Source: Exiguobacterium sp. Leaf196 (GTDB taxonomy: Bacteria; Bacillota; Bacilli; Exiguobacteriales; Exiguobacteriaceae). From it: a DNA stretch of 64,000 bases. The notes under the pieces are model-generated. The model was not told the DNA's origin. It saw nothing but the letters and a program-made list of their open reading frames with translations, and made no database searches. The stretch covers positions 385,908 to 449,907 of the forward strand of contig NZ_LMPV01000001.1 of assembly GCF_001423965.1 (NCBI RefSeq), given 5' to 3'. Below, one piece after another: positions 1 through 64,000 of this stretch. A program made the position numbers and the translations under genes. The stretch's first letter is position 1; the number at the start of each line of letters is the position of its first letter.

Positions 1-1115
1 CACATCAATAAGGAGAGGACTCCTGCGAGCGCATAAACAATCTCGATCGCAAACACATCGGCAAGCCATCCGAACAGCAGACTACCGAGACAGAAGCAGA
101 GTGCATACACGGTTTGTTGCACGCTGTAGACATATGGTAACCGTTCGAGTGGTGTCGTCGTTTGCAACAACGTATTTAGCTCAATCGCCCGGAGTTGACT
201 GGCGAAGCCTTGAACTAGACAAGCGATCACAGCAAGTGTGACGACGGGAGCAAAAGCGAACAAGAAGGTCGCAGCGATCGATAAGCCGATACTGCGATAA
301 AGCAACGAACGCGTACCATGACGACGTAACATCATGTAACTACCGGCAATCATGCTCAGCAGATAGAAGGCGTTCAAGATACCCCACCAGCGTTCCGATA
401 GCTGAAAATGAGTGTCGATGTAGACGAGGAACAGAGCAGAAATCCAAGCCGTACTGACGAACGCATCGATTCCAACGAGAAACGTGTTGGCTTTCGCGAA
501 AGGATGCGATTGCGTGTAGCGAATACTCGACCGGAAGGAGACATCTTCACCATCCATTGCGGGATCGGGTAGTGAGCGGACGCTTCGGTAGAACAGATAG
601 CTGATGAGACTCGCACCTAAAAACAGAGCAGTTGAGACGGACAAGACGGAAAGAGGCGATAACAGGCTGACCAGAATGGCACCGAGCGGCCACATGATAA
701 GCTGAATCACTTGATTCGAACCTTGTACGAGACTGTTAGATTTCTGGACATCCTGACACAGTCGAGGGATGAAGGCACTTTCGATCGGTCGAGCAAATCC
801 GTCGAAGAAAGCGATACATCCAACGAGTGCGAGGATAAGTGGCAGTGGTAAATCAAATCCCCAAATAATGCCTAACAAGATTGTTTTGAGGAGTTGACTA
901 CCAAACAACAAGGAGGCATGGGGAACACGTTGAGCGACTTGGGCGAATAAAAAGCCGCTTCCTGTCATGCCTGCTGTGACGAGAACGGGAAATAGGGCAG
1001 CGAGACTCGCTTGCCCTGTCGTTTGATAAATCATCGCGATCAGAGAGACGATATAGAGCGCATCTCCCGCATTCGCAATCCATTGACTGACCAATAAAAG
1101 CGTAAACCGGTTCAT
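1..1115 (-). CDS. MFS transporter, C-terminus beyond left edge
   Basis: This is a hydrophobic protein of at least 371 residues that looks like a major facilitator superfamily transporter, probably a drug/proton antiporter-type permease; the substrate cannot be told. It starts MNRFTLLLVSQWIANAGDA, the usual first helix of this class, and has repeated 20-residue hydrophobic segments along its whole length. The start is the ATG at 1113-1115, because an ideal GGAGGT lies 8 bases before it (revcomp of 1124-1129). The frame stays open to base 1, so the last part of the protein lies outside the window. It points the same way as the MoxR-permease unit but is separated from it by 114 bases. No regulator gene is adjacent. 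Confidence 0.85.
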   Translation of the reverse strand, partial: MNRFTLLLVSQWIANAGDALYIVSLIAMIYQTTGQASLAALFPVLVTAGMTGSGFLFAQVAQRVPHASLLFGSQLLKTILLGIIWGFDLPLPLILALVGCIAFFDGFARPIESAFIPRLCQDVQKSNSLVQGSNQVIQLIMWPLGAILVSLLSPLSVLSVSTALFLGASLISYLFYRSVRSLPDPAMDGEDVSFRSSIRYTQSHPFAKANTFLVGIDAFVSTAWISALFLVYIDTHFQLSERWWGILNAFYLLSMIAGSYMMLRRHGTRSLLYRSIGLSIAATFLFAFAPVVTLAVIACLVQGFASQLRAIELNTLLQTTTPLERLPYVYSVQQTVYALCFCLGSLLFGWLADVFAIEIVYALAGVLSLLM

Positions 1116-1229
1116 TCTGAATGACCTCCATATCGTACGTATTTAGTTAGGAGTGAGAATTCAGAATGATTTACATTGGACGCCCTCATTTCATGTTTTT
1201 TTCTAGTGTAAGAGGAAAAAAATGGATTG

Positions 1230-2258
1230 TCAATCAGAATCGTGATGGGATTTCAGTACAACGGGTGTAAAGGGATCAACCATCGACGTCGCGGCTGCTT
1301 CGTCTTGAACACGAGATGCCGACCCCTTGATTGGTTTTAGTTGCTGGCGGAAGCGGAAAGCCCGTTCGAGTCGACTCATGAATAGATTGCTGAAGAAGAC
1401 AATCAATGCTAGTCCAATGAGCGGAACGAGGAACATATGGTTGAGCCAAGACGTCGCCGAAAACTGGTTGAAGTAATAGCCAAACATCGAGGACCACTCA
1501 AAGATTGTTGGCATGACACCCTCATATAAATTGACTGTTCCGGCAAAGAAAATACCTAAGAGCGATAAATGGATCAGCAACATTAGCGTTTGGATGAATT
1601 GTTGCATGAAGACGATCGTCAACGTCGGAATGAGGTGTGGCAAAATATGGCGTCTGAAACGATGCCATGGACTACCACCCAGCGTCTGGGCGACGATCAT
1701 GAACTCTTGACTAAGCAACTGACGAGTCTCAGCAATCAGGTAGAGTGATAACGAAGGTAGACCGAGTAAAATCAGGATGATCAATTCAAACGAGACACGA
1801 TCGAATAATGATGGGACCACCGTCGAATCCATGAAAACAAGAGATGAAAATAAAAGCAGTAAAGAAACGAGAGACAGTGGTAAAACTAAAAACCCATCAA
1901 GGATAAGTTTCAAGTATCGATTGACACGAGCAGTTCGAAAAGCTAGCGGAATCGCGATGACCAGTGAAAGAAACATCCGACTAAGAGCAACGAGGATACA
2001 AATACCGACCGTCCACTTGAATCCTTCAATCATCAATTGAAAGAGGTCGTTGCCGGAACGGTCCGTACCTAGCCATTGATCGCTTGACGGTTTTAAGGGA
2101 GACGTAGCAAGAAATGTGCCATCTTCAGCGTAACGATTCGAGATTTGATCAACTTGACCATCACGTAAGATCGTATTTCCGAAACTTAGGATCAGTAAAA
2201 CGGTGAGCAAAAATAGGCATAGCCAGAATACAGGATCTCGCATCAAGGTGCGACGCAT
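1230..2258 (-). CDS. ABC transporter permease, OppC/DppC-like
   Basis: A 342-residue membrane protein of the binding-protein-dependent permease family. An N-terminal helix (about residues 10-30) is followed by an extracytoplasmic loop with the OppC-type block LGTDRSGNDLF, then five or so more helices. The coupling (EAA-type) loop is seen as AQTLGGSPWHRFRRHILPH. The start is ATG 2256-2258, preceded by AGGAGGG and overlapping the stop of the upstream permease in ATGA; an in-frame codon at 2294 would add 12 non-conserved residues and has a poorer site. It would form the membrane pore together with the neighbouring permease. No ATP-binding or solute-binding protein gene is nearby, so its ATPase must act from elsewhere or the pair has been recruited for another role. 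The substrate is unknown; peptides or nickel are guesses from the family. Confidence 0.8.
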   Translation of the reverse strand: MRRTLMRDPVFWLCLFLLTVLLILSFGNTILRDGQVDQISNRYAEDGTFLATSPLKPSSDQWLGTDRSGNDLFQLMIEGFKWTVGICILVALSRMFLSLVIAIPLAFRTARVNRYLKLILDGFLVLPLSLVSLLLLFSSLVFMDSTVVPSLFDRVSFELIILILLGLPSLSLYLIAETRQLLSQEFMIVAQTLGGSPWHRFRRHILPHLIPTLTIVFMQQFIQTLMLLIHLSLLGIFFAGTVNLYEGVMPTIFEWSSMFGYYFNQFSATSWLNHMFLVPLIGLALIVFFSNLFMSRLERAFRFRQQLKPIKGSASRVQDEAAATSMVDPFTPVVLKSHHDSD

Positions 2259-3118
2259 CAAATCCCTCCTTTCCAGGCATTCGGGATCAACCATTCTGCA
2301 AGTAAATCCATGATGAAGATCGGTAGATAGATTAAGAACAAGACGACCATTAAAATCGGCATTTGCCCAAATTGAAGAACGAAACGAAACAGGCCTTGGA
2401 CCTGGAAAGTGTACTCAATGATTAACAAACTTGATAGAATTGTAATAATATTGGCTCTGAAAAATAAATAAAACCGATAGACCATCGTCGGAAGTAAATG
2501 TTTCCAGAAAAGAGCGGTTGGCTGAATACCTTTTGCCCGTGCGAGTTCAAGGAACGGTGCAGCTTCTTGTTCGAGTACTTGTGTCGTCAGCCATTTGATA
2601 AAGAAAAATAATGTTGTCAGCGTTAAGGTGGTAATCGGTAAGAAACGAATCGAGTCAGCATATGTTCCTGCAATCTCGATTTTGCTATATCCTGTCATTT
2701 TGAATAAATAGATGACGAGGAATTGCGAAAAAATGATCCAAAATAAGTCTGGAACCATCTCAAGTGTGCGTGTCGCCTGTTTCAATAGTGTCCGTGTTCG
2801 TCGACCACTTCGATAAAACAGATAGGCGTAAAGAATCGCACTGATCGCGGAAACGATCATTGCTATTGTAAAGATGATCAACGTCTCTTGAATATAGGGC
2901 TGTAAAGAAGGGAGTAATAAGACTTCTTTTTGAGCAGACACATTAAAATAAGTGATCTCATCAAGCTTTGCTAGTTGAGCGAATTGCTGTTTCAGACCTT
3001 CTATGTAGCTTGCTGGATTGAATTTCATTTGCGCGACGAGCGCCGGAAGGGCGCTGATCGCAATCAAGACAAAAAAAGCCACGATGAGCTGCATCGATTT
3101 TCGGGCGATAAAAGCCAT
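2258..3118 (-). CDS. ABC transporter permease, OppB/DppB-like
   Basis: A permease of the OppB/DppB type, 286 residues from the chosen start. It has one N-terminal helix (IVAFFVLIAISALPALVAQ), a loop of about 55 residues, then five helices. The coupling loop reads ELARAKGIQPTALFWKHLLP, the expected form for an importer of this family. ATG 3116-3118 is preferred because AAAGGAG lies 11 bases upstream; a TTG at 3151 in the same frame overlaps the stop of the DUF58 gene and would add 11 residues. It ends in a 4-base overlap with the second permease, so the two are translationally coupled. It belongs to one transcript with the MoxR and DUF58 genes upstream, which is an uncommon combination. Confidence 0.8.
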   Translation of the reverse strand: MAFIARKSMQLIVAFFVLIAISALPALVAQMKFNPASYIEGLKQQFAQLAKLDEITYFNVSAQKEVLLLPSLQPYIQETLIIFTIAMIVSAISAILYAYLFYRSGRRTRTLLKQATRTLEMVPDLFWIIFSQFLVIYLFKMTGYSKIEIAGTYADSIRFLPITTLTLTTLFFFIKWLTTQVLEQEAAPFLELARAKGIQPTALFWKHLLPTMVYRFYLFFRANIITILSSLLIIEYTFQVQGLFRFVLQFGQMPILMVVLFLIYLPIFIMDLLAEWLIPNAWKGGI

Positions 3119-3147
3119 GAAGTGAGAAACTCCTTTCTTTAAAGTCC

Positions 3148-4215
3148 TCAACCGATGGCGAGGATCCGGTCATTCCCAATCTGGATCAACTGACTATTCA
3201 TATGCTTACGGCGAAGCACGTAGCGTTCGAACTGTTGCGTCGCGATGAACGAATCACGCGTCGAGACCGTCGAGAGGGTCATTAAGACATGCTTTAATTG
3301 TGGTTGGCCTTCTTGTAGCGAAAGATGTGTCATTCGGTTCGCTCCGTCGAGACGATTGAGAAATAGTTCGATCTTGCAGCCTTCCTTGATTAATTCACTG
3401 ATCAGGAACGCGGCTTGTTCGATGAATGTCTCGAATTGTTGATGGAGCCCGTAACCGCTTGGTGCCGATAAATTCAAGGCAATCGTAAACGTATCCTGAT
3501 TACTCGTTTCGAACACTTTTGCCTGCAATCGACCAGTCTTCGCTGTCGCATACCAATCGATCTCTTTTGACGGTTCTGCCGTATAGGGTTTTGCACCAAG
3601 CTGAACGAGCTTGTTCTTGAGTGGCGAGTACCGATCTGGTCGGTCGCCGATACGTAAACGCTGTAAAAGCAAGGGTGTCGCCTGCGCAGTCAAGGACGGT
3701 AAGACCGTAAACGATGGATATGTCTCGAATGTAAAAAGATAGACACCCATCTTCCACGGCAGGCGAATCGTCAAGATGATCTCATCGAACTCGGCCGGTC
3801 CACGGCGAACCGTCTGAATCGGAATCGTTACTGCGTCTTCTGAGTCAATCACCGCATGAAATGTTGCCGGGTGTAGCGGGTCCATCTCCGGGAAGATGAC
3901 TCCACCATCTGTGTGCAAACGAAGTGTCGCTTCTAGTCCGAGCTGACTCAAGGATTCGACCCCGAAGACTTGCAAGTGGAGCGACGTCTGTTCTTGATTG
4001 AACATCAATGATTCATAATGTTTCCATTCGATTGCCACGTCACGTCGGAGTTGCTTTTCTGTTCGCCCGACGACGAAATGAATCGTCGCCAAGGCTGCGA
4101 ACAAAAAACCGAGGACGGAAAGACTCGGAATGAATAAGAAGATAAACGTCAACGTAACGTAAAGGGGAAATAACCGACGCTCTAGCCAAAATGGAACGGA
4201 ACGTTCAATCTGCAT
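3148..4215 (-). CDS. DUF58-domain membrane protein
   Basis: A 355-residue protein with two adjacent N-terminal transmembrane segments (about residues 15-50), a beta-rich middle and a C-terminal von Willebrand-like DUF58 region. The DUF58 signature is visible as IDWYATAKTGRLQAK at about residues 219-233. Proteins of this family are nearly always encoded beside a MoxR-type AAA+ ATPase and are thought to be its membrane partner or substrate, often in cell-envelope biogenesis. Here the MoxR gene ends 6 bases upstream. In B. subtilis the pair is followed by a transglutaminase-like membrane protein (yebA); here the two permease genes take that place. The start ATG 4213-4215 follows GGGGTGA. Confidence 0.85.
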   Translation of the reverse strand: MQIERSVPFWLERRLFPLYVTLTFIFLFIPSLSVLGFLFAALATIHFVVGRTEKQLRRDVAIEWKHYESLMFNQEQTSLHLQVFGVESLSQLGLEATLRLHTDGGVIFPEMDPLHPATFHAVIDSEDAVTIPIQTVRRGPAEFDEIILTIRLPWKMGVYLFTFETYPSFTVLPSLTAQATPLLLQRLRIGDRPDRYSPLKNKLVQLGAKPYTAEPSKEIDWYATAKTGRLQAKVFETSNQDTFTIALNLSAPSGYGLHQQFETFIEQAAFLISELIKEGCKIELFLNRLDGANRMTHLSLQEGQPQLKHVLMTLSTVSTRDSFIATQQFERYVLRRKHMNSQLIQIGNDRILAIG

Positions 4216-4221
4216 GACGTA

Positions 4222-5145
4222 TCACCCCATTTCGACCGGGACTGGAACGTCATCGAGAATATGTGTTAACACAGCGGCTTTCGTCGTCTTGATTCCGCCT
4301 TCGAGTGTCAGTGTCAGGCGGTGGGAGAGGACGTGTTTCGCAAGATGTTTAATGTCTTCTGGGATGATGAAATCACGTTGATTCAAGAACGCATAGCTTT
4401 GGGAAGCACGGAGCAAGGCAATCGCTCCACGTGGACTGACACCGACTTCAACGAGTTCATGATTCCGTGTCGCTTGGACGATATGGAGCAAGTAATCAAG
4501 CACGTCTTGTGATGCATGGACGCGGCGTGCCTCTTCCTGCCAGGAAATCAAGTCGCCACCTGACGCGATGCCGACAGCTGACCGACGGACATTCGTCAGA
4601 ATCTCAGACAATAAACGGCGTTCGTTCTCGAAATCCGGATAACCGACTTCGATTGCGACCATGAACCGGTCGAGTTGGGCGTCCGGTAGCGGGAACGTTC
4701 CTGCTGACTCGATCGGGTTTTGTGTCGCAATGACGAAGAACGGGACTGGCATCTGATAGGTCGTTCCACCGATCGAGACTTGACGTTCCTCCATCGCTTC
4801 GAGCAATGCGGATTGTGTACGCGGAACGGCGCGGTTAATCTCATCAATCAAGACGACGTTCGCAAACAATGGACCACGTTTATTCTCGAACTCCTGCGTT
4901 TTTAAGTTGAAGAAGTCCGAACCGATGACGTCTGATGGGAGAAGATCCGCCGTAAATTGAATCCGAGAGAAGGCACTCTCAAAGCTTTGGGCGAGCGCTT
5001 TGGCGAGCATCGTTTTCCCTGTTCCTGGTACATCTTCTAATAGAATATGTCCTTCTGCGATAAGTGCCGTCAGACAGAGATCGATGACGTCTGGTTTACC
5101 GAGATAGATGGAGTTGAGTTGGTCTTTTAATTGTTGTAGTTTCAC
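4222..5145 (-). CDS. MoxR-family AAA+ ATPase
   Basis: A 307-residue AAA+ ATPase of the MoxR group. Walker A is EDVPGTGKT (about residues 37-45), Walker B is VVLIDEIN (97-104), and sensor 1 is in IATQNP (N143). The C-terminal lid domain follows from about residue 200. Such proteins work as ring-shaped chaperones that insert cofactors or activate envelope protein complexes, usually with a DUF58 partner, which follows here. The start is the GTG at 5143-5145 because TTGGAGGGATTTCCT places an ideal Shine-Dalgarno 7 bases before it; a TTG at 5160 in frame is part of that site and unlikely to be used. It is the first gene of the four-gene unit running down to 1230. Confidence 0.9.
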   Translation of the reverse strand: MKLQQLKDQLNSIYLGKPDVIDLCLTALIAEGHILLEDVPGTGKTMLAKALAQSFESAFSRIQFTADLLPSDVIGSDFFNLKTQEFENKRGPLFANVVLIDEINRAVPRTQSALLEAMEERQVSIGGTTYQMPVPFFVIATQNPIESAGTFPLPDAQLDRFMVAIEVGYPDFENERRLLSEILTNVRRSAVGIASGGDLISWQEEARRVHASQDVLDYLLHIVQATRNHELVEVGVSPRGAIALLRASQSYAFLNQRDFIIPEDIKHLAKHVLSHRLTLTLEGGIKTTKAAVLTHILDDVPVPVEMG

Positions 5146-5204
5146 AGGAAATCCCTCCAAAGTTAAATGGTTGAGTAGTGTGCTAATTGTTGTTCAAAGC
5201 GGAT

Positions 5205-5233
5205 CACGAGATCGTGGACATGTGAAGACACAT
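5205..5233. repeat. two adjacent inverted repeats
   Basis: Upstream of the MoxR unit there are two short perfect dyads side by side: CACGA-GA-TCGTG at 5205-5216 and ATGTG-AAGA-CACAT at 5220-5233. They lie 60-88 bases before the MoxR start codon and could be operators or leader hairpins of that transcript. No U-tract follows, so they are not terminators. Confidence 0.35.
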
Positions 5234-5345
5234 CTGATGTATAAAGATAGGGTGATTTTTTGAGAACAATGATTCAGTTGTTTAAGGAAAAAATATCCAT
5301 ATGTACTTAGGAAGATTTTAGCATACAGTGTTAACAAATAAAAAC

Positions 5346-5360
5346 AATTTTCTGAAAATA
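5346..5360. promoter_or_regulatory. CodY-box-like operator
   Basis: AATTTTCTGAAAATA matches the Bacillus CodY consensus (AATTTTCWGAAAATT) at 14 of 15 positions. It lies in the spacer between the divergent MoxR unit (start 5145) and the NAD(P)-binding protein gene (start 5442), about 30 bases upstream of the putative promoter of the latter. CodY senses GTP and branched-chain amino acids. The match is by eye; no binding data. Confidence 0.5.
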
Positions 5361-5375
5361 AAGACAAGGTGAGAC

Positions 5376-5401
5376 GATTCACTTTCAAGTGGTAAGGGTA
5401 T
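5376..5401 (+). promoter_or_regulatory. possible sigma-B promoter
   Basis: GATTCA (5376-5381), 14 bases, then GGGTAT (5396-5401). The -10 element is a perfect sigma-B type; the -35 agrees at 4 of 6 positions with GTTTAA. It lies 41 bases before the start codon of the gene at 5442. Confidence 0.3.
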
Positions 5402-5441
5402 GATTGAATCAGTGGATCTTGAAAAAGAAAGGATGTTTCGT

Positions 5442-6056
5442 ATGAAATTGATTATTTTTGGAGCGACTGGTCAAACTGGACAAGAACTGGTCAAACAGGC
5501 GATTGATCACGGGCATCAGGTCACAGCATTTGTCCGCAGTCCAGAAAAACTGACACTACATGACGAACGGTTACAAGTCGTAAAGGGCGACGTGCTCGAT
5601 CAAGAAGCGGTAACAGCTGCTGTTGCCGGACAAGATGCTGTCCTGACAGCACTCGGTACGGAGAGTCTTGCGTACAGTGGCTTTTTAGAACGAAGTCTCG
5701 TCCGGATCGTGACAGCGATGAAAAAACAGGGGATAGAGCGGATCGGTTATGTCGCGTCTGCCGGTGTCGATGATGAATTACCTGGTGTGCAAGGGATGCT
5801 CGCTCAGCGGATTCTGAAGAATCCACTGAAGGATCACCGCCAAGCAATCGCGCTCCTGCAACAGGCGGATCTTGACTATACGGTAGCACGACCACTCCGA
5901 TTACTGAACGGTCCGTTAACCGGACTCTATCGCCAAGCGGATACAGGTGTACCGGAAGATGCGAAACAAATCAATCGTGCAGATGTGGCGCATTTCCTCT
6001 TACAGGCGATCGAGACAGAAGATCACATCAAGTCGAGTGTCGGTCTCGCTGAATGA
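5442..6056 (+). CDS. NAD(P)-binding atypical SDR family protein
   Basis: A 204-residue Rossmann-fold protein of the NAD(P)H-binding (NmrA-like, atypical short-chain dehydrogenase) group. The dinucleotide motif GATGQTG lies at residues 7-13, right at the N-terminus, as in this group. No YxxxK dyad is evident, which fits members that act as redox sensors or flavin/quinone reductases. ATG 5442 is chosen because AAGGA lies 8 bases before it; the open frame upstream to 5400 lacks a good site. It is a single-gene unit with a CodY-box-like site and a possible sigma-B promoter upstream and a shared terminator downstream. The substrate is unknown. Confidence 0.8.
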   Translation: MKLIIFGATGQTGQELVKQAIDHGHQVTAFVRSPEKLTLHDERLQVVKGDVLDQEAVTAAVAGQDAVLTALGTESLAYSGFLERSLVRIVTAMKKQGIERIGYVASAGVDDELPGVQGMLAQRILKNPLKDHRQAIALLQQADLDYTVARPLRLLNGPLTGLYRQADTGVPEDAKQINRADVAHFLLQAIETEDHIKSSVGLAE

Positions 6057-6061
6057 AGAAG

Positions 6062-6096
6062 AAAGGTCTCTCCCGTCATATGGAAGAGACCTTTTT
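6062..6096. terminator. bidirectional intrinsic terminator
   Basis: A 10-bp perfect stem AAAGGTCTCT / AGAGACCTTT with a 13-base loop and T-runs on both sides. It sits between the convergent NAD(P)-binding protein gene and the amylase gene and can serve both. Confidence 0.85.
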
Positions 6097-6102
6097 ACGT
6101 GA

Positions 6103-7656
<1,554 letters not shown>

Positions 7657-7666
7657 TTATGATTTA

Positions 7667-7681
7667 TGAAAACGCTTGCAT
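7667..7681 (-). promoter_or_regulatory. cre site (CcpA operator) of amylase
   Basis: Read on the minus strand, ATGCAAGCGTTTTCA fits the catabolite-responsive element WTGNAANCGNWNNCW at every fixed position. It begins 6 bases downstream of the -10 element, so it covers the expected transcription start, the classic position for CcpA repression as at B. subtilis amyE. Confidence 0.75.
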
Positions 7682-7686
7682 GATTC

Positions 7687-7692
7687 ATTATA
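7687..7692 (-). promoter_or_regulatory. amylase -10 element
   Basis: A perfect TATAAT on the minus strand 43 bases upstream of the GTG start. The -35 region (around 7710-7715, ATTCCT) is poor, so the promoter may need help or be weak. Confidence 0.6.
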
Positions 7693-7981
7693 GTGAAGCC
7701 TTAGAGGAAAGGAATATCGTCCCGGATTCTTATTTGTCAGTGTCTTTCGTTCGTGACTTTTGACCCTAGAATATTTCTTTCGAAGAATTATTTTGATGCA
7801 ATTGATGTCTTGGACGAAAAAAATCAGGACCATCTAACCGTTGTCTTTCGATAAAGAATCTGAACGACGACTCATCTTCAAAAAAGCAGGTCTATCGTCC
7901 ATCTTCCACCATGAATGGATTCGATGTGAAAATGAGCGTGTAACATCCGTTTTCATACATACCAATCGAGGGGGAACACGC

Positions 7982-8806
7982 ATGAACTGGAAGTCAAAGG
8001 TCACAGTTGCACTTGCCGCAACACTTGCGCTCGGGTCAATCGTCTTTACACCGGTCACTGCAAAAACAGTCGATCCAAAACAAGTAGCGGCAGGTCCGCA
8101 GATGGTTACATCTCAATCGACGATCGATGCGTACTATCTACCGGCAGCAGGAAAGACAGGGGCAGCGTTGAAGGCATCGCTGCACGATATCATCGACAAC
8201 CATACACAAGTGTCATACGACACAGTATGGACAGCACTGAAAGAAACGGATCAAGATCCAAACAATGCGAACAACGTTATCGAGTTATACACGGGGAAAT
8301 CGATTGCGAAAAGTAGCAATGGTGGAAATGTCGGTCAATGGAACCGGGAACACGTCTGGGCAAAGTCGCACGGTGATTTTGGTACGACGAACGGACCGGG
8401 AACAGACTTGCATCATTTGCGTCCGGAAGATGTCGTCGTCAACAGCGCACGTGGGAATCTTGATTTCGACAATGGCGGTACGAAATATAGTGGATGCGAT
8501 TGCTACCGTGATGGCGATTCGTGGGAACCACCGAACCGAGTCAAAGGTGACATCGCGCGGATGATCTTCTACATGGCAGTTCGTTACGAAGGTGGCGGAG
8601 AAATCGATCTCGAAGCCTCAGAAAACGTCAACAATGGAACGAACCCATTACATGGAAAATTATCGACGCTGAAAGCATGGAATAAGCTTGATCCAGTCGA
8701 TAGCTTCGAAATGCGTCGTAACGACGTCATCTTCGAGAAGTGGCAAAAAAACCGGAATCCATTCATTGATCATCCGGAATACGTGACATCAATTTGGGGA
8801 AATTGA
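7982..8806 (+). CDS. secreted endonuclease I-family nuclease
   Basis: A 274-residue exported protein of the endonuclease I (EndA/Bsn-like) beta-beta-alpha metal nuclease family. Residues 1-25 form a signal peptide (hydrophobic stretch VALAATLALGSIVF, then VTAK). The active-site block is QWNREHVWAKSHG, followed by TDLHHLRP and the Asn-containing NSARGNLDFD, all typical. It is expected to degrade DNA and perhaps RNA outside the cell for nutrient or phosphate recovery. ATG 7982 is preferred because GAGGGGG precedes it by 7 bases and it yields the signal peptide; the frame is open further upstream only by chance. It pairs with the divergent amylase gene in an extracellular-hydrolase locus. Confidence 0.9.
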   Translation: MNWKSKVTVALAATLALGSIVFTPVTAKTVDPKQVAAGPQMVTSQSTIDAYYLPAAGKTGAALKASLHDIIDNHTQVSYDTVWTALKETDQDPNNANNVIELYTGKSIAKSSNGGNVGQWNREHVWAKSHGDFGTTNGPGTDLHHLRPEDVVVNSARGNLDFDNGGTKYSGCDCYRDGDSWEPPNRVKGDIARMIFYMAVRYEGGGEIDLEASENVNNGTNPLHGKLSTLKAWNKLDPVDSFEMRRNDVIFEKWQKNRNPFIDHPEYVTSIWGN

Positions 8807-8825
8807 TGACGAGTCAATCAATAGG

Positions 8826-8866
8826 AAAATGCGATGTTCTCGATTCAGAGAAGATCGCATTTTTTT
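8826..8866 (+). terminator. intrinsic terminator of nuclease gene
   Basis: AATGCGAT-G-TTCTC pairs with GAGAA-G-ATCGCATT (one G-G mismatch) and is followed by seven Ts. Confidence 0.85.
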
Positions 8867-8955
8867 GGAGGTAAAGCCCGTCAGGTTGAAACTTTTTGCA
8901 AGCATCATTCGTACAGCATACCGTAAACCATTTTTTAGCAGAAAGGTCGTACGGT

Positions 8956-9540
8956 ATGATTAAACGCACGTTCAACAAACGAAACATCAAATGGATGGTT
9001 GGTGGAGGACTCGTCGCTTGTGTCGCCTTCTGGTACAGTGTCGGGATTTTCGTCAACAGAGGAGAACGACCACTCGCGGATGGGTCGTCGCCATATGTCA
9101 TCGTTCTTGGCGCAGGTGTCAAAGGGGAGAAACCGTCGCAAATCTTACATAACCGGATTCAGGCGGCAGCCGCATATGGGAAACAACACCCGAATGTCCG
9201 CTTCATCTTGAGTGGTGGACAAGGACCGGATGAGGATATCTCGGAAGCAGAAGCGATGCGACGCGGAATGGTGGCGTCTGGCATTGAAGCGGAGCGACTG
9301 GTTCTTGAGTCCAGTTCGACATCGACGACGGAAAATCTACAGTATTCAAAAGACTTGTTACCAAAGAATGTCCGACGTATCTCAATTGTCACGTCAGATT
9401 TTCATCTGTACCGCGCTCGAAAAGAGGCGAAACAACTGGGGTTACTGACGGACGCGATTCCGGCAGAGACACCCCTTTCAGGTGTCCTTCGTTTCGGGAT
9501 GCGTGAACGCGTCGCGATTCTTGTTCAATTCCTACGTTAA
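8956..9540 (+). CDS. YdcF/SanA-like DUF218 membrane protein
   Basis: A 194-residue protein with one N-terminal transmembrane helix (about residues 13-33) followed by a DUF218 domain: VIVLGAGVKGEKPS opens it, then FILSGGQGPDEDISEAEAM and the ending VTSDFHLYRA. This family includes E. coli SanA, ElyC and YdcF, linked to envelope integrity and lipid carrier metabolism; the chemical role is not settled. ATG 8956 follows GAAAGG with 9 bases between; the upstream part of the open frame has no site. It stands alone between two terminators. The stop codon overlaps the terminator of the convergent gene. Confidence 0.8.
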   Translation: MIKRTFNKRNIKWMVGGGLVACVAFWYSVGIFVNRGERPLADGSSPYVIVLGAGVKGEKPSQILHNRIQAAAAYGKQHPNVRFILSGGQGPDEDISEAEAMRRGMVASGIEAERLVLESSSTSTTENLQYSKDLLPKNVRRISIVTSDFHLYRARKEAKQLGLLTDAIPAETPLSGVLRFGMRERVAILVQFLR

Positions 9541-9572
9541 AAAACCCCGACGTGTTGAACACATCGGGGAGA
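9539..9572 (-). terminator. intrinsic terminator of YtxH-like gene
   Basis: On the minus strand, CCCCGA-T-GTGTTCAACAC-G-TCGGGG is followed by TTTTTT. The T-run contains the stop codon (TAA, 9538-9540) of the opposite-strand DUF218 gene. Confidence 0.8.
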
Positions 9573-9593
9573 ATGAAGAAGTACACCAAACGA

Positions 9594-10145
9594 TTAGATG
9601 CCTTCACCTTTATTTTTTTCCTCAGAAGATTGAGAATCATTTGCTTGTTGATTAGAAGCATCGTGCTCAGCAGGTGGTTCTTCTTTGCCAAGTGCGACAT
9701 CTTTCGCTTCGACGACTTTATTGCTGATAGAACTCAGGTCACCTTTTGTCTCGTTGACTGTATCCTTCACAGTCGAAGCATCAGACTTCACTGTTTCAAG
9801 TTCTGTGTTCACTTTGTCATAAACGTTTTGAACGTCAGACGCCACTTCTTGGATGATACTTGAAGCACTCTTTACCTGATTGATAACTTGTGACGCTTTG
9901 CCCGACGGATCTTCCTTGATGGAAGACGCGAGTGTCGAGACGGAATCCTTCGCACCACGTAAGCTTTGTTTCGTGTTTTGACGGGACGAAGAACTAAGTA
10001 GCGTCAATAGTCCGCCGACAAGGGCACCGATTAACATCCCTGTGACAAGATTAACTTGACGACCTGATGATTCCTCCTGATCAAACTGACGATTCGGATG
10101 TTCTGCGTGCGTTGCGTGTGGATCATGTTGAAGCTTTGGTTCCAT
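9594..10145 (-). CDS. YtxH-like general stress protein
   Basis: A 183-residue protein with a short polar N-terminus rich in His/Asp, a glycine-rich hydrophobic helix VTGMLIGALVGGLLTLL (about residues 34-50) and a long alpha-helical, Ser/Val/Asp-rich region that looks amphipathic. This is the layout of the YtxH family, which in B. subtilis belongs to the sigma-B general stress regulon; the molecular role is unknown. The start ATG 10143-10145 follows AAGGGAG with 9 bases between. A near-perfect sigma-B promoter lies 43-67 bases upstream, which supports the assignment. The C-terminal 40 residues are acidic and low-complexity. Confidence 0.8.
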   Translation of the reverse strand: MEPKLQHDPHATHAEHPNRQFDQEESSGRQVNLVTGMLIGALVGGLLTLLSSSSRQNTKQSLRGAKDSVSTLASSIKEDPSGKASQVINQVKSASSIIQEVASDVQNVYDKVNTELETVKSDASTVKDTVNETKGDLSSISNKVVEAKDVALGKEEPPAEHDASNQQANDSQSSEEKNKGEGI

Positions 10146-10187
10146 GATGAACACTCCCTTGAGATAGTATTTAACCATGATATGGAT

Positions 10188-10212
10188 ATACCCTTGTGAG
10201 CAAATCAAAAAC
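10188..10212 (-). promoter_or_regulatory. sigma-B promoter of YtxH-like gene
   Basis: On the minus strand GTTTTT, 13 bases, GGGTAT. The -10 is a perfect match, the spacing is standard, and the -35 core GTTT is intact. The distance to the start codon is 42 bases. Confidence 0.7.
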
Positions 10213-10244
10213 ATCTAAAAAAAACATGTATTTGAAATGAATTT

Positions 10245-10273
10245 AAAAAGACCACCGTGATATGATGGTCTTA
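10245..10273 (-). terminator. intrinsic terminator of YtzI-like gene
   Basis: On the minus strand AAGACCA ... TGGTCTT with a 10-base loop, followed by TTT and an AT-rich tail. Confidence 0.7.
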
Positions 10274-10278
10274 GAGGT

Positions 10279-10452
10279 TCATTTGTTGGATGAATCATCA
10301 TCATTTTCGTGACGAAGTTTTCGGTTGATTTCATCATAATCGATTTCGATATCGTCCTTGTTGCCCTTATAGCCATATCCTTTTGAAATGACGATGATCG
10401 AGGCGATCAAGACGAATACGATGATGAGAATGGAGACGACATATAGCCACAT
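10279..10452 (-). CDS. ytzI: YtzI-like small membrane protein
   Basis: A 57-residue protein found by reading the gap between two larger genes. It starts MWLYVVSILIIVFVLIASI, a single membrane helix, continues with SKGYGYKG and ends in a charged, Asp-rich tail (HENDDDSSNK). The helix followed by SKGY and a short acidic tail resembles Bacillus YtzI, a small protein of unknown function. The start ATG 10450-10452 is preceded by AAAGGAGGAG, and a terminator follows the stop, so expression as a separate unit is likely. The resemblance is from memory of the family, not a search. Confidence 0.7.
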   Translation of the reverse strand: MWLYVVSILIIVFVLIASIIVISKGYGYKGNKDDIEIDYDEINRKLRHENDDDSSNK

Positions 10453-10578
10453 AGTCCACTCCTCCTTTCGTTCACTTTCTAGTATGACGGAAAAAGCAGC
10501 ATCCGTCTAAACGAAATTGTAGGTTGTGTGCTAAACTGATTTCAGATAAACATGTTAAACGGAACGAGGTGACGGCGG

Positions 10579-11682
10579 ATGAGTATTTTGGTCGTAGATG
10601 ACGAGTTAACAAATTTAATGCTCTTAGAGCGATTGTTAGAAAATGAAGGATATGACGTCGTCAAAGCCATGAGTGGAGAAGAAGCAATCGAATTGATGGA
10701 GGATCCATTGTTCATTGAGCAATTAGATGTCGTCCTGCTCGACGTCGAGATGCCAGGGATCAGCGGAATCGAGGCGACACGTTTGATCCGAAAACGGTTT
10801 GGTCTTGATGAACTACCGATCCTGATCGTCTCGGGTCGATCAAACGAAGAAGATATCGTTGATGGACTGAATGCAGGGGCATCCGATTATACGACGAAAC
10901 CGATCCGAAAAACGGAATTGCTCGCACGAGTTCGTAATGCGATCGGTCTGAAGCAAGCAATCGATGCACGAAAACGATATGAAAAAGTGCTACAAGAAGA
11001 CTTTGATTTGGCGCAAAAACTGCAACAGAGTGTGCTTAGTGCCAATATCGAAGACGATGAGATCCGCATCATGGCGACCTATATCCCGTCTAAGAAACTA
11101 GCGGGAGACATGTATGCCTGGTATCGCATCTCTCAGAATAAATACGGCATCATCTTATTTGACGTCATGGGACACGGTGTCTCCTCTGCATTGATTACGA
11201 TGGGGATGAGTTCAATCTTGTTTGAACTCGTGCACCGGATTGGTGATCCGGCTCAAGTGCTTGAAGAATTGAATCAACAGATGAGTCGACTGTTTCCGGG
11301 AGACGAGACAGAAATCTATTTCACGGCTGTCTACCTTTATATCGACTTAGATGAAATGAAACTCAGCTATGCGAACGCGGGGCATCCACCTGGTTTGTTG
11401 CGGATGAACGATCAAATCATTCCGCTTGAGAATACGGGACTTCCTGTTGGTATGTTCGAAGACTCGACGTATTCGAGCAAGACGATCGACATCGTCTCAC
11501 CAGGATGTGTCTATCTGTACACGGATGGTTTCATGGAATTGTACAGTAAAGGTATTGATGAAGGAATTCACGCCATCCAAAATCTGATTGAACAACAAGG
11601 ACCGAACATCCATCAGCTGATTCAACCGGATCAGAGCGATGAAGCGGATGATCTTTGTCTCGTGACAGTCGAAATCAATTAA
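10579..11682 (+). CDS. response regulator with PP2C (RsbU/SpoIIE) phosphatase
   Basis: A 367-residue protein with two parts. Residues 1-125 are a receiver domain: D7/D8 acidic pair, phospho-acceptor D55 in VVLLDVEMPG, and K107 in TTKPIRK. After a helical linker (about 126-150) comes a PP2C-type phosphatase domain of the SpoIIE/RsbU/RsbP group, with metal ligands D177 (LAGDMYAW) and D195 (FDVMGHG) and a closing TDGFMEL and ADDLCLVTV. Such proteins dephosphorylate anti-anti-sigma factors in partner-switching systems, so it probably controls sigma-B or a related switch on a two-component signal. No rsbV or rsbW gene is in the window; the upstream neighbour has a sigma-B promoter. It is a single-gene unit. 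Confidence 0.9.
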   Translation: MSILVVDDELTNLMLLERLLENEGYDVVKAMSGEEAIELMEDPLFIEQLDVVLLDVEMPGISGIEATRLIRKRFGLDELPILIVSGRSNEEDIVDGLNAGASDYTTKPIRKTELLARVRNAIGLKQAIDARKRYEKVLQEDFDLAQKLQQSVLSANIEDDEIRIMATYIPSKKLAGDMYAWYRISQNKYGIILFDVMGHGVSSALITMGMSSILFELVHRIGDPAQVLEELNQQMSRLFPGDETEIYFTAVYLYIDLDEMKLSYANAGHPPGLLRMNDQIIPLENTGLPVGMFEDSTYSSKTIDIVSPGCVYLYTDGFMELYSKGIDEGIHAIQNLIEQQGPNIHQLIQPDQSDEADDLCLVTVEIN

Positions 11683-11695
11683 CATGTAAATGAAG

Positions 11696-11734
11696 AAGAC
11701 TCAGCGACAGAAACACCGTCACTGAGTCTTTTTT
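11696..11734 (+). terminator. intrinsic terminator after PP2C response regulator
   Basis: AAGACTCAG-C-GAC pairs with GTC-A-CTGAGTCTT, then TTTT. On the minus strand it is followed by TTCTTCATTT, so it may also help end the convergent corA transcript. Confidence 0.85.
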
Positions 11735-11763
11735 GAGTCATGCAAGTCTTGCGCTTACTTGAA

Positions 11764-12699
11764 CTAGAAGAACCTTCTCCGCCATAAGATGAATGCGGCA
11801 AGACCAGAGAAGAAGATCATCATGCCGAAGACAATCCAAAAACCGATGACTTCTCCTTCCCAAGGGACATGGACGTTCATTCCGAACATCCCAGATATCA
11901 TCGTCGGAATCGAGATGACGATCGTAATCGAGGCGAGGAACTTCATGACGAAGTTGACATTGTTCGAGATAACGGAACCAAATGTATCCATCGTCGAACT
12001 GATGATGTCTTTATAGATTTGTGCCATTTCCATTGCTTGCCGGTGTTCGACGAAGACATCTTCGAGTAAATCTTCATCGTCTTCGTGTTTCTCAAGACTC
12101 GGTGTCTTGATGATTCGGTCGAGGACACCATCGTTCGATTTCAAGGATGTCATGAAATAGACCAATGATTTCTGAAGGTTCATGAGTTGAAAGATTTCTT
12201 GATTTCGCATCGAACGTTGTAATTCTTCCTCGAGTTCATCCATCCGTCGATCGATTTGGCGTAGGAAACGGAGATACGAGGAACTGACTTTATAGAGAAT
12301 CTGAAATACGAAGCGCGATCGATAATTCGTCCGGAATCCTCGCAACTTACCACTCGAGAATAACGTCAGGACATCGAGCTGTTGCGAACAAACGGTGATG
12401 AAATGACGGGATGTCACGATGATACCGAGCGGAATCGTATTATAACGGCGTCCTGATGATTCTTCTTCGATGTAGGGAACGTCGACGATCATCAGTAGAC
12501 CTTCTTCATCTTTTTCAAAACGTGGTTTTTCTTCCACGTCCAAAGGGTCATAAATGAAATCCTCTGGAATATTCGTAGCAGCGATGACTTGGTCGGCTTC
12601 ATCCTTGGTCGGATTGACAAGATGGATCCAGGAACCTTTCGTAAACTCCTGTATCTCGTTGACTGCCCCAGTGACATCGCTTCGATAAATCGTCAACAT
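11764..12699 (-). CDS. corA: CorA-family magnesium transporter
   Basis: A 311-residue CorA-type divalent cation channel. The N-terminal cytoplasmic alpha/beta domain (1-150) leads into long helices (150-245), then two C-terminal membrane helices (about 252-272 and 284-305) joined by the signature GMN (residues 273-275, here FGMN), and a basic tail WRRRFF. It forms pentamers that let in Mg2+ (in some members Co2+ or Ni2+, or Zn2+ export). The length is normal. A clear sigma-A promoter lies upstream. It is flanked by convergent and divergent signalling genes with no functional link evident. Confidence 0.95.
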   Translation of the reverse strand: MLTIYRSDVTGAVNEIQEFTKGSWIHLVNPTKDEADQVIAATNIPEDFIYDPLDVEEKPRFEKDEEGLLMIVDVPYIEEESSGRRYNTIPLGIIVTSRHFITVCSQQLDVLTLFSSGKLRGFRTNYRSRFVFQILYKVSSSYLRFLRQIDRRMDELEEELQRSMRNQEIFQLMNLQKSLVYFMTSLKSNDGVLDRIIKTPSLEKHEDDEDLLEDVFVEHRQAMEMAQIYKDIISSTMDTFGSVISNNVNFVMKFLASITIVISIPTMISGMFGMNVHVPWEGEVIGFWIVFGMMIFFSGLAAFILWRRRFF

Positions 12700-12730
12700 A
12701 TTGTCTATCCCTCCTGCTCTTCACTGTCTC

Positions 12731-12760
12731 ATTATAGAAATAGAAACGATGGCGTGTAAA
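12731..12760 (-). promoter_or_regulatory. sigma-A promoter of corA
   Basis: On the minus strand TTTACA (12755-12760), 18 bases, TATAAT (12731-12736). Confidence 0.65.
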
Positions 12761-12821
12761 TGATTCTCCGATTTTTTTTTACGAAGATTAGTGATAAGAT
12801 GAAAACAGAGGAGGGGAAGAC

Positions 12822-13190
12822 ATGCCTTTTTTTAATGCTAAGAAGCTCGAAGAACTTCAATCGATCGCGGGTGGAGATCACGCGTTCCTTCAAAAAATTG
12901 GAGAAACGTATATCGCGCAGTTCGATCGAAAGTTTCCTGAACTAAAAGATGCCGTCGCTAAGCAAGATGCTGAGCAAACTGAAAAGCTCGCTCACTTGCT
13001 AAAAGGTGCTTCCTATTCCGTTGCCGCTGATGATTTAGCCGATGATTTCGAACTGCTTGAAAAAGAAGCAGAATCCGGTTCTATGACCGGGACGCAAGAA
13101 ATCGTCGATCGGATTGAAGACAGCATGGTTGAATTCCGGGTCATCTGGCTCGATGTGTTTACTGGAAAAAATCTTGACGTACTGCGTTGA
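12822..13190 (+). CDS. free-standing HPt domain protein
   Basis: A 122-residue all-helical protein consisting of a single histidine phosphotransfer domain. The phospho-acceptor is H58 in KLAHLLKGASYSVAADDL, which follows the HPt pattern (AHxLKG-x-S). It would pass phosphate between a sensor kinase and response regulators. Separate HPt proteins are uncommon in Bacilli, where the phosphotransferase of phosphorelays is usually Spo0B, and no hybrid kinase is nearby. It lies between the PP2C response regulator and CheV, both of which carry receiver domains that could be its partners. ATG 12822 has GAGGGG 6 bases upstream. The sequence before it shows no clear promoter. Confidence 0.85.
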   Translation: MPFFNAKKLEELQSIAGGDHAFLQKIGETYIAQFDRKFPELKDAVAKQDAEQTEKLAHLLKGASYSVAADDLADDFELLEKEAESGSMTGTQEIVDRIEDSMVEFRVIWLDVFTGKNLDVLR

Positions 13191-13205
13191 GGAATCGAAT
13201 AGATT

Positions 13206-13235
13206 AAAAAAGCCGACATCTCGTCGGCTTTTTTT
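13206..13235. terminator. bidirectional intrinsic terminator
   Basis: AAAAAAGCCGAC-ATCTC-GTCGGCTTTTTT: a 12-bp stem counting the A/T arms, with T-runs on both strands, between the convergent HPt and cheV genes. Confidence 0.9.
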
Positions 13236-13236
13236 C

Positions 13237-14115
13237 TTATAAGACGTATGAATCAACCGTTTCGATCAATCGACCGATTTCCGGTTTCGTGATTTGTGCA
13301 TTAACACCAACGGATTCGCCTTTATGGCGTAAATCGTCGGAAATCAAGGAAGAGAAGACAATGATCGGCAGTTCTGCATAACGATCATCTTCACGGAGTC
13401 GTTTCGTTAAATGAAGTCCATCCATCTTGGGCATTTCAATATCCGTAATCAGGAGATCACAGTTGCTTCCTTGTTCGAAAGCATCGAATGCGTCTTTCCC
13501 ATTGATGAACCACTTCAGTCCGTGGTAACCGGCTTCCTCGAGTGTTTCGATGATCAACGTCCGGAGCATTTCCGAGTCTTCGGCAATCCAGATGATTTTA
13601 TCGGACCGGTCACGGGACTGGACGCGACGTCCTTCTTCGCGGGCGAAGATATCCTTGCGTGAGAGCTCAAGGGCAATTTTTTCATAGTCGAGCAGGATGA
13701 TCATCTTGTCTCCCGTTTTGACGACACCATTCGTTAACCCTTCGATGCCACGAGCGAGTTCGTTTGGTGTATCGATCTGCTCCCATGAGATACGGCGGAT
13801 TTCCGTCACGGAATCAACGCGTAGGACACTCTTTTCTCCATTGAATTCACAGATGATCAGTCGATCCTCGGTTGCTTCGTCGTGGGGAACACCGATGACT
13901 GTAGGCAAATCGATCACCGTCATGACCTCGCCGCGGAGTTCGATCAATCCTTTGACAGCATCCGGTGTACCCGGAAGTGGTGTCATCGGGAGCGGAACGA
14001 TGATTTCCCGAACCTTCATGACGTTGATACCGAACGTATACGGACCACAATGGAAGATGACGATCTCGAGTTCGTTCGTGCCGGCTTCTAATAAAATATC
14101 GTGCTGATTGTACAT
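13237..14115 (-). CDS. cheV: chemotaxis coupling protein CheV
   Basis: A 292-residue fusion of an N-terminal CheW domain (about 13-150; block GLIELRGEVMTVIDL) and a C-terminal receiver domain (about 172-292) with phospho-acceptor D225 in LLITDIEMPKMDG and acidic pair E179/D180. CheV couples receptors to the CheA kinase, and its phosphorylation drives adaptation. It is encoded alone, as in B. subtilis. A sigma-D type promoter lies just upstream, placing it in the motility regulon. Start ATG 14113-14115, preceded by AAAGGGG about 12 bases away. Confidence 0.95.
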   Translation of the reverse strand: MYNQHDILLEAGTNELEIVIFHCGPYTFGINVMKVREIIVPLPMTPLPGTPDAVKGLIELRGEVMTVIDLPTVIGVPHDEATEDRLIICEFNGEKSVLRVDSVTEIRRISWEQIDTPNELARGIEGLTNGVVKTGDKMIILLDYEKIALELSRKDIFAREEGRRVQSRDRSDKIIWIAEDSEMLRTLIIETLEEAGYHGLKWFINGKDAFDAFEQGSNCDLLITDIEMPKMDGLHLTKRLREDDRYAELPIIVFSSLISDDLRHKGESVGVNAQITKPEIGRLIETVDSYVL

Positions 14116-14159
14116 ATGGTTGTGCCCCTTTCCATTACCTTCACTTCACTTCTGACTAG

Positions 14160-14187
14160 TTATCGGCATGCTACGTTAAAAATTCTA
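14160..14187 (-). promoter_or_regulatory. sigma-D (flagellar) promoter of cheV
   Basis: On the minus strand TAGAATTT, 12 bases, GCCGATAA. The -10 is a perfect sigma-28 element, and the -35 agrees with TAAAGTTT at 6 of 8 positions. Confidence 0.7.
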
Positions 14188-14210
14188 GTTCTGAATCGAC
14201 AAAAAAAGTG

Positions 14211-14225
14211 TTGTAATCGCTTTCA
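14211..14225 (+). promoter_or_regulatory. cre site upstream of gapN
   Basis: TTGTAATCGCTTTCA fits WTGNAANCGNWNNCW fully. Its centre is about 64 bases before the start point implied by the gapN promoter (14246-14275). That is the region where CcpA sites activate genes such as ackA, rather than the downstream position typical of repression. Confidence 0.65.
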
Positions 14226-14245
14226 TAATATGTTAAGCAAAAAGT

Positions 14246-14275
14246 TTGGCATTTGTCAGACCAATTGATTACAAT
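14246..14275 (+). promoter_or_regulatory. sigma-A promoter of gapN
   Basis: TTGGCA (14246-14251), 18 bases, TACAAT (14270-14275). The leader is about 50 bases. A TCAGAC-containing segment (14255-14262) lies inside the spacer and resembles the palindromes before xerD and deoB. Confidence 0.6.
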
Positions 14276-14333
14276 AAGCTATGCAGCCACACACTGAAAT
14301 GAGAGAGATAAAAATAAATGGAGGTAGAGTGGA

Positions 14334-15773
14334 ATGACTACAGCAACAACCTACACATTTTTACTAGATGGAAAATGGCATGAAAGTGAATCAAAAGAGA
14401 CGATTGAAATCTCTTCACCATATAAAGAGGATCTTGTCGGTCGTGTTCAAGCGATGACAAAACCAGAAGTCGATCGTGCCATCGCTTCAGCGAAAGCGGC
14501 ACAAGCAGAGTGGGCAAAACAACCAGCGAACAAACGGGCTGAACTGCTTCACGCTTGGGCAACGGAACTCGAGAAACGTGCGGACGAAATCGGTGAAGTC
14601 ATCATGCGCGAAGTCGGTAAAGGACGTGCAGATGGCGTCAAAGAAGTCAAACGGACAGCTGAAATCATTCGCTACACTGCGGAAGAAGGTCTCCGTTTCG
14701 ACGGTCAGATGATGCAAGGGGATTCGTTCCCAGGCGGTAGCGCGAAAAAAATCGCGGTCATCAAAAAAGCGCCACTCGGTGTCGTGCTTGCCATCTCACC
14801 GTTCAACTACCCAGTTAACTTGGCAGCAGCGAAACTCGCACCTGCACTCATGACAGGGAACGCCGTCGTCTTTAAACCGGCAACACAAGGTTCAATCAGC
14901 GGTATCTTGATGGTCGAGGCACTCGTCGCAGCAGGCCTTCCAGCTGGACTCGTCAACATCGTCACAGGTCGTGGATCAGTCATCGGTGATTACTTGACAG
15001 CTCATCCGGGAATCAACATGATCACATTCACAGGTGGTACAGGAACAGGACAACATTTATCACGTCAATCGGCAATGATTCCACTTGTCCTTGAACTCGG
15101 TGGAAAAGACCCTGCACTCGTTCTTGAGGATGCGAACCTGTCCCTTGCAGCAGATCACATCATCAGTGGTGCATTCTCTTACTCAGGTCAACGTTGTACA
15201 GCAATCAAACGTGTCTTCGTTCTCGATCACCAAGCGGATGCGCTTATTGAAGAACTTAAGACTCGAATTGCGAAATTGACAGTCGGTTCACCTGAACAAG
15301 AAAGTGTCGTCGTACCACTCATCGATACGAAATCAGCGGACTTCGTCGAAGGCTTGATTACGGACGCAACAGACAAGGGCGCAACGCTCGTCACAGGTGG
15401 CGGACGTACAGCGAACTTGATCGAACCAACACTTCTTGACAACGTGACACGTGACATGCGCGTCGCTTGGGAAGAGCCGTTCGGACCAGTTCTTCCAATT
15501 ATTCGTGTTAACTCGGTCGACGAAATGATCGCATACTCGAACGAATCAGAATACGGTCTTCAAGCAAGTGTCTTCACGGAAAACATCGATGCTGCGTTTG
15601 CGGTAGCGGACGCGCTTGAAACAGGTTCTGTTCAAATCAATGGACGGACGGAACGTGGTCCTGACCACTTCCCATTCATCGGTGTTAAATCATCGGGTCT
15701 TGGTGTTCAAGGTGTCGGACGTAGCTTAGCTTCGATGACACGCGACAAATTAACAGTCCTCAACTTAAAATAA
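14334..15773 (+). CDS. gapN: NADP-dependent glyceraldehyde-3-phosphate dehydrogenase
   Basis: A 479-residue non-phosphorylating GAPDH of the aldehyde dehydrogenase superfamily. It oxidises glyceraldehyde 3-phosphate irreversibly to 3-phosphoglycerate, giving NADPH and bypassing the ATP-forming step. Catalytic C288 (SGQRCTAIKRV) and E254 (LELGGKDP) are in place, 4 residues later than in the Streptococcus mutans enzyme. The C-terminal run NGRTERGPDHFPFIG is diagnostic of GapN against other ALDHs because it helps bind the substrate phosphate. It is a single gene with its own promoter, an upstream cre site and a terminator. The start ATG 14334 follows GGAGGT. Confidence 0.95.
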   Translation: MTTATTYTFLLDGKWHESESKETIEISSPYKEDLVGRVQAMTKPEVDRAIASAKAAQAEWAKQPANKRAELLHAWATELEKRADEIGEVIMREVGKGRADGVKEVKRTAEIIRYTAEEGLRFDGQMMQGDSFPGGSAKKIAVIKKAPLGVVLAISPFNYPVNLAAAKLAPALMTGNAVVFKPATQGSISGILMVEALVAAGLPAGLVNIVTGRGSVIGDYLTAHPGINMITFTGGTGTGQHLSRQSAMIPLVLELGGKDPALVLEDANLSLAADHIISGAFSYSGQRCTAIKRVFVLDHQADALIEELKTRIAKLTVGSPEQESVVVPLIDTKSADFVEGLITDATDKGATLVTGGGRTANLIEPTLLDNVTRDMRVAWEEPFGPVLPIIRVNSVDEMIAYSNESEYGLQASVFTENIDAAFAVADALETGSVQINGRTERGPDHFPFIGVKSSGLGVQGVGRSLASMTRDKLTVLNLK

Positions 15774-15780
15774 GTTTTTG

Positions 15781-15816
15781 ACCGACCTTTCAATCTGCGG
15801 AAAGGTCGGTTTTTTG
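15781..15816 (+). terminator. intrinsic terminator of gapN
   Basis: ACCGACCTTTC pairs with GAAAGGTCGGT (11 bp) and is followed by TTTTT. Confidence 0.9.
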
Positions 15817-15834
15817 TGCATCCATTTCTTATAC

Positions 15835-15850
15835 TCTAGCGTAAGCTAGA
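15835..15850. repeat. inverted repeat before MBL-Ynj operon
   Basis: TCTAGC-GTAA-GCTAGA is a perfect 6-bp dyad 31 bases upstream of the -35 element of the operon promoter. It may be an operator; no regulator gene is adjacent to suggest which. Confidence 0.35.
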
Positions 15851-15880
15851 CAACAAATATCATCCGTTGACGCACAAAGT

Positions 15881-15910
15881 TTGGCGCTATAGCTTCATTC
15901 TCTCTATAAT
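15881..15910 (+). promoter_or_regulatory. sigma-A promoter of MBL-SDR-Ynj operon
   Basis: TTGGCG (15881-15886), 18 bases, TATAAT (15905-15910), 36 bases before the first start codon. No other promoter or terminator is evident until 22431, so it may drive eight genes. Confidence 0.6.
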
Positions 15911-15946
15911 GAAAGAAAATGGACGAGAGAAAAGAGGCGTGTAGGC

Positions 15947-16918
15947 ATGACTGTAGCAGACGAAATCATCCCGATTCCGATTCCCACACCATTTCCTGTA
16001 GGGGACGTGAACTGTTATGTGTTACGAACGGAAGGGGAAAACATCCTCATTGATTGTGGACCCGATACACTCGAGGCGTGGCAAATGATGCAACAGACGC
16101 TTGCGCGACACGATTTGCGGGTTGAGGATTTAGATCGTGTCATCGTGACGCATCACCATGCGGATCATGCTGGGATGGCACATCGATTTTCAGAGAAAGG
16201 CATTCCTGTCTATGGACATGCGCGGTTGCGCCCGTATTTGGAACAGGACGAGACGTTCCTAAACAATGGGGACGTGTTCTTACGTCGACTGGCGACTTCA
16301 TTTGGTGTTCCGTCAGCGATTCAAGAGATGTTACCGAGCTATCAATCTGCCTTAAAATGGCTTGGAAAAGGTCAGCTTGATTTCATATTAAAGGAAGGCG
16401 ACGCAATTACACCTTCTGGGCGATATCGCGTCATCGAACTGCCAGGTCATGCGAGTGACCAAATCGGAATTTTAAGCGACGATGGTATATTGTTCGCGGC
16501 GGATCATCTGCTGGACCGGGTCGAACCGAACCCGTTGCTTGAACAACCGCAACCGGGTGATGACGTGCTCGTGAAACGACCCGTTCTTGCGTATCTTGAC
16601 TCCTTGGAAAAACTACAAGGAGAACAGATCCGAATTGCGTATACTGGTCATGGTGATCCGATTCGCGATGTCGCGGCACTCGTTGAAGAACGATTGATGC
16701 AACGCAAGGCACGCGGCGATCAACTGTTAAAGTATTTTTCAGAAGAGCATACGTTATTTGAATTAGCACAAGTGACGTATGGGAATCGATTGAAAAAATC
16801 ATTCCCACTCGTCATGAGTGAAATGAAGGCACGTCTTGATACGCTCGTCGCACGTGGTGCGATTACGGTTGAGAAACGATCTGGTATCCTCTACTATTCG
16901 AAAATGGAGGAAGTTTAA
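15947..16918 (+). CDS. MBL-fold metallo-hydrolase
   Basis: A 323-residue metallo-beta-lactamase fold hydrolase. The zinc motif is THHHADHAG (H69, H71, D73, H74), with further ligands expected at H in ELPGHASDQ and D in LFAADHLL. The C-terminal 80 residues (from about 240) look like a small winged-helix/LACTB2-type domain. The reaction is unknown; relatives hydrolyse thioesters, phosphodiesters or RNA. It is the first gene of a tight operon, and its stop overlaps the next start by one base (TAATG). The association with the Ynj-like genes suggests a small-molecule or lipid-headgroup hydrolase, but that is inference. Confidence 0.85.
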   Translation: MTVADEIIPIPIPTPFPVGDVNCYVLRTEGENILIDCGPDTLEAWQMMQQTLARHDLRVEDLDRVIVTHHHADHAGMAHRFSEKGIPVYGHARLRPYLEQDETFLNNGDVFLRRLATSFGVPSAIQEMLPSYQSALKWLGKGQLDFILKEGDAITPSGRYRVIELPGHASDQIGILSDDGILFAADHLLDRVEPNPLLEQPQPGDDVLVKRPVLAYLDSLEKLQGEQIRIAYTGHGDPIRDVAALVEERLMQRKARGDQLLKYFSEEHTLFELAQVTYGNRLKKSFPLVMSEMKARLDTLVARGAITVEKRSGILYYSKMEEV

Positions 16919-17676
16919 TGCAACTCATCAACCGGACGATCGTCATCACCGGTGCTTCAAGTGGACTCGGGGAAGCACTGGCGCGCACTCTGCATAAAGA
17001 AGGGGCAAACTTGATTTTAATCGCACGACGCGAGGATCGATTACAAACGTTAGCATCTGAAATCCAGGCAGACTACCTGGTCTACGATTTGGAAGTGGCG
17101 CCCGAAATTCTTGCGAAAACACTCGCAAATCGTTATGGACGGATCGATATTTTGATTAATAACGCAGGTTTCGGGGAATTCAGCTTCCTAGACGATACTT
17201 CGATTGAAACGATCGAGTCGATGCATCGGATCAATGTCTTAACTCCTGTTCGCTTAACGAAAGCGTGCCTTCCGTTACTGAGAGAAGGGGGTATGATCGT
17301 CAATGTCGCGAGTCAAGCAGGAAAGCTGCCGACACCGAAGTCGACGATCTATTGCATGACGAAAGCAGCGATCCTGCAGTTTTCGAACGCCTTACGACTG
17401 GAGTTGCGTCCAAAAGGGATTCACGTCATGACGATTAATCCCGGACCGATCGCAACGGAATTTTTCGTAAGAGCGGACATTAGTCGGAAGTACGAAAAAA
17501 ATGTGGCCGCGATTGTCTTATCGAAAGAACAACTCGCACGGACTGTCGTCCGGGCGATGCGACGCCGAAAGCGAGAGGTCAATGCGCCATGGTGGATGGA
17601 GCTTTCAGCAAAAGGGTACGGCGTTATGCCACAGCTGATTGAATGGTTAGGAAAATCAGGTTTCGACAAAAAGTGA
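16918..17676 (+). CDS. short-chain dehydrogenase/reductase
   Basis: A 252-residue classical SDR. The cofactor motif TGASSGLG (11-18) and NNAG (81-84) are intact, and the catalytic residues are S132, Y145 and K149 (YCMTK). ARR at 36-38 after the second strand suggests NADPH preference. The basic segment RAMRRRKREVNAP and the C-terminal hydrophobic region (AKGYGVMPQLIEWLG) are typical of the DltE/YqjQ-like branch, some members of which act on lipid or ketone substrates. The substrate is unknown. It is coupled to the MBL gene and lies 19 bases before the lipoprotein gene. Confidence 0.85.
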   Translation: MQLINRTIVITGASSGLGEALARTLHKEGANLILIARREDRLQTLASEIQADYLVYDLEVAPEILAKTLANRYGRIDILINNAGFGEFSFLDDTSIETIESMHRINVLTPVRLTKACLPLLREGGMIVNVASQAGKLPTPKSTIYCMTKAAILQFSNALRLELRPKGIHVMTINPGPIATEFFVRADISRKYEKNVAAIVLSKEQLARTVVRAMRRRKREVNAPWWMELSAKGYGVMPQLIEWLGKSGFDKK

Positions 17677-17695
17677 TGACGGAGGAGAACAACGA

Positions 17696-18892
17696 ATGAA
17701 AACAAAAGTAATCAGCTTTCTTGCCTTAGGTACCCTGCTTGCAGGATGTGGGTCACCGGATGCAACACCGGAACCGAAGAATGTCTTAGGAACTTCTTAT
17801 CAGACAATTGAAAAAGAAGCGGAAAAATCAACGGTTCGGATGTACATGTGGGGCGGCGATGACGGCATCAATGCCTACATCGATGAGTACGTAGCACCGC
17901 GTCTGAAGAAGGAGCACAATATTACGTTAGAACGTGTCCCAATCGAGACGGCAGACATTATTCAAAAATTACGTGCTGAGAAAAAGGCAGGTAAGGAAAA
18001 AGGCGTCATCGATGTCGTCTGGATTAATGGCGATAACTTCTTGAATGCTAAAAAAGATGAGTTACTTTATGGGGAAATTACAAAAGTTCTTCCAAACATG
18101 AAATACGTTGATGCTGCCGCCCAAAGTTCAGATAGCGGTACGAAAACAGACGGGCTCGAAGCCGCATGGGGAAAAGTCCAATATACGTTGCACTATGACG
18201 CAGCTGATGTAAAGTCGCCACCAAAGGACTTACAAGCGTTGAAGTCTTGGGTCAAGGAAAATCCAGGACGCTTCACGTATCCAGAAGTGACGGATTTTAC
18301 AGGAAACGCCTTCGTCCGTCACGTCATGTATGGTGTCGAATCGAACGCGACCCTAAAAGACCCAAAAGCAGACTTCAAGAAGACATGGGCTTACCTGAAC
18401 GAAATCAAACCGTACCTCTGGAAAAAGGGGAAGACGTATCCGAAGACGCTTGCGCAACTCGATCAGTTATACGCGAAGGGAGACGTCGACTTCACGATGG
18501 GCTTCAACGAACGACGGGCAGAACAAGAAGTGAAGTCAGGAACGTTTCCGAAACAAACGCGTCCGATTGTTTTGAAGGATGGCTCAATCGCATCGACCCA
18601 TTTCCTTTCCGTACCATTCAACGCACCGAACCCGAGAGGTGCACTCGTTACGATCAATACGCTGTTGTCACCAGAGGCACAATTGAAAAAATATGATGCG
18701 ACTTACTGGGGCGATGGAACGAGTCTCGATTTGTCGACACTTGATCAGGCAGAACAAAAGCAGTTCGCTGATGTACCGGCCGCACCGTCGACACCGAAGC
18801 CGAGTGTCTTTGAAGGGAAAGTCCGGACGGAACTAGATCCATCGGTCTTCGAGATGATCCGTAAGGAATGGCCGTCTCGTGTGGCGCGGTAA
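17696..18892 (+). CDS. ynjB: YnjB-like ABC transporter solute-binding lipoprotein
   Basis: A 398-residue exported lipoprotein: signal peptide with lipobox LLAGC (C18). The mature part starts with an unstructured linker, then the extracellular binding protein fold. The early blocks MYMWGGDDGINAYIDEYVAP and IDVVWINGDNF match my recollection of the E. coli YnjB family (uncharacterised YnjBCD transport system). It would capture the substrate for the two downstream permeases. GGAGGAGAA precedes the ATG. The ligand is unknown; the nearest described relatives by fold are iron, thiamine and putrescine binding proteins. Its end overlaps the next gene by 14 bases. Confidence 0.8.
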   Translation: MKTKVISFLALGTLLAGCGSPDATPEPKNVLGTSYQTIEKEAEKSTVRMYMWGGDDGINAYIDEYVAPRLKKEHNITLERVPIETADIIQKLRAEKKAGKEKGVIDVVWINGDNFLNAKKDELLYGEITKVLPNMKYVDAAAQSSDSGTKTDGLEAAWGKVQYTLHYDAADVKSPPKDLQALKSWVKENPGRFTYPEVTDFTGNAFVRHVMYGVESNATLKDPKADFKKTWAYLNEIKPYLWKKGKTYPKTLAQLDQLYAKGDVDFTMGFNERRAEQEVKSGTFPKQTRPIVLKDGSIASTHFLSVPFNAPNPRGALVTINTLLSPEAQLKKYDATYWGDGTSLDLSTLDQAEQKQFADVPAAPSTPKPSVFEGKVRTELDPSVFEMIRKEWPSRVAR

Positions 18893-19637
18893 CGTATATC
18901 CTGCTGCAATTCTGATGGCAGGGATGGTCTTATACGGGCTGTGGGTCAGTGTTTCAATGACGTCACCCGCCGACTATCATGAGCTACTGACGGATGACGT
19001 CTTTTTAGAGAGTCTAACCGCCAGTAGTTACGTTGCCATCGTGAGTACGGGCATTGCCTTGATCATCGGTGTGATGCTCGCACGAATCTTGAGCAGAACA
19101 CGGCTAGCGGTGTTGCTCGCGATTCCGTTATTCATTCCTCATCTAGGAGCGGCGTATCTCGCAATCCTCTACCTCAGTGATGTGCCGATCATCGGACCGC
19201 ATGAAGGGAACTACATCAGTGTCATCTTGACGTATCTATATAAAGAAATTCCGTTCGTCTTTTTTTATCTCTTACCGGTTGTACGACGTCTCGATCCACG
19301 TTACCAAGAACTTGGTATGATGCTCGATTTATCGCCAGTGCGCCGATTCTGGCATGCACGGGGTGTGTTCCTGCTCGTTCCCATGCTTGAAGCCGGCTTT
19401 ATCTTACTTGCCTTTATTTTATTCGCGTATGAAATTCCGGCATTGCTCGGCGTGACCTATCCGAAATTACTTGGCGTCTATGCCTTTGACTTATACACAC
19501 AAGGTGATTTATCGGAACAACCGCTCGCTTTTGCGATGAGTGTCGTCTTGACGGGTGGACTTTTCCTCTTACTAGTGCTCATGACGGGTTTAACCCGCCC
19601 GTTGGCAACGAAGATCAGTAGGGGGCGAAGTGAATGA
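18879..19637 (+). CDS. YnjC-like ABC permease, first half
   Basis: A 252-residue permease with about six helices. The coupling loop is seen in DPRYQELGMMLDLSPVRRFW. In E. coli, YnjC is a single protein of about 510 residues with two permease modules; here two separate genes of 252 and 248 residues take its place, and this one matches the N-terminal module by order. The start is GTG 18879-18881 inside the end of the lipoprotein gene, with AAGGA 11 bases upstream; no better codon exists. It overlaps the next gene by 4 bases (ATGA). Confidence 0.75.
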   Translation: MWRGNVYPAAILMAGMVLYGLWVSVSMTSPADYHELLTDDVFLESLTASSYVAIVSTGIALIIGVMLARILSRTRLAVLLAIPLFIPHLGAAYLAILYLSDVPIIGPHEGNYISVILTYLYKEIPFVFFYLLPVVRRLDPRYQELGMMLDLSPVRRFWHARGVFLLVPMLEAGFILLAFILFAYEIPALLGVTYPKLLGVYAFDLYTQGDLSEQPLAFAMSVVLTGGLFLLLVLMTGLTRPLATKISRGRSE

Positions 19638-20380
19638 AAAAAACTAGCGTCATCGTATGCGTTGTTCTTCTTTTCAACGTTCCATTGATCGGATTAATTC
19701 CGGGAGAATGGAATTGGAATCCGCGTCTTGAAGCAACGCTTGGTACGACCATTGCGATGGTCTGTGCCGTTATATTGTTAAATCATCTTTTCGGATACAT
19801 GGCAGGAAAAGCGATCGCTTTTCAAACCGGGATACGCATTCGTATAGCAGAGTTCTTGATTAGTTTGCCGCTATTCGTTCCCGTCTTATTGTTGTCGTTC
19901 GGTCTCTATTTGACATGGATCCGGCTCGGTCTGGCAGATCGTTTTTTCGGTGTACTGCTCGTGTTGCTTCTGCCGACATTGCCATATACAGTCCGTTTGT
20001 ACACGAACGGATTTCAGACGCTCGGTGAGCGGATGCTCGAACAGATGGTCTTGCTCGAAGGAAATCGATTCAAACGTTGGTTTTATTTGACAGGACCGAT
20101 GTTACGATCGACATTACAGTCCGTGACGTTGCTCGTCACCGTGATCACGATCAGTCAATATGCTCTTGTTGCGTTGATTGGAGGCGGAATCGTCCGCATG
20201 ATCGCACTGGAAGTGTTCCCGGCGTATTCTGGTAATTCGCAGGAGGCAGCTCGTCTGGCAACACTTTGGTTGATTGGATTACCTGTTCTTTTTTATGTAT
20301 TACAAGCCGTTATTTTTTCTAGCTGGATACGAATCGTACGGAGGCGTTTAAATGGAAGTCACGATACAACAAGTCAATAA
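19634..20380 (+). CDS. YnjC-like ABC permease, second half
   Basis: A 248-residue permease with about six helices. The coupling loop TLGERMLEQMVLLEGNRFKR lies near residues 134-153. It pairs with the preceding permease to form the pore. The gene overlaps the ATPase gene by 29 bases, so the C-terminal tail (RRRLNGSHDTTSQ) is encoded over the ATPase ribosome site; this points to tight translational coupling. The substrate is unknown. Confidence 0.75.
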   Translation: MKKTSVIVCVVLLFNVPLIGLIPGEWNWNPRLEATLGTTIAMVCAVILLNHLFGYMAGKAIAFQTGIRIRIAEFLISLPLFVPVLLLSFGLYLTWIRLGLADRFFGVLLVLLLPTLPYTVRLYTNGFQTLGERMLEQMVLLEGNRFKRWFYLTGPMLRSTLQSVTLLVTVITISQYALVALIGGGIVRMIALEVFPAYSGNSQEAARLATLWLIGLPVLFYVLQAVIFSSWIRIVRRRLNGSHDTTSQ

Positions 20381-21239
20381 ACGATTTGGAAGCAAACAAG
20401 TGTTGTCTGATATCGATGTAAGCATCGCGTCTGGACAATGCGTGGCTTTAGTCGGACCGAGTGGTAGCGGGAAAACGACGCTTCTCCGCCTGATTGCGGG
20501 TCTCGAACGTGTGACGAGTGGAGTGATTCGATTTGGGGAACGAGACGTCACGACACTCTCTCCGAATCAACGAGGTGTGACGATGATGTTTCAACGCTCT
20601 TTATTGTTTCCGCATTTGAACGTTGAACAAAACATTCGCCTCGGTGCGAAACAGTTAACACCGATCGAACTTGATTCTTGGTTATATCGCGTCGGACTCG
20701 AGGGGAGAGGACGAAGTGCCATCCACGAACTTTCAGGGGGTGAACAGCAACGTGCGAGTCTAGCTCGTGCGCTGGCGAGTCAACCGGACTTCTTGTTGCT
20801 CGATGAACCGTTCTCGAGTCTAGATGTACCGAGACGACGAGAACTTCGGACATTGATCCGAAAGTTGACCGAGGAACAAGGCGTCACGACACTGCTTGTC
20901 ACGCATGACCGGGAAGAGGCAATGGCGATGGCGGATGTCATTTATGTTTTGGAACAAGGACGGATCGTGGATCGCGGCACACCGATCACGCTCAGTCAGA
21001 CAAGTCCGTTTTTCGGTGAAGGCATCTACATCGAAGCGACTTGGTATCCGTTGACGTCAGTTAACTTGGTCTCAAGACCGACGAAGGAAACGGATGAGCG
21101 TGTTACGATTACGAAAGAACTCATTCAATATGGCGTACGGTTCTACGAAGTGGAACGGCCATCAGGCGAACGGCTCGTACTTTCTTCAGACGAGACGATT
21201 CATTCGATAGAAGGGTATATCGTTAGAAAGGAGGGGTGA
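20352..21239 (+). CDS. ynjD: YnjD-like ABC transporter ATP-binding protein
   Basis: A 295-residue ABC ATPase. Walker A is GPSGSGKTT (35-43), the signature is LSGGEQQR (127-134), Walker B is FLLLDEP (147-153), and the switch His is H185 (LLVTHD). The core fits the sulfate/iron/thiamine/putrescine importer group. E. coli YnjD is only about 217 residues; here some 80 extra residues follow the core, with a beta-rich sequence that could be a regulatory domain (RVTITKELIQYGVRFYEVE). It powers the two permeases. It is followed after one base by the phosphatidyltransferase gene. Confidence 0.85.
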   Translation: MEVTIQQVNKRFGSKQVLSDIDVSIASGQCVALVGPSGSGKTTLLRLIAGLERVTSGVIRFGERDVTTLSPNQRGVTMMFQRSLLFPHLNVEQNIRLGAKQLTPIELDSWLYRVGLEGRGRSAIHELSGGEQQRASLARALASQPDFLLLDEPFSSLDVPRRRELRTLIRKLTEEQGVTTLLVTHDREEAMAMADVIYVLEQGRIVDRGTPITLSQTSPFFGEGIYIEATWYPLTSVNLVSRPTKETDERVTITKELIQYGVRFYEVERPSGERLVLSSDETIHSIEGYIVRKEG

Positions 21240-21240
21240 C

Positions 21241-21822
21241 ATGTTAGATACGCGTGCGCGTAAAATCGTTCAACCCCTGTTTGATCAAGGGGCGACCTTA
21301 TTTAAGAAAATTGGATTATCAGCGACGCAGGTGACGATCATTTCGGGAATCATCGGCGGTGCGACGGGCTTTTTCGTCTATAACGACATGATGGGAACGG
21401 CAATTGTCCTATTGTGGATCTCGGGTATGCTCGACGTCATTGATGGCACGATGGCAAGAAAAGAGAAGACAACACCAATTGGTACGATCCTTGATCTTGT
21501 TCTCGACCGAATTGTCGAACTGTCAGTGTTAATTGGTCTCGCACTCCGGTTTCCGGAAACGCAGGTTGTGATTCTGTTACTTGTCGCATCATTCGTCATT
21601 GGGATGACGATGTTCCTTGCGATCGGAGCAGTTAGTGAGAACTACGGTTACAAGTCGTTTCAATATCAACCAGGACTCATCGAACGAACGGAAGGATTCC
21701 TATTCTTGACGGCGATGATTCTGTTTCCAAGTGCTATCATCTGGATCGCAAGTGTTTTCTTGATCGCTGAACTCTATACGGTTGGAGAACGATTCCATCA
21801 AGCATCGAAGGTGTTACGATGA
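21241..21822 (+). CDS. ynjF: CDP-alcohol phosphatidyltransferase, YnjF-like
   Basis: A 193-residue integral membrane enzyme of the CDP-alcohol phosphatidyltransferase family. The complete signature is present: D65, D68-G69, A72-R73, G81, D85, D89. Such enzymes move a phospholipid or other phosphoalcohol from a CDP-activated donor to an acceptor alcohol in the membrane. It is distinct from the housekeeping pgsA at 49108. E. coli ynjF sits beside ynjBCD in the same order, which suggests that transporter and enzyme act on the same compound. Acceptor and product are unknown. It overlaps the Nudix gene by 4 bases. Confidence 0.85.
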   Translation: MLDTRARKIVQPLFDQGATLFKKIGLSATQVTIISGIIGGATGFFVYNDMMGTAIVLLWISGMLDVIDGTMARKEKTTPIGTILDLVLDRIVELSVLIGLALRFPETQVVILLLVASFVIGMTMFLAIGAVSENYGYKSFQYQPGLIERTEGFLFLTAMILFPSAIIWIASVFLIAELYTVGERFHQASKVLR

Positions 21823-22409
21823 GTGAACAAGAGATGATCATGACGGTGGACCGAGCTGGGAATCCGCTCGGACCGCGTCCGCGATCAGAAGTCCACGCAA
21901 AAGGTCTATGGCATGAAACGTTTCATTGTTTCGTCTATGATCCAACGCGGGACGTCGTGTTGCTCCAGCAACGTTCTGAACAAAAGAAGGACTTTCCGGG
22001 AATGCTCGATATCACGGCAGCCGGTCATCTGCTTGCAAATGAGACGGTTGAAGATGGTGTCCGGGAACTCGAAGAAGAGATTGGTTTAGCTTATACCTTT
22101 GATCAACTAATACCTCTTGGAGTTCAGGAGGAGGAGTTTCGGGATGCGACACTTTGGGATTGTGAACGATGCCATGTGTTTCTCGCACAAAGTGATCAAG
22201 CGTTAGAATCGTATAGGCTCCAGGAAACCGAAGTGAAACGATTAATCGCTTTTTCGATTGAGCAGTTGGATCGCATCGCTGACGTGACGATTGAGCGTAT
22301 TCAGGATAAAACAGGAGAATGGTTCGATCGTCATCAATTCGTTCCGCATCCTTCTTCTTACTGGAAACATGTCCAACAGGGAATCGAAAGATTACGTAAC
22401 CTAAGCTAA
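21819..22409 (+). CDS. Nudix hydrolase
   Basis: A 196-residue Nudix protein of the isopentenyl-diphosphate-isomerase-like (YfcD-type) branch. The Nudix box runs from G69 to L90 (GHLLANETVEDGVRELEEEI), with REL-EEE-IGL intact. The gap between the first Glu and the RE pair is six residues, one shorter than the textbook box. It would hydrolyse a nucleoside diphosphate linked to another group; given the preceding enzyme, a CDP-alcohol or a by-product of its use is a possible substrate (inference). In E. coli a Nudix gene (nudG) also follows ynjF. Last gene of the operon. Confidence 0.85.
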   Translation: MSEQEMIMTVDRAGNPLGPRPRSEVHAKGLWHETFHCFVYDPTRDVVLLQQRSEQKKDFPGMLDITAAGHLLANETVEDGVRELEEEIGLAYTFDQLIPLGVQEEEFRDATLWDCERCHVFLAQSDQALESYRLQETEVKRLIAFSIEQLDRIADVTIERIQDKTGEWFDRHQFVPHPSSYWKHVQQGIERLRNLS

Positions 22410-22430
22410 TCTTGAGAATTATGACACAGA

Positions 22431-22470
22431 ACGACCTACGATCGAATGTGATGTCGACGTAGGTCGTTTT
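22431..22470 (+). terminator. intrinsic terminator of Ynj-like operon
   Basis: ACGACCTACG-A-TCG pairs with CGA-CGTAGGTCGT and is followed by TTTTC. Confidence 0.85.
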
Positions 22471-22520
22471 CATTCGTACATTTGTTCGACACGAGAGTAG
22501 CGGAATTCAGGTATATTTGA

Positions 22521-22539
22521 GATAATTAAGTATATATAC
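22521..22539 (+). promoter_or_regulatory. PadR promoter element and palindrome
   Basis: A -10-like GATAAT (22521-22526) followed by the perfect 10-base palindrome GTATATATAC (22530-22539), 25 bases before the PadR start codon. PadR proteins often bind AT-rich dyads at their own promoters, so autoregulation is plausible. Confidence 0.35.
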
Positions 22540-22564
22540 AAAAGAAGGAAAGAAGGTGCAGCCA

Positions 22565-23101
22565 GTGGCATTACGATTTGCACTACTCGGGCTGCTGACC
22601 CAAGGGGAAGCGACCGGTTATGATTTGAGCGCGACTTTTAAAAAACAGATGATCCACTTCTGGACCGCACATCATACACAAATATACCGAGAGTTGTTAA
22701 AAATGGAAGAGGCAGAACTTGTGACGAGCGTTCATATCGTTCAAGAAGATCTGCCGGATAAGAAAGTCTATTCGATCACGGATAAAGGGCGGACGGAGCT
22801 CGTCGAATGGTTACGGACACCGAATGAATTCAAACCGAAGATGAAGGATGAGAACTTGATGCGGGTCTCGCTCTTGCATCTTCTCCCACTAGAGGAAGCT
22901 GTCGCTTATCTAGAAGAATCGAAGCGACACCATCAATTTGCCGTCGAGATGATGCAAAGCTGGCGTCACGATCATCTCGAGAATGGTGCGACACTAGGTG
23001 AGACCTTGACGAGTGAATACGGCTTGCGTATGATGTTGAATTACTTGGACTGGTGTGATTGGGCGATCGCGGAAATCAGAAAAAACGGAGCGAACGTCTA
23101 A
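22565..23101 (+). CDS. PadR-family transcriptional regulator
   Basis: A 178-residue regulator with the PadR winged-helix domain at the N-terminus (LRFALLGLLTQGEATGYDLS; YSITDKGRTEL closing the wing) and the Vir-type helical C-terminal domain (EEAVAYLEESKRHH, LNYLDWCDWAIAEI) that dimerises. The GTG at 22565 is chosen because AGAAGG lies 8 bases before it and family members begin right before LR-ALLGLL; an in-frame GTG at 22556 would add three residues. Targets and ligand are unknown. It could regulate the upstream operon or the gene that follows. Confidence 0.85.
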   Translation: MALRFALLGLLTQGEATGYDLSATFKKQMIHFWTAHHTQIYRELLKMEEAELVTSVHIVQEDLPDKKVYSITDKGRTELVEWLRTPNEFKPKMKDENLMRVSLLHLLPLEEAVAYLEESKRHHQFAVEMMQSWRHDHLENGATLGETLTSEYGLRMMLNYLDWCDWAIAEIRKNGANV

Positions 23102-23155
23102 CAAAACTGGCTCGACTGTCATGTAGATGGCGGATTCGAGCCAGTCTTGTTTTTG
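23102..23155 (+). terminator. intrinsic terminator after padR
   Basis: ACTGGCTCGA pairs with TCGAGCCAGT, with A/T arms around it, followed by TTTTT. The next gene's ribosome site comes only 15-20 bases later with no room for a separate promoter, so that gene depends on read-through. Confidence 0.75.
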
Positions 23156-23180
23156 ATGAGATGAAGTAAGGAGTTAAACC

Positions 23181-23798
23181 ATGTACTTTAATGATTACGA
23201 AGACTGGATCGAAGAAGAAGCAGAAGCGTTATTTCACCTACATGAAGAACCGTTGACGCGAGAAGCGACGTCGTATTCGCAATTTACGGCGTATGTAGAG
23301 GAGGCACTCCTCGAGCCATTATTACTCAAATTACGCTGGCTCGGAGAAGCGGAAGAAGAGGAGATTCTAGAACAGGCGGATCCAACCGTCTGGAAGAATG
23401 CTTCGGGCAATTCGGAAGCCTCACTTCGACGAGATGTATTAAGACGGGTCGTCGAGCGAGACTTGACGGCGCATATCCTTGCGTACCTGACACCGATTCT
23501 TGAAGCTAGACAAACAGCTTATGTGACAGAATTAGAACAGCTTCAATTGGCCCATGCTGAACAAATGGATGAGGTCAAACAGCATGAGCAACAGATCGAG
23601 AGCGGACCACCACCTGAGAAAATTAAAAAGTGGTGGTATTTCAAAGAAAAAGAAGTAGCTCGTTCCTTTACAGAGGAAGAACGATCAATGCTGCGAGCCC
23701 AACAGCAACAACTCGAGGACGAGTTAAAGCGACTCGAACAAAAAACACGTGAGACAGAAGCTGATCTCGAACGATTGGATTCACTTCACCGTCTATAA
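23181..23798 (+). CDS. hypothetical coiled-coil protein
   Basis: A 205-residue acidic, soluble protein that I do not recognise. The first 110 residues are helical and Glu-rich (WIEEEAEALFHLHEEP), then a charged helix leads to the short block PPPEKIKKWWYFKEKE. Residues 160-205 are a clear coiled coil (LRAQQQQLEDELKRLEQ). No signal peptide or membrane helix. It follows padR through a terminator, with AAGGAG 8 bases before the ATG. The arrangement suggests it is expressed with the regulator at a reduced level. Confidence 0.7.
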   Translation: MYFNDYEDWIEEEAEALFHLHEEPLTREATSYSQFTAYVEEALLEPLLLKLRWLGEAEEEEILEQADPTVWKNASGNSEASLRRDVLRRVVERDLTAHILAYLTPILEARQTAYVTELEQLQLAHAEQMDEVKQHEQQIESGPPPEKIKKWWYFKEKEVARSFTEEERSMLRAQQQQLEDELKRLEQKTRETEADLERLDSLHRL

Positions 23799-23804
23799 CG
23801 TATG

Positions 23805-23845
23805 AAAAAATGGAGCAGGCGACATACCGTCGCCTGCTCCATTTT
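23805..23845. terminator. bidirectional intrinsic terminator
   Basis: A perfect 17-bp stem (AAAATGGAGCAGGCGAC and its complement) with loop ATACC, between convergent genes. Confidence 0.9.
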
Positions 23846-23863
23846 CTATAAGCACTGTTCCTA

Positions 23864-24523
23864 TTAAGCTTGTGTAGCCAGTTTCGCAAGGACTAGTTTT
23901 GCGACTGCTTCACTTGAAGCCGGGTTTTGTCCTGTGACGACATTGCCGTCGATGACAGCGAACTCTTTACCAGCATCCGATGTCAGGAAAGTAGCCCCTT
24001 CACCGCGAAGTGTCGTCTCGAGCAAGAATGGTACTTTATCTTCGAGACCTGTTGATTTTTCCTCTTCATCTGTAAAGCCGTTGATTTGACGACCTGATAC
24101 GAAGGGTTTGCCATCGATCATGACGTGCGCGAAGGCAGCAGGACCATGACAGACCGATGCGACGACGCCGTCTTTTTTGATGACAGCTTCGATAGCACTC
24201 GCCACTTGTGGGTTATTTGGGAAGTCGACGACCGCACCGTGACCACCTGGGAAGTAGACAGCGTCAAATGATGCTGGATCTACTTCAGAAAGTGCTTTCG
24301 TATCGTGCAACGCACGGCGAGCATCTTGGAATTTCGGTAAGATTTCTTTGACGATCGATGCTTTATCGATCGGAACATCTCCGCCTTTGATGGACGTGAC
24401 CGTCACGTCATGTCCTGCATCTTTGAACAGGTTGTAGGGTGCTGCGAACTCCTCGAACCATAATCCTGTTTTGTGACCATTCATGTCATCTGCGCTTGTT
24501 GATACGATTAAAATACGTGCCAT
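23864..24523 (-). CDS. DJ-1/PfpI-type protein, Hsp31-like
   Basis: A 219-residue protein of the DJ-1/PfpI superfamily, Hsp31/glyoxalase III-like branch. The nucleophile is C125 in the elbow ASVCHGPAAF; E24/E25 in LWFEEFAAPY is the conserved acidic partner; YFPGGHGAVVDF carries the oxyanion region. Known members convert methylglyoxal to D-lactate without glutathione or act as redox chaperones and deglycases. The gene lies 67 bases after an aldo-keto reductase, another carbonyl-detoxifying enzyme, on the same strand. GAGGAGGAG precedes the ATG. Confidence 0.85.
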   Translation of the reverse strand: MARILIVSTSADDMNGHKTGLWFEEFAAPYNLFKDAGHDVTVTSIKGGDVPIDKASIVKEILPKFQDARRALHDTKALSEVDPASFDAVYFPGGHGAVVDFPNNPQVASAIEAVIKKDGVVASVCHGPAAFAHVMIDGKPFVSGRQINGFTDEEEKSTGLEDKVPFLLETTLRGEGATFLTSDAGKEFAVIDGNVVTGQNPASSEAVAKLVLAKLATQA

Positions 24524-24590
24524 AATAAAACTCCTCCTCTGTATGAACGTTACAAAGAAGGAGATTCCCGGAGAAGTGGAGTGTTAAACC

Positions 24591-25445
24591 TTACCGGTGT
24601 TCGGTATAGTGATGAACTGGCAGTGTAGCAAGCGCCTGGTCGATCTGAGCTTGCGAAACCGGCTCTCTCATCGCTTGGACGTTTGCTTGAAGTTGCGACA
24701 CGCTTGACGCACCTGGAAGGACGATATCGACCTGTTGATCGATTGCTTGCAATGCAAGCGCTGGAAGCGGGAAGTTTTGTAATTGTTGTAGACTGGCTTC
24801 AAGCGTCTCTTTATCGAACTGTTCGAAACGATCAACCGACTGCAGGCGTGAGGCACTTTCGTGTGTCAACAGTCCTTTTGCCAGTGGACCGCGGGCAACG
24901 ACTTGGATGTTTTTCTCTTTTAAGCGTGGTAACAACTCTTCGATGCGACGATCGAGCAATGAATAAGGCGTCATCAAGTAAGAGAAATTACTATGCTCAA
25001 GCCAATATTCGATGACGTTCGGTCGCAATGACGAGAGACCATATTCCTTGATTTTCCCCTCTGCTTTTAAGTCTTCCATCGCGCGAATCGATGCGTCGAT
25101 ATCGTCGTCCATCGTGCCACCATGGACGTAATATAGGTCGAGGTAAGGTGTTTCGAGTCGATTTAAACTTTCAAGACAGGCTTGCTTCAAATAGTCATAA
25201 CTCGGATCCCATGTCCAACCGGTTCCGGTCGCATTCATTCGATTGCCACCTTTTGAGGCAAGAAACAATCGACTACGATCCTCTTGCGCGAAGGTTTGAC
25301 CGATAATCGATTCGACGGCTCCGTTTGCATAGACATCCGCTGTGTCGAAATGGGTGATACCCGCGTCGAGTGCCGTCCGCAGGATTGCTGCCGCTTCTTC
25401 CTGTCCGCGTTTTAAGATCGTCATCGTACCTAATCCTAATGACAT
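24591..25445 (-). CDS. yqkF: aldo-keto reductase, YqkF-like
   Basis: A 284-residue aldo-keto reductase with the barrel landmarks: D34 and Y39 in THFDTADVYANG, catalytic Lys in LFLASKGG, His in LYYVHGG, and the cofactor loops GLSSLRPN and LPGASS. It reduces aldehydes or ketones with NADPH. In B. subtilis yqkF also lies next to nudF and fur, which supports the name. The start is ATG 25443-25445, with GAGGG 8 bases upstream; a TTG two codons earlier is part of the spacer. It probably shares a transcript with the DJ-1-type gene. Confidence 0.85.
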   Translation of the reverse strand: MSLGLGTMTILKRGQEEAAAILRTALDAGITHFDTADVYANGAVESIIGQTFAQEDRSRLFLASKGGNRMNATGTGWTWDPSYDYLKQACLESLNRLETPYLDLYYVHGGTMDDDIDASIRAMEDLKAEGKIKEYGLSSLRPNVIEYWLEHSNFSYLMTPYSLLDRRIEELLPRLKEKNIQVVARGPLAKGLLTHESASRLQSVDRFEQFDKETLEASLQQLQNFPLPALALQAIDQQVDIVLPGASSVSQLQANVQAMREPVSQAQIDQALATLPVHHYTEHR

Positions 25446-25612
25446 GTTCAATTCCCTCTTTTCTTAAATGAACTGTAAGTTTGGAACTTCTGCATTCTAG
25501 TGTATCATATCTTATGAAAAAGACGGCTTGAAGTCTTGCGGCAATACGTCGGAAACGGCATACTAATCATGACAGAGAACGTAAACTAGGATAGAAGAGG
25601 GGAACACTACCG

Positions 25613-26143
25613 ATGGAAGAAAAAACGATTGAACGTGAAGTGATCTATGAAGGAAAAGTTTTTGATGTCGAGAAACATGTCGTCACGTTACCGAACGGTA
25701 ATACCTCGGTTCGTGAACTGGTCTATCATAATGGTGCCGTCGCCATCATCGCTTTTGATGAACAAGGGGATCTGATTGTCGTTGAACAATATCGGAAGGC
25801 GTTCGAGAGTCTATCGATCGAGATACCAGCGGGCAAACTCGAGAAAGGTGAAGATCCACTCGATTGTGCCGGACGTGAATTAAAGGAAGAAACAGGTTAC
25901 GTCGCGAAAGAGTTACGACATGTCTTTGATTTCTACGGTGCGCCTGGTTTCTGTAGCGAACGTGTACATATTTATGAAGCGATTGGTCTTACTGCAGGTG
26001 ATCGTCAGCTCGATGAAGATGAGTTCCTTGAGAACAAAACATTGAAGCTTGAACAAGCGCTCGAACTCATAGCAAACGGAACGATTGTCGACGCGAAGAC
26101 GATCATGGCGATCCAGCATTGGCAGATCCGTACTTTAAAATGA
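25613..26143 (+). CDS. nudF: ADP-ribose pyrophosphatase
   Basis: A 176-residue Nudix hydrolase that splits ADP-ribose into AMP and ribose 5-phosphate, clearing a reactive sugar. The Nudix box is canonical (GKLEKGEDPLDCAGRELKEE, then TGY). The preceding SIEIPAG and the downstream YGAPGFCSER are hallmarks of the ADP-ribose branch. The position before fur matches B. subtilis yqkG/nudF. Its stop codon overlaps the first element of the Fur-box array. GAGGGGAA precedes the ATG. Confidence 0.95.
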   Translation: MEEKTIEREVIYEGKVFDVEKHVVTLPNGNTSVRELVYHNGAVAIIAFDEQGDLIVVEQYRKAFESLSIEIPAGKLEKGEDPLDCAGRELKEETGYVAKELRHVFDFYGAPGFCSERVHIYEAIGLTAGDRQLDEDEFLENKTLKLEQALELIANGTIVDAKTIMAIQHWQIRTLK

Positions 26144-26181
26144 TTCTCATTTAAATGATTTTCAGTTGATAATCATTTTAA
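26141..26181. promoter_or_regulatory. Fur-box-like array upstream of fur
   Basis: Three TGA-NNN-TCA repeats: TGATTCTCA (26141), TGATTTTCA (26156) and TGATAATCA (26167). The last is part of TGATAATCATTTTAA, which agrees with the Bacillus 7-1-7 Fur consensus at 12 of 14 fixed positions. The array ends immediately before the -35 element of fur, so iron-dependent autoregulation is likely. Confidence 0.6.
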
Positions 26182-26182
26182 T

Positions 26183-26211
26183 TTGAAAAAAGACTGAGTT
26201 TCAGCTATGAT
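26183..26211 (+). promoter_or_regulatory. sigma-A promoter of fur
   Basis: TTGAAA (26183-26188), 17 bases, TATGAT (26206-26211). Confidence 0.65.
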
Positions 26212-26244
26212 AATAGCATCAGTTCGAACAAAGGGGGCGCTATG

Positions 26245-26727
26245 ATGGAAAGTCGTGTAGAACGCATCAAAAAACAGCTAAGCGGTAAAGGATATAAGCT
26301 GACTCCCCAACGTGAAGCGACTGTGCGTGTCCTGCTCGAACATGAGTCGGATCACCTCAGTGCCGAAAATGTCTTTCTCCTTGTAAAAGAAAAGAACTCC
26401 GACATCGGACTTGCGACGGTTTACCGGACGCTCGAATTATTGACGGAGCTCGAAGTCGTCGATAAGGTCAACTTCGGAGATGGCGTATCCCGGTTTGATT
26501 TACGACAAGAAGGTGCGAGTCATTCGCATCACCATCTCGTCTGTATCGAATGTGGATCCGTCGAAGAGATTTTAGACGATATGCTTGAAGAAGTAGAGAA
26601 AGAAATCGTGTCCCGATTCCATTTCAAAATCAAGGATCACCGCCTGACATTCCATGGCGTCTGCCGTGTCTGCCAAGAGCGTCACGCTCGGGAAGCGTTG
26701 GAACAATCGCAAACACAAACAGTCTGA
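26245..26727 (+). CDS. fur: ferric uptake regulator Fur
   Basis: A 160-residue metalloregulator. The winged-helix DNA-binding part (LTPQREATVRVLLE; GLATVYRTLELL) is followed by the metal/dimer domain with HSHHHLVCIECGSVEE, and a second Cys pair GVCRVCQ; the two CxxC pairs form the structural zinc site. Identity as Fur rather than PerR or Zur rests on the position between nudF and xerD as in B. subtilis and on the Fur boxes upstream; the sequence alone cannot exclude the others. ATG 26245 gives the best spacing to GGGGG; ATG 26242 directly before it is possible. Confidence 0.9.
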   Translation: MESRVERIKKQLSGKGYKLTPQREATVRVLLEHESDHLSAENVFLLVKEKNSDIGLATVYRTLELLTELEVVDKVNFGDGVSRFDLRQEGASHSHHHLVCIECGSVEEILDDMLEEVEKEIVSRFHFKIKDHRLTFHGVCRVCQERHAREALEQSQTQTV

Positions 26728-26756
26728 CCGTCCGAGGAAATTTCGGATGGTTTTTC
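26727..26756 (+). terminator. intrinsic terminator of fur
   Basis: ACCGTCCGA / TTCGGATGGT with a short A-rich loop, then TTTTC. It begins at the last base of the fur stop codon. Confidence 0.8.
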
Positions 26757-26771
26757 TTTTTCGATTTTTAT

Positions 26772-26818
26772 AGGTCAGACCTCTTCACAACGGTTTACAC
26801 CTTTGATATGATGGGAAA
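26772..26818 (+). promoter_or_regulatory. xerD promoter region with palindrome
   Basis: A sigma-A promoter TTCACA (26784-26789), 17 bases, TATGAT (26807-26812). Overlapping it is a sigma-B-like pair GTTTAC (26793), 14 bases, GGGAAA (26813-26818). Just upstream of the -35 lies the palindrome AGGT-CAG-ACCT (26772-26782), whose core also occurs before deoB and gapN. Confidence 0.5.
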
Positions 26819-26852
26819 GTAAGCGATTTCGTAAACGAAGAGGATGAGTTCA

Positions 26853-27737
26853 GTGCGTGAACAACTGGAAGCATTTATCAACTATTTAGTGATTGAACGG
26901 CAAATGTCCGCGAATACGGCAGCTGCGTATCGAAATGATTTGAATCAATACTTACAGACGCTCGAAACAGCGGAAGTTTCTTCGTTTGAACAGGTTCACC
27001 GACATCATATCGTCGACCACATTGAACGATTGCTTGAAGCACGCAAGTCACGATCGACGGTCCGCCGGGCGACGAGCTCAATCCGTTCGTTCCATCAATA
27101 TCTGGTCGAAGAGAAACTAACGACGCATGATCCGTCCCGTCATCTTGATTTACCGAAACCGGAGAAGAAGCTTCCCGTCGTCTGGAGTCAAACCGACGTC
27201 GAACGTTTACTTGATTCGGTCGTCGGTGTCGATCCGCTTACACGACGAGATGCAGCAATGCTTGAGCTTCTCTATGGAACAGGGATGCGCGTCAGCGAAC
27301 TGCTACAACTGAAGTTGAACGATTTGCAACTCGAACTAGGGTATCTGTCGTGTATCGGGAAAGGGAACAAGTCCCGTATCATCCCGATGAGTTCGACATC
27401 GATTGAAAGCGTCAGGACATATCTTGACCTCGCGCGTAATAGTCTCGGTGGTCAACAGACGGACGATGTCTTCTTGAACAGTCGCGGTGATCGTTTATCA
27501 CGACAAGGTTTTTGGAAGATGATCAAACGACGAGCAAAGGAAGCCGGTATCGAAAAAGAAATCACGCCGCATGTCTTGCGTCATTCGTTCGCGACCCATC
27601 TTCTTGAAAATGGTGCTGATCTACGCGTCGTGCAAGAGATGCTAGGGCACGCTGATTTGTCGACGACACAAATGTATACACACGTCAATAAAGCACGACT
27701 CCATGACGTGTATAAGAAACATCATCCACGGGCATGA
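26853..27737 (+). CDS. xerD: tyrosine recombinase XerD
   Basis: A 294-residue tyrosine recombinase that resolves chromosome dimers at dif with XerC. The N-terminal SAM-like core-binding domain (about 1-85) is followed by the catalytic domain with Arg in GTGMRVSELL, Lys in GKGNKSR, H-x-x-R in HVLRHSFATHLL, His in GHADLSTTQ and the nucleophile Tyr in QMYTHVN. The GTG at 26853 is preferred because GAGGA lies 8 bases before it; the ATG at 26844 has no room for a ribosome site. Position after fur and before deoB is as in B. subtilis (ripX). Confidence 0.95.
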   Translation: MREQLEAFINYLVIERQMSANTAAAYRNDLNQYLQTLETAEVSSFEQVHRHHIVDHIERLLEARKSRSTVRRATSSIRSFHQYLVEEKLTTHDPSRHLDLPKPEKKLPVVWSQTDVERLLDSVVGVDPLTRRDAAMLELLYGTGMRVSELLQLKLNDLQLELGYLSCIGKGNKSRIIPMSSTSIESVRTYLDLARNSLGGQQTDDVFLNSRGDRLSRQGFWKMIKRRAKEAGIEKEITPHVLRHSFATHLLENGADLRVVQEMLGHADLSTTQMYTHVNKARLHDVYKKHHPRA

Positions 27738-27750
27738 TGGTTCTATCTTT

Positions 27751-27776
27751 TAAAGGTCTGACTTCAGACAATTAAT
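27751..27776. promoter_or_regulatory. 26-base palindromic operator-like site before deoB
   Basis: TTAA-AG-GTCTGA-CT-TCAGAC-AA-TTAA: 20 of 26 positions are symmetric. It lies between xerD and deoB, 79 bases before the deoB start. A repressor of the nucleoside operon is the likely reader. No T-run follows, so it is not a terminator. Confidence 0.5.
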
Positions 27777-27854
27777 GCGTTTTGTCTAGTTCCTTTACGG
27801 GAAAATTCGTAACGGGAATCGCACAACTACAGCTCGTAATAGGAGGAATAGCAA

Positions 27855-29027
27855 ATGGCTCAATCATTTAAACGTGTATTTTTGATCGTCATGGACTCCG
27901 TAGGAATCGGAGAAGCACCGGATGCTGAACAATTCGGAGATCTTGGTTCACATACGCTTGGTCACATCGCGCGTGAACGTAGCGGATTAAACATGCCGAA
28001 CATGGCAAAGCTCGGACTTTCACATATCGAGCCGGTCGAAGGTGTCTCGGCTGCAGAAGCACCGCTTGCGGCATACGGGAAAATGCAGGAAGTATCTGCA
28101 GGGAAAGATACGATGACGGGGCACTGGGAGATCATGGGACTGCGGATTGATACACCATTCCGTGTCTTCGAAAAATTCCCAGATGATTTGATTCATCGCT
28201 TAGAAGAGTTCTCAGGGCGGAAGATCATCGGGAATAAACCGGCTTCTGGTACGGAAATCTTAGACGAACTCGGACAAGAACATGTTGAAACAGGCGCCTT
28301 GATCGTCTATACGTCGGCAGACTCTGTCCTTCAAATCGCAGCTCATGAAGAAATCGTTCCATTAGAGGAACTGTACCGGATTTGTGAATATGCACGCGAT
28401 ATTACGCGGGATGACCCGTACATGCTCGGTCGTATCATCGCACGTCCATTCCTTGGTGAGGCAGGGGCGTGGGTTCGGACAGCGAACCGTCACGACTATG
28501 CACTTAAACCATTCGACCGGACAGTCATGAACGAACTTGAGACAGCTGGACTTGATGTCATCTCACTCGGTAAGATTGCTGATATCTATGACGGCGAAGG
28601 AGTGACCGATGCGATCCGTACGAAGTCGAACATGGACGGCATGGATCAACTCGTGAAGCAACTCGATCGAGACTTCAACGGACTCTGCTTCTTGAACCTC
28701 GTCGATTTCGATGCGTTGTTCGGACACCGTCGCGATCCGCAAGGTTACGGACAAGCACTCGAAGAGTTCGATGCCCGTCTTCCGGAAGTGTTTGATCGCT
28801 TGAAAGAAGATGATCTCTTGATCATCACGGCTGACCATGGAAACGACCCGGTTCATGCTGGGACAGACCACACGCGGGAATACGTACCGTTGCTTGCTTA
28901 TTACAAAAACAGTGTCGCAAAACCGCTCGGTATCCGTGAGACGTTCGCTGATCTTGGGGCAACGGTTGCTGAAAACTTCGGTGTCAAAATGCCGGCACAC
29001 GGAACAAGCTTTTTAACAGAACTATAA
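27855..29027 (+). CDS. deoB: phosphopentomutase
   Basis: A 390-residue manganese enzyme of the alkaline phosphatase superfamily that interconverts (deoxy)ribose 1-phosphate and 5-phosphate in nucleoside salvage. Metal-site blocks are visible: [17 protein letters not shown] near the N-terminus, the phospho-acceptor Thr in [10 protein letters not shown], and [12 protein letters not shown] with the following DHTREYVP. The normal length is about 390. It heads the deoB-punA-pdp cluster (gaps 18 and 46 bases) that feeds nucleoside sugars to the pentose phosphate pathway. AGGAGG precedes the ATG. Confidence 0.97.
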
Positions 29028-29045
29028 TTCGAGGGAGCGATTCAG

Positions 29046-29858
29046 ATGACAGTCAACTGGAATGAAACACGTTCGTTTTTAGAAAGCAAGATGCAGGCGA
29101 AACCGGAAATCGGATTGATTCTCGGTTCAGGACTTGGTGTCCTCGCAGATGAGATCGAAAACCCGATCGCGATTCCATACCATGAAATCCCGAACTTCCC
29201 GGTTTCAACGGTCGAAGGACACGCTGGGCAACTCGTCTTCGGAACACTTGAAGGGAAACAAGTCGTTGCGATGCAAGGACGATTCCATTTCTATGAAGGA
29301 TACTCAATGGATATGGTGACGTTCCCTGTCCGCGTCATGAAAGCAATCGGCGTTGAGACATTAATCGTTACGAATGCAGCCGGTGCATGTAACGAAGCAT
29401 TCGAACCAGGTGATTTGATGTTGATCACGGATCACATCAACTTCTTCGGTACGAATCCGTTGATCGGTAAGAACGTCGACGAGATGGGACCGCGTTTCCC
29501 GGACATGTCGAAGCCGTACGATGCGGAATTACTTCGACTCGCACAAGAAACAGCGGATGAACTCGGGATTCGTGTTCGCCAAGGTGTCTACTTCGGAAAC
29601 ACAGGTCCAACGTATGAGACACCTGCAGAAGTCAAGATGGCACGGATGCTTGGAGGAGATGTCGTCGGTATGTCGACGGTCCCTGAAGTCATCGTTGCCC
29701 GTCATTCAGATATGCGTGTTCTTGGGATTTCGTGTGTCTCGAACATGGCAGCAGGCATTCTCGATCAACCGTTACATCATGATGAAGTCATCGAAACGAC
29801 AGAACGTGTCCGGGCACACTTCCTATCACTCGTTCGCGGTTCGATCAAAAAAATGTAA
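29046..29858 (+). CDS. punA: purine nucleoside phosphorylase
   Basis: A 270-residue trimeric PNP of the inosine/guanosine type. It splits purine (deoxy)nucleosides with phosphate. Landmarks: phosphate loop LILGSGLGVLADE, QGRFHFYEGYSMDM, VTNAAGACN, and GDVVGMSTVPEVIVARH carrying the substrate-binding Met-Ser. It works in sequence with DeoB, which isomerises the released ribose 1-phosphate. GAGGGAGCG lies 10 bases before the ATG. Confidence 0.95.
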   Translation: MTVNWNETRSFLESKMQAKPEIGLILGSGLGVLADEIENPIAIPYHEIPNFPVSTVEGHAGQLVFGTLEGKQVVAMQGRFHFYEGYSMDMVTFPVRVMKAIGVETLIVTNAAGACNEAFEPGDLMLITDHINFFGTNPLIGKNVDEMGPRFPDMSKPYDAELLRLAQETADELGIRVRQGVYFGNTGPTYETPAEVKMARMLGGDVVGMSTVPEVIVARHSDMRVLGISCVSNMAAGILDQPLHHDEVIETTERVRAHFLSLVRGSIKKM

Positions 29859-29904
29859 CGACAGTTTTAACACTCACAAACCACTCCTGAGGAGGAACTA
29901 GATT

Positions 29905-31206
29905 ATGCGTATGGTAGATTTGATTGCAACAAAACGAGACGGTGGCGAACTCGCAACAGCTGATATTCAAGCAATGGTAGAAGGATTCACGAATGGTGAA
30001 ATTCCAGATTATCAAATGTCAGCGATGTCGATGGCGATTTTCTATCAAGGAATGTCAGATCGTGAAATCGCTGATTTGACGATGGCGATGGTCAACTCGG
30101 GTGACGTGATCGACCTTTCACGTATCCACGGGAAAAAAGTCGACAAACACTCGACTGGCGGTGTCGGTGACAAGATCAGTCTGATTGTTGCACCACTCGT
30201 TGCGTCAATCGGTATCCCGGTTGCGAAGATGAGTGGTCGCGGCCTCGGTCACACAGGTGGAACAATCGACAAACTCGAAGCGTTCCCTGGTTTTGACGTT
30301 GAACTTTCAGAAGAAGCATTCGTCTCACAAGTCAACGACATCAAGATGGCTATCATCGGTCAAACAGGTAACTTGACACCTGCAGACAAAAAACTCTACG
30401 CATTACGTGACGTCACGGCGACGGTTAACTCGATCCCATTGATCGCAAGTTCAATCATGTCGAAAAAAATCGCAGCGGGAGCAGACAGCATCGTACTTGA
30501 CGTGAAGACAGGTTCAGGTGCCTTTATGAAATCGTTCGAAGATGCTAAAGCACTCGCGACAGAGATGGTTTCGATCGGTAAGAGCGTCAATCGTAAGACA
30601 GTTGCTGTCATTACAGACATGGATCAGCCGCTCGGCTTTGAAATCGGTAACGCAAACGAAGTCAAGGAAGCGATTGAAGTCCTTCAAGGAAAAGATGTCC
30701 GTGACTTGAAAGTCATCGCATTGACGATTGCATCACACATGGCAGTCCTCGGTGAGTTCTACCCGACGTTCGATGAAGCGTATGCGGATCTCGAAACACG
30801 TCTTGGTAACGGGGCAGCACTTGACGTCTTCAAAAAGTTTATCGCAGCGCAAGGCGGCGACGCGTCACTCGTTGACGACATGACAAAAGCACTTGAAACG
30901 AAATACGAAAAAACATTCGTTGCTTCAAAAGCCGGTTATGTCTCTGAAATCATCGCTGACGAAGTCGGTGTTGCAGCAATGATCCTCGGAGCAGGACGCG
31001 CGACGAAAGCAGATGAGATCGATCACGCAGCAAGCGTCACGCTGCATAAAAAAGTCGGCGATCGTGTCGAAGTCGGCGATGTCATCGCAACGCTTCGTTC
31101 AAACAAAGAAACGCTCGACCAAGCAATCGAAAAAATGGATCACGCGTATCACATTAGTGAAACGAAACCGGAAGCACGTCCGCTCGTTCACGCTGTCATT
31201 CAATAA
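29905..31206 (+). CDS. pdp: pyrimidine-nucleoside phosphorylase
   Basis: A 433-residue enzyme of the nucleoside phosphorylase II family, splitting uridine, deoxyuridine and thymidine. Conserved KHSTGGVGDKISL and the Ser/Lys in the phosphate site (GHTGGTIDKLEA) are visible, as is the C-terminal swivelling domain. In B. subtilis pdp lies in the dra-nupC-pdp operon; here it sits behind punA, so one operon covers purine and pyrimidine nucleosides plus the mutase. Start ATG 29905 with GGAGGAA. A terminator closes the unit. Confidence 0.95.
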   Translation: MRMVDLIATKRDGGELATADIQAMVEGFTNGEIPDYQMSAMSMAIFYQGMSDREIADLTMAMVNSGDVIDLSRIHGKKVDKHSTGGVGDKISLIVAPLVASIGIPVAKMSGRGLGHTGGTIDKLEAFPGFDVELSEEAFVSQVNDIKMAIIGQTGNLTPADKKLYALRDVTATVNSIPLIASSIMSKKIAAGADSIVLDVKTGSGAFMKSFEDAKALATEMVSIGKSVNRKTVAVITDMDQPLGFEIGNANEVKEAIEVLQGKDVRDLKVIALTIASHMAVLGEFYPTFDEAYADLETRLGNGAALDVFKKFIAAQGGDASLVDDMTKALETKYEKTFVASKAGYVSEIIADEVGVAAMILGAGRATKADEIDHAASVTLHKKVGDRVEVGDVIATLRSNKETLDQAIEKMDHAYHISETKPEARPLVHAVIQ

Positions 31207-31227
31207 TCCATCCGATAAGCAATATCT

Positions 31228-31259
31228 GAGTAGTGGACTTCGTCCGCTACTCTTTTTTT
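31228..31259 (+). terminator. intrinsic terminator of deoB-punA-pdp
   Basis: GAGTAG-T-GGAC-TTC-GTCC-G-CTACTC followed by seven Ts. Confidence 0.9.
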
Positions 31260-31310
31260 GTGATAAAATTAAAAGTGTAAAAATATGGATATACGCAGAG
31301 GAGCGATCGC

Positions 31311-31955
31311 ATGAAACGTTGGTTCATAGTAATTGCCAGTTTAGTTGGAGTTATTGGCGGCGGCGCATTGATGATGACGTCCGCTTTTACACAGGACATG
31401 GAGTCAGATGGAACGAAAGAGGCTGAAATACAACAAAAAGCAAAGACATACTTAGAGAAGCATCTTCCGGAAGCAAAGGTGACCGGTAGTATTTACGACA
31501 ATATGGGAAATTTTTCGTTTGAGTATGCAGCGCGAGCAGTCGATGAAAAAACGAATACCGAGTTTTTCGTCTATCAACAGAAGAAGTCCGGAAAGTTCGT
31601 CGATACGTATCATGCGGCACTTTGGGAAGATCGGTTAGAGCGACGGATTCCGTCGCCGACTCTCAAAAAACTGAAGGATCAATTGAGCGTGACCGTACTT
31701 TATGACAACGATAAAATTCAGCGACTTGGTAGGGTCCGTTTTGATTCAAATGCTTATTTACGTGCGGAAATCGCTCCGACGCTTTTGGTGGACGTGCCTC
31801 GCAAACGACATGAACAGGATAGAGCACAGATTAAAGAGTGGGCAAAGTCGTTACGTGAGCAAGGGATTCTTCGGCACATGACGGTCAAGGTCGATTATGT
31901 TTCAGAAAAGGGTGAACTACTGGAAAACGGAAATTCACTCTTCGTGACGTTATAA
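31311..31955 (+). CDS. hypothetical exported or membrane-anchored protein
   Basis: A 214-residue protein that I cannot name. It has an N-terminal membrane helix or signal peptide (WFIVIASLVGVIGGGALMM, residues 4-22), then a mixed alpha/beta domain. The segment after it (KAKTYLEKHLPEAKVTGSIYD) resembles the start of small PepSY-like secreted domains. Many Lys/Asp/Glu residues suggest a soluble extracytoplasmic part. GAGG(A)GCG precedes the ATG. It stands alone between the pdp terminator and ldcA. Confidence 0.65.
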   Translation: MKRWFIVIASLVGVIGGGALMMTSAFTQDMESDGTKEAEIQQKAKTYLEKHLPEAKVTGSIYDNMGNFSFEYAARAVDEKTNTEFFVYQQKKSGKFVDTYHAALWEDRLERRIPSPTLKKLKDQLSVTVLYDNDKIQRLGRVRFDSNAYLRAEIAPTLLVDVPRKRHEQDRAQIKEWAKSLREQGILRHMTVKVDYVSEKGELLENGNSLFVTL

Positions 31956-32038
31956 AGTAGATTGAAAAAACGAGAGTGCGCGATTCTCATGCGATTTGTT
32001 ATACTGGAAATACTTGTAATGAAAAAGGGGGAATTTTC

Positions 32039-33043
32039 ATGAAACCACCACGCTTACAAAAAGGAGATAAGATTGCCATCGTCTCACCGGCGTCTGCAAT
32101 TGCGGCATACGTGCCACGTCGACTTGCACGCGGTATTGCAACACTTGAACAAATGGGATTCGAGGTTGTCTTAATGCCGAATGCAACAGCTGTTCATAGT
32201 CATACAGCAGGAACGATCGGCGAACGTCTGCAAGACTTACATATGGCGTTCGCTGATCCGTCGATTAAGGCGATTATCTCGACAATCGGTGGGTTTAACT
32301 CGCACCAGTTGCTCGATGAACTCGATTATGAGTTGATCCGAAACAATCCGAAAATTTTCGTCGGATACAGTGATATCACGGCACTGTTTGCTGGCATCTA
32401 TCAGCAGACAGGATTGACGACGTTCGTCGGACCCGCACTGCTGACGCAGTTCGGTCAATTCGATGGTCTTGATCCATATACGGAAGAGTCATTCACTCGT
32501 ACGTTCATGCAGACGGAACCGATCGGTCGGATCGAAGCGTCGGAGGAGTGGACGGACGAGATTTTACGCTGGGACGTCGCAGATGACCGAAGACGAGAGC
32601 ATCAAGTGAACGCGGGATATACGATCGTTAAGACCGGTGTCGCAGAAGGTCCGATTCTGACGGGGAACACGGGAACACTTTTGCTGCTTGCTGGGACACC
32701 ATACTTGCCATCATTTGACGGTGTCGTCTTGATGCTTGAGGATGACGAAAGTGAGACGCCGGAAACGATCGACCGCTATTTTACTCAATTGCGACACATG
32801 GGTGCGTATGACAAGATTGCGGCGCTCGTCGTCGGACGCTTCCCGCGCAAAGTCGATTTTGATCCCGATTTTCCACTCAAAGATATCATTTTGCGCGCAA
32901 CGCGGGGGTATGATTTCCCAATCGTTCTTGATGCGGACTTCGGACATACGGATCCTGTCACGACACTCGCGAATGGAATTCAAATTCGTGTCGAAGTAAC
33001 AGATTCGGTGACACTTGATGTGTTAGAGGCAGCCGTCGAGTAA
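32039..33043 (+). CDS. LD-carboxypeptidase (peptidase S66)
   Basis: A 334-residue enzyme of the LdcA/MccF family. The nucleophile elbow is FVGYSDITAL (S111); NTGTLLLLAGTPYLP and the C-terminal DFGHTDP contribute the Glu and His of the triad. LdcA members remove the terminal D-Ala from cytosolic muropeptide tetrapeptides in peptidoglycan recycling; MccF members cleave microcin C. The two cannot be told apart here. ATG 32039 has AAAGGGGG 8 bases upstream; the open frame to 31976 is not needed. Confidence 0.9.
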   Translation: MKPPRLQKGDKIAIVSPASAIAAYVPRRLARGIATLEQMGFEVVLMPNATAVHSHTAGTIGERLQDLHMAFADPSIKAIISTIGGFNSHQLLDELDYELIRNNPKIFVGYSDITALFAGIYQQTGLTTFVGPALLTQFGQFDGLDPYTEESFTRTFMQTEPIGRIEASEEWTDEILRWDVADDRRREHQVNAGYTIVKTGVAEGPILTGNTGTLLLLAGTPYLPSFDGVVLMLEDDESETPETIDRYFTQLRHMGAYDKIAALVVGRFPRKVDFDPDFPLKDIILRATRGYDFPIVLDADFGHTDPVTTLANGIQIRVEVTDSVTLDVLEAAVE

Positions 33044-33089
33044 AAAGGTCTGCACGATGCCCTGAAATTTGGTACACTGTACGATGGAA

Positions 33090-33109
33090 TCACGATCTTA
33101 AAATCGTGA
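33090..33109 (+). repeat. hairpin in ppiB leader
   Basis: TCACGAT-CTTAAA-ATCGTGA is a perfect 7-bp dyad 39 bases before the ppiB start codon. No T-run follows. It could be an operator or an RNA leader structure. Confidence 0.35.
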
Positions 33110-33147
33110 CGAATCTCTAGCTGAAAAGCACGAAAGGTTGGTCAAAC

Positions 33148-33585
33148 ATGCAAAAAACTGGTCATATCTTATTAGAAGATGGAAATAAAATTGAATTCGA
33201 ATTGTTCAACGATGAAGCACCGATCACGACTGAAAACTTCGAAAACCTTGCAAACTCGAACTTCTACGATGGATTGAACTTCCACCGTGTCATCCCAGGC
33301 TTCGTCTCACAAGGCGGATGCCCAATCGGAAACGGTACAGGCGGTTCAGGAAAAACGATTCCTTGCGAAACGTCTACATCATACCCACACAAACACAAAG
33401 CGGGTTCACTTTCGATGGCACACGCTGGTCGTAACACTGGATCAAGCCAGTTCTTCATCGTACATGAGCCACAACCGCACCTCGACGGTGTACACACAGT
33501 CTTCGGACAAGTGACTTCAGGTCTCGAACATGCACAAAAAATGAAGCAAGGCGCTGGCATCAAAGAAATCCGCGTCGAAGCATAA
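33148..33585 (+). CDS. ppiB: cyclophilin-type peptidyl-prolyl isomerase
   Basis: A 145-residue cytosolic cyclophilin that catalyses cis-trans isomerisation of proline bonds. The active-site blocks are [14 protein letters not shown] (Arg), [18 protein letters not shown] and [12 protein letters not shown]. It is slightly shorter than the average 145-165 and has no signal peptide. Position before ribT, ypuF and scpA fits B. subtilis ppiB. GAAAGGTTGG precedes the ATG. Confidence 0.95.
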
Positions 33586-33592
33586 GTTCTTG

Positions 33593-33623
33593 CTCCTCTT
33601 CAAACGTTTGAAGAGGAGTTTTT
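33593..33623 (+). terminator. intrinsic terminator of ppiB
   Basis: CTCCTCTTCAAAC and GTTTGAAGAGGAG form a perfect 13-bp dyad followed by TTTTTC. Confidence 0.9.
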
Positions 33624-33643
33624 CTTTTTTTAGAAGCGGGTAC
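33618..33643 (+). promoter_or_regulatory. sigma-B-like or sigma-A promoter of pfpI gene
   Basis: GTTTTT (33618), 14 bases, GGGTAC (33638-33643), one mismatch from the sigma-B -10. TACAAT at 33641 offers an overlapping sigma-A -10 with a poor -35. The -35 reuses the T-run of the ppiB terminator. B. subtilis PfpI homologues such as YfkM are sigma-B controlled. Confidence 0.4.
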
Positions 33644-33682
33644 AATCAGTAAGGGAACTCAACTAGTAAAGGAGTGTTTGTC

Positions 33683-34210
33683 ATGCGTTTAGAAGGAAAA
33701 CGAATCATCCAAGTCGTCAGCAATGACTTCGAGGATTTAGAATTATGGTATCCTGTCCATCGCTTACGTGAAGAAGGCGCGATCGTCGACATCGTCGGGG
33801 AGAAGTCAGACGAGACGTACATCGGGAAGTATGGCGTCCCAATCAAATCGAATAAGACGTTCGACGAGATCAATCCAGCCGAATACGATGCAATTCTTGT
33901 TCCAGGTGGTTGGTCACCCGATTTGTTACGCCGCTTTGACTCTGTCCTGAACATGGTGCGTCATTTTGACCAAAACAAACAACCAATTGGTCAAATCTGC
34001 CATGCTGGTTGGGTGCTGATCTCTGCTGGCATCTTAAAAGGTGTTAATGTCACGAGTACGCCAGGAATCAAGGATGACATGACGAATGCAGGTGCGATTT
34101 GGCACGATGAAGCCGTCGTCGTCGACGGACATATCGTCTCGAGCCGTCGCCCGCCTGATCTACCAGATTACATGCGTGCTTTCATCCAAGTGATGGAAGA
34201 ACAAGCATGA
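33683..34210 (+). CDS. PfpI/DJ-1-type protein, YfkM-like
   Basis: A 175-residue protein of the PfpI group of the DJ-1 superfamily. C106 lies in the nucleophile elbow GQICHAGWVLISAGI, E17 in NDFEDLELWYP is the conserved partner, and ILVPGGWSPDLLR forms the oxyanion side. Members are hexameric general stress proteins; protease, chaperone and deglycase activities have been claimed. ATG 33683 has AAAGGAG 8 bases before it. It has a possible sigma-B promoter. Confidence 0.85.
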   Translation: MRLEGKRIIQVVSNDFEDLELWYPVHRLREEGAIVDIVGEKSDETYIGKYGVPIKSNKTFDEINPAEYDAILVPGGWSPDLLRRFDSVLNMVRHFDQNKQPIGQICHAGWVLISAGILKGVNVTSTPGIKDDMTNAGAIWHDEAVVVDGHIVSSRRPPDLPDYMRAFIQVMEEQA

Positions 34211-34217
34211 TTCAGAT

Positions 34218-34252
34218 GCAGGGGACGTCACATGACGGTCTCCTGCCTTTTT
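34218..34252 (+). terminator. intrinsic terminator of pfpI gene
   Basis: GCAGG-G-GAC pairs with GTC-T-CCTGC, followed by CTTTTTC. Confidence 0.7.
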
Positions 34253-34362
34253 CATGGATTATGAAAAAAATGCAGTAATTCTGTGTGAGAAGGTGTAGAA
34301 TGAATGAGTCTCAGTCGTTCATGCTCCTGAGAGTTGTTGAAATTAGGAAGGTGTAGAATCAC

Positions 34363-34710
34363 ATGCTAGTAAAATATAAGAAGTTGAATGAACGGACCGC
34401 GATGGGGCTGATCGCTTTTTCGTGCGAAGTGAAGGATCCGAAGTATTTGCTTGAAACGGTTCAAGCCTATGAACAGGAAGAAGACCAACGCTTGTATTTG
34501 TACAAACAAGATGAGGATTTCGTCGGTGTCATCGGGTTTCAATTAATGGATGGCCATGCTGAATTGAAACATATCGCGTTATCACCGTCTTTCCGTGGAG
34601 AACGGATGTCGTATCTCCTACTCGATGAAGCAGCCAAATTGCTTCGAACGGATATTACGGGTGCGACCGAAGAGACGCAACGCCTCGTCGACAAATGGAA
34701 AAATCAATAA
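34363..34710 (+). CDS. ribT: GNAT acetyltransferase, RibT-like
   Basis: A 115-residue protein of the GNAT fold. The acetyl-CoA binding region is seen as HIALSPSFRGERMSYLLLDE (about 70-89), with the GVIGFQL strand before it. It resembles B. subtilis RibT, which closes the riboflavin operon next to ypuF; here no ribD, ribE, ribA or ribH gene is present, although ypuF and scpA follow as in Bacillus. The function of RibT itself is unsettled. The start ATG 34363 follows AGGAAGGTG. Confidence 0.7.
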   Translation: MLVKYKKLNERTAMGLIAFSCEVKDPKYLLETVQAYEQEEDQRLYLYKQDEDFVGVIGFQLMDGHAELKHIALSPSFRGERMSYLLLDEAAKLLRTDITGATEETQRLVDKWKNQ

Positions 34711-34746
34711 AAAGACCGGTCCATGGCTTAGATGGACCGGTCTCTT
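34711..34746. terminator. bidirectional terminator overlapping ypuF stop
   Basis: AAAGACCGGTCCAT and ATGGACCGGTCTCTT form a long stem with a 7-base loop. The loop holds the stop codon of the minus-strand DUF309 gene, and the minus strand is followed by TTTTT. Confidence 0.85.
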
Positions 34747-35192
34747 CGGTTTTGTAGCGCTTCTTGCCGTGCAAGAACGACATCCGTACGATCACGCAAA
34801 CGATGTTTATGCGTCACGTAGTCGAGATCAGGTGCTGTCGCTTCCAGGGCGACGGTTCGGATGACGTCCGGGAAGACTGGTAACGGAATGTGTCGATAGA
34901 CCGGCTCCGTAAAGTGGTTCCGATAATCCAGCAAATATGAGACGTCGATCCCGGACGCAATCAGTGTTGCCCGGTGGCGTTCGATTTTATCAAATGCTTT
35001 CGCATATGTCCGCTGTGCCCCAGTCGTATTGCCGCGGCGGTGATGATAGCGGGCGACGGCGAATTGAATTAAACCAACAAGTGCTTCGTCCTGGCGTTGT
35101 CCTTCTTGCCAGACTTCCTCTAAGATTTCATGGCACTCGAAGTAATCGTGCCGGATGTTGAATTCAAATACGAATCGCTCGATCGGATTCAT
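34728..35192 (-). CDS. ypuF: DUF309 protein, YpuF-like
   Basis: A 154-residue helical protein of DUF309. The signature HDYFECHEILEEVWQ lies near the N-terminus with conserved His and Glu residues, followed by ALVGLIQFAVARYHHRRGN. The biochemical role is unknown. In B. subtilis ypuF precedes scpA on the same strand; here it has been turned round and is divergent from scpA. ATG 35190-35192 follows GAAGAGGTG. The stop codon lies in the terminator loop. Confidence 0.8.
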   Translation of the reverse strand: MNPIERFVFEFNIRHDYFECHEILEEVWQEGQRQDEALVGLIQFAVARYHHRRGNTTGAQRTYAKAFDKIERHRATLIASGIDVSYLLDYRNHFTEPVYRHIPLPVFPDVIRTVALEATAPDLDYVTHKHRLRDRTDVVLARQEALQNRRDRSI

Positions 35193-35242
35193 GGAATCAC
35201 CTCTTCCTTTTGAATATAACATAGTCGAACCCATCCGTTGTA

Positions 35243-35251
35243 TGGTATACT
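35243..35251 (+). promoter_or_regulatory. extended -10 promoter of scpA
   Basis: TGGTATACT: an extended -10 (TG-N-TATACT) without a recognisable -35, 35 bases before the scpA start. Confidence 0.5.
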
Positions 35252-35285
35252 AAGGCGCAAAAAACGTTGATGGGCAGGGAGAATC

Positions 35286-36041
35286 ATGGAATCATACAGT
35301 GTAAAGATGGATGCGTTTGAAGGCCCGCTGGACTTGCTGTTACACTTGGTTGGTAAATTAGAAATCGATATTTATGATATATCCGTTTCCATGGTGACGG
35401 ATCAATATGTGTCCTATATCCGTGCGATGCAACATCTTGAACTAGATATTGCTAGTGAATATCTTGTCATGGCAGCGACGCTGTTGCAACTGAAAAGCAA
35501 ACAACTCTTGCCGATCGAACAGACGGAATATGATGAGATTCCCGATTTCGAGGAAGAACCGACACGAGAAGGTCTGATTCAACAGTTGATCGAGTATAAG
35601 GCATATAAGGAAGCAGCCCTCGTCCTGAAGGAAAAGGAAGAGGCACGCCTTGAGCTGTTCTCGAAACAACCAGAAGATTTGATGCGCTATCTCGATACGG
35701 ACGCACAAGAGTATAATGGTACGTTATCACTAAGTGATTTATTGCGTGCATATGAAAAAATGCGTCAACGGGAAGCTTGGAAGGTGCGTCGTTCGAAGAC
35801 GGTCAAACGGGAAGAACGGTCACTTGAGCAACAGATGGAGTCTGTCGCTCGTTACGTCGCGACGCGTGAGCGTACGACATTCTTTGGCTTTTTTGTGGAG
35901 CAGCCGACGGTCGAAGAACTGGTCGTCAGTTTCCTCGCCGTCCTAGAACTCGTGAAGCAACGCGTCATTGATTGTGAACAAATGACGGATGACATCTTGT
36001 TGCGTAGCATGGTGAAGGAGGAGAGTCAGATTGGCGTATGA
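35286..36041 (+). CDS. scpA: segregation and condensation protein A
   Basis: A 251-residue kleisin subunit of the SMC-ScpA-ScpB condensin. The N-terminal domain [20 protein letters not shown] binds the SMC neck; the C-terminal winged helix ([16 protein letters not shown]) binds the SMC head. A central charged region links them. It overlaps scpB by 11 bases, consistent with complex assembly from one message. The start follows GGGAG. Confidence 0.95.
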
Positions 36042-36603
36042 ACAAATCATTGAAAGCTTGTTATTCGTCGTCGGCGATGACGGCATCGACCCACGTGGTC
36101 TCAGTCAAGCACTAGAGATCAGTGAAGCGGCGGCGCGTGAACAGTTACTGGCTCTTCAGACGATGTTTGAAGCAGAGCAACGGGTGTTGCAAATCGTAGA
36201 GTCGGGTGGCGTCTTTAAGATGGTGACACGAAAAGAGATGTCGCCGTATATTCAGGCGTATGCGGGTTCACTTGCAGAAGACTCCTTGTCTCGAGCAGCA
36301 ATGGAGACTCTCGTCATCATCGCGTATAAACAACCCGTCACACGTGCTGACATCGAAGTCGTTCGTGGCGTCAAGACGGAGCGTGTCATCCATACGTTAA
36401 GTGCAAAAGGTTTGATTGAAGAAGCGGGACGCGCCAAAGGCGTCGGTCGCGCGAAACTGTATAAAACGACGGATCATTTCCTGGACCATTTTGGTCTAAA
36501 TAGCATTGAAGAGTTACCGCCACTCGAGTTCGAAGAAACGTTCGAATCGGATGGAGACCTCTTCTTCCGAAATGATCCCTCATTAGAGGAGAGAGTGAAT
36601 TAA
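36031..36603 (+). CDS. scpB: segregation and condensation protein B
   Basis: A 190-residue protein with two winged-helix domains that dimerises and binds the ScpA middle. Typical blocks: [33 protein letters not shown] and [16 protein letters not shown]. The start is TTG 36031 within the end of scpA, with AAGGAGGAG 7 bases upstream. The stop overlaps the rluB start (TAATG). Confidence 0.95.
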
Positions 36604-37364
36604 TGGAACGGTTACAAAAAATCATCGCACAAGCAGGTGTCGCTTCGCGGCGTAAATCAGAAGAATTGATCACAGCAGGTCGCGTTAAGGTCAACGGTAA
36701 AGTCATCACGGAGCTCGGTACGAAGGTCGGGGCGCGAGCGGAAGTCGAAGTCGATGGTGTCAAGCTCGAGCGGGAAGAGCACGTTTATTACATGCTATAT
36801 AAACCAACAGGTGTCGTCTCGACGGTTGAAGACGATAAAGGACGTAAGACGGTCGTCGATCTCGTACCACCGGGTCATCGTGTCTTCCCAGTCGGTCGTC
36901 TCGACTACAATACGAGCGGTCTTCTGTTGATGACGAATGACGGTGAATTCTCAAACCTTCTGCTTCACCCGAAGTATAAGGTACCGAAGCGTTACATCGT
37001 CAAAATCAAAGGCGTACCGGAATATTTCCACGTCAAAGGTCTTGAAAAAGGCGTCGTCTTGCCGGACGGCTTTAAGACAGGGAAAGCACGCGTCGAGATG
37101 CGTGACATCGATAAGAAGAAAAACACGGCTATCCTCGAAATGGTCATCTACGAGGGACATAACCGCCAAGTCCGTCAAATGGTCGAGACACTCGGTTCAG
37201 AAGTCTTGAAGTTGAAACGTGAACAGTTCGGTTTCTTGACACTGGCAGGTCTTACTTCTGGCGAGTGGCGTGAACTTTCAAAAAAAGAAGTCAATCAATT
37301 GCGTGAGCTAGCGGATCCAGCCGCTCCACCTACGAAAAGACGTAAGAACACAAAAAAACGTTAA
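36603..37364 (+). CDS. rluB: 23S rRNA pseudouridine synthase RluB
   Basis: A 253-residue pseudouridine synthase. The N-terminal S4 RNA-binding domain (RLQKIIAQAGVASRRKSEEL) is followed by the catalytic domain with the Asp in FPVGRLDYNTSGLLLMTNDG. RluB modifies position 2605 (E. coli numbering) of 23S rRNA. The tail is strongly basic (KRRKNTKKR). In B. subtilis spmA, spmB and dacB separate scpB and rluB; here the two genes overlap directly. Confidence 0.93.
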   Translation: MERLQKIIAQAGVASRRKSEELITAGRVKVNGKVITELGTKVGARAEVEVDGVKLEREEHVYYMLYKPTGVVSTVEDDKGRKTVVDLVPPGHRVFPVGRLDYNTSGLLLMTNDGEFSNLLLHPKYKVPKRYIVKIKGVPEYFHVKGLEKGVVLPDGFKTGKARVEMRDIDKKKNTAILEMVIYEGHNRQVRQMVETLGSEVLKLKREQFGFLTLAGLTSGEWRELSKKEVNQLRELADPAAPPTKRRKNTKKR

Positions 37365-37374
37365 TTTGTAAAGC

Positions 37375-37410
37375 GAGAAGCTCATCCTCCGGGTTGAGTT
37401 TTCTTTTTTT
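37375..37410 (+). terminator. intrinsic terminator of scpAB-rluB
   Basis: CTCA-T-CC-TCCG-GG-T-TGAG followed by TTTTCTTTTTTT. The stem has one mismatch, but the T-run is long. Confidence 0.7.
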
Positions 37411-37470
37411 GTGACAAAACGATTAACGAATTTCACATTTTGTCAACGTTTAAGCGATTTCAAGTACAAT
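37407..37470 (+). promoter_or_regulatory. resA control region with cre-like site
   Basis: TACAAT (37465-37470) with TTGTCA (37440-37445) 19 bases upstream, a loose sigma-A promoter. Between them, on the minus strand, TGAAATCGCTTAAA (37449-37462) matches the cre consensus with one mismatch. A 13-base palindrome TTTTGT-G-ACAAAA lies at 37407-37419. CcpA repression of resA is known in B. subtilis, so the cre is credible. Confidence 0.45.
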
Positions 37471-37490
37471 ATGGGTGGAGGCGGTAAAAT

Positions 37491-38081
37491 ATGAAAAAAA
37501 CAAAACAAAATCCGGAAGAACGCTTAGCAGCGGCCCAGCAAAAAAAGAAGAAACGCTCCTTCTGGCGTCTGATGATCATGACGATGGTCTTGTTTGCAGG
37601 CGCAGTTGTCATCATGCAATTCGTCGATCAGGCGACACGCGATAAAAACGGACGTGTCATGGCTGGCGATGATGCTCCTGGTTTCGCGCTCGTCGATTTA
37701 TACGGTGAGAAACAGCACTCGATGGATGAATACAAAGGAAAAGGACTTTTACTCAATTTCTGGGGGACATTCTGTGAACCATGTAAGAAAGAGATGCCTT
37801 TGATCAATGACAACTATCAGATGATGCAGGATCAAGGTGTCAATTTCGTAGCGGTCAATGTCGGAGAAACACCGGTTCGAGTCTCAAGCTTCATCAAGGA
37901 TATCGGCGGAACGGATTATCCGATCCTCATGGATACGAATAGTTCGGTCGAGAAGGCTTACGGGATCTACAACTTACCTGTGACGTTCATCATCAACAAA
38001 AAAGGTGAGGTCGTCGAGAAATACGAAGGTGAGATTGATCAAGCGAAGCTGGAAGAGATGGTGAAGAAGGCGAACCAGTAA
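37491..38081 (+). CDS. resA: cytochrome c maturation thioredoxin ResA
   Basis: A 196-residue membrane-anchored thioredoxin-like protein facing outward. It has a very basic N-terminal extension (QQKKKKRS), one helix (about 25-45) and the thioredoxin fold with C95-E-P-C98, the ResA version of the motif. It reduces the haem-binding cysteines of apocytochrome c before haem attachment by ResBC. The 20-residue basic extension before the helix is longer than in B. subtilis ResA. First gene of resABC. Confidence 0.93.
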   Translation: MKKTKQNPEERLAAAQQKKKKRSFWRLMIMTMVLFAGAVVIMQFVDQATRDKNGRVMAGDDAPGFALVDLYGEKQHSMDEYKGKGLLLNFWGTFCEPCKKEMPLINDNYQMMQDQGVNFVAVNVGETPVRVSSFIKDIGGTDYPILMDTNSSVEKAYGIYNLPVTFIINKKGEVVEKYEGEIDQAKLEEMVKKANQ

Positions 38082-38103
38082 CGCATCGAAGGGGGATTTA
38101 AGG

Positions 38104-39651
38104 ATGCAGGAGCAAGAAGATTTTAAACAACTGGACATGCGTTACGAGGAAGCAGAACTTCGTTCGAAACGTAAAAATCCATCTTGGATCGACCGGGCAT
38201 GGACGTTCTTCTCGTCCGTCAAGGTTGGGTTATGGCTGATCGGTCTGATCATCATCGCGAGTGGGGTCGGTACGATCTTCCCGCAAGAGATGTATATTCC
38301 GCAGGCAACACCACCGGAAGAATTTTATCAAAAAGAATACGGTACGGCAGGGGATATCTACTATACGTTAGGATTCCACAACCTGTTTGAATCATGGTGG
38401 TACATCGGATTAATCACACTGTTACTCTTATCGATCATCATCGTGTCGATTGACCGCTTCTTCCCGCTCTACCGAGCATTGAAGAAACAACCGGTCATCC
38501 AGTCGGACCGTTTCATGAATGGTCAGCGATTTGGCGCTGAAGCGACTGGAGACGTCAAAAAAATCGATGCGATCGCACCGTTACTTGAGAAAAAGGGCTA
38601 TAAAGTTCGTCGGCAAGACGGGGCGCTCTTAGCGGAAAAGCAACGTTTTGGACGATGGGGTCCTTACATCAACCATATCGGTCTTGTACTATTCTTCGGA
38701 GGGGCGATGCTTCGGGTCGTACCGGGCATGCATGAAGATGAACTGCTTTGGCTTCGTGAAGGAGAAACATTACCGATCGAGGCGACAGACAACACGTATT
38801 ACTTGAAGAATGAGGCGTTCAATATCGAGTTTTATGATCCTGAGAAGGTGGACGCAAAATTCAAGAAATCACTTGAAGCAGCGGGCGGAAATGTACCGAA
38901 AAACTACGACACGAAGATGACGCTCTATAAAAGAGTCGGAGAGACAAGTGATTTCAAACCGAAACTCGAAGAAGTCAAATCAGGTGAGACGGCAGTCAAC
39001 CGTCCATTCGAATTCGATGATTTCCAAGTCTTCCAAGAACAATACGCGGCAGATCCAGAATTTAAGACGATGTCGTTTAGCATCGTCAACCAAAAGACAG
39101 GTAAAGTCGTGGATACGATCAAGGTCGATTTACGTGAACCAAAAGAGACATACAAGTTGAAAAACGGCTATGATGTCGAATTGAAGGATTTCTTGCCTGA
39201 TTTCGTCGTCAAGGATGGACAGCCGACGACCAATTCTGGACGTCCTGTCAATCCGGCGTTCGTCTTTAATATCAAATCACCGGAGCACCCAAAAGGGGAG
39301 CGTAGTTTGATTGGTATCAAGCTGAATGTCGGTGGGGATGAGAACCAGTACAAGATGGCGTTTGCCGGTACGGAGCTCTCAAACATCTCAGGTGTCCGAA
39401 TCAAGAAAGACTTGACGCTCCCATTCCTCTTTGCGGGTGGCATCATCTTCATGGCAGGTCTATTGATCGGGATGTACTGGCCGCACCGTCGTCTCTGGTT
39501 ACGTGAGAAGAACGGTCGCATTCAGATTGCTGGATTTACGAACAAAAACGCATTAGGGCTTCAAAAAGAAGCCAATCTCGCGTTGACGGAAGTTGGTCTA
39601 CCAGAACTTGAGGACCGACAAAAGTTGCGGGAAGAGGGGGAAGCTAAATGA
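38104..39651 (+). CDS. resB: cytochrome c biogenesis protein ResB
   Basis: A 515-residue membrane protein of system II cytochrome c biogenesis. Helices lie near 38-58, 95-115, 195-215 and 435-455, with a large outward domain of about 220 residues between the third and fourth. LKVGLWLI-type first helix and YINHIGLVLFFGGAMLRVVPG are typical. With ResC it moves haem outward and attaches it to CXXCH. It overlaps resC by 4 bases (ATGA). Confidence 0.93.
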   Translation: MQEQEDFKQLDMRYEEAELRSKRKNPSWIDRAWTFFSSVKVGLWLIGLIIIASGVGTIFPQEMYIPQATPPEEFYQKEYGTAGDIYYTLGFHNLFESWWYIGLITLLLLSIIIVSIDRFFPLYRALKKQPVIQSDRFMNGQRFGAEATGDVKKIDAIAPLLEKKGYKVRRQDGALLAEKQRFGRWGPYINHIGLVLFFGGAMLRVVPGMHEDELLWLREGETLPIEATDNTYYLKNEAFNIEFYDPEKVDAKFKKSLEAAGGNVPKNYDTKMTLYKRVGETSDFKPKLEEVKSGETAVNRPFEFDDFQVFQEQYAADPEFKTMSFSIVNQKTGKVVDTIKVDLREPKETYKLKNGYDVELKDFLPDFVVKDGQPTTNSGRPVNPAFVFNIKSPEHPKGERSLIGIKLNVGGDENQYKMAFAGTELSNISGVRIKKDLTLPFLFAGGIIFMAGLLIGMYWPHRRLWLREKNGRIQIAGFTNKNALGLQKEANLALTEVGLPELEDRQKLREEGEAK

Positions 39652-40814
39652 ACATGCTTCAGTTGAGCAGTAATCTGCTCCTAACGTCATTCATCGTCTA
39701 CCTCGTCAGTACAGGTTTTTTCGCTGTTGCGACGAGTGGTAAAAAAGGTCCGACACGTTCTGGTAAGATCGCCTATACGCTCGCGATCATCGGTTTTCTT
39801 GCTCAGTTAGGGTATTTCTTTACGCGCTGGGCGGGTGCTGGACACGTTCCGGTCTCGAACTTATACGAATACACGACATTCTTTGGTATGATGATGGTCC
39901 TTGGATTCTTAATCGTCTATGCCATCTATAAAAACAATGTCCTTGGCTTGATTGCAATGCCGGTTGCCTTGCTCGTCATCGCTTATGCGTCGATGTTCCC
40001 GGATGAGGTCCAACCCTTGATTCCGGCACTTCAAAGTGTCTGGCTCAAAATCCACGTTACGACGGCAGCGCTCGGTGAGGGGATTCTCGCTGTCAGTTTT
40101 GCGACCGGATTGCTCTATCTGGTCCACGCGACGGATTTCAATAAAGAATCGAAAACACGGACATGGCTTGAGATCGTCATGTTCTCACTCGTTTGTGTCG
40201 TTGGTTACATCCTCGTCGGCCTCTTGTTCAAAGCAACAGGTTCTGCATCAACGATCGAATACGTCGCGAAGAATGGTGCGAAGATGACACATGAATACAC
40301 GATGCCGGTTCTGACAGGTCCTGAGAACGGAAAAGTCTTATCTGGTTCAGGTGCCGTCATTGAATTGCCGAACTTCTTGAATGCGAATAAGGTCAATACG
40401 GTCTTATGGTCAGTCATTGGTGGGGTCGTCTTATATGTGTTGCTACGTTTCGTAGTTCTCCGTAAGCGTGTCGCAGAGAGTCTGAAACCAATCGCGCGGA
40501 AGATTGATCTAGAAACAGCTGATGAGATTAGTTACCGTGCGATCGCAATCGGTCTTCCGATCTTTATCCTTGGCGGATTAATCTTCGCAATGATTTGGGC
40601 GCAAATGGCATGGAGCCGCTATTGGGGCTGGGACCCGAAAGAGGTTTGGGCACTGATCACGATGCTCTTCTACGTGTTCTATCTCCACATGCGCATCCAG
40701 CGTGGGTGGATCGGTAAAAAATCAGCATGGTTATGTGTTGGTGGTTTTGCTGTCATCATGTTCAACCTTGTCTTCGTCAACCTTGTCGTAGCGGGATTAC
40801 ACTCGTACGCATAA
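39648..40814 (+). CDS. resC: cytochrome c biogenesis protein ResC/CcsA
   Basis: A 388-residue protein with about eight helices. The tryptophan-rich haem-handling motif is WSRYWGWDPKEVWALI near residues 322-337, flanked by conserved His residues (HVPVSNLYEYTTF region; HMRIQRGW). It is the haem-exporting partner of ResB. A terminator follows, so resDE is transcribed apart. Confidence 0.93.
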   Translation: MNMLQLSSNLLLTSFIVYLVSTGFFAVATSGKKGPTRSGKIAYTLAIIGFLAQLGYFFTRWAGAGHVPVSNLYEYTTFFGMMMVLGFLIVYAIYKNNVLGLIAMPVALLVIAYASMFPDEVQPLIPALQSVWLKIHVTTAALGEGILAVSFATGLLYLVHATDFNKESKTRTWLEIVMFSLVCVVGYILVGLLFKATGSASTIEYVAKNGAKMTHEYTMPVLTGPENGKVLSGSGAVIELPNFLNANKVNTVLWSVIGGVVLYVLLRFVVLRKRVAESLKPIARKIDLETADEISYRAIAIGLPIFILGGLIFAMIWAQMAWSRYWGWDPKEVWALITMLFYVFYLHMRIQRGWIGKKSAWLCVGGFAVIMFNLVFVNLVVAGLHSYA

Positions 40815-40821
40815 GGAAAAG

Positions 40822-40857
40822 AAAAGCAGCGGATCCGGAAACGGTCCGCTGCTTTTT
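40822..40857 (+). terminator. intrinsic terminator of resABC
   Basis: AAAGCAGCGGA-T-CCG-GAAA-CGG-T-CCGCTGCTTT with a GAAA tetraloop, followed by TT. Confidence 0.9.
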
Positions 40858-40985
40858 CATGTTTCTCTGACAAAAGAGTATCGTTTAGGGGAAATCAACC
40901 AGTGCAAGCCATTCTTTTCGTTTCATAGTATACTAAAAGAGTAGTAGGATAGAGGAGTAGAGTTTAGTTTATAGGAGGAGACAGC

Positions 40986-41702
40986 ATGTCAGAAGAAGCA
41001 CGTATTTTAGTCGTCGACGATGAGGAACGAATTCGTCGCCTGTTGAAGATGTATCTGGAGCGGGAAAATTTCACGATCGAGGAAGCAGACAATGGAGAGA
41101 CGGCGCTTGAAATGGCGCTTGAGACAGAATACGATGTCATTCTCCTCGACTTGATGATGCCGAAGATGGACGGGATGCAAGTTTGTGAAGAACTACGGAA
41201 AACGAAAGCGACGCCGGTCGTCATGCTGACGGCAAAAGGTGAAGAAACGAATCGCGTCCATGGGTTTGAAATGGGGGCAGATGATTATATCGTCAAACCA
41301 TTCAGTCCACGTGAAGTCGTTTTGCGTGTCAAAGCAATCCTTCGCCGAGCGAGTGCAACGAAATTCCTCCATACGGATGCGAAAACAAAAGATGTCATCG
41401 TCTTCCCACATTTGACGATTGATAATGACGCACACCGCGTGACGGTTGAATCACAAGAAGTCAATTTAACACCAAAAGAATATGAACTCCTGTATTTCTT
41501 GGCAAAACAAACGGACAAAGTATTCTCACGCGAACAACTACTCAAGGAAGTCTGGAACTATGAATTTTTTGGGGATCTTCGGACGGTCGATACACACGTC
41601 AAACGTCTGCGTGAAAAGCTGAATCGTTTGTCTCCGAACGCTGCTCAAATGATCACGACGGTCTGGGGTGTCGGATACAAGTTCGAGAATAGTCCGACCT
41701 GA
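40986..41702 (+). CDS. resD: response regulator ResD
   Basis: A 238-residue OmpR/PhoB-type regulator: receiver with phospho-acceptor in VILLDLMMPKMDG (about D57) and Lys in YIVKPFSPRE, then a winged helix ending LRTVDTHVKRLREKL and VWGVGYKFE. With ResE it activates genes for respiration and anaerobic growth. GGAGGAG precedes the ATG. A -10-like TATACT at 40929-40934 is the only promoter element seen; the -35 is unclear. Confidence 0.93.
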   Translation: MSEEARILVVDDEERIRRLLKMYLERENFTIEEADNGETALEMALETEYDVILLDLMMPKMDGMQVCEELRKTKATPVVMLTAKGEETNRVHGFEMGADDYIVKPFSPREVVLRVKAILRRASATKFLHTDAKTKDVIVFPHLTIDNDAHRVTVESQEVNLTPKEYELLYFLAKQTDKVFSREQLLKEVWNYEFFGDLRTVDTHVKRLREKLNRLSPNAAQMITTVWGVGYKFENSPT

Positions 41703-41704
41703 CG

Positions 41705-43432
41705 ATGAAATGGTTGCAAAGTGTAGTCATCAAACTATGGGGCACGATCCTATTGCTTGTCTCGGTCGTCTTGATCGCCTTGACGATCTTGTTACTTGAA
41801 TTTTTCAACTCTTTTCATATCGAACAGGAGCGGGGGCACCTTGCAAAGCTCGGTCAACAAGTCGAGACCGTCTTTCAGGCGCACTCCGGTATCGAGGAAG
41901 GATCGAGTACTGCTGTCGAAATCACGGATATATATGGCGCGACATTAATTGCGAAGACCCAGGACGATTCTGTCGAAGCGAACATTTCACAAGCGAAAGC
42001 GAACCGGATTATCAAGGAGCTCGAACGTCAGAACTGGAAAGCGATCGATGGTGAAGAAGGTGAAACGGCAATCGGTAATTACGAGACCTTCGATGGAAAG
42101 GCGGCACTCGCGTATCGAGCACCGCTCATTACGGATAGCGGCAACGGAACGATCTACTTGATCGAACAATTGACGAATATCGAGCAAGCGAATGAAGGCG
42201 CACGTCAAATCATTCAGCTCTGTGTCTTGTTAGCGATCATCGGGACGACCGTCTTTGCTTTCTTCCTATCGACACGGATCACCGCACCACTACGGACGAT
42301 TCGTCAAGCCGTCGTTGAGGCCGGTGAAGGGAAATTCGATCAAAGCCTGACGCAACGTTCACGTGATGAGATTGGTGACTTAGCGCTTGCCTTTAACGAG
42401 ATGAGTAGCCAACTCAATCAATACGTCACGGATCTCGATAAGGAGCGGCATTTGCTCTCCTCGATTCTGCGCTGTATGGCAGACGGCGTGTTGACGTTCT
42501 CAAAATCAGGTGAGCTACTCGCGACGAATCCACCAGCTGAAGCATTTCTTGCAGGTTCTCCCGTACCGGATGAACTGATCGAGCTGTTCCAGACAGTCAT
42601 GAAGGAAGAGACAGAGATGACGGTTTCGTTTGAACGGGAAGGACGCTTTTACATCATCATCGTCAGTCCGTTACTCGAACAAGAAGAGCAGATCGGAGCG
42701 GTCGCTGTCCTGCGCGACATGACGGAAGCACAACAACTGGAGAAGATGCGGGCCGACTTCGTCGCGAATGTCAGCCATGAACTGCGGACGCCACTCGTCA
42801 TGTTGCAAGGGTATTCGGAAGCGATCGTCGACGGGATGACGGAAAGTGACGAGGCGACGAAAGAATTTGCATCAATCATCTATGATGAATCGCAACGCTT
42901 GTCCCGTCTCGTCAATGATCTACTCGATCTCGCGCGGATGGAAGCCGGTTATCAGGAGTTACGGATTGAAGCCATCGAAACGGTCTCGTTTGCACAGCGA
43001 GTCATCAAGAAATTCAAACAAATGGGACGCGATAAGCAGGTCACTTTCTCGGTTTCCGGTCCGAACATCACATTTGACGCCGATCCGGATCAGATGGAAC
43101 AAGTCTTAACGAATCTTCTTGGAAACGCCCTTCGTTATACGGAGAACGGAGAAATCAAGATTAAGATTGACGAAGATAGGGAAGACATTACATTATCCGT
43201 CATCGATTCAGGTGACGGGATTCCGGAAGAAGATCTACCTTTCGTCTTTGATCGTTTCTATAAGGCGGACAAGGCACGAACGCGCGGTAAGACCGGTACA
43301 GGAATTGGTCTTGCGATCGTCGCGAACGTCGTCCGTGCTCATGGTGGAGAGGTCGAAGTCGACAGCCGCTTAGGAGAAGGAGCGACTTTCCGAATCCGAT
43401 TACCAAAAAAACAAAGGAAGCGAACATTATGA
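41705..43432 (+). CDS. resE: sensor histidine kinase ResE
   Basis: A 575-residue kinase: two membrane helices (about 10-30 and 168-188) around an extracytoplasmic domain, then HAMP, a PAS-like domain (about 250-345), HisKA with H358 (NVSHELRTPL) and an HATPase domain (N box LLGNALRYTENG, G1 DSGDGIPEEDLP, G2 GKTGTGIGLAI). It starts two bases after the resD stop with no good Shine-Dalgarno, so translation probably depends on coupling. The stop codon lies in the loop of a stem at 43413-43444. Confidence 0.95.
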   Translation: MKWLQSVVIKLWGTILLLVSVVLIALTILLLEFFNSFHIEQERGHLAKLGQQVETVFQAHSGIEEGSSTAVEITDIYGATLIAKTQDDSVEANISQAKANRIIKELERQNWKAIDGEEGETAIGNYETFDGKAALAYRAPLITDSGNGTIYLIEQLTNIEQANEGARQIIQLCVLLAIIGTTVFAFFLSTRITAPLRTIRQAVVEAGEGKFDQSLTQRSRDEIGDLALAFNEMSSQLNQYVTDLDKERHLLSSILRCMADGVLTFSKSGELLATNPPAEAFLAGSPVPDELIELFQTVMKEETEMTVSFEREGRFYIIIVSPLLEQEEQIGAVAVLRDMTEAQQLEKMRADFVANVSHELRTPLVMLQGYSEAIVDGMTESDEATKEFASIIYDESQRLSRLVNDLLDLARMEAGYQELRIEAIETVSFAQRVIKKFKQMGRDKQVTFSVSGPNITFDADPDQMEQVLTNLLGNALRYTENGEIKIKIDEDREDITLSVIDSGDGIPEEDLPFVFDRFYKADKARTRGKTGTGIGLAIVANVVRAHGGEVEVDSRLGEGATFRIRLPKKQRKRTL

Positions 43433-43444
43433 GTCGCTTCCTTT
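43413..43444 (+). terminator. hairpin at resE end, weak terminator
   Basis: AAAGGAAGCGA and TCGCTTCCTTT pair perfectly (11 bp); the loop contains the resE TGA. Only CG follows the T-stretch, so termination would be inefficient; the adenosyltransferase gene starts 21 bases later. Confidence 0.5.
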
Positions 43445-43465
43445 CGCTATAGGAGTGAATAAAAC

Positions 43466-44014
43466 ATGAAAATTTATACGAAATCAGGCGATGAAGGAGA
43501 AACATCCCTTGTCGGTGGGAGAGTCAAAAAAAATGATCGATTGATCAGCTTGATGGGAGAACTCGATGAATTGAATAGCTTCGTCGGACTTGCTCGGACC
43601 AAAGCATCATCGATCGAAGTACGAGAACAATTGACGGTCATCCAGCATGCGTTGTTCGACTGTGGCAGTGACTTGATGTATGTCGAACCTCGTCCATCAC
43701 GGTTAAGTCAGGAAGCAACAGTTGATTTAGAAAGTTGGATTGATAGTTTAACGGAATTATCGCCACCACTCGACAAGTTCATCTTACCAGGCGGAACGGA
43801 AGCGGCCGCGACATTGCATGTGGCACGGACGGTCTGCCGTCGCGTCGAACGTTCGATGATCGATGTTCCCCAAACGGCTCATTTGTTACCGTTCATCAAT
43901 CGGCTCAGTGATTTCTTTTTTACAGCAGCCCGTTATGAGAATGCCGTTAACCAAAAAGCAGATATTGAATACGTTCGCAGTGCGCATGTGTTCAAACGAA
44001 AGGATGGAGAGTAA
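43466..44014 (+). CDS. cob(I)alamin adenosyltransferase, PduO-type
   Basis: A 182-residue ATP:cob(I)alamin adenosyltransferase that makes adenosylcobalamin. The ATP-binding N-terminus IYTKSGDEGETSLVGG and the later RRVERS and FINRLSDFFFTAAR blocks are those of the PduO group. There is no other cobalamin gene in the window, so it likely serves salvage for a distant B12-dependent enzyme. It overlaps the first M16 peptidase gene by one base (TAATG). Confidence 0.9.
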   Translation: MKIYTKSGDEGETSLVGGRVKKNDRLISLMGELDELNSFVGLARTKASSIEVREQLTVIQHALFDCGSDLMYVEPRPSRLSQEATVDLESWIDSLTELSPPLDKFILPGGTEAAATLHVARTVCRRVERSMIDVPQTAHLLPFINRLSDFFFTAARYENAVNQKADIEYVRSAHVFKRKDGE

Positions 44015-45267
44015 TGAGTCAGTCATTTAGCACATGGAAAAAGGAAGGAACGAGCTTCCACCTCGTTCCGACCGATAAATTCAAGACGACGACGATCCTC
44101 GTCACGTTTTCAGCACCGCTAGAGGCGAAAACACTGACTAGCCGCGCGATTTTACCATACATCATGGAAAAATCGACAGCTACTTATCCGTCGATGAAAG
44201 CATTACGTGAGCCACTTGAGACATTATATGATGCGGGGCTTTATGCGGACGCGTCGAAGTTCGGAGAAGAGCACGTCATCTCGTTCCAACTTGATGTCGT
44301 CCGTGGAGAACTCGTCCATCACCCGTCGTTATTAAAAGAAGCACTTGAATTGCTAGAGCAAATGGTGCTGTATCCAGACTTGACGGAAAGTGGTTTCCGC
44401 GAACAGTTCGTCAAACAAGAAAAGCGACTGCATGCCTTACGAATCAGCTCGCTGTACGACGATAAGATGCGCTACGCACAGCAGCGTCTCCTTGAATTGA
44501 TGGCACCAGGTGAAGCCGTCTCGTTACCATCGCTTGGGACAATCGAAGAACTCGAACGGATCACTCCATCGTCCTTGCGTGATACATACCGTTCGATGAT
44601 CGAAGACGATCGAATCGATGTCTTCGTCGTCGGACAGGTGACGAAGGAGGAAATGGAAGATGCGTTGTCCTTCTTGCCATCGCACTCAGAAAAAGTCAGC
44701 CATTACATCCCTGAACAAAAACCGGTCAACGGTGTGAAACGGTCGAGCGAAACGCAACCGATCAAACAAGGGAAGCTGCACCTTGGTTACCGGGTAGCGG
44801 TCGATCCGACGTCTGCCGATTCAATCCGGATGCAAATCGTCAACGGTCTGTTCGGTGGATTCCCACATTCGAAACTGTTCATGAATGTCCGTGAAAAAGA
44901 GAGTCTCGCGTATTATGCGGCTTCACGATATGCGGCATTAAACAGTGCACTCTACGTCTATGCAGGGGTTGACACAAAAGAAGCGGAACGTGCCGAGAAA
45001 ATCATCCTAGAGCAACTCGTTGATTTGAAGGCGGGACAGTTCACGGATGAAGAATTGACACAGACGAAGGCGATGTTGATCAATGCGCGCCGTCAAATTC
45101 TTGATCAGCCGGGGCAATTGATTGGTTGGTTGAATGGTTCGAAGATGCGTGGACTGACACTTGAAGATGAGATCCACATCATCGAGACGGCGACACGTGA
45201 AGACGTCGTTCGATTAGCAACGGCAATCGATCTAGATGCCGTATATCTATTGCGAGGTGAAGCATGA
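44014..45267 (+). CDS. ymfF: M16 peptidase-like protein YmfF (inactive)
   Basis: A 417-residue member of the M16 (pitrilysin/processing peptidase) family. The zinc motif HXXEH is absent; the matching stretch reads ILPYIMEKST. It does keep the C-terminal substrate-cavity block (NVREKESLAYYAASRYA, with the R/Y pair). In such pairs the inactive subunit supports an active partner, here YmfH, whose gene overlaps by 4 bases. The target is unknown in Bacilli. Confidence 0.88.
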   Translation: MSQSFSTWKKEGTSFHLVPTDKFKTTTILVTFSAPLEAKTLTSRAILPYIMEKSTATYPSMKALREPLETLYDAGLYADASKFGEEHVISFQLDVVRGELVHHPSLLKEALELLEQMVLYPDLTESGFREQFVKQEKRLHALRISSLYDDKMRYAQQRLLELMAPGEAVSLPSLGTIEELERITPSSLRDTYRSMIEDDRIDVFVVGQVTKEEMEDALSFLPSHSEKVSHYIPEQKPVNGVKRSSETQPIKQGKLHLGYRVAVDPTSADSIRMQIVNGLFGGFPHSKLFMNVREKESLAYYAASRYAALNSALYVYAGVDTKEAERAEKIILEQLVDLKAGQFTDEELTQTKAMLINARRQILDQPGQLIGWLNGSKMRGLTLEDEIHIIETATREDVVRLATAIDLDAVYLLRGEA

Positions 45268-46535
45268 TGGAACAACTGACTTATCACGATACAGACGAAA
45301 CGGTATACCACGAGCAGCTCGATAATGGCTTATCCGTCTATCTGTTGCAAAAAAAAGGATACGAAAAGACGTATGCGACGTTTACGACACGTTATGGTTC
45401 GATTGATCAACGATTTAAAAAAGGAGAGGAATGGATCACGGTACCGGACGGCATCGCCCACTTCCTCGAGCATAAGATGTTTGAATCCGAAAAAGGTGAC
45501 GTCTTCCAAGAGTTCGGTCGTCTCGGTGCCTCAGCGAACGCCTTTACCTCGTTCTCACGAACAGCGTACTTGTTCTCAGCAACGTCACTGATCGAACAAA
45601 ACCTCGAGACATTGATCGATTTCGTACAAGATCCCTACTTCACGCCGGAAAGCGTTGAAAAAGAGAAGGGGATCATCACGCAGGAAATTCAGATGTATCA
45701 AGATAATCCAGGGTGGCGTCTGTTCTTCGGTCTAATCGAATCGATGTATGCGACGCATCCGGTCCGAATCGATATCGCAGGAACACCGGAATCGATCAAT
45801 CAAATCACAGCCGATGACCTATACACGTGCTATCGTACGTTCTATCATCCATCAAACATGGTGTTGTTCGTCGTCGGAAACATCGACCCGGAAGAGACGC
45901 TGGCATTGATCAAGGCGAATCAGGCGAAGAAGGATTATACGGATCGCCCGGCGATTGAACGGGATTACGGTCAAGAACCGCACGGCGTGCATCGTCCACG
46001 TCTTGAACTCGAGCTCGACGTCAAGACACCGAAGGTATTGATCGGCTACAAAGACGAATCTGTCCGCGGCGAAGCACAAGTCCGTCGTGAGTTGACGAGT
46101 GAATTATTATTGCACCTCTTATTCGATCAAACATCATCGACGTATTTGGAATTGTATGAAGACGGTCTGATCGACGATACGTTCAGCTTTGATTACTCGA
46201 GTGAAGAAGAGTTCGCCTTCGCGACGTTCGGCATGGAGACAGAGGATCCAGACAAGTTTATCCAAGCGTATGAGACACTTCTGCAAACTCGTCCTGACTT
46301 TACGGAAGACGAGGTCACGCGCAAGCGGAACATGATGCAAGGGAAATTCCTCCGTGCCTTGAATTCACCGGAATTCATTGCTAATCAGTTCTCGCGTCAC
46401 GCACTTGCCGGTACGAATCTGTTCACGCTTCCGACATTGATTGCTTCGATTACGAAAGAAGAGATTGAAGCCCGTTTCGACGAGTTGTTCGCCATTGAAA
46501 ACCGGGCGATCTCAATCGTCAAACCGTACGCGTGA
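45264..46535 (+). CDS. ymfH: M16 zinc peptidase YmfH
   Basis: A 423-residue M16 peptidase with the intact inverted zinc motif H66-F-L-E69-H70 and the distal Glu in KGIITQEIQMY. It likely forms a heterodimer with YmfF, like the mitochondrial processing peptidase. ATG 45264 overlaps the ymfF stop; a second ATG at 45267 has better spacing to GAGGTG and cannot be excluded. Followed with overlap by ymfI. Confidence 0.93.
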   Translation: MMEQLTYHDTDETVYHEQLDNGLSVYLLQKKGYEKTYATFTTRYGSIDQRFKKGEEWITVPDGIAHFLEHKMFESEKGDVFQEFGRLGASANAFTSFSRTAYLFSATSLIEQNLETLIDFVQDPYFTPESVEKEKGIITQEIQMYQDNPGWRLFFGLIESMYATHPVRIDIAGTPESINQITADDLYTCYRTFYHPSNMVLFVVGNIDPEETLALIKANQAKKDYTDRPAIERDYGQEPHGVHRPRLELELDVKTPKVLIGYKDESVRGEAQVRRELTSELLLHLLFDQTSSTYLELYEDGLIDDTFSFDYSSEEEFAFATFGMETEDPDKFIQAYETLLQTRPDFTEDEVTRKRNMMQGKFLRALNSPEFIANQFSRHALAGTNLFTLPTLIASITKEEIEARFDELFAIENRAISIVKPYA

Positions 46536-47239
46536 TGCGAATCCTCATCACCGGTGCGAGTGGCGCCATTGGTCTTGCGGCAGCAAAACAACTTGCTGCC
46601 GCCGGACATGAATTGGTGCTTCAGACGTATCGACAGCAAGCGGTTTTGGAACGGATGATAGAGGAGTGGCAAGGAGAGCACCACATCCTGACGGCGAATT
46701 TAGCGGATGATGAGGACTTGCAGGCATTTTGTACGGCGTTACCTGTCGTCGATGCCTTCGTCCATTGTGCCGGAACGAGTTATAGCGGTCTGTTGCTCGA
46801 TCAATCGGCAACATCAATGAGTGAACTTTGGAGAATACATGTCGATGCGTTGATGCGCATCAGTCAAACCGTGACGCGGACGAAACCGTTTACGTCGCAG
46901 CTGGCGATCGTCGTCATCAGTAGTGTATTAGGGGAACAAGGTGTCGCGGGTGAAGTTGCCTATTCGACGTGCAAGGCAGCACAGCTGGGCTTCGTCAAAG
47001 CATACAGTAAAGAACTTGGACCAATGCATGGACGCATCAATGCGATTACGCCAGGATGGATTGATACGCCGATGAACGCGATTTTTTCTGAGGATGAAAA
47101 GGCAGAAGCGATTGCTGAAATCCCTGCCGGACGATTCGGAAAAGCAGAGGAAGTAGCTTCCGCGATCCGTTACTTGGTGCAACCAGAATCGAGTTATGTG
47201 TCGGGAGCCATCCTTAAAATAGATGGTGCGTGGATGTAA
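46535..47239 (+). CDS. ymfI: SDR family oxidoreductase YmfI
   Basis: A 234-residue classical SDR: TGASGAIG near the N-terminus, HCAGTSYSG in the NNAG position, Ser in VVISSVLGEQG, and YSTCKAA with Tyr and Lys. The ending SSYVSGAILKIDGAWM is FabG-like. The substrate is unknown; the gene is conserved behind ymfH in Bacilli. ATG 46535 overlaps the ymfH stop by one base; a GTG at 46532 is an alternative. Confidence 0.88.
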   Translation: MRILITGASGAIGLAAAKQLAAAGHELVLQTYRQQAVLERMIEEWQGEHHILTANLADDEDLQAFCTALPVVDAFVHCAGTSYSGLLLDQSATSMSELWRIHVDALMRISQTVTRTKPFTSQLAIVVISSVLGEQGVAGEVAYSTCKAAQLGFVKAYSKELGPMHGRINAITPGWIDTPMNAIFSEDEKAEAIAEIPAGRFGKAEEVASAIRYLVQPESSYVSGAILKIDGAWM

Positions 47240-47276
47240 GCATTGGAATTTCAGTTCAGGAATGCTTTTCATTTTT
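47238..47276 (+). terminator. probable terminator after ymfI
   Basis: AAGCATT pairs with AATGCTT around a 16-base loop, followed by TTCATTTTTC. Confidence 0.55.
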
Positions 47277-47333
47277 CAAAAAATCATTTAACATGAGGAA
47301 TGGATAATCGTATCAATAGAGGAGGATGGGCGC

Positions 47334-48116
47334 GTGAGTGAGTTCGAGCAATGGTATCTCGAATATGAATTAAAGGTCAACCGTCCCGGTATACTCGGGG
47401 ACATTGCTTCGTTGATGGGAATGTTACATATTTCGATCGTGACGATCAATGGTGTCGATCATCAACGACGCGGTATGTTGCTCCAAACGAAACAACCGGA
47501 TCAAATTCCACGACTCGCTGCTATTCTCAAGACGATGTCAACCATAGAGGTCATCAAACTACGAAAACCAAAACTGCGTGATCGGATCGCGATTCGTCAC
47601 GGTCGTTATATCGATCAAAGCAGTGATGAACGAAAGACGTTCCGCTTCGTTCGGGAAGACTTAGGGATTCTCGTCGATTTCATGGCAGAGCTGTGTAAAC
47701 AGGATGGGCACTTGTTGATTGGTGTCCGCGGTATGCCACGAGTCGGGAAGACGGAATCGATCGTCGCTGCAAGCGTCAGTGCGAACAAGAAATGGTTGTT
47801 CCTTTCTTCGACGCTGATCAAACAGACGGTACGAACGTCGTTATTCGATGACGAACGGACTGGGGATTACGTCTACATCATCGATGCCTTGGTGTCGCAA
47901 CGGAATTTCGATGAACGGCACTGGCAGATTTTACGCGAAGTCATGCGACTACCGGCGACGAAAATCGTCGAACATCCGGATGCATTCGTCAAATCAAGTG
48001 AATATACGTGGGATGATTTTGATTACATCATTGAATTACGCAACACGACAGAAGAAATCATTGTGACTGAACTGCCTCGTTCCCATGGGGGAAATGATTG
48101 GTTCAACTTTGAATAA
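47334..48116 (+). CDS. ymfK: YmfK, ACT plus P-loop-like DUF3388 protein
   Basis: A 260-residue protein conserved in this position in Bacilli, function unknown. Residues 1-75 look like an ACT-type ligand domain (VNRPGILGDIASLMGMLHIS). From about residue 128 there is a nucleotide-binding-like loop GVRGMPRVGKTESIVA, followed by a hydrophobic strand KKWLFLSS. This suggests a ligand-sensing NTPase, but that is inference. The start is GTG 47334 with GGAGGATGG upstream. Confidence 0.8.
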   Translation: MSEFEQWYLEYELKVNRPGILGDIASLMGMLHISIVTINGVDHQRRGMLLQTKQPDQIPRLAAILKTMSTIEVIKLRKPKLRDRIAIRHGRYIDQSSDERKTFRFVREDLGILVDFMAELCKQDGHLLIGVRGMPRVGKTESIVAASVSANKKWLFLSSTLIKQTVRTSLFDDERTGDYVYIIDALVSQRNFDERHWQILREVMRLPATKIVEHPDAFVKSSEYTWDDFDYIIELRNTTEEIIVTELPRSHGGNDWFNFE

Positions 48117-48143
48117 GTATGAAAAATGGAAGGTGTGTTACCG

Positions 48144-49043
48144 ATGACCGAGCTCGGAACCTACTTAAAGGAACAACGAGAGGCGCTAGGCGTCTCTCTC
48201 GAACAAATTCAAACGACGACGAAGATTCAAAAGCGTTACATCGTCGCGATTGAAGAAGGCAACTATGATCAATTACCAGGTGCTTTTTACGCCCGGGCCT
48301 TCATCAAGACATATGCGGAAGCACTCGGTCTTGACGTCGACGAAGTCTTCACGACCTATAAGCGTGATCTTCCGGAACCGGAGGCACAACCGGTCGTCGA
48401 ATTATCACGACGCGCGACGTATTCGAAATCAAGTGCACCGAAGAAAAGCGTTGCAAAGCGCTGGATTCCGAACATCATCATCATCGTGCTGATTTTTGCG
48501 ATTGGTGCTGCCTTGTATTATGGACTTCAGATGTTCCTCGACGGTAACGAAGAGGCAAAAACGTCTGCACCGAAGCAAAACGATGTCACGATCGACCAAG
48601 GAGACGCACCGAGTAAAGAAACGGATGCGCCTGCGAAGACAGAAGAAAAGCCGAAGGAAGAACCGGCGAAACAAGAAGAAACAAAAGAAAAACCTAAAAA
48701 AGAAGCGCTTGCTGCGAAGTCGACATCTGGTCAAGATGTCACCTATGAAGTCGCAACGAAAGATACGATGAGTGTCTCGATTCAAATCAAGAAAGATGCC
48801 TCTCCATCACCATTCGTTGGTGTGCGTGATACATCCCTTGAAGGAGAAGCACTCGCGCCAGATCACATCAACGCGTCGGATCCGAATCCGATCGTCGTGA
48901 AGGACGCGAAGACGGACTTGATCCGGATCCGGATCGGTTCGATTAAAGGGATTGATAAAATCGTCGTCAATGACCAAGAACTGAAACTGAACCGTTCGCT
49001 TCTCGTCCAAAACATCTATCTGAAGAAAGAAGCCACGCCGTAA
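48144..49043 (+). CDS. rodZ: cytoskeletal protein RodZ-like (YmfM)
   Basis: A 299-residue single-pass membrane protein. An N-terminal Xre-type helix-turn-helix (1-70; GVSLEQIQTTTKIQKRY) would bind MreB, a helix lies at about 108-128, then a Lys/Glu/Pro-rich linker (135-190), and a C-terminal beta domain (DUF4115) lies outside. It helps set rod shape. The first ATG of the open frame (48126) lies inside the ribosome-site region; ATG 48144 follows AAGGTG by 8 bases. The stop codon sits in the terminator loop. Confidence 0.88.
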   Translation: MTELGTYLKEQREALGVSLEQIQTTTKIQKRYIVAIEEGNYDQLPGAFYARAFIKTYAEALGLDVDEVFTTYKRDLPEPEAQPVVELSRRATYSKSSAPKKSVAKRWIPNIIIIVLIFAIGAALYYGLQMFLDGNEEAKTSAPKQNDVTIDQGDAPSKETDAPAKTEEKPKEEPAKQEETKEKPKKEALAAKSTSGQDVTYEVATKDTMSVSIQIKKDASPSPFVGVRDTSLEGEALAPDHINASDPNPIVVKDAKTDLIRIRIGSIKGIDKIVVNDQELKLNRSLLVQNIYLKKEATP

Positions 49044-49062
49044 ACCGGCGTGCCTTCTTTTA
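49026..49062 (+). terminator. terminator containing the rodZ stop
   Basis: AAGAAG-C-CACGCCG pairs with CGGCGTG-C-CTTCTT (one C-C mismatch), followed by TT. The loop holds the TAA stop at 49041-49043. The T-run is short, so read-through into pgsA is likely. Confidence 0.6.
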
Positions 49063-49107
49063 GATGGCATATTCATCTACATATGAAATGAAGGAGGAGG
49101 GCGTTAC

Positions 49108-49686
49108 ATGAACTTACCGAATCAATTGACAGTATTACGCGTTTTATTAATTCCCGTGTTCGTCATCGTACTTGCGATTGATCCGAACTGGGGACAGTGG
49201 GATGTACTAGGAGCTGAACTTCCCGTCTCACACTTCGTTGCAGCCATCATCTTCCTTGTTGCTTCACTGACGGACTGGCTCGATGGGTATATCGCCCGCA
49301 AACAAAATCTAGTAACGAACTTTGGAAAATTCATGGATCCACTTGCCGATAAGATGTTAGTCGCTGCTGCGCTCGTCTACCTTGTGGAACTTGAGTTCGT
49401 TGCGGCATGGATCGTCGTCATCATTCTCTGCCGTGAGTTCGCTGTCACAGGTCTTCGTCTTGTCGCATCTGACGAAGGCATCGTTCTTGCTGCCGGAAAC
49501 TCTGGAAAAGCAAAGACATGGGTCCAGTTGACATCGATTACAGCGTATTTATTGCACGATATCGTTTTTGCGATGTGGAATATTCCATTCGCAGATATCA
49601 CGATGTGGCTTGCTCTTATCTTGACGATCTATTCAGGCGTCGAGTATTTCTCGAAAAACATCAAGTTAATTACGAAATCCATGTAA
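49108..49686 (+). CDS. pgsA: CDP-diacylglycerol-glycerol-3-phosphate phosphatidyltransferase
   Basis: A 192-residue membrane enzyme making phosphatidylglycerophosphate, the committed step to phosphatidylglycerol and cardiolipin. The CDP-alcohol signature is complete: D-x-x-DG-x-x-AR in TDWLDGYIARKQ, then G-x3-D-x3-D in FGKFMDPLADKM. Its place behind rodZ and before cinA and recA is conserved in Bacilli. GGAGGAGGG precedes the ATG. Confidence 0.95.
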   Translation: MNLPNQLTVLRVLLIPVFVIVLAIDPNWGQWDVLGAELPVSHFVAAIIFLVASLTDWLDGYIARKQNLVTNFGKFMDPLADKMLVAAALVYLVELEFVAAWIVVIILCREFAVTGLRLVASDEGIVLAAGNSGKAKTWVQLTSITAYLLHDIVFAMWNIPFADITMWLALILTIYSGVEYFSKNIKLITKSM

Positions 49687-49699
49687 GTTGGATCAATTT

Positions 49700-49729
49700 A
49701 GACTGTTCGTCATACCGAACAGTCTTTTC
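49700..49729 (+). terminator. intrinsic terminator of pgsA
   Basis: AGACTGTTCG / CGAACAGTCT with a 6-base loop, followed by TTTTC. Confidence 0.85.
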
Positions 49730-49757
49730 TTATACTTCAAGAAGGTGAGGAATCAAC

Positions 49758-50990
49758 ATGAAAGCAGAAATCATCGCAGTCGGAAGTGAGCTTCTCCTTG
49801 GAGAAATCGCCAACACGAATGCACAGTACCTTTCCGAATGGCTAGCCAGTGCAGGAATTGACGTTCATTATCATACAGTCGTCGGTGACAACCGCGAGCG
49901 GATGCAGGAAACGTTCCGTCAGGCGCAACAGCGGGCGGATCTCCTTGTCATCACAGGGGGGCTTGGACCGACCGAGGATGACTTGACGAAAGAGGTGCTC
50001 GCTGACCTGCTTGGGCGCGATCTCGTTCTCGATCAAGCAGCGTACGAAAGAATCGAAGGATTCTTGAAGACACGTCAACGGGAGATGACGAACAATGAAC
50101 GGAAACAAGCATTAGTCATCGCTGGCGCGACGGTTTTACGCAATGATGCGGGTCTTGCTCCCGGTATGTCGGTGCAGACGGAGCACCACCAATATATCGT
50201 TTTACCCGGTGTGCCACGTGAGATGAAGCAAATCCTCAAAGATCACTTCAGTCATTTGTTCGGTCAAGAGACAATCCGTTCCCGAACACTACGTTTCTTC
50301 GGAATCGGAGAATCGGCTCTAAACGATCGCCTGGAAACGTTAATCAAAGAAGCAACCAATCCATCGGTCGCCCCTTATGCGGAACTCGCTGAAGTACGGT
50401 TGCGTCTGACTGCTAAAGCACTCGATCAACAGGAAGCCGACCGTATGCTCGATGAACTGGAACAACACGTACTGGCTGAAGTGGGCATGTACTTTTATGG
50501 ATATGGCGAGACAAGCCTGCCGGAAGTCGTACTGAAACGGTATCAAGAAGCAGGATTGACACTGTCACTCGCCGAATCACTGACGGGAGGAGCTGTCGCA
50601 AGTGGACTCGTTGATGTCAGCGGTGCGAGTCAAGTGTTGCGTGGGAGCGCCGTCGTGTATGATGATGCAGCGAAGCAAGGCGTATTATCGGTACCGGAAG
50701 TTTTGTTACGAGAGCATACTGCTGTCAGTAAAGAAGTCGCAATCGCGATGGCTGAAGGGGTACGCGAACTGTATCAATCCGATATCGCCGTCGCGTTGAC
50801 AGGGGAAGCAGGTCCAACAAGCAACAGCGGAAAAGTGGTCGGAACCGTCTATTGTGCTGTTGCGGACGCACATGGAACACGCATCGTCGAATGGCAATAT
50901 CCATCGTTCGACCGGGGAATGATTCGACTGCGCGCCGTCAAGGATACCTATTTCCTTCTACTGAAACATCTCGAAAAAGCATCCGAGTGA
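49758..50990 (+). CDS. cinA: competence/damage-inducible protein CinA
   Basis: A 410-residue protein with an N-terminal molybdopterin-binding-like domain ([28 protein letters not shown]) and a C-terminal amidase domain ([19 protein letters not shown]; Ser/Tyr site) of the NMN deamidase/PncC type. Members recycle NMN and hydrolyse ADP-ribose. It is adjacent to recA as in many Gram-positive bacteria, where the two may be co-transcribed during competence. GAAGGTGAGG precedes the ATG. Confidence 0.95.
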
Positions 50991-51015
50991 GAAAATTGGT
51001 CAAAGTGCAAGTATG

Positions 51016-51029
51016 CGAATAAATGTTCG
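51016..51029. promoter_or_regulatory. LexA (SOS) box of recA
   Basis: CGAAT-AAAT-GTTCG matches the Gram-positive SOS box CGAAC-N4-GTTCG at 9 of 10 fixed positions. It lies 8 bases upstream of the -35 element. Confidence 0.7.
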
Positions 51030-51037
51030 TAAAATGC

Positions 51038-51066
51038 TTGTCATTCGGTCTCAAAAGAAGTACAAT
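51038..51066 (+). promoter_or_regulatory. sigma-A promoter of recA
   Basis: TTGTCA (51038-51043), 17 bases, TACAAT (51061-51066), 36 bases before the GTG start. Confidence 0.75.
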
Positions 51067-51101
51067 AATCTCAGTAAGATAATTAAAAGGAGGCCTGCTA
51101 C

Positions 51102-52145
51102 GTGAGTGATCGTAAAGCAGCACTTGAGATGGCGTTACGCCAGATAGAGAAACAGTTCGGTAAAGGTTCCATCATGAAACTCGGAGAAAATGCGGATCAG
51201 AAGGTATCAGTGATCTCTTCTGGATCGATTACATTAGATATTGCCCTAGGTGCAGGTGGATACCCACGTGGACGGGTCATCGAAGTATACGGACCTGAAT
51301 CGTCAGGTAAAACGACGGTAGCGCTTCATGCAATCGCAGAAGTTCAAAAACAAGGTGGACAAGCAGCATTCATCGATGCAGAGCACGCGCTTGATCCAGC
51401 ATACGCAAATAAACTCGGTGTCAACATCGATGAGCTCCTCTTGTCACAACCGGATACTGGGGAACAGGCACTTGAAATCGCGGAAGCACTCGTTCGTTCT
51501 GGTGCGGTCGATATTCTTGTCGTCGACTCTGTTGCGGCACTCGTACCAAAAGCAGAGATTGAAGGCGAGATGGGTGACTCACACGTCGGTCTTCAAGCGC
51601 GTTTGATGAGCCAAGCGCTCCGTAAGTTGTCTGGTGCAACGAATAAATCGAAAACGATCGTCATCTTCATCAACCAAATCCGTGAAAAAATCGGTGTCAT
51701 GTTTGGTAACCCGGAAACGACTCCAGGTGGTCGAGCACTCAAATTCTACTCGTCTGTTCGTTTAGAAGTGCGTCGTGCGGAAGCGTTGAAAAACGGTACG
51801 GACGTCGTCGGTAACAAAACGAAGATCAAGGTCGTCAAAAACAAAATTGCTCCTCCGTTTAAACAAGCAGAAGTTGATATCATGTACGGTCTCGGTATTT
51901 CGAAGGTCGGTGAGTTGATCGACATCGGAACGGATCTGGATATCGTTCAAAAGAGTGGTGCATGGTATTCGTACAACTCAGAGCGTCTTGGTCAAGGGCG
52001 TGAGAACGCGAAGCAATACATGGTCGAGCATCCGGAAGTCGCAGCAGAGGTCGAACGTTTGATTCGTGAACATCACGGTCTCGTCGATCGCGAAGAGCCG
52101 GTTGATTTCGAAGCAGAACAACCAGAAGATCTATTTGCTGAATAA
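51102..52145 (+). CDS. recA: recombinase RecA
   Basis: A 347-residue strand-exchange ATPase and SOS co-protease. Walker [10 protein letters not shown] (about 66-74), Walker [11 protein letters not shown], the L2 loop block [20 protein letters not shown], and the acidic tail [13 protein letters not shown] are standard. The start is GTG 51102 with AAAAGGAGG upstream. It has its own promoter with a LexA box and a terminator. Confidence 0.98.
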
Positions 52146-52153
52146 ACCGTTTC

Positions 52154-52186
52154 AGAGAGGATTCGCATACGAATCCTCTCTTTTTT
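52154..52186 (+). terminator. intrinsic terminator of recA
   Basis: AGAGAGGATTCG-CATA-CGAATCCTCTCT (12 bp) followed by TTTTT. Confidence 0.9.
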
Positions 52187-52223
52187 AGTGTAAAAGAGGA
52201 AAACAGTGGAATTCTTTCCCGTC

Positions 52224-52259
52224 CGTTCGTTGACAATGAACGAGTGCTATCCTTACAAT
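52224..52259 (+). promoter_or_regulatory. rny promoter with palindrome over the -35
   Basis: TTGACA (52230-52235), 18 bases, TACAAT (52254-52259). The -35 lies inside the palindrome CGTTC-G-TTG-A-CAA-T-GAACG (52224-52242), which would suit a repressor that blocks sigma-A. Confidence 0.6.
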
Positions 52260-52338
52260 ATAGATGTACGTTTTTTAGACAGCTTCGATGAAATACCGAA
52301 ATGAACTAAGAAACACCTTGCAAAGGGGAGGTGAACCC

Positions 52339-53901
52339 ATGAGTACACTGACTTGGATTGTCATACTTCTCCTCACTTTGCTGATCGCATTCATCGTAGG
52401 CTACTTCTTGCGGAAATCGATTGCAGAAGCGAAAATTCAAGGCGCAGAAACGGAAGCGAATAAAATCGTTGAACGTGCGCGTGAATCGGCTGAGGCAACG
52501 AAAAAAGAAGCCGTACTCGAAGCGAAAGATGAAGCATTCAAACTTCGTAACGAAGTGGAAAAAGAATTGCGTGAACGTCGCCAAGAGCTAGCGAAACAAG
52601 AAGCCCGGTTGCTCCAGAAAGAAGAGACACTCGATCGCCGTGTTGACGCTATCGACCGTAAGGAAGATCAAATCAATACACGTGATGCAGAGATCGCGAA
52701 ACGGAAGCATCAAGCTGAAGAACTAGAGCGCAAAGTAGAGGACCTGTATGAACAGGGACGTCAAGAGCTTGTCCGCGTCGCGAATTTATCGCAAGACGAG
52801 GCAAGAACAATCATCATGGATGAGACGAAACAGGCTGCTTTACACGACGCAGCCATTCTTCAAAAAGAAATCGAACAAAAAGCAAAAGAAGAAGCCGACA
52901 AGAAAGCACGTAACATCTTGTCACTTGCGATTCAACGGTTCGCCGCTGAACATATCGCAGAGACGACTGTATCGGTCGTCAACTTGCCGAACGATGAGAT
53001 GAAAGGTCGCATCATCGGACGGGAAGGCCGCAACATCCGTACGCTCGAGACCTTGACTGGGATCGACTTGATCATCGATGATACGCCGGAAGCCGTCATT
53101 TTGTCTGGTTTTGACCCAATTCGTCGCGAAGTCGCTAAAATGGCGCTCGAGAAATTGGTTCAGGATGGTCGGATTCACCCGGCTCGTATTGAAGAGATGG
53201 TCGACAAATCCCGTCGTGAAGTCGACGAGCGGATTCGAGAAATCGGGGAAGAAGCGACGTATGATGTCGGAATCCACGGCATTCATCCGGACCTTGTCAA
53301 AATTCTCGGTCGCTTGAAGTACCGTACGAGTTACGGACAGAACGTCCTGTATCACTCACTTGAGGTTGCCCACCTTGCAGGTATGATGGCAGCTGAACTT
53401 GGAGAAGATGTCACGCTTGCGAAGCGTGCAGGTCTTCTGCATGATATCGGGAAAGCGATCGACCACGAAGTCGAAGGCAGTCACGTTGAGATTGGTGTCG
53501 AGCTCGGTACGAAGTACAAAGAGCATCCAACCGTCATCAACGCGATCGCATCACACCACGGAGATACGGAAGCGACATCTGTCATTTCTGTCTTGGTTGC
53601 AGCTGCGGATGCATTATCTGCTGCTCGTCCAGGTGCACGTCAAGAGACACTCGAAAGTTATATCCGCCGTCTCGAACGCCTCGAGGAAATCTCGGAATCG
53701 TTCGACGGTGTCGAAAAATCATTTGCGATCCAAGCGGGTCGTGAAGTCCGCATCATCGTTCGACCTGACGTCGTCGATGATGTACTGGCTCACAAGATGG
53801 CGAGTGACATCCGGAAAAAAATCGAAGAAGAACTCGATTATCCGGGACACATCAAAGTCACGGTCATTCGGGAAACACGAGCAGTCGAATACGCGAAATA
53901 A
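52339..53901 (+). CDS. rny: ribonuclease Y
   Basis: A 520-residue membrane-bound endoribonuclease that starts decay of many mRNAs. One N-terminal helix (about 4-24), a long coiled coil (25-190), a KH RNA-binding domain ([15 protein letters not shown]) and an HD domain ([15 protein letters not shown]). The size equals that of B. subtilis Rny. The ATG at 52339 with GGGGAGGTG is chosen; the open frame to 52288 adds a non-conserved stretch. A strong promoter lies upstream. Confidence 0.97.
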
Positions 53902-53905
53902 GTGG

Positions 53906-53931
53906 AGTGGCGGGCGACCGCCACTTTTTTT
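53906..53931 (+). terminator. intrinsic terminator between rny and ymdB
   Basis: AGTGGCGG-GCGA-CCGCCACT, a perfect 8-bp stem capped by a GNRA-type tetraloop, then TTTTTT. The ymdB ribosome site starts about 10 bases later, so ymdB depends on read-through or on a promoter inside rny. Confidence 0.85.
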
Positions 53932-53950
53932 AATGAACGGAGGAACAGCA

Positions 53951-54745
53951 ATGAAGATTTTATTCGTCGGAGACGTCGTCGGTGCACCCGGTCGACATAT
54001 CCTGCAACAATTTACAGCACGCTTGAAAGCGAAATACAATCCGAACGTCATGCTTGTCAACGGTGAAAATGCAGCACACGGACGCGGCATCACGAAATCG
54101 ATTTATCATCAATTCCTCGAACTCGGATTCCACGGCATCACGATGGGGAACCATACGTTTGATAACCGTGACATCTTTGACTGGATTGACGACGCGGACC
54201 GGATCATCCGTCCTGCGAACTATCCGGAAGGCACACCAGGTCGTGGGATGATGATCGTTAAGGCAGGCAATAAAAAGATTGCCGTCATCAACGTCCAAGG
54301 AACGGTCTTCTTACCACCTCTCGGTGACCCGTTCCGTACCGTTGATGAACTGATTGCGGAAGTCGAAGGAAAAGTCGATGCGATCTTCGTTGATGTCCAT
54401 GCGGAAGCAACGAGTGAAAAAATCGCGATGGGTTATCACCTCGATGGTCGTGTACAAGCTGTCGTTGGCACACATACGCACGTCCAGACAGCAGATGAGC
54501 GTGTTCTTGACGGAGGAACGGCTTATATCACGGATGTCGGGATGACAGGTCCGTTGAACGGTGTGCTCGGGATGCGTCAGGAAGATGTCCTACGAAAATT
54601 TAAGACACAGCTCCCAACGCGGTTTGAAGTTGCCGAAGGACGGGAACAACTTAATGGAGTCTTGATTCATATCGATGACACAACAAAAAAAGCAACGAAG
54701 ATTGAACGGATTCATCTGACGGATCAGTCAGTATTCTTCGACTGA
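53951..54745 (+). CDS. ymdB: YmdB-family metallophosphodiesterase
   Basis: A 264-residue calcineurin-like phosphodiesterase. Metal ligands: FVGDVVGAPG, LVNGENAAHGRG, MGNHTFDN, and GTHTHVQTADER. B. subtilis YmdB hydrolyses 2',3'-cyclic nucleotides and affects biofilm and motility switching, with ties to Rny. The true start is ATG 53951 with GGAGG 7 bases upstream; the open frame that extends about 550 bases further back runs out of frame through rny and is not coding. Confidence 0.93.
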   Translation: MKILFVGDVVGAPGRHILQQFTARLKAKYNPNVMLVNGENAAHGRGITKSIYHQFLELGFHGITMGNHTFDNRDIFDWIDDADRIIRPANYPEGTPGRGMMIVKAGNKKIAVINVQGTVFLPPLGDPFRTVDELIAEVEGKVDAIFVDVHAEATSEKIAMGYHLDGRVQAVVGTHTHVQTADERVLDGGTAYITDVGMTGPLNGVLGMRQEDVLRKFKTQLPTRFEVAEGREQLNGVLIHIDDTTKKATKIERIHLTDQSVFFD

Positions 54746-54774
54746 TTGCCATTTCTGGATGGGGAGGTACACGC

Positions 54775-55035
54775 ATGGACGTCCTGAAAGTATCAGCTAA
54801 GTCGAATCCAAACGCGGTAGCAGGTGCACTCGCGGGTGTCATTCGAGAGAGAGGTTCCGTCGAGATTCAGGCCATTGGTGCGGGAGCGCTCAATCAATCT
54901 GTCAAAGCCGTCGCCATCGCACGCGGATTCGTGGCGCCTTCTGGCATCGATTTGATTTGTATCCCAGCCTTCACAGACATTTTAATTGATGGAGAAGAAA
55001 GAACCGCCATCAAACTCATCATCGAACCACGATGA
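54775..55035 (+). CDS. spoVS: stage V sporulation protein S
   Basis: An 86-residue Alba-like protein almost identical in pattern to SpoVS of Bacillus (LKVSAKSNPNAVAGALAGVI; IQAIGAGALNQSVKAVAIAR). It probably binds nucleic acid. In spore formers it is needed for coat assembly; here no other sporulation gene is in the window, and the neighbouring Bacillus spore genes are missing, so it must have a vegetative role. GGGGAGG precedes the ATG. Confidence 0.95.
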   Translation: MDVLKVSAKSNPNAVAGALAGVIRERGSVEIQAIGAGALNQSVKAVAIARGFVAPSGIDLICIPAFTDILIDGEERTAIKLIIEPR

Positions 55036-55066
55036 TGAATTGGACATAGGTCCTATATTTACAAGT

Positions 55067-55101
55067 AGACCATTTACTCGACTGGAGTAGATGGTCTTTT
55101 T
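55067..55101 (+). terminator. intrinsic terminator of spoVS
   Basis: AGACCAT-T-TACTC pairs with GAGTA-G-ATGGTCT, followed by TTTT. Confidence 0.85.
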
Positions 55102-55143
55102 GCTGCGTCTTCGAATTTTTCTCACCTTTCCACCGAGGGAGCA

Positions 55144-55172
55144 TTGTACTACTTCCGGTAAATCGGTATCAT
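55144..55172 (+). promoter_or_regulatory. sigma-A promoter of korAB
   Basis: TTGTAC (55144-55149), 17 bases, TATCAT (55167-55172). Confidence 0.55.
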
Positions 55173-55226
55173 GAGGGAGGATAGAGAGAACTATCATTTC
55201 AGGGGACAGAGAAGGAGCGAACGTCG

Positions 55227-56975
55227 ATGTATAATCAGTTATCATGGAAAGTTGGCGGTCAGCAGGGAGAAGGGATCGAATCAACAGGCGAAATCTTTGC
55301 GATTGCCTTGAATCGACTCGGCTATTACCTGTATGGCTACCGTCACTTTTCGTCACGTATCAAGGGAGGACATACGAATAATAAGATTCGTGTCGCGACA
55401 CAGGAAGTCCGGACGATTTCCGATGATCTCGATATTTTGGTCGCATTCGATCAAGAGACGATCGACGTCAACTTCCATGAATTGCGTCAAGGTGCCATCA
55501 TCATCGCGGATGCGAAATTCAATCCGACAAATCCGGACGAAGCACGCGCCTCATTGTATGCGATTCCATTTACGGAGATCGCAGCTGATCTCGGTACGGC
55601 ATTGATGAAGAACATGGTCGCGATTGGTGCATCGAGTGCGATTCTCGGCATTGCACCAGAGCGTTTCCAAGCCGTCGTCGAACAGATTTTCGGACGAAAA
55701 GGTCCAGATATGGTCGAGAAGAACTTAGCAGCAATTCGTGAAGGAGCAGCAGCGTTTGAAGCTCTTGCAGGAGAGGGCGAACGGTTCGTCTTGGAACCGG
55801 CTGACGGAAAACAACGGATGTTCATGATTGGAAACGACGCAATTGCTCTTGGCGCGATTGCCGGTGGAGCGCGTCTGATGGCAGCTTACCCGATCACACC
55901 ATCATCTGAGATCATGGAATACTTAATCAAGAAATTACCGCAGTTCGGTGGAACGGTCGTCCAGACGGAAGACGAACTAGCAGCGGTCACGATGGCAATT
56001 GGTGCCAACTACGCAGGTGTCCGTGCTTTGACGGCGTCTGCTGGTCCAGGATTGTCACTAATGGCGGAAGCGATCGGATTATCCGGGATGACGGAAACAC
56101 CGCTCGTCATCGTCGATACACAACGGGGTGGTCCGTCAACAGGTCTACCAACGAAACAGGAACAATCTGACTTGATGGCGATGATCTATAGTACACATGG
56201 TGAAATTCCAAAGGTCGTTTTGGCACCATCAACGGTCGAGGAAGCGTTCTACGATGCAGCAGAAGCATTTAACATCGCAGAAGAGTACCAATGTCCTGTC
56301 ATTCTATTGACGGATTTGATGCTATCGCTCGGAAAACAATCGGTTGAGCCACCAGATATGTCACGCGTTGAGATCCGTCGCGGGAAGTTGATTCAGGAAG
56401 ACTTACCGGAACTTGAAGGGAAAGCGTACTTCAAACGCTACGAAGTGACGGAAGATGGGATCAGCCCACGTGTCATTCCAGGCGTCAAGCACGGGATTCA
56501 TCACGTGACGGGTGTTGAGCACAATGAGGAAGGGCGTCCGTCGGAAGCGACGAAGAACCGGGTCGATCAAATGACGAAACGACTTCGTAAGCTGAATACG
56601 TTCCGCTTACAGGATGCCGTTCTTGTAACGGAGCATCATGCAGAACCGGATATCTTATTCGTTGGTTTCAACTCGACACGTGGAACAATCGAAGAAATCA
56701 TGCCACGACTCGAAACACAAGGGATCAAGGTCGATCACTTGCATATCCGTCAAGTCCATCCGTTCCCAAGTGAACTCGTCACGCCGCACTTAGAGCGGGC
56801 AAAACGAGTCATCGTCGTCGAGTACAATGCAACAGGACAACTGGCGAAGCTGATCCAGATGAACTGTGGACATGCATCGAAGATCGAGCATATCCTGAAA
56901 TTCAATGGCGACCCGTTCTACCCGGCAGAGGTCGTCGAGCAGGTCGTAGGAGGGGTATATCATGGCAACCTTTAA
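55227..56975 (+). CDS. korA: 2-oxoacid:ferredoxin oxidoreductase alpha (fused gamma-alpha)
   Basis: A 582-residue subunit in which the gamma domain (1-190; KVGGQQGEGIESTGEIF, HFSSRIKGGH) is fused to the alpha domain (from about 200; AAYPITPSSEIMEYL, QTEDELAAVTMAIGA). With KorB it oxidises 2-oxoglutarate, or another 2-oxoacid, to the acyl-CoA while reducing ferredoxin. Substrate choice cannot be read from the sequence. It overlaps korB by 14 bases. The pair supplies an alternative to the 2-oxoacid dehydrogenase complexes. Confidence 0.92.
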   Translation: MYNQLSWKVGGQQGEGIESTGEIFAIALNRLGYYLYGYRHFSSRIKGGHTNNKIRVATQEVRTISDDLDILVAFDQETIDVNFHELRQGAIIIADAKFNPTNPDEARASLYAIPFTEIAADLGTALMKNMVAIGASSAILGIAPERFQAVVEQIFGRKGPDMVEKNLAAIREGAAAFEALAGEGERFVLEPADGKQRMFMIGNDAIALGAIAGGARLMAAYPITPSSEIMEYLIKKLPQFGGTVVQTEDELAAVTMAIGANYAGVRALTASAGPGLSLMAEAIGLSGMTETPLVIVDTQRGGPSTGLPTKQEQSDLMAMIYSTHGEIPKVVLAPSTVEEAFYDAAEAFNIAEEYQCPVILLTDLMLSLGKQSVEPPDMSRVEIRRGKLIQEDLPELEGKAYFKRYEVTEDGISPRVIPGVKHGIHHVTGVEHNEEGRPSEATKNRVDQMTKRLRKLNTFRLQDAVLVTEHHAEPDILFVGFNSTRGTIEEIMPRLETQGIKVDHLHIRQVHPFPSELVTPHLERAKRVIVVEYNATGQLAKLIQMNCGHASKIEHILKFNGDPFYPAEVVEQVVGGVYHGNL

Positions 56976-57828
56976 GGATTTTAGAAATGATGTCAAACCA
57001 AACTGGTGTCCAGGGTGTGGAGACTTCTCGATTCAAGCAGCGATTCAGCGTGCTGTCGCAAACGTCGGGCTCGAACCAGAAGAGTTAGCATTGATTTCCG
57101 GGATTGGCTGTTCTGGTCGGATTTCCGGTTACATCAATACGTATGGCTTCCACGGCGTTCATGGACGATCTTTACCGATCGCCCAAGGTGTCAAGATGGC
57201 GAACCGCGAATTGACGGTCATCGCGTCTGGTGGCGACGGTGATGGATTCGCGATCGGCATGGGACATACGATTCATGCATTCAAACGGAATGTCGACATG
57301 ACGTATATCGTCATGGACAATCAGATTTACGGCTTGACGAAAGGACAGACGTCACCTACTTCTGCACCTGGATTCAAGACGAAATCGACGCCAAAAGGAT
57401 CGATTGAAAAGAGTGTTTCACCGGTTGAACTTGCTTTGACGGCTGGCGCGACGTTCGTTGCCCAGAGCTTCTCGAATGATTTGAAGGGCTTGACGCAACT
57501 GATCGAGCAAGCGACGGCACATAAAGGATTTGCGTTCATCAACGTCTTCAGTCCATGCGTCACATTCAACAAGGTCAATACGTACGATTGGTTCAAGCAG
57601 AACTTGACGAAGCTGTCCGATATCGAAGGATACGACCCGTCGAACTTGGATCTTGCAAAACAGACCGTTCATGCACACGATGGTCTCGTCATGGGATTGA
57701 TCTATCAGGATGAAACACGTCCTGATTACCAGTCACAAATCGATGGGTACCAAGAATCCGGTCTCGCGTATGCGGATCTTGAGCTAAACGAAGAAACATT
57801 CGGTAAACTAGCGGCAGAATTCATGTAA
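56962..57828 (+). CDS. korB: 2-oxoacid:ferredoxin oxidoreductase beta
   Basis: A 288-residue thiamine-diphosphate-binding subunit. NWCPGCGDFS with further Cys (SGIGCSGR) forms the iron-sulfur site; the TPP motif is SGGDGDGFAIG with the distal MDNQIYGLTKGQ. It works with KorA. The start ATG 56962 lies within the end of korA after GTAGGAGGG. No terminator is visible before tdh, 99 bases on. Confidence 0.92.
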   Translation: MATFKDFRNDVKPNWCPGCGDFSIQAAIQRAVANVGLEPEELALISGIGCSGRISGYINTYGFHGVHGRSLPIAQGVKMANRELTVIASGGDGDGFAIGMGHTIHAFKRNVDMTYIVMDNQIYGLTKGQTSPTSAPGFKTKSTPKGSIEKSVSPVELALTAGATFVAQSFSNDLKGLTQLIEQATAHKGFAFINVFSPCVTFNKVNTYDWFKQNLTKLSDIEGYDPSNLDLAKQTVHAHDGLVMGLIYQDETRPDYQSQIDGYQESGLAYADLELNEETFGKLAAEFM

Positions 57829-57927
57829 GATAGAGGAAAGATGTGTTTGGTTTTTTGGGGATGCTAAACATTTGGAAGTTCGCCACATATAAATAAACGT
57901 GAGCTTCCGCGAAGGAGTCGGGGAAAG

Positions 57928-59016
57928 ATGACGAAATTAGTAACAGCGGTAGAAGAGACAACAACGACGAAAACGATGCGTGCACTTGTCAAAGAAGAGC
58001 GCGGATTCGGTGCGGCACTGAAAGAAGTACCCGTACCCGTACCGGATCGTGGAGAAGTCTTGATTCGAGTCGAGGCAACATCAATTTGTGGGACGGACGT
58101 GCATATCTATGAGTGGGATGCGTGGGCAGCGTCACGTGTCAATCCGCCGTATGTCTTCGGTCACGAGTTCTCGGGCGAAGTCGTCGAGCTCGGGGAGGGT
58201 ACGAAACGCTTGAAACTTGGTGACCGTGTCTCGGCTGAGACGCATATCGTCTGTCATCAATGTAAACAGTGTCTTCGTGGGCAATATCATATCTGTAAGA
58301 ACACGAAGATCATCGGTGTCGATACACAAGGCTGTTTTGCGGAATACGTCGTCATGCCGGAAGAAAACCTCTGGGTCAACCCGGAAGATATGCCAGCGGG
58401 AATCGCTTCGATTCAAGAGCCGATGGGAAATGCTGTCCATACCGTTCTTGCGAGTGATGTCAGCGCTAAAACGGTCGCAATCGTCGGTTGTGGTCCAATT
58501 GGTCTGATGGCAGTCTCAGTCGCTAAAGCAGCCGGTGCTGCGGAAGTCGTCGCGATCGACGTCAATCCATATCGTCTCGAGCTAGCACGGACGATGGGGG
58601 CGGATGTCGTCATCGATTCACGTCATGACGATGTCTTAGAGCGGATCGAGCGTATGACCGACGGCGACGGAATCGACGTTGTCTGTGAGATGAGTGGACA
58701 TCCGGCTGCGATTCGTCAAGCATTCGAAATGGTGACAGCAGGTGGAGACGTCAACATCCTCAGTCTGCCGGTCAAACCGGTCGAAATCGATTTGACGAAC
58801 CACGTTGTCTTCAAAGGCGTCCGGGTTCAAGGCATCACCGGTCGGAAGATGTATGAGACATGGAGTCAGGTTTCTGCTTTCTTATCAAGTGAAAAAGTTG
58901 ATGTCCGACCGTTGATTACACACACGTTGCCGCTTGAGCGGTTCGAAGAAGGATTTGAATTGATGCGTCAAGGGAAATGCGGGAAAGTCGTATTACAACC
59001 AAGGGGGACGAATTAA
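57928..59016 (+). CDS. tdh: L-threonine 3-dehydrogenase
   Basis: A 362-residue zinc medium-chain dehydrogenase that oxidises L-threonine to 2-amino-3-ketobutyrate with NAD+. Catalytic zinc ligands: Cys in TSICGTDVHIYEW and HE in FGHEFSGEV. The structural zinc cysteines are in CHQCKQCLRGQYHIC, and the cofactor loop is VGCGPIGLMA. A Thr-rich N-terminal extension of 16 residues (EETTTTKT) precedes the usual start; the ATG at 57928 has GGAG/GGGG in range whereas the internal ATG at 57976 has none. Overlaps kbl by one base. Confidence 0.95.
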   Translation: MTKLVTAVEETTTTKTMRALVKEERGFGAALKEVPVPVPDRGEVLIRVEATSICGTDVHIYEWDAWAASRVNPPYVFGHEFSGEVVELGEGTKRLKLGDRVSAETHIVCHQCKQCLRGQYHICKNTKIIGVDTQGCFAEYVVMPEENLWVNPEDMPAGIASIQEPMGNAVHTVLASDVSAKTVAIVGCGPIGLMAVSVAKAAGAAEVVAIDVNPYRLELARTMGADVVIDSRHDDVLERIERMTDGDGIDVVCEMSGHPAAIRQAFEMVTAGGDVNILSLPVKPVEIDLTNHVVFKGVRVQGITGRKMYETWSQVSAFLSSEKVDVRPLITHTLPLERFEEGFELMRQGKCGKVVLQPRGTN

Positions 59017-60191
59017 TGGGATTTGAACACTTACGGACAGAATTAGAAGAGATGAAACAGGCGGGCACGTTCCGCAACCTTGTAGCACTCGAGAGCGCGC
59101 AACACAATCGCGTGACGATTGACGGGAAGGAACTGATCCAACTGTCGTCGAACAACTACCTCGGACTCGCAGCACATCCGCGTCTTGCTGAACAAGCAGC
59201 GGAAGCAGCGCGGACGTTTGGTGCCGGAACAGGATCGGTTCGAACGATTGCTGGAACGCTCGAGATGCACCAAGCGTTTGAGCGGGAACTCGCGACATTC
59301 AAGCATACGGAAGCGGCACTTGTTTTCCAGTCGGGATTCGCAACGAATCTCGGTGTCTTATCAGCGTTACTCGGTCCTGAAGACGTTGTTATCTCGGATG
59401 AGTTGAACCACGCTTCGATCATCGACGGAATTCGTCTGACGAAAGCGAAACGCCGGATCTATAAACACGTTGACTTAGCGGATCTTGAAGCAGCATTACA
59501 AGAAACACAAGACGCACGGACGCGCCTCGTCGTCACGGACGGTGTCTTCTCGATGGATGGGAACATCGCACCACTTCCAGAAATCGTTGAATTAGCCGAG
59601 CGTTATGACGCGCTCGTCATGGTCGATGATGCGCACGCTTCAGGTGTTCTTGGGAAAGCAGGACGCGGTACGGTCAATCACTTCGGTCTTGACGGTCGTG
59701 TTGCCTTGCAAGTCGGTACACTCTCAAAAGCAATCGGAGTCCTCGGTGGATACGTTGCGTGTGAACAACACGTCAAAGATTACTTGATCCATAAAGGGCG
59801 TCCGTTCTTATTCTCGACATCACATCCACCAGCAGTCGTTGAAGCAAACCGGGAAGCACTTCGTGTCATGGAAGAAGAAACGGTCCTCTTTGATCGTCTG
59901 TGGGAAAACACGGAATTCTTCAAACAAGGATTACGGGATCTTGGATTCGATATCGGGACGTCTACGACACCGATCACACCGGTCATCGTCGGTGATGAGG
60001 CGCGTTGTCACGAATTATCCGATCGCCTCCGTCAAGAAGGTGTCTTTGCTCAAGGAATCGCCTTCCCGACCGTTGCAAAAGGAAAAGCACGTGTTCGGAC
60101 GATCGTAACGGCGGAACATACACGCGAAGACTTGACGACAGCGCTTGCAGCGTTCGAAAAAGTCGGTCGTGAATTAAACTTGATCGGTTGA
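59016..60191 (+). CDS. kbl: 2-amino-3-ketobutyrate coenzyme A ligase
   Basis: A 391-residue PLP enzyme (alpha-oxoamine synthase family) that cleaves aminoketobutyrate with CoA to glycine and acetyl-CoA, the second step of threonine breakdown. PLP lysine in GTLSKAIGVLGGY, DDAHASG for the pyridine nitrogen, and NNYLGLAAHPRL near the start. Start ATG 59016 overlaps the tdh stop (TAATG) and has AAGGGGG upstream; the open frame reaches back to 58977 by chance. Confidence 0.95.
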   Translation: MGFEHLRTELEEMKQAGTFRNLVALESAQHNRVTIDGKELIQLSSNNYLGLAAHPRLAEQAAEAARTFGAGTGSVRTIAGTLEMHQAFERELATFKHTEAALVFQSGFATNLGVLSALLGPEDVVISDELNHASIIDGIRLTKAKRRIYKHVDLADLEAALQETQDARTRLVVTDGVFSMDGNIAPLPEIVELAERYDALVMVDDAHASGVLGKAGRGTVNHFGLDGRVALQVGTLSKAIGVLGGYVACEQHVKDYLIHKGRPFLFSTSHPPAVVEANREALRVMEEETVLFDRLWENTEFFKQGLRDLGFDIGTSTTPITPVIVGDEARCHELSDRLRQEGVFAQGIAFPTVAKGKARVRTIVTAEHTREDLTTALAAFEKVGRELNLIG

Positions 60192-60223
60192 TATCGATCA
60201 CGGACGAACCAGGTCCGCATACT

Positions 60224-60256
60224 TTCAGGCAGCGGATCAGCGATCCGCTGCCTGAA
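60224..60256 (+). repeat. long hairpin without U-tract after kbl
   Basis: TTCAGGCAGCGGATC and GATCCGCTGCCTGAA form a perfect 15-bp dyad with a 3-base loop, followed by GTGCGTCATG rather than Ts. It is stable enough to stop RNA decay or to act as a Rho-type or processing signal; it is not a standard intrinsic terminator. Confidence 0.6.
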
Positions 60257-60287
60257 GTGCGTCATGACGAAAGAATCAAAGTCGACC

Positions 60288-60313
60288 GTTTTTACTTTTG
60301 CGAGATAGGGAAT
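60288..60313 (+). promoter_or_regulatory. sigma-B-like promoter of lipoprotein-lipase gene
   Basis: GTTTTT (60288-60293), 14 bases, GGGAAT (60308-60313). Both elements fit the Bacillus sigma-B consensus (GTTTAA, GGGWAW) well; the distance to the ATG at 60340 is 26 bases. Confidence 0.5.
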
Positions 60314-60339
60314 AATAGATGAGGAAAGGATGTGACCTG

Positions 60340-61953
60340 ATGAGTATGAAGAAGAAAGGGATACTGCTCTCATTTTTGATGCTGACACTACTCCTTGGGG
60401 GGTGTATTCGCATCCAGTACGATGCAACGATCCATACCGATCAGAGCGTCACCTTAAAAACGACATATGCCGCAAAGGAACATCCAGTGGCGCGTTTACT
60501 GAATCTAAATCCGAATTGGAAAGGTTATGTCAAACAGGCAGAAAAGAATGGCTATGCGGCAAAGACGTTCAAGACGAAGGATGACTACGAAGGCATCCGG
60601 ATGCAGAAGACATTTGCGAACTTCAAGGACATGACGTCGATCAAAGACGAATGGAAGACGGGCATCGGTGGGATTCTCATTCCACCTGATACGAAGTTCG
60701 ACATGAAAAAATCAGACGGATTTTGGTTTGATACGTATCGACTTGATACGAACATCGATCTAAGTATCGATCGCCTGAACATCAAAGGGTATCAACCGAC
60801 GGGTCAAGTCAAGAAACTTGCTGATCGTTATATTCGCCAAGCCGATATCGAGATCAAGCTCCACGGTCCGAAAGTGATTGGTCTCCAAAACGGAGAAAAG
60901 ATCGACTGGTCGAATTACCATGATGTGTCATGGAAATTATACGGAACGAAAGCAAACCAACTACAGTTGATTGCCTATGTACCAAATCCGACAGGCTGGA
61001 TCATCACCGGTGTTGTATTATTGATCGGTGTTGGCTTATTGCTTTACTGGATCTTTCACCGTGTCCGTCGTTTGCGTCGGCAACAGTTGAAGACAATCAG
61101 TATTTCGCTCCTTGTCTGTTTGATTGTCGGAGGAGGGGCATGGTGGCTATTCGCGGAAGATACATCGAGTGCTCCACCGCCAACGCGTCAGATCGTTACG
61201 CAAGGAAAGAGTGAAATCGTACCGACGTTCCTCGTCCATGGATTGTTCGGTACAGAGCGGACGTTCGTCCCAATGATTCAGAACTTCACGAAAAAAAAAG
61301 TTGCCGATGATGGCGGTCGATGTGACGTGACTCGTTCTGGGAAAGCGACTTGTAGCGTCACACCCTCGCCAACCGGCTACCCGCTTGTCCGAATCGTCTT
61401 TGCAGACGACGAGGCGAGCCTTGCCGATCAACAAAAGTGGTTGAATGCAGCGATTGCTGCGTATGATGCGAAACAAAAAGCGACCTTTGCCGATATCCAG
61501 CTCGTCGGGCACAGCATGGGTGGTGTGGATGTCGTCGCCTATACGGTCCAAGAAGAGATGCCGTATCACGTCCGAAAAGTTGTGACGCTCGACTCACCAA
61601 TCGCCGGCTCCGATTATGCAAAACTCGGGTTGACGCTCGCACCGCTTGGCACGAATACGAACAGTCCCGCCATTCGTGATCTCGCGAAGGGCTCACCAGC
61701 GATGAACAATTTAACTAAGCGGCTCGAGACGTGGCCGCGCGATGTACTCGTCTATTCGTTTGGTGCCAAAGGAGGCGATTTCAATCTGATTTCGTTAAAG
61801 AGTTCCTTTGCACTCGAGAACTACACGGATAATATCCAGACAAAATCGTATAAATATGATCACTTCACGATTCATCGCCGGGAGCCGGTCTTCCGCGAAA
61901 TCCGCAATTTCCTATTTAAAGAAAATCGGGTCACGGAGGAGGAATCATCATGA
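60340..61953 (+). CDS. lipoprotein with C-terminal DUF915-type alpha/beta hydrolase
   Basis: A 537-residue two-part protein. Residues 1-22 are a lipoprotein signal with lipobox LGGC (C22). Residues 23-215 look like an LppM/DUF3153-type extracytoplasmic domain (IRIQYDATIHTDQSVTLKTT). Two membrane helices follow (about 220-240 and 254-272), and then an alpha/beta hydrolase of the DUF915 type: VPTFLVHGLFGTERTF, nucleophile S392 in VGHSMGGVDVV, and His in YDHFTIHRR near the end. Both enzyme and lipoprotein domains would face outward. ATG 60340 has AAAGGA 9 bases upstream. It overlaps the next gene by 4 bases. The substrate is unknown; a lipid or ester is likely. Confidence 0.8.
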   Translation: MSMKKKGILLSFLMLTLLLGGCIRIQYDATIHTDQSVTLKTTYAAKEHPVARLLNLNPNWKGYVKQAEKNGYAAKTFKTKDDYEGIRMQKTFANFKDMTSIKDEWKTGIGGILIPPDTKFDMKKSDGFWFDTYRLDTNIDLSIDRLNIKGYQPTGQVKKLADRYIRQADIEIKLHGPKVIGLQNGEKIDWSNYHDVSWKLYGTKANQLQLIAYVPNPTGWIITGVVLLIGVGLLLYWIFHRVRRLRRQQLKTISISLLVCLIVGGGAWWLFAEDTSSAPPPTRQIVTQGKSEIVPTFLVHGLFGTERTFVPMIQNFTKKKVADDGGRCDVTRSGKATCSVTPSPTGYPLVRIVFADDEASLADQQKWLNAAIAAYDAKQKATFADIQLVGHSMGGVDVVAYTVQEEMPYHVRKVVTLDSPIAGSDYAKLGLTLAPLGTNTNSPAIRDLAKGSPAMNNLTKRLETWPRDVLVYSFGAKGGDFNLISLKSSFALENYTDNIQTKSYKYDHFTIHRREPVFREIRNFLFKENRVTEEESS

Positions 61954-63404
61954 AACACGTCGTCATCGTCGGCGGAGGAATTGCAGGTTTAACGGCTGCG
62001 GCTCTGATCGCACAAGAAGGCCATACTGTTACCGTCCTTGAAGGAAGTCGTGAATGGGGGGGATCAGCCGGGAAGTTCACGCGCCGGGACCTGACGTATC
62101 CGGTAGGGGCGACACTCGGAATGGGGTTTGAGCCCGGTGGTATTCACGCCCGTGTTCTTGATCATCTTGGAGTAACGCATCAGGTCGAGTCGCTCGACGT
62201 CGTCATGACGATTCGCATCGCAGGACGGACGATTCATTATTATCAGGATCGTGCTGCGTTTCTAACCGAATTGACGTCACATTTTCCGGAGCAGGCATCG
62301 TCGATTCAGGCTTTCTTTGCTGAAATCGAGCAGATTCACGAGATGATTCGTCCGCTAATGGCAGAACTTCCAGCATTACCACTTCAAGATCCAGCAGACG
62401 TCCGGCGGTTAGTCCGTCACGCGAAAAGTGTTGTTCTCTTGCCGTATTTTCCGCTGACGATTGGTCATTTGTTACGAAAACATCGACTAGCGGATACGTT
62501 ATTCGCACAAGTGATCGATGGGATTTTGCTCGACAGCATGCAGACAGGGCAGGAGGCCTCAGCTTTACTAGGAGCCGTCGCCTTATCGATTTATCATGAA
62601 GGTGCCTATTATGTTCCGGGAGGCTTGTACCGACTAGCTGAGCAATTGAAAGAGACAGCAGAGGAGAGCGGGGCAACCTGTCTCCTTGGGCGAAAAGTCA
62701 CGTCGATTCGAAAGACATCAGATGGATTTTTGATTGAGGATCGCCGAGGACGCTTGATGCTTGCTGATGCTGTCATCTGTGCGGTTCCTCTTGAAGGCAT
62801 CCGGGAAGTCGTCAGCATGGATATGCGACGAACGTTACGACGAACGTACCGACGACAGGAAAAATTACAGCAATGGGCGACCTTTACGTATTATGCGGCG
62901 ATTCCAGAGGCACTCATTTTGTCTGACGAAGCATTCCGGCAAGTTCATGATCCGTCCTTACCTTCAGGTCATGCCTTCATCTCGCTGTCCCGTCCGGATG
63001 ATCGATTACGTGCACCAGTTGGTCAGCGGACGCTGACGATGTCATGCCATGTTCCGATTGGTACGTTTGATAAGACGAACCGGAAACGCTATGACGGACA
63101 AGTCGAGACGATGTCGGCGATCTTCGAAGCCATTCTCGAACAGCAGTTTCCTGGCTTCGCGCAACAGGCAATCGAACGCCATCCGGGTGGACCAGGTGCA
63201 TGGGTCCGCTATACGTTCCGTCCGGATGGTGGAGTCGGTGGATATCCGCAACGTCCGAGTACGAGTCTCCTATTCGCGGCACCGTTTCGAACAGGTGTCA
63301 ATCACTTCTTTGCAATCGGCGATACCATCTTTCCGGGTGCTGGAACGATCGGTGCGACGACGTCTGCGATCCATGCTGCCCGACAGTTTGGAGTCAGATT
63401 GTGA
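61950..63404 (+). CDS. phytoene desaturase-like FAD oxidoreductase
   Basis: A 484-residue flavoprotein of the carotenoid desaturase/isomerase (CrtI/CrtN-like) amine-oxidase superfamily. The N-terminal dinucleotide motif IVGGGIAGLTAAALIAQEGH and the second FAD block AIGDTIFPGAGTIGATTSA near the C-terminus are clear. No carotenoid gene (crtM, crtB) is nearby, so the substrate may be another isoprenoid or lipid. The ATG overlaps the stop of the lipoprotein-hydrolase gene, so the two are translated together. A terminator follows. Confidence 0.85.
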   Translation: MKHVVIVGGGIAGLTAAALIAQEGHTVTVLEGSREWGGSAGKFTRRDLTYPVGATLGMGFEPGGIHARVLDHLGVTHQVESLDVVMTIRIAGRTIHYYQDRAAFLTELTSHFPEQASSIQAFFAEIEQIHEMIRPLMAELPALPLQDPADVRRLVRHAKSVVLLPYFPLTIGHLLRKHRLADTLFAQVIDGILLDSMQTGQEASALLGAVALSIYHEGAYYVPGGLYRLAEQLKETAEESGATCLLGRKVTSIRKTSDGFLIEDRRGRLMLADAVICAVPLEGIREVVSMDMRRTLRRTYRRQEKLQQWATFTYYAAIPEALILSDEAFRQVHDPSLPSGHAFISLSRPDDRLRAPVGQRTLTMSCHVPIGTFDKTNRKRYDGQVETMSAIFEAILEQQFPGFAQQAIERHPGGPGAWVRYTFRPDGGVGGYPQRPSTSLLFAAPFRTGVNHFFAIGDTIFPGAGTIGATTSAIHAARQFGVRL

Positions 63405-63425
63405 GAAATCGTCGTAAAATGATGA

Positions 63426-63451
63426 AAGAAGCGACGCATCTGTCGCTTTTT
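63426..63451 (+). terminator. intrinsic terminator of desaturase-like gene
   Basis: AAGCGAC-GCATCT-GTCGCTT followed by TTTT. Confidence 0.85.
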
Positions 63452-63528
63452 TCACATTTGAGGATTATGATGAGGAAGAGTCGGGAACATGATATCCATG
63501 AACACAAAGAGAGAAGGAGTGAAGAACC

Positions 63529-63816
63529 ATGGAGACATTCGAGCAAAAATGTCAGTCGTTCATTCAGGAACGACGACCTGAAGTCGGTCCGATTCAATTC
63601 GAGTCGGCGCGTACGTTTCTCAATGCACGCGGTTTAAGTGTCTACGAACGGATTTATCAAGGGAAAGAAGAAGTCCGATTAGCGTTCGTTGAACAGACAA
63701 ATGGTCAACAACTCGTTTCATTAATGGAAAATACATTCGGCAACGGACTGGTCTATTTTGTCTCAACGGCAACCGCGACATGGGATGGCGACCGTTTTGG
63801 TGAATACACGTTTTAA
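63529..63816 (+). CDS. small hypothetical protein
   Basis: A 95-residue soluble protein that I do not recognise. It has no signal or membrane segment. The pattern is alpha (FEQKCQSFIQERRP), then strands (YERIYQGKEEVRLAFVEQ) and an end rich in aromatic and Thr residues (YFVSTATATWDGDRFGEY), like a small alpha-beta domain. AGAAGGAG lies 8 bases before the ATG and a terminator follows, supporting a real gene. Confidence 0.6.
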   Translation: METFEQKCQSFIQERRPEVGPIQFESARTFLNARGLSVYERIYQGKEEVRLAFVEQTNGQQLVSLMENTFGNGLVYFVSTATATWDGDRFGEYTF

Positions 63817-63824
63817 GTACATAG

Positions 63825-63854
63825 GGAGTCCCAGTCGATGACTGGGGCTCTTTC
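63825..63854 (+). terminator. intrinsic terminator
   Basis: GAG-T-CCCAGTC-GAT-GACTGGG-G-CTC followed by TTTC. Confidence 0.7.
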
Positions 63855-63921
63855 GTGTCGAAACCTAATCCTTGTCCCGTTCGTAAGGTAGATAAGTGAC
63901 TCAGTTGAAGGAGGAAACGAT

Positions 63922-64000
63922 GTGTCATCATTTGAACAACCTAAAACATCGACACGGCGGCTTGCAACCGTTTCGTTGATTTTCATGGCGGTCGGATTCG
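63922..64000 (+). CDS. unidentified protein, C-terminus beyond right edge
   Basis: The first 26 residues of a gene cut by the window end. It starts at GTG 63922 with GGAGG 7 bases upstream (MSSFEQPKTSTRRLAT, then the hydrophobic VSLIFMAVGF). A short polar head followed by a membrane helix suggests a transporter or other membrane protein. The ATG two bases earlier runs into a stop. Family not identifiable. Confidence 0.5.
   Translation, partial: MSSFEQPKTSTRRLATVSLIFMAVGF

What the first reader, a model, noticed from the sequence alone, without database searches (positions are those of the whole stretch)
15947..22409. Eight-gene operon around a YnjBCD-type transporter, a CDP-alcohol phosphatidyltransferase and a Nudix hydrolase
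The last six genes (binding lipoprotein, two permeases, ATPase, CDP-alcohol phosphatidyltransferase, Nudix) follow the order of E. coli ynjB-ynjC-ynjD-(ynjE)-ynjF-nudG, across a phylum boundary. Such conservation suggests one pathway: import of an alcohol or phospho-alcohol, its attachment through a CDP-linked intermediate in the membrane, and clean-up of the nucleotide product. Here an MBL hydrolase and an SDR are added in front and the sulfurtransferase gene is absent. The substrate of YnjBCD is not known to me. This is the best candidate in the window for an undescribed system.
Basis: partly seen in the sequence, partly recalled or inferred. Interest (0 to 1): 0.75.

Follow-up and report, generated by a model that had tools for sequence, protein, structure and literature searches.

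The report
Nutrient importer paired with lipid-headgroup enzyme
This Exiguobacterium operon pairs an uncharacterised nutrient importer with an uncharacterised membrane-lipid enzyme, and the same two genes travel together in distantly related bacteria including E. coli, which suggests that some bacteria import a small alcohol and build it into a lipid that has not been identified.

Summary
The eight genes are real, at the stated coordinates, between two terminators. The binding protein is YnjB-type (418 bits, cut-off 203). The claimed match to E. coli gene order fails in detail: in K-12 ynjF is on the opposite strand, ynjC is one fused permease, and nudG is not homologous to this Nudix gene beyond the superfamily. 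A distinct YnjF-type CDP-alcohol phosphatidyltransferase (CAP), separated by a score gap from other CAP enzymes, lies near YnjB in 86 of 122 loci outside Exiguobacterium. In whole genomes it accompanies YnjB in 21 of 30 Bacillota (14 families) and 49 of 51 Pseudomonadota (15 unlinked). A control importer, ThiB, shows that shared ancestry explains part of the Pseudomonadota figure. Seventeen CAP-less loci carry a kinase, TIGR0428x glycosyltransferases or a nucleoside hydrolase, never with CAP; 19 have neither. TVP38 scramblase-like genes accompany both forms. This Nudix gene was found only in Exiguobacterium. Best reading: import of a hydroxylated compound and its transfer onto a phosphatidyl group. 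The enzyme is not an inositol-phosphate synthase: a substrate-binding arginine is absent in 118 of 118. Ligand and lipid are unknown.

The parts
15780..15811 (+). terminator of the upstream aldehyde dehydrogenase gene; marks the front of the operon
   Evidence: 12-pair hairpin and T tail; fold -19.3 kcal/mol, z -4.51
15881..15910 (+). promoter-like site TTGGCG-18-TATAAT
   Evidence: consensus scan only
15947..16918 (+). MBL-fold hydrolase, 323 aa; Exiguobacterium-specific member
   Evidence: Pfam PF00753 80.9 bits; in 21 of 21 distinct Exiguobacterium loci, in no operon chain outside the genus
16918..17676 (+). short-chain dehydrogenase, 252 aa; Exiguobacterium-specific member
   Evidence: Pfam PF00106 157.7 bits; 21 of 21
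17696..18892 (+). YnjB-type solute-binding lipoprotein, 398 aa
   Evidence: NF008633 418.2 bits, cut-off 203; 35% to E. coli YnjB; AlphaFold2 model pLDDT 90.4; lipobox LAGC read in the sequence
18879..19637 (+). permease A (GTG start), matches the N-terminal half of YnjC weakly
   Evidence: syntenic with PermA of other loci
19634..20380 (+). permease B, matches the C-terminal half of YnjC weakly
20352..21239 (+). ABC ATPase (YnjD-type), 295 aa
   Evidence: PF00005 115.2 bits; 32% to YnjD
21241..21822 (+). YnjF-type CDP-alcohol phosphatidyltransferase (CAP), 193 aa; D65 D68 G69 A72 R73 G81 D85 D89 intact
   Evidence: PF01066; 28% to YnjF; signature in 118 of 118 homologues; nearest solved fold PIPS
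21819..22409 (+). Nudix protein, 196 aa, IDI/YfcD-like, not NudG; Exiguobacterium-specific
   Evidence: PF00293 46.8 bits; best NCBIfam hit 66.9 bits, cut-off 127; 0 of 122 loci outside the genus, 17 of 21 within
22429..22470 (+). hairpin with T-rich tail, probable terminator of the operon
   Evidence: -24.1 kcal/mol, z -4.58; sequence

Best explanation
YnjBCD and the YnjF-type enzyme form an import-and-lipidation pair. The lipoprotein captures a small hydroxylated compound X, the permeases and ATPase import it, and the CAP enzyme in the same membrane condenses X, or phospho-X made by another enzyme, with CDP-diacylglycerol, giving a phosphatidyl-X lipid and CMP. A TVP38 (COG0398) protein, near YnjB in 77 of 122 loci but unlinked in Exiguobacterium, would move the lipid between leaflets. 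In a second form of the locus the same importer is paired with a phosphotransferase, two TIGR0428x transferases and/or a nucleoside hydrolase. Shown: gene content, linkage, whole-genome co-occurrence, conserved catalytic residues. Inferred: direction of flow, CDP-diacylglycerol as donor, that X is an alcohol. Unknown: what X is. The MBL, SDR and Nudix genes are a local extension.
For: CAP within about 9 kb of YnjB in 86 of 122 distinct non-Exiguobacterium loci with full flanks: 12 of 20 in the Bacillota draw, 32 of 48 in the Pseudomonadota draw, 41 of 53 named relatives, plus E. coli K-12. CAP family is discrete: Bacillota 23 of 398 genomes at 150 bits or more, next hit 79; Pseudomonadota 60 of 398 above 140, next listed 79. 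Both genes: 21 of 30 YnjB+ Bacillota genomes, 20 of them within 10 kb; 14 of 15 CAP+ Bacillota families also have YnjB. Pseudomonadota: 49 of 51 YnjB+ against 11 of 347 others; 15 of the 49 unlinked. Intact signature and invariant R184 in 118 of 118. TVP38 in 63 of 86 CAP loci; COG0398 proteins are argued to be phospholipid scramblases (PMC10127716, passages). Alternative partners also act on hydroxyl or ribosyl groups.
Against: No ligand, lipid or activity is known. ThiB, an unrelated importer, is also enriched in YnjB+ Pseudomonadota (26 of 40 against 1 of 40), so shared ancestry inflates the co-occurrence; CAP is in 38 and 0 of the same genomes. 11 of 60 CAP+ Pseudomonadota genomes lack YnjB, and 9 of 30 YnjB+ Bacillota lack CAP. 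19 of 122 loci have neither CAP nor the alternative genes nearby. Rhodanese, TusA/YeeE, MerA-like and SelD-type partners point to sulfur or redox chemistry that this explanation does not use. The fold of the binding protein does not point to an alcohol.
Confidence: 0.45

Rival explanations
1. Headgroup salvage: YnjBCD imports an already phosphorylated alcohol or phosphonate-like compound, and CAP uses it directly in a PIPS-like reaction.
For: Foldseek's best PDB matches of the binding protein include the Salmonella STM0429 protein and hexose-phosphate binders such as AfuA; the best NCBIfam match of the ATPase is PhnT2 (233.6 bits, cut-off 457.7). CAP is nearest to PIPS, which uses a phosphorylated acceptor.
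Against: All those matches are below cut-offs or shared with polyamine, sugar, ferric and thiamine binders. Of the two arginines that bind the phosphate in PIPS one is absent in 118 of 118 CAP proteins. The kinase in alternative loci suggests a non-phosphorylated import.
Confidence: 0.2
2. A sulfur, selenium or redox system: YnjBCD imports a sulfur- or selenium-containing compound handled by rhodanese, TusA/YeeE, MerA-like and SelD-type proteins; CAP and TVP38 adjust the membrane.
For: Rhodanese 23, MerA-like 34, SelD-type oxidoreductase 31, TusA/YeeE 7 of 122 loci; ynjE is named as directly activated by FNR in E. coli and ydjXYZ-ynjABCD is listed in the same regulon table (PMC3688515, passages).
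Against: These partners are optional and lineage-bound, absent from the Exiguobacterium operon except the SelD-type gene in 4 of 21; CAP is the commonest partner and stays in the genome when unlinked.
Confidence: 0.17
3. YnjBCD is an ordinary polyamine or thiamine importer and CAP is a lineage hitch-hiker.
For: A review table lists YnjB as the E. coli homologue of a polyamine binding protein (PMC9397018, one passage); the YnjB profile hits PotD-type chains weakly (E 0.0005 to 0.001).
Against: Weak partial matches only; linkage to CAP in 14 Bacillota families and 15 Pseudomonadota genomes that keep CAP unlinked argue against hitch-hiking.
Confidence: 0.1
4. An arsenosugar-related system, as the NCBI names of TIGR04282 and TIGR04283 suggest.
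For: TIGR04282 and TIGR04283 proteins over cut-off, with a kinase, in alternative loci.
Against: The arsenosugar enzyme ArsS (TIGR04167) is over its cut-off in 0 of 35 YnjB+ genomes.
Confidence: 0.03

Closest known systems
Escherichia coli K-12 ydjXYZ-ynjABCD-ynjE / ynjF / nudG region
   Same: Homologous YnjB, YnjD and YnjF; both uncharacterised; TVP38 genes ydjX and ydjZ sit in front of it
   Different: ynjC fused, ynjF on the opposite strand, ynjE present, NudG of another Nudix subfamily, no MBL or SDR
Phosphatidylinositol-phosphate synthase (PIPS) of mycobacteria and Renibacterium
   Same: Nearest solved structures of the CAP enzyme by profile (8.6e-19) and fold (TM 0.72); same catalytic signature
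   Different: R155 equivalent absent in 118 of 118, K135 equivalent lysine in 0 of 118; 58.5 bits against a PIPS cut-off of 170
Uptake of a free headgroup alcohol followed by CDP-diacylglycerol-dependent transfer, as in bacterial phosphatidylcholine synthase with imported choline (recalled, not from a call)
   Same: How it would work: imported alcohol plus CDP-diacylglycerol
   Different: Other transporter types and another CAP subfamily; not compared here

Membership tests
YnjBCD ABC importer | YnjB-type binding protein over the curated cut-off of NF008633 | tested here: met
   418.2 bits, cut-off 203
YnjBCD ABC importer | YnjC-type permease and YnjD-type ATPase beside it | tested here: met
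   YnjD 32%, E 8.5e-30; permeases split into two genes with weak matches to the two halves of YnjC
E. coli ynjB-ynjC-ynjD-ynjF-nudG gene order | same order and strand, including a NudG homologue | tested here: not met
   ynjF on the opposite strand; NudG E 0.028
YnjF family of CAP enzymes | membership in the discrete family that contains E. coli YnjF | tested here: met
   28%, E 1.8e-16; in profile A2, built from window, E. coli and relatives, window 265.9 bits with a gap from about 150 down to 79 bits (the window and E. coli proteins are in the profile by construction)
CDP-alcohol phosphatidyltransferase superfamily | DxxDGxxAR...GxxxDxxxD signature | tested here: met
   all eight residues in 118 of 118 sequences
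Phosphatidylinositol-phosphate synthase (PIPS) | inositol-phosphate-binding arginines R155 and R195 (MtPIPS numbering, PMC4634129 passages) | tested here: not met
   R195 equivalent R184 in 118 of 118; R155 equivalent R or K in 0 of 118
NudG (CTP/5-hydroxy-CTP diphosphatase) | sequence relationship to E. coli NudG | tested here: not met
   BLAST E 0.028 over 53 residues, no phmmer hit
Polyamine importer (PotABCD) | polyamine binding by the solute-binding protein | not testable with these tools
   only weak partial profile matches; shared fold shows no ligand
Arsenosugar biosynthesis cluster | ArsS (TIGR04167) in the same genome | tested here: not met
   over cut-off in 0 of 35 YnjB+ genomes, window genome included
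Import-coupled phospholipid headgroup synthesis | YnjB ligand is the acceptor of the CAP enzyme | not testable with these tools
   needs binding and enzyme assays

The most novel reading that the evidence does not exclude
YnjBCD-YnjF is a widespread, unrecognised pathway that makes a phospholipid with an imported, still unknown headgroup, present even in E. coli K-12, where its genes are in the FNR regulon; a second, kinase/glycosyltransferase/nucleosidase form of the same importer system serves the same compound in other bacteria.
Probability: 0.3. Interest if true: 0.85.

Novelty: new variant of a known kind. Interest (0 to 1): 0.6.

Why it matters
YnjB, YnjC, YnjD and YnjF are orphan genes of E. 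coli. If they form one pathway, two unknowns become testable together in a standard laboratory strain: find the YnjB ligand and look for it in a lipid. A phospholipid with an imported headgroup would add to what is known of bacterial membranes and give the TVP38/COG0398 scramblase-like proteins a candidate cargo. In the searches made here no paper in the held library contains the word ynjF, and the ynjB/COG4134-4136 hits that I opened are lists, tables and regulon data, not a study of the transporter's function; several hits were seen only as listings.

Tried and rejected
Arsenosugar link: suggested by the names of TIGR04282/TIGR04283; rejected as a general explanation because ArsS is over cut-off in 0 of 35 genomes. 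Clean replacement of CAP by kinase/glycosyltransferase genes: it holds at locus level (0 of 122 have both) and in the Bacillota genomes (the six with such loci lack CAP), but not in Pseudomonadota, where 3 of the 4 genomes with such loci have CAP elsewhere. Neighbours of unlinked or YnjB-less CAP genes: 27 Pseudomonadota regions (15 unlinked, one second copy in G753, 11 CAP-only) and 3 Bacillota regions; no constant partner in the Pseudomonadota ones, only occasional TVP38, MerA-like, SelD-type or TIGR04283 genes. Ligand from fold: phosphonate-type, sugar-phosphate, sugar, polyamine, ferric and thiamine binders all appear among the top matches. Co-divergence of YnjB and CAP distances (r 0.815 in 72 loci; YnjB-ATPase 0.76, YnjB-TVP38 0.615) is not controlled for descent and is not used as proof. 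Fisher values for whole genomes (7.6e-26 and 2.2e-49) ignore relatedness; the ThiB control shows why they must not be taken literally (YnjB- genomes there are the low-numbered ones, not a random pick). Loci dropped before the count of 122: of 173, 8 duplicates by YnjB sequence, 21 distinct Exiguobacterium loci counted apart, and 22 with under 4.5 kb upstream or 6.5 kb downstream. The 80 named loci are the best matches to the query alignment out of at least 583 and so favour near relatives. Rfam and tRNA scans of the window: no hits. Paper searches that gave nothing useful: (one paper, passages only).
Full report
What is there. The window holds eight co-directional genes between 15947 and 22409, framed by a terminator at 15780-15811 and a second hairpin at about 22429-22470. 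In order: MBL-fold hydrolase, short-chain dehydrogenase, YnjB-type lipoprotein, two permeases, ABC ATPase, CDP-alcohol phosphatidyltransferase (CAP), Nudix protein. YnjB is in 19 of 19 genomes of the genus. The genus is Exiguobacterium: one same-genus contig (G005, 3034136 bases) has the length of the E. sibiricum 255-15 chromosome, and the nearest named relatives are Exiguobacterium. In 21 distinct Exiguobacterium loci (25 before duplicates were removed) MBL, SDR and CAP are in all 21, the Nudix gene in 17, and a SelD-N-terminal-type oxidoreductase in the other 4 (gene order).

Comparison with E. coli. In K-12 the genes run ydjX-ydjY-ydjZ-ynjA-ynjB-ynjC-ynjD-ynjE, with ynjF on the opposite strand and nudG beyond it. 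YnjB, YnjD and YnjF are homologues of the window proteins; the permeases match the single fused YnjC only weakly; NudG does not match. So the order is not conserved, but the pairing of YnjBCD with a YnjF-type enzyme is.

Locus survey. 173 loci: E. coli K-12, 18 Exiguobacterium regions, 24 Bacillota and 50 Pseudomonadota regions from evenly drawn genomes with YnjB over cut-off, and 80 named relatives (which favours near relatives). Genes were assigned with profiles built here. After removing 8 duplicates, 21 Exiguobacterium loci and 22 with short flanks, 122 remain. Within about 9 kb of YnjB: CAP in 86, TVP38 in 77, MerA-like flavoprotein in 34, SelD-type oxidoreductase in 31, rhodanese in 23, APH-type kinase in 12, nucleoside hydrolase in 10, TIGR04283 and TIGR04282 in 9 each, NudG type in 8, the window's Nudix type in 0. 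By source CAP is in 12 of 20 (Bacillota draw), 32 of 48 (Pseudomonadota draw), 41 of 53 (named), and E. coli. None of the 122 has CAP together with APH or TIGR0428x genes, nor with the nucleoside hydrolase. Of the 36 CAP-less loci 17 have one of those alternative genes (8 of 8 in the Bacillota draw) and 19 have none (12 of 16 in the Pseudomonadota draw).

Whole genomes. The CAP family separates from other CAP enzymes: in Bacillota 23 of 398 genomes score 150 bits or more and the next hit is 79; in Pseudomonadota 60 of 398 score over 140 and the next listed is 79. In Bacillota 21 of 30 YnjB+ genomes have it, 20 of them within 10 kb and the last at contig ends; 14 of the 15 CAP+ families also have YnjB, and the fifteenth holds a broken YnjB beside its CAP. 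In Pseudomonadota 49 of 51 YnjB+ genomes have CAP, 34 linked and 15 unlinked, against 11 of 347 genomes without YnjB over cut-off. Control: ThiB, an unrelated importer protein, matches in 26 of 40 YnjB+ and 1 of 40 YnjB- genomes; CAP is in 38 and 0 of the same 80; of the 14 YnjB+ genomes without ThiB, 12 have CAP. Shared ancestry therefore explains part of the Pseudomonadota association. Physical linkage in many Bacillota families is the firmer evidence.

The enzyme. The CDP-OH-P signature is intact in 118 of 118 aligned homologues, the window included. The nearest solved proteins are PIPS of mycobacteria and Renibacterium, by sequence profile and by fold (AlphaFold2 pLDDT 89.1; TM 0.72). In MtPIPS, R155 and R195 bind the phosphate of inositol phosphate and K135 may touch the ring (PMC4634129, passages). 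By the alignment the R195 equivalent is R184, kept in 118 of 118; the R155 equivalent is G152, arginine or lysine in 0 of 118; the K135 equivalent is S132, lysine in 0 of 118. E148 and E151 are invariant. The enzyme looks competent but is not a PIPS; its acceptor is probably another alcohol.

The importer. The binding-protein model (pLDDT 90.4) resembles phosphonate-type, sugar-phosphate, polyamine, thiamine, ferric and sugar binders about equally, so the ligand cannot be read from the fold.

Partners. COG0398/TVP38 proteins are argued to be phospholipid scramblases, and their commonest fusion is with a pyridine nucleotide-disulfide oxidoreductase (PMC10127716, passages); that fusion occurs at the YnjBCD locus L207. 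The window genome has an unlinked TVP38 gene (182 bits on the profile of linked ones) and an unlinked MerA-like gene (48% identity), but no close SelD-type gene. In E. coli ynjE is named as directly activated by FNR and ydjXYZ-ynjABCD stands in the same regulon table (PMC3688515, passages); ynjA and ynjB rise modestly (1.6- and 1.4-fold) on BaeR overexpression (PMC2731931, passages).

Mechanism and limits. The most economical reading is import of a hydroxylated compound and its transfer onto a phosphatidyl group by the YnjF-type enzyme, with TVP38 moving the lipid. The alternative loci put a kinase, transferases or a nucleoside hydrolase beside the same importer, again chemistry on hydroxyl or ribosyl groups; but in Pseudomonadota 3 of 4 genomes with such loci also keep CAP elsewhere, so the two forms are not strict substitutes. 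Sulfur and redox partners remain unexplained. The role of the MBL, SDR and Nudix genes in Exiguobacterium is not known.

Literature. No paper in the held library contains the word ynjF. ynjB occurs with 'transporter' in six papers, of which I saw passages of five: a regulon study, a pangenome calling the system uncharacterised (PMC9207381), a polyamine review table (PMC9397018), a ciprofloxacin-tolerance screen (PMC13131330) and a knock-out correlation table (PMC9405208); the sixth (PMC8921622) only as a listing. COG4134-4136 occur in two papers, one seen only as a listing. Subscription journals are mostly not held, so this is no proof that nothing is in print.

Noticed in passing
L089, L090, L095, L135 (3' end of the operon): In four Exiguobacterium genomes a SelD-N-terminal-type FAD oxidoreductase (TIGR03169-like, below cut-off) stands where the window has the Nudix gene.
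   Followed up: partly
21819-22409: The Nudix box is one residue short between E and REL (GHLLAxExxxxxxREL) compared with the usual spacing as I recall it; the short form is in all 21 Nudix proteins printed.
   Followed up: no
L250 (Bacillota genome G078): YnjB is broken into several pieces with stop codons right beside an apparently good CAP gene.
   Followed up: no
L207:5900-7900: TVP38 domain fused to a MerA-like flavoprotein, between a TonB-dependent receptor and a DUF547 protein, beside YnjBCD and CAP; a fatty-acid-hydroxylase-type gene follows CAP.
   Followed up: partly
L181, L182, L194, L195: A hydantoinase/oxoprolinase-A-type gene lies directly before CAP and YnjB in four Pseudomonadota loci, two of them with identical YnjB.
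   Followed up: no
L072, L074, L079, L081, L164, L171, L172, L176, L198: Genes matching TIGR04282 and TIGR04283, named arsenosugar glycosyltransferases, sit at YnjBCD loci; ArsS was not over cut-off in the five of these genomes that were tested (G065, G400, G061, G195, G419), so the name may mislead.
   Followed up: partly
L069, L075, L081, L164: Some clostridial-type loci carry a split YeeE/YedE sulfur transporter around a TusA gene, a GltD-like flavoprotein and rhodanese genes, suggesting a sulfur-handling variant.
   Followed up: no
22556-23101: A PadR-type regulator gene follows the operon in the Exiguobacterium loci (one search shows it in 18 of 18); a possible regulator, not tested.
   Followed up: no
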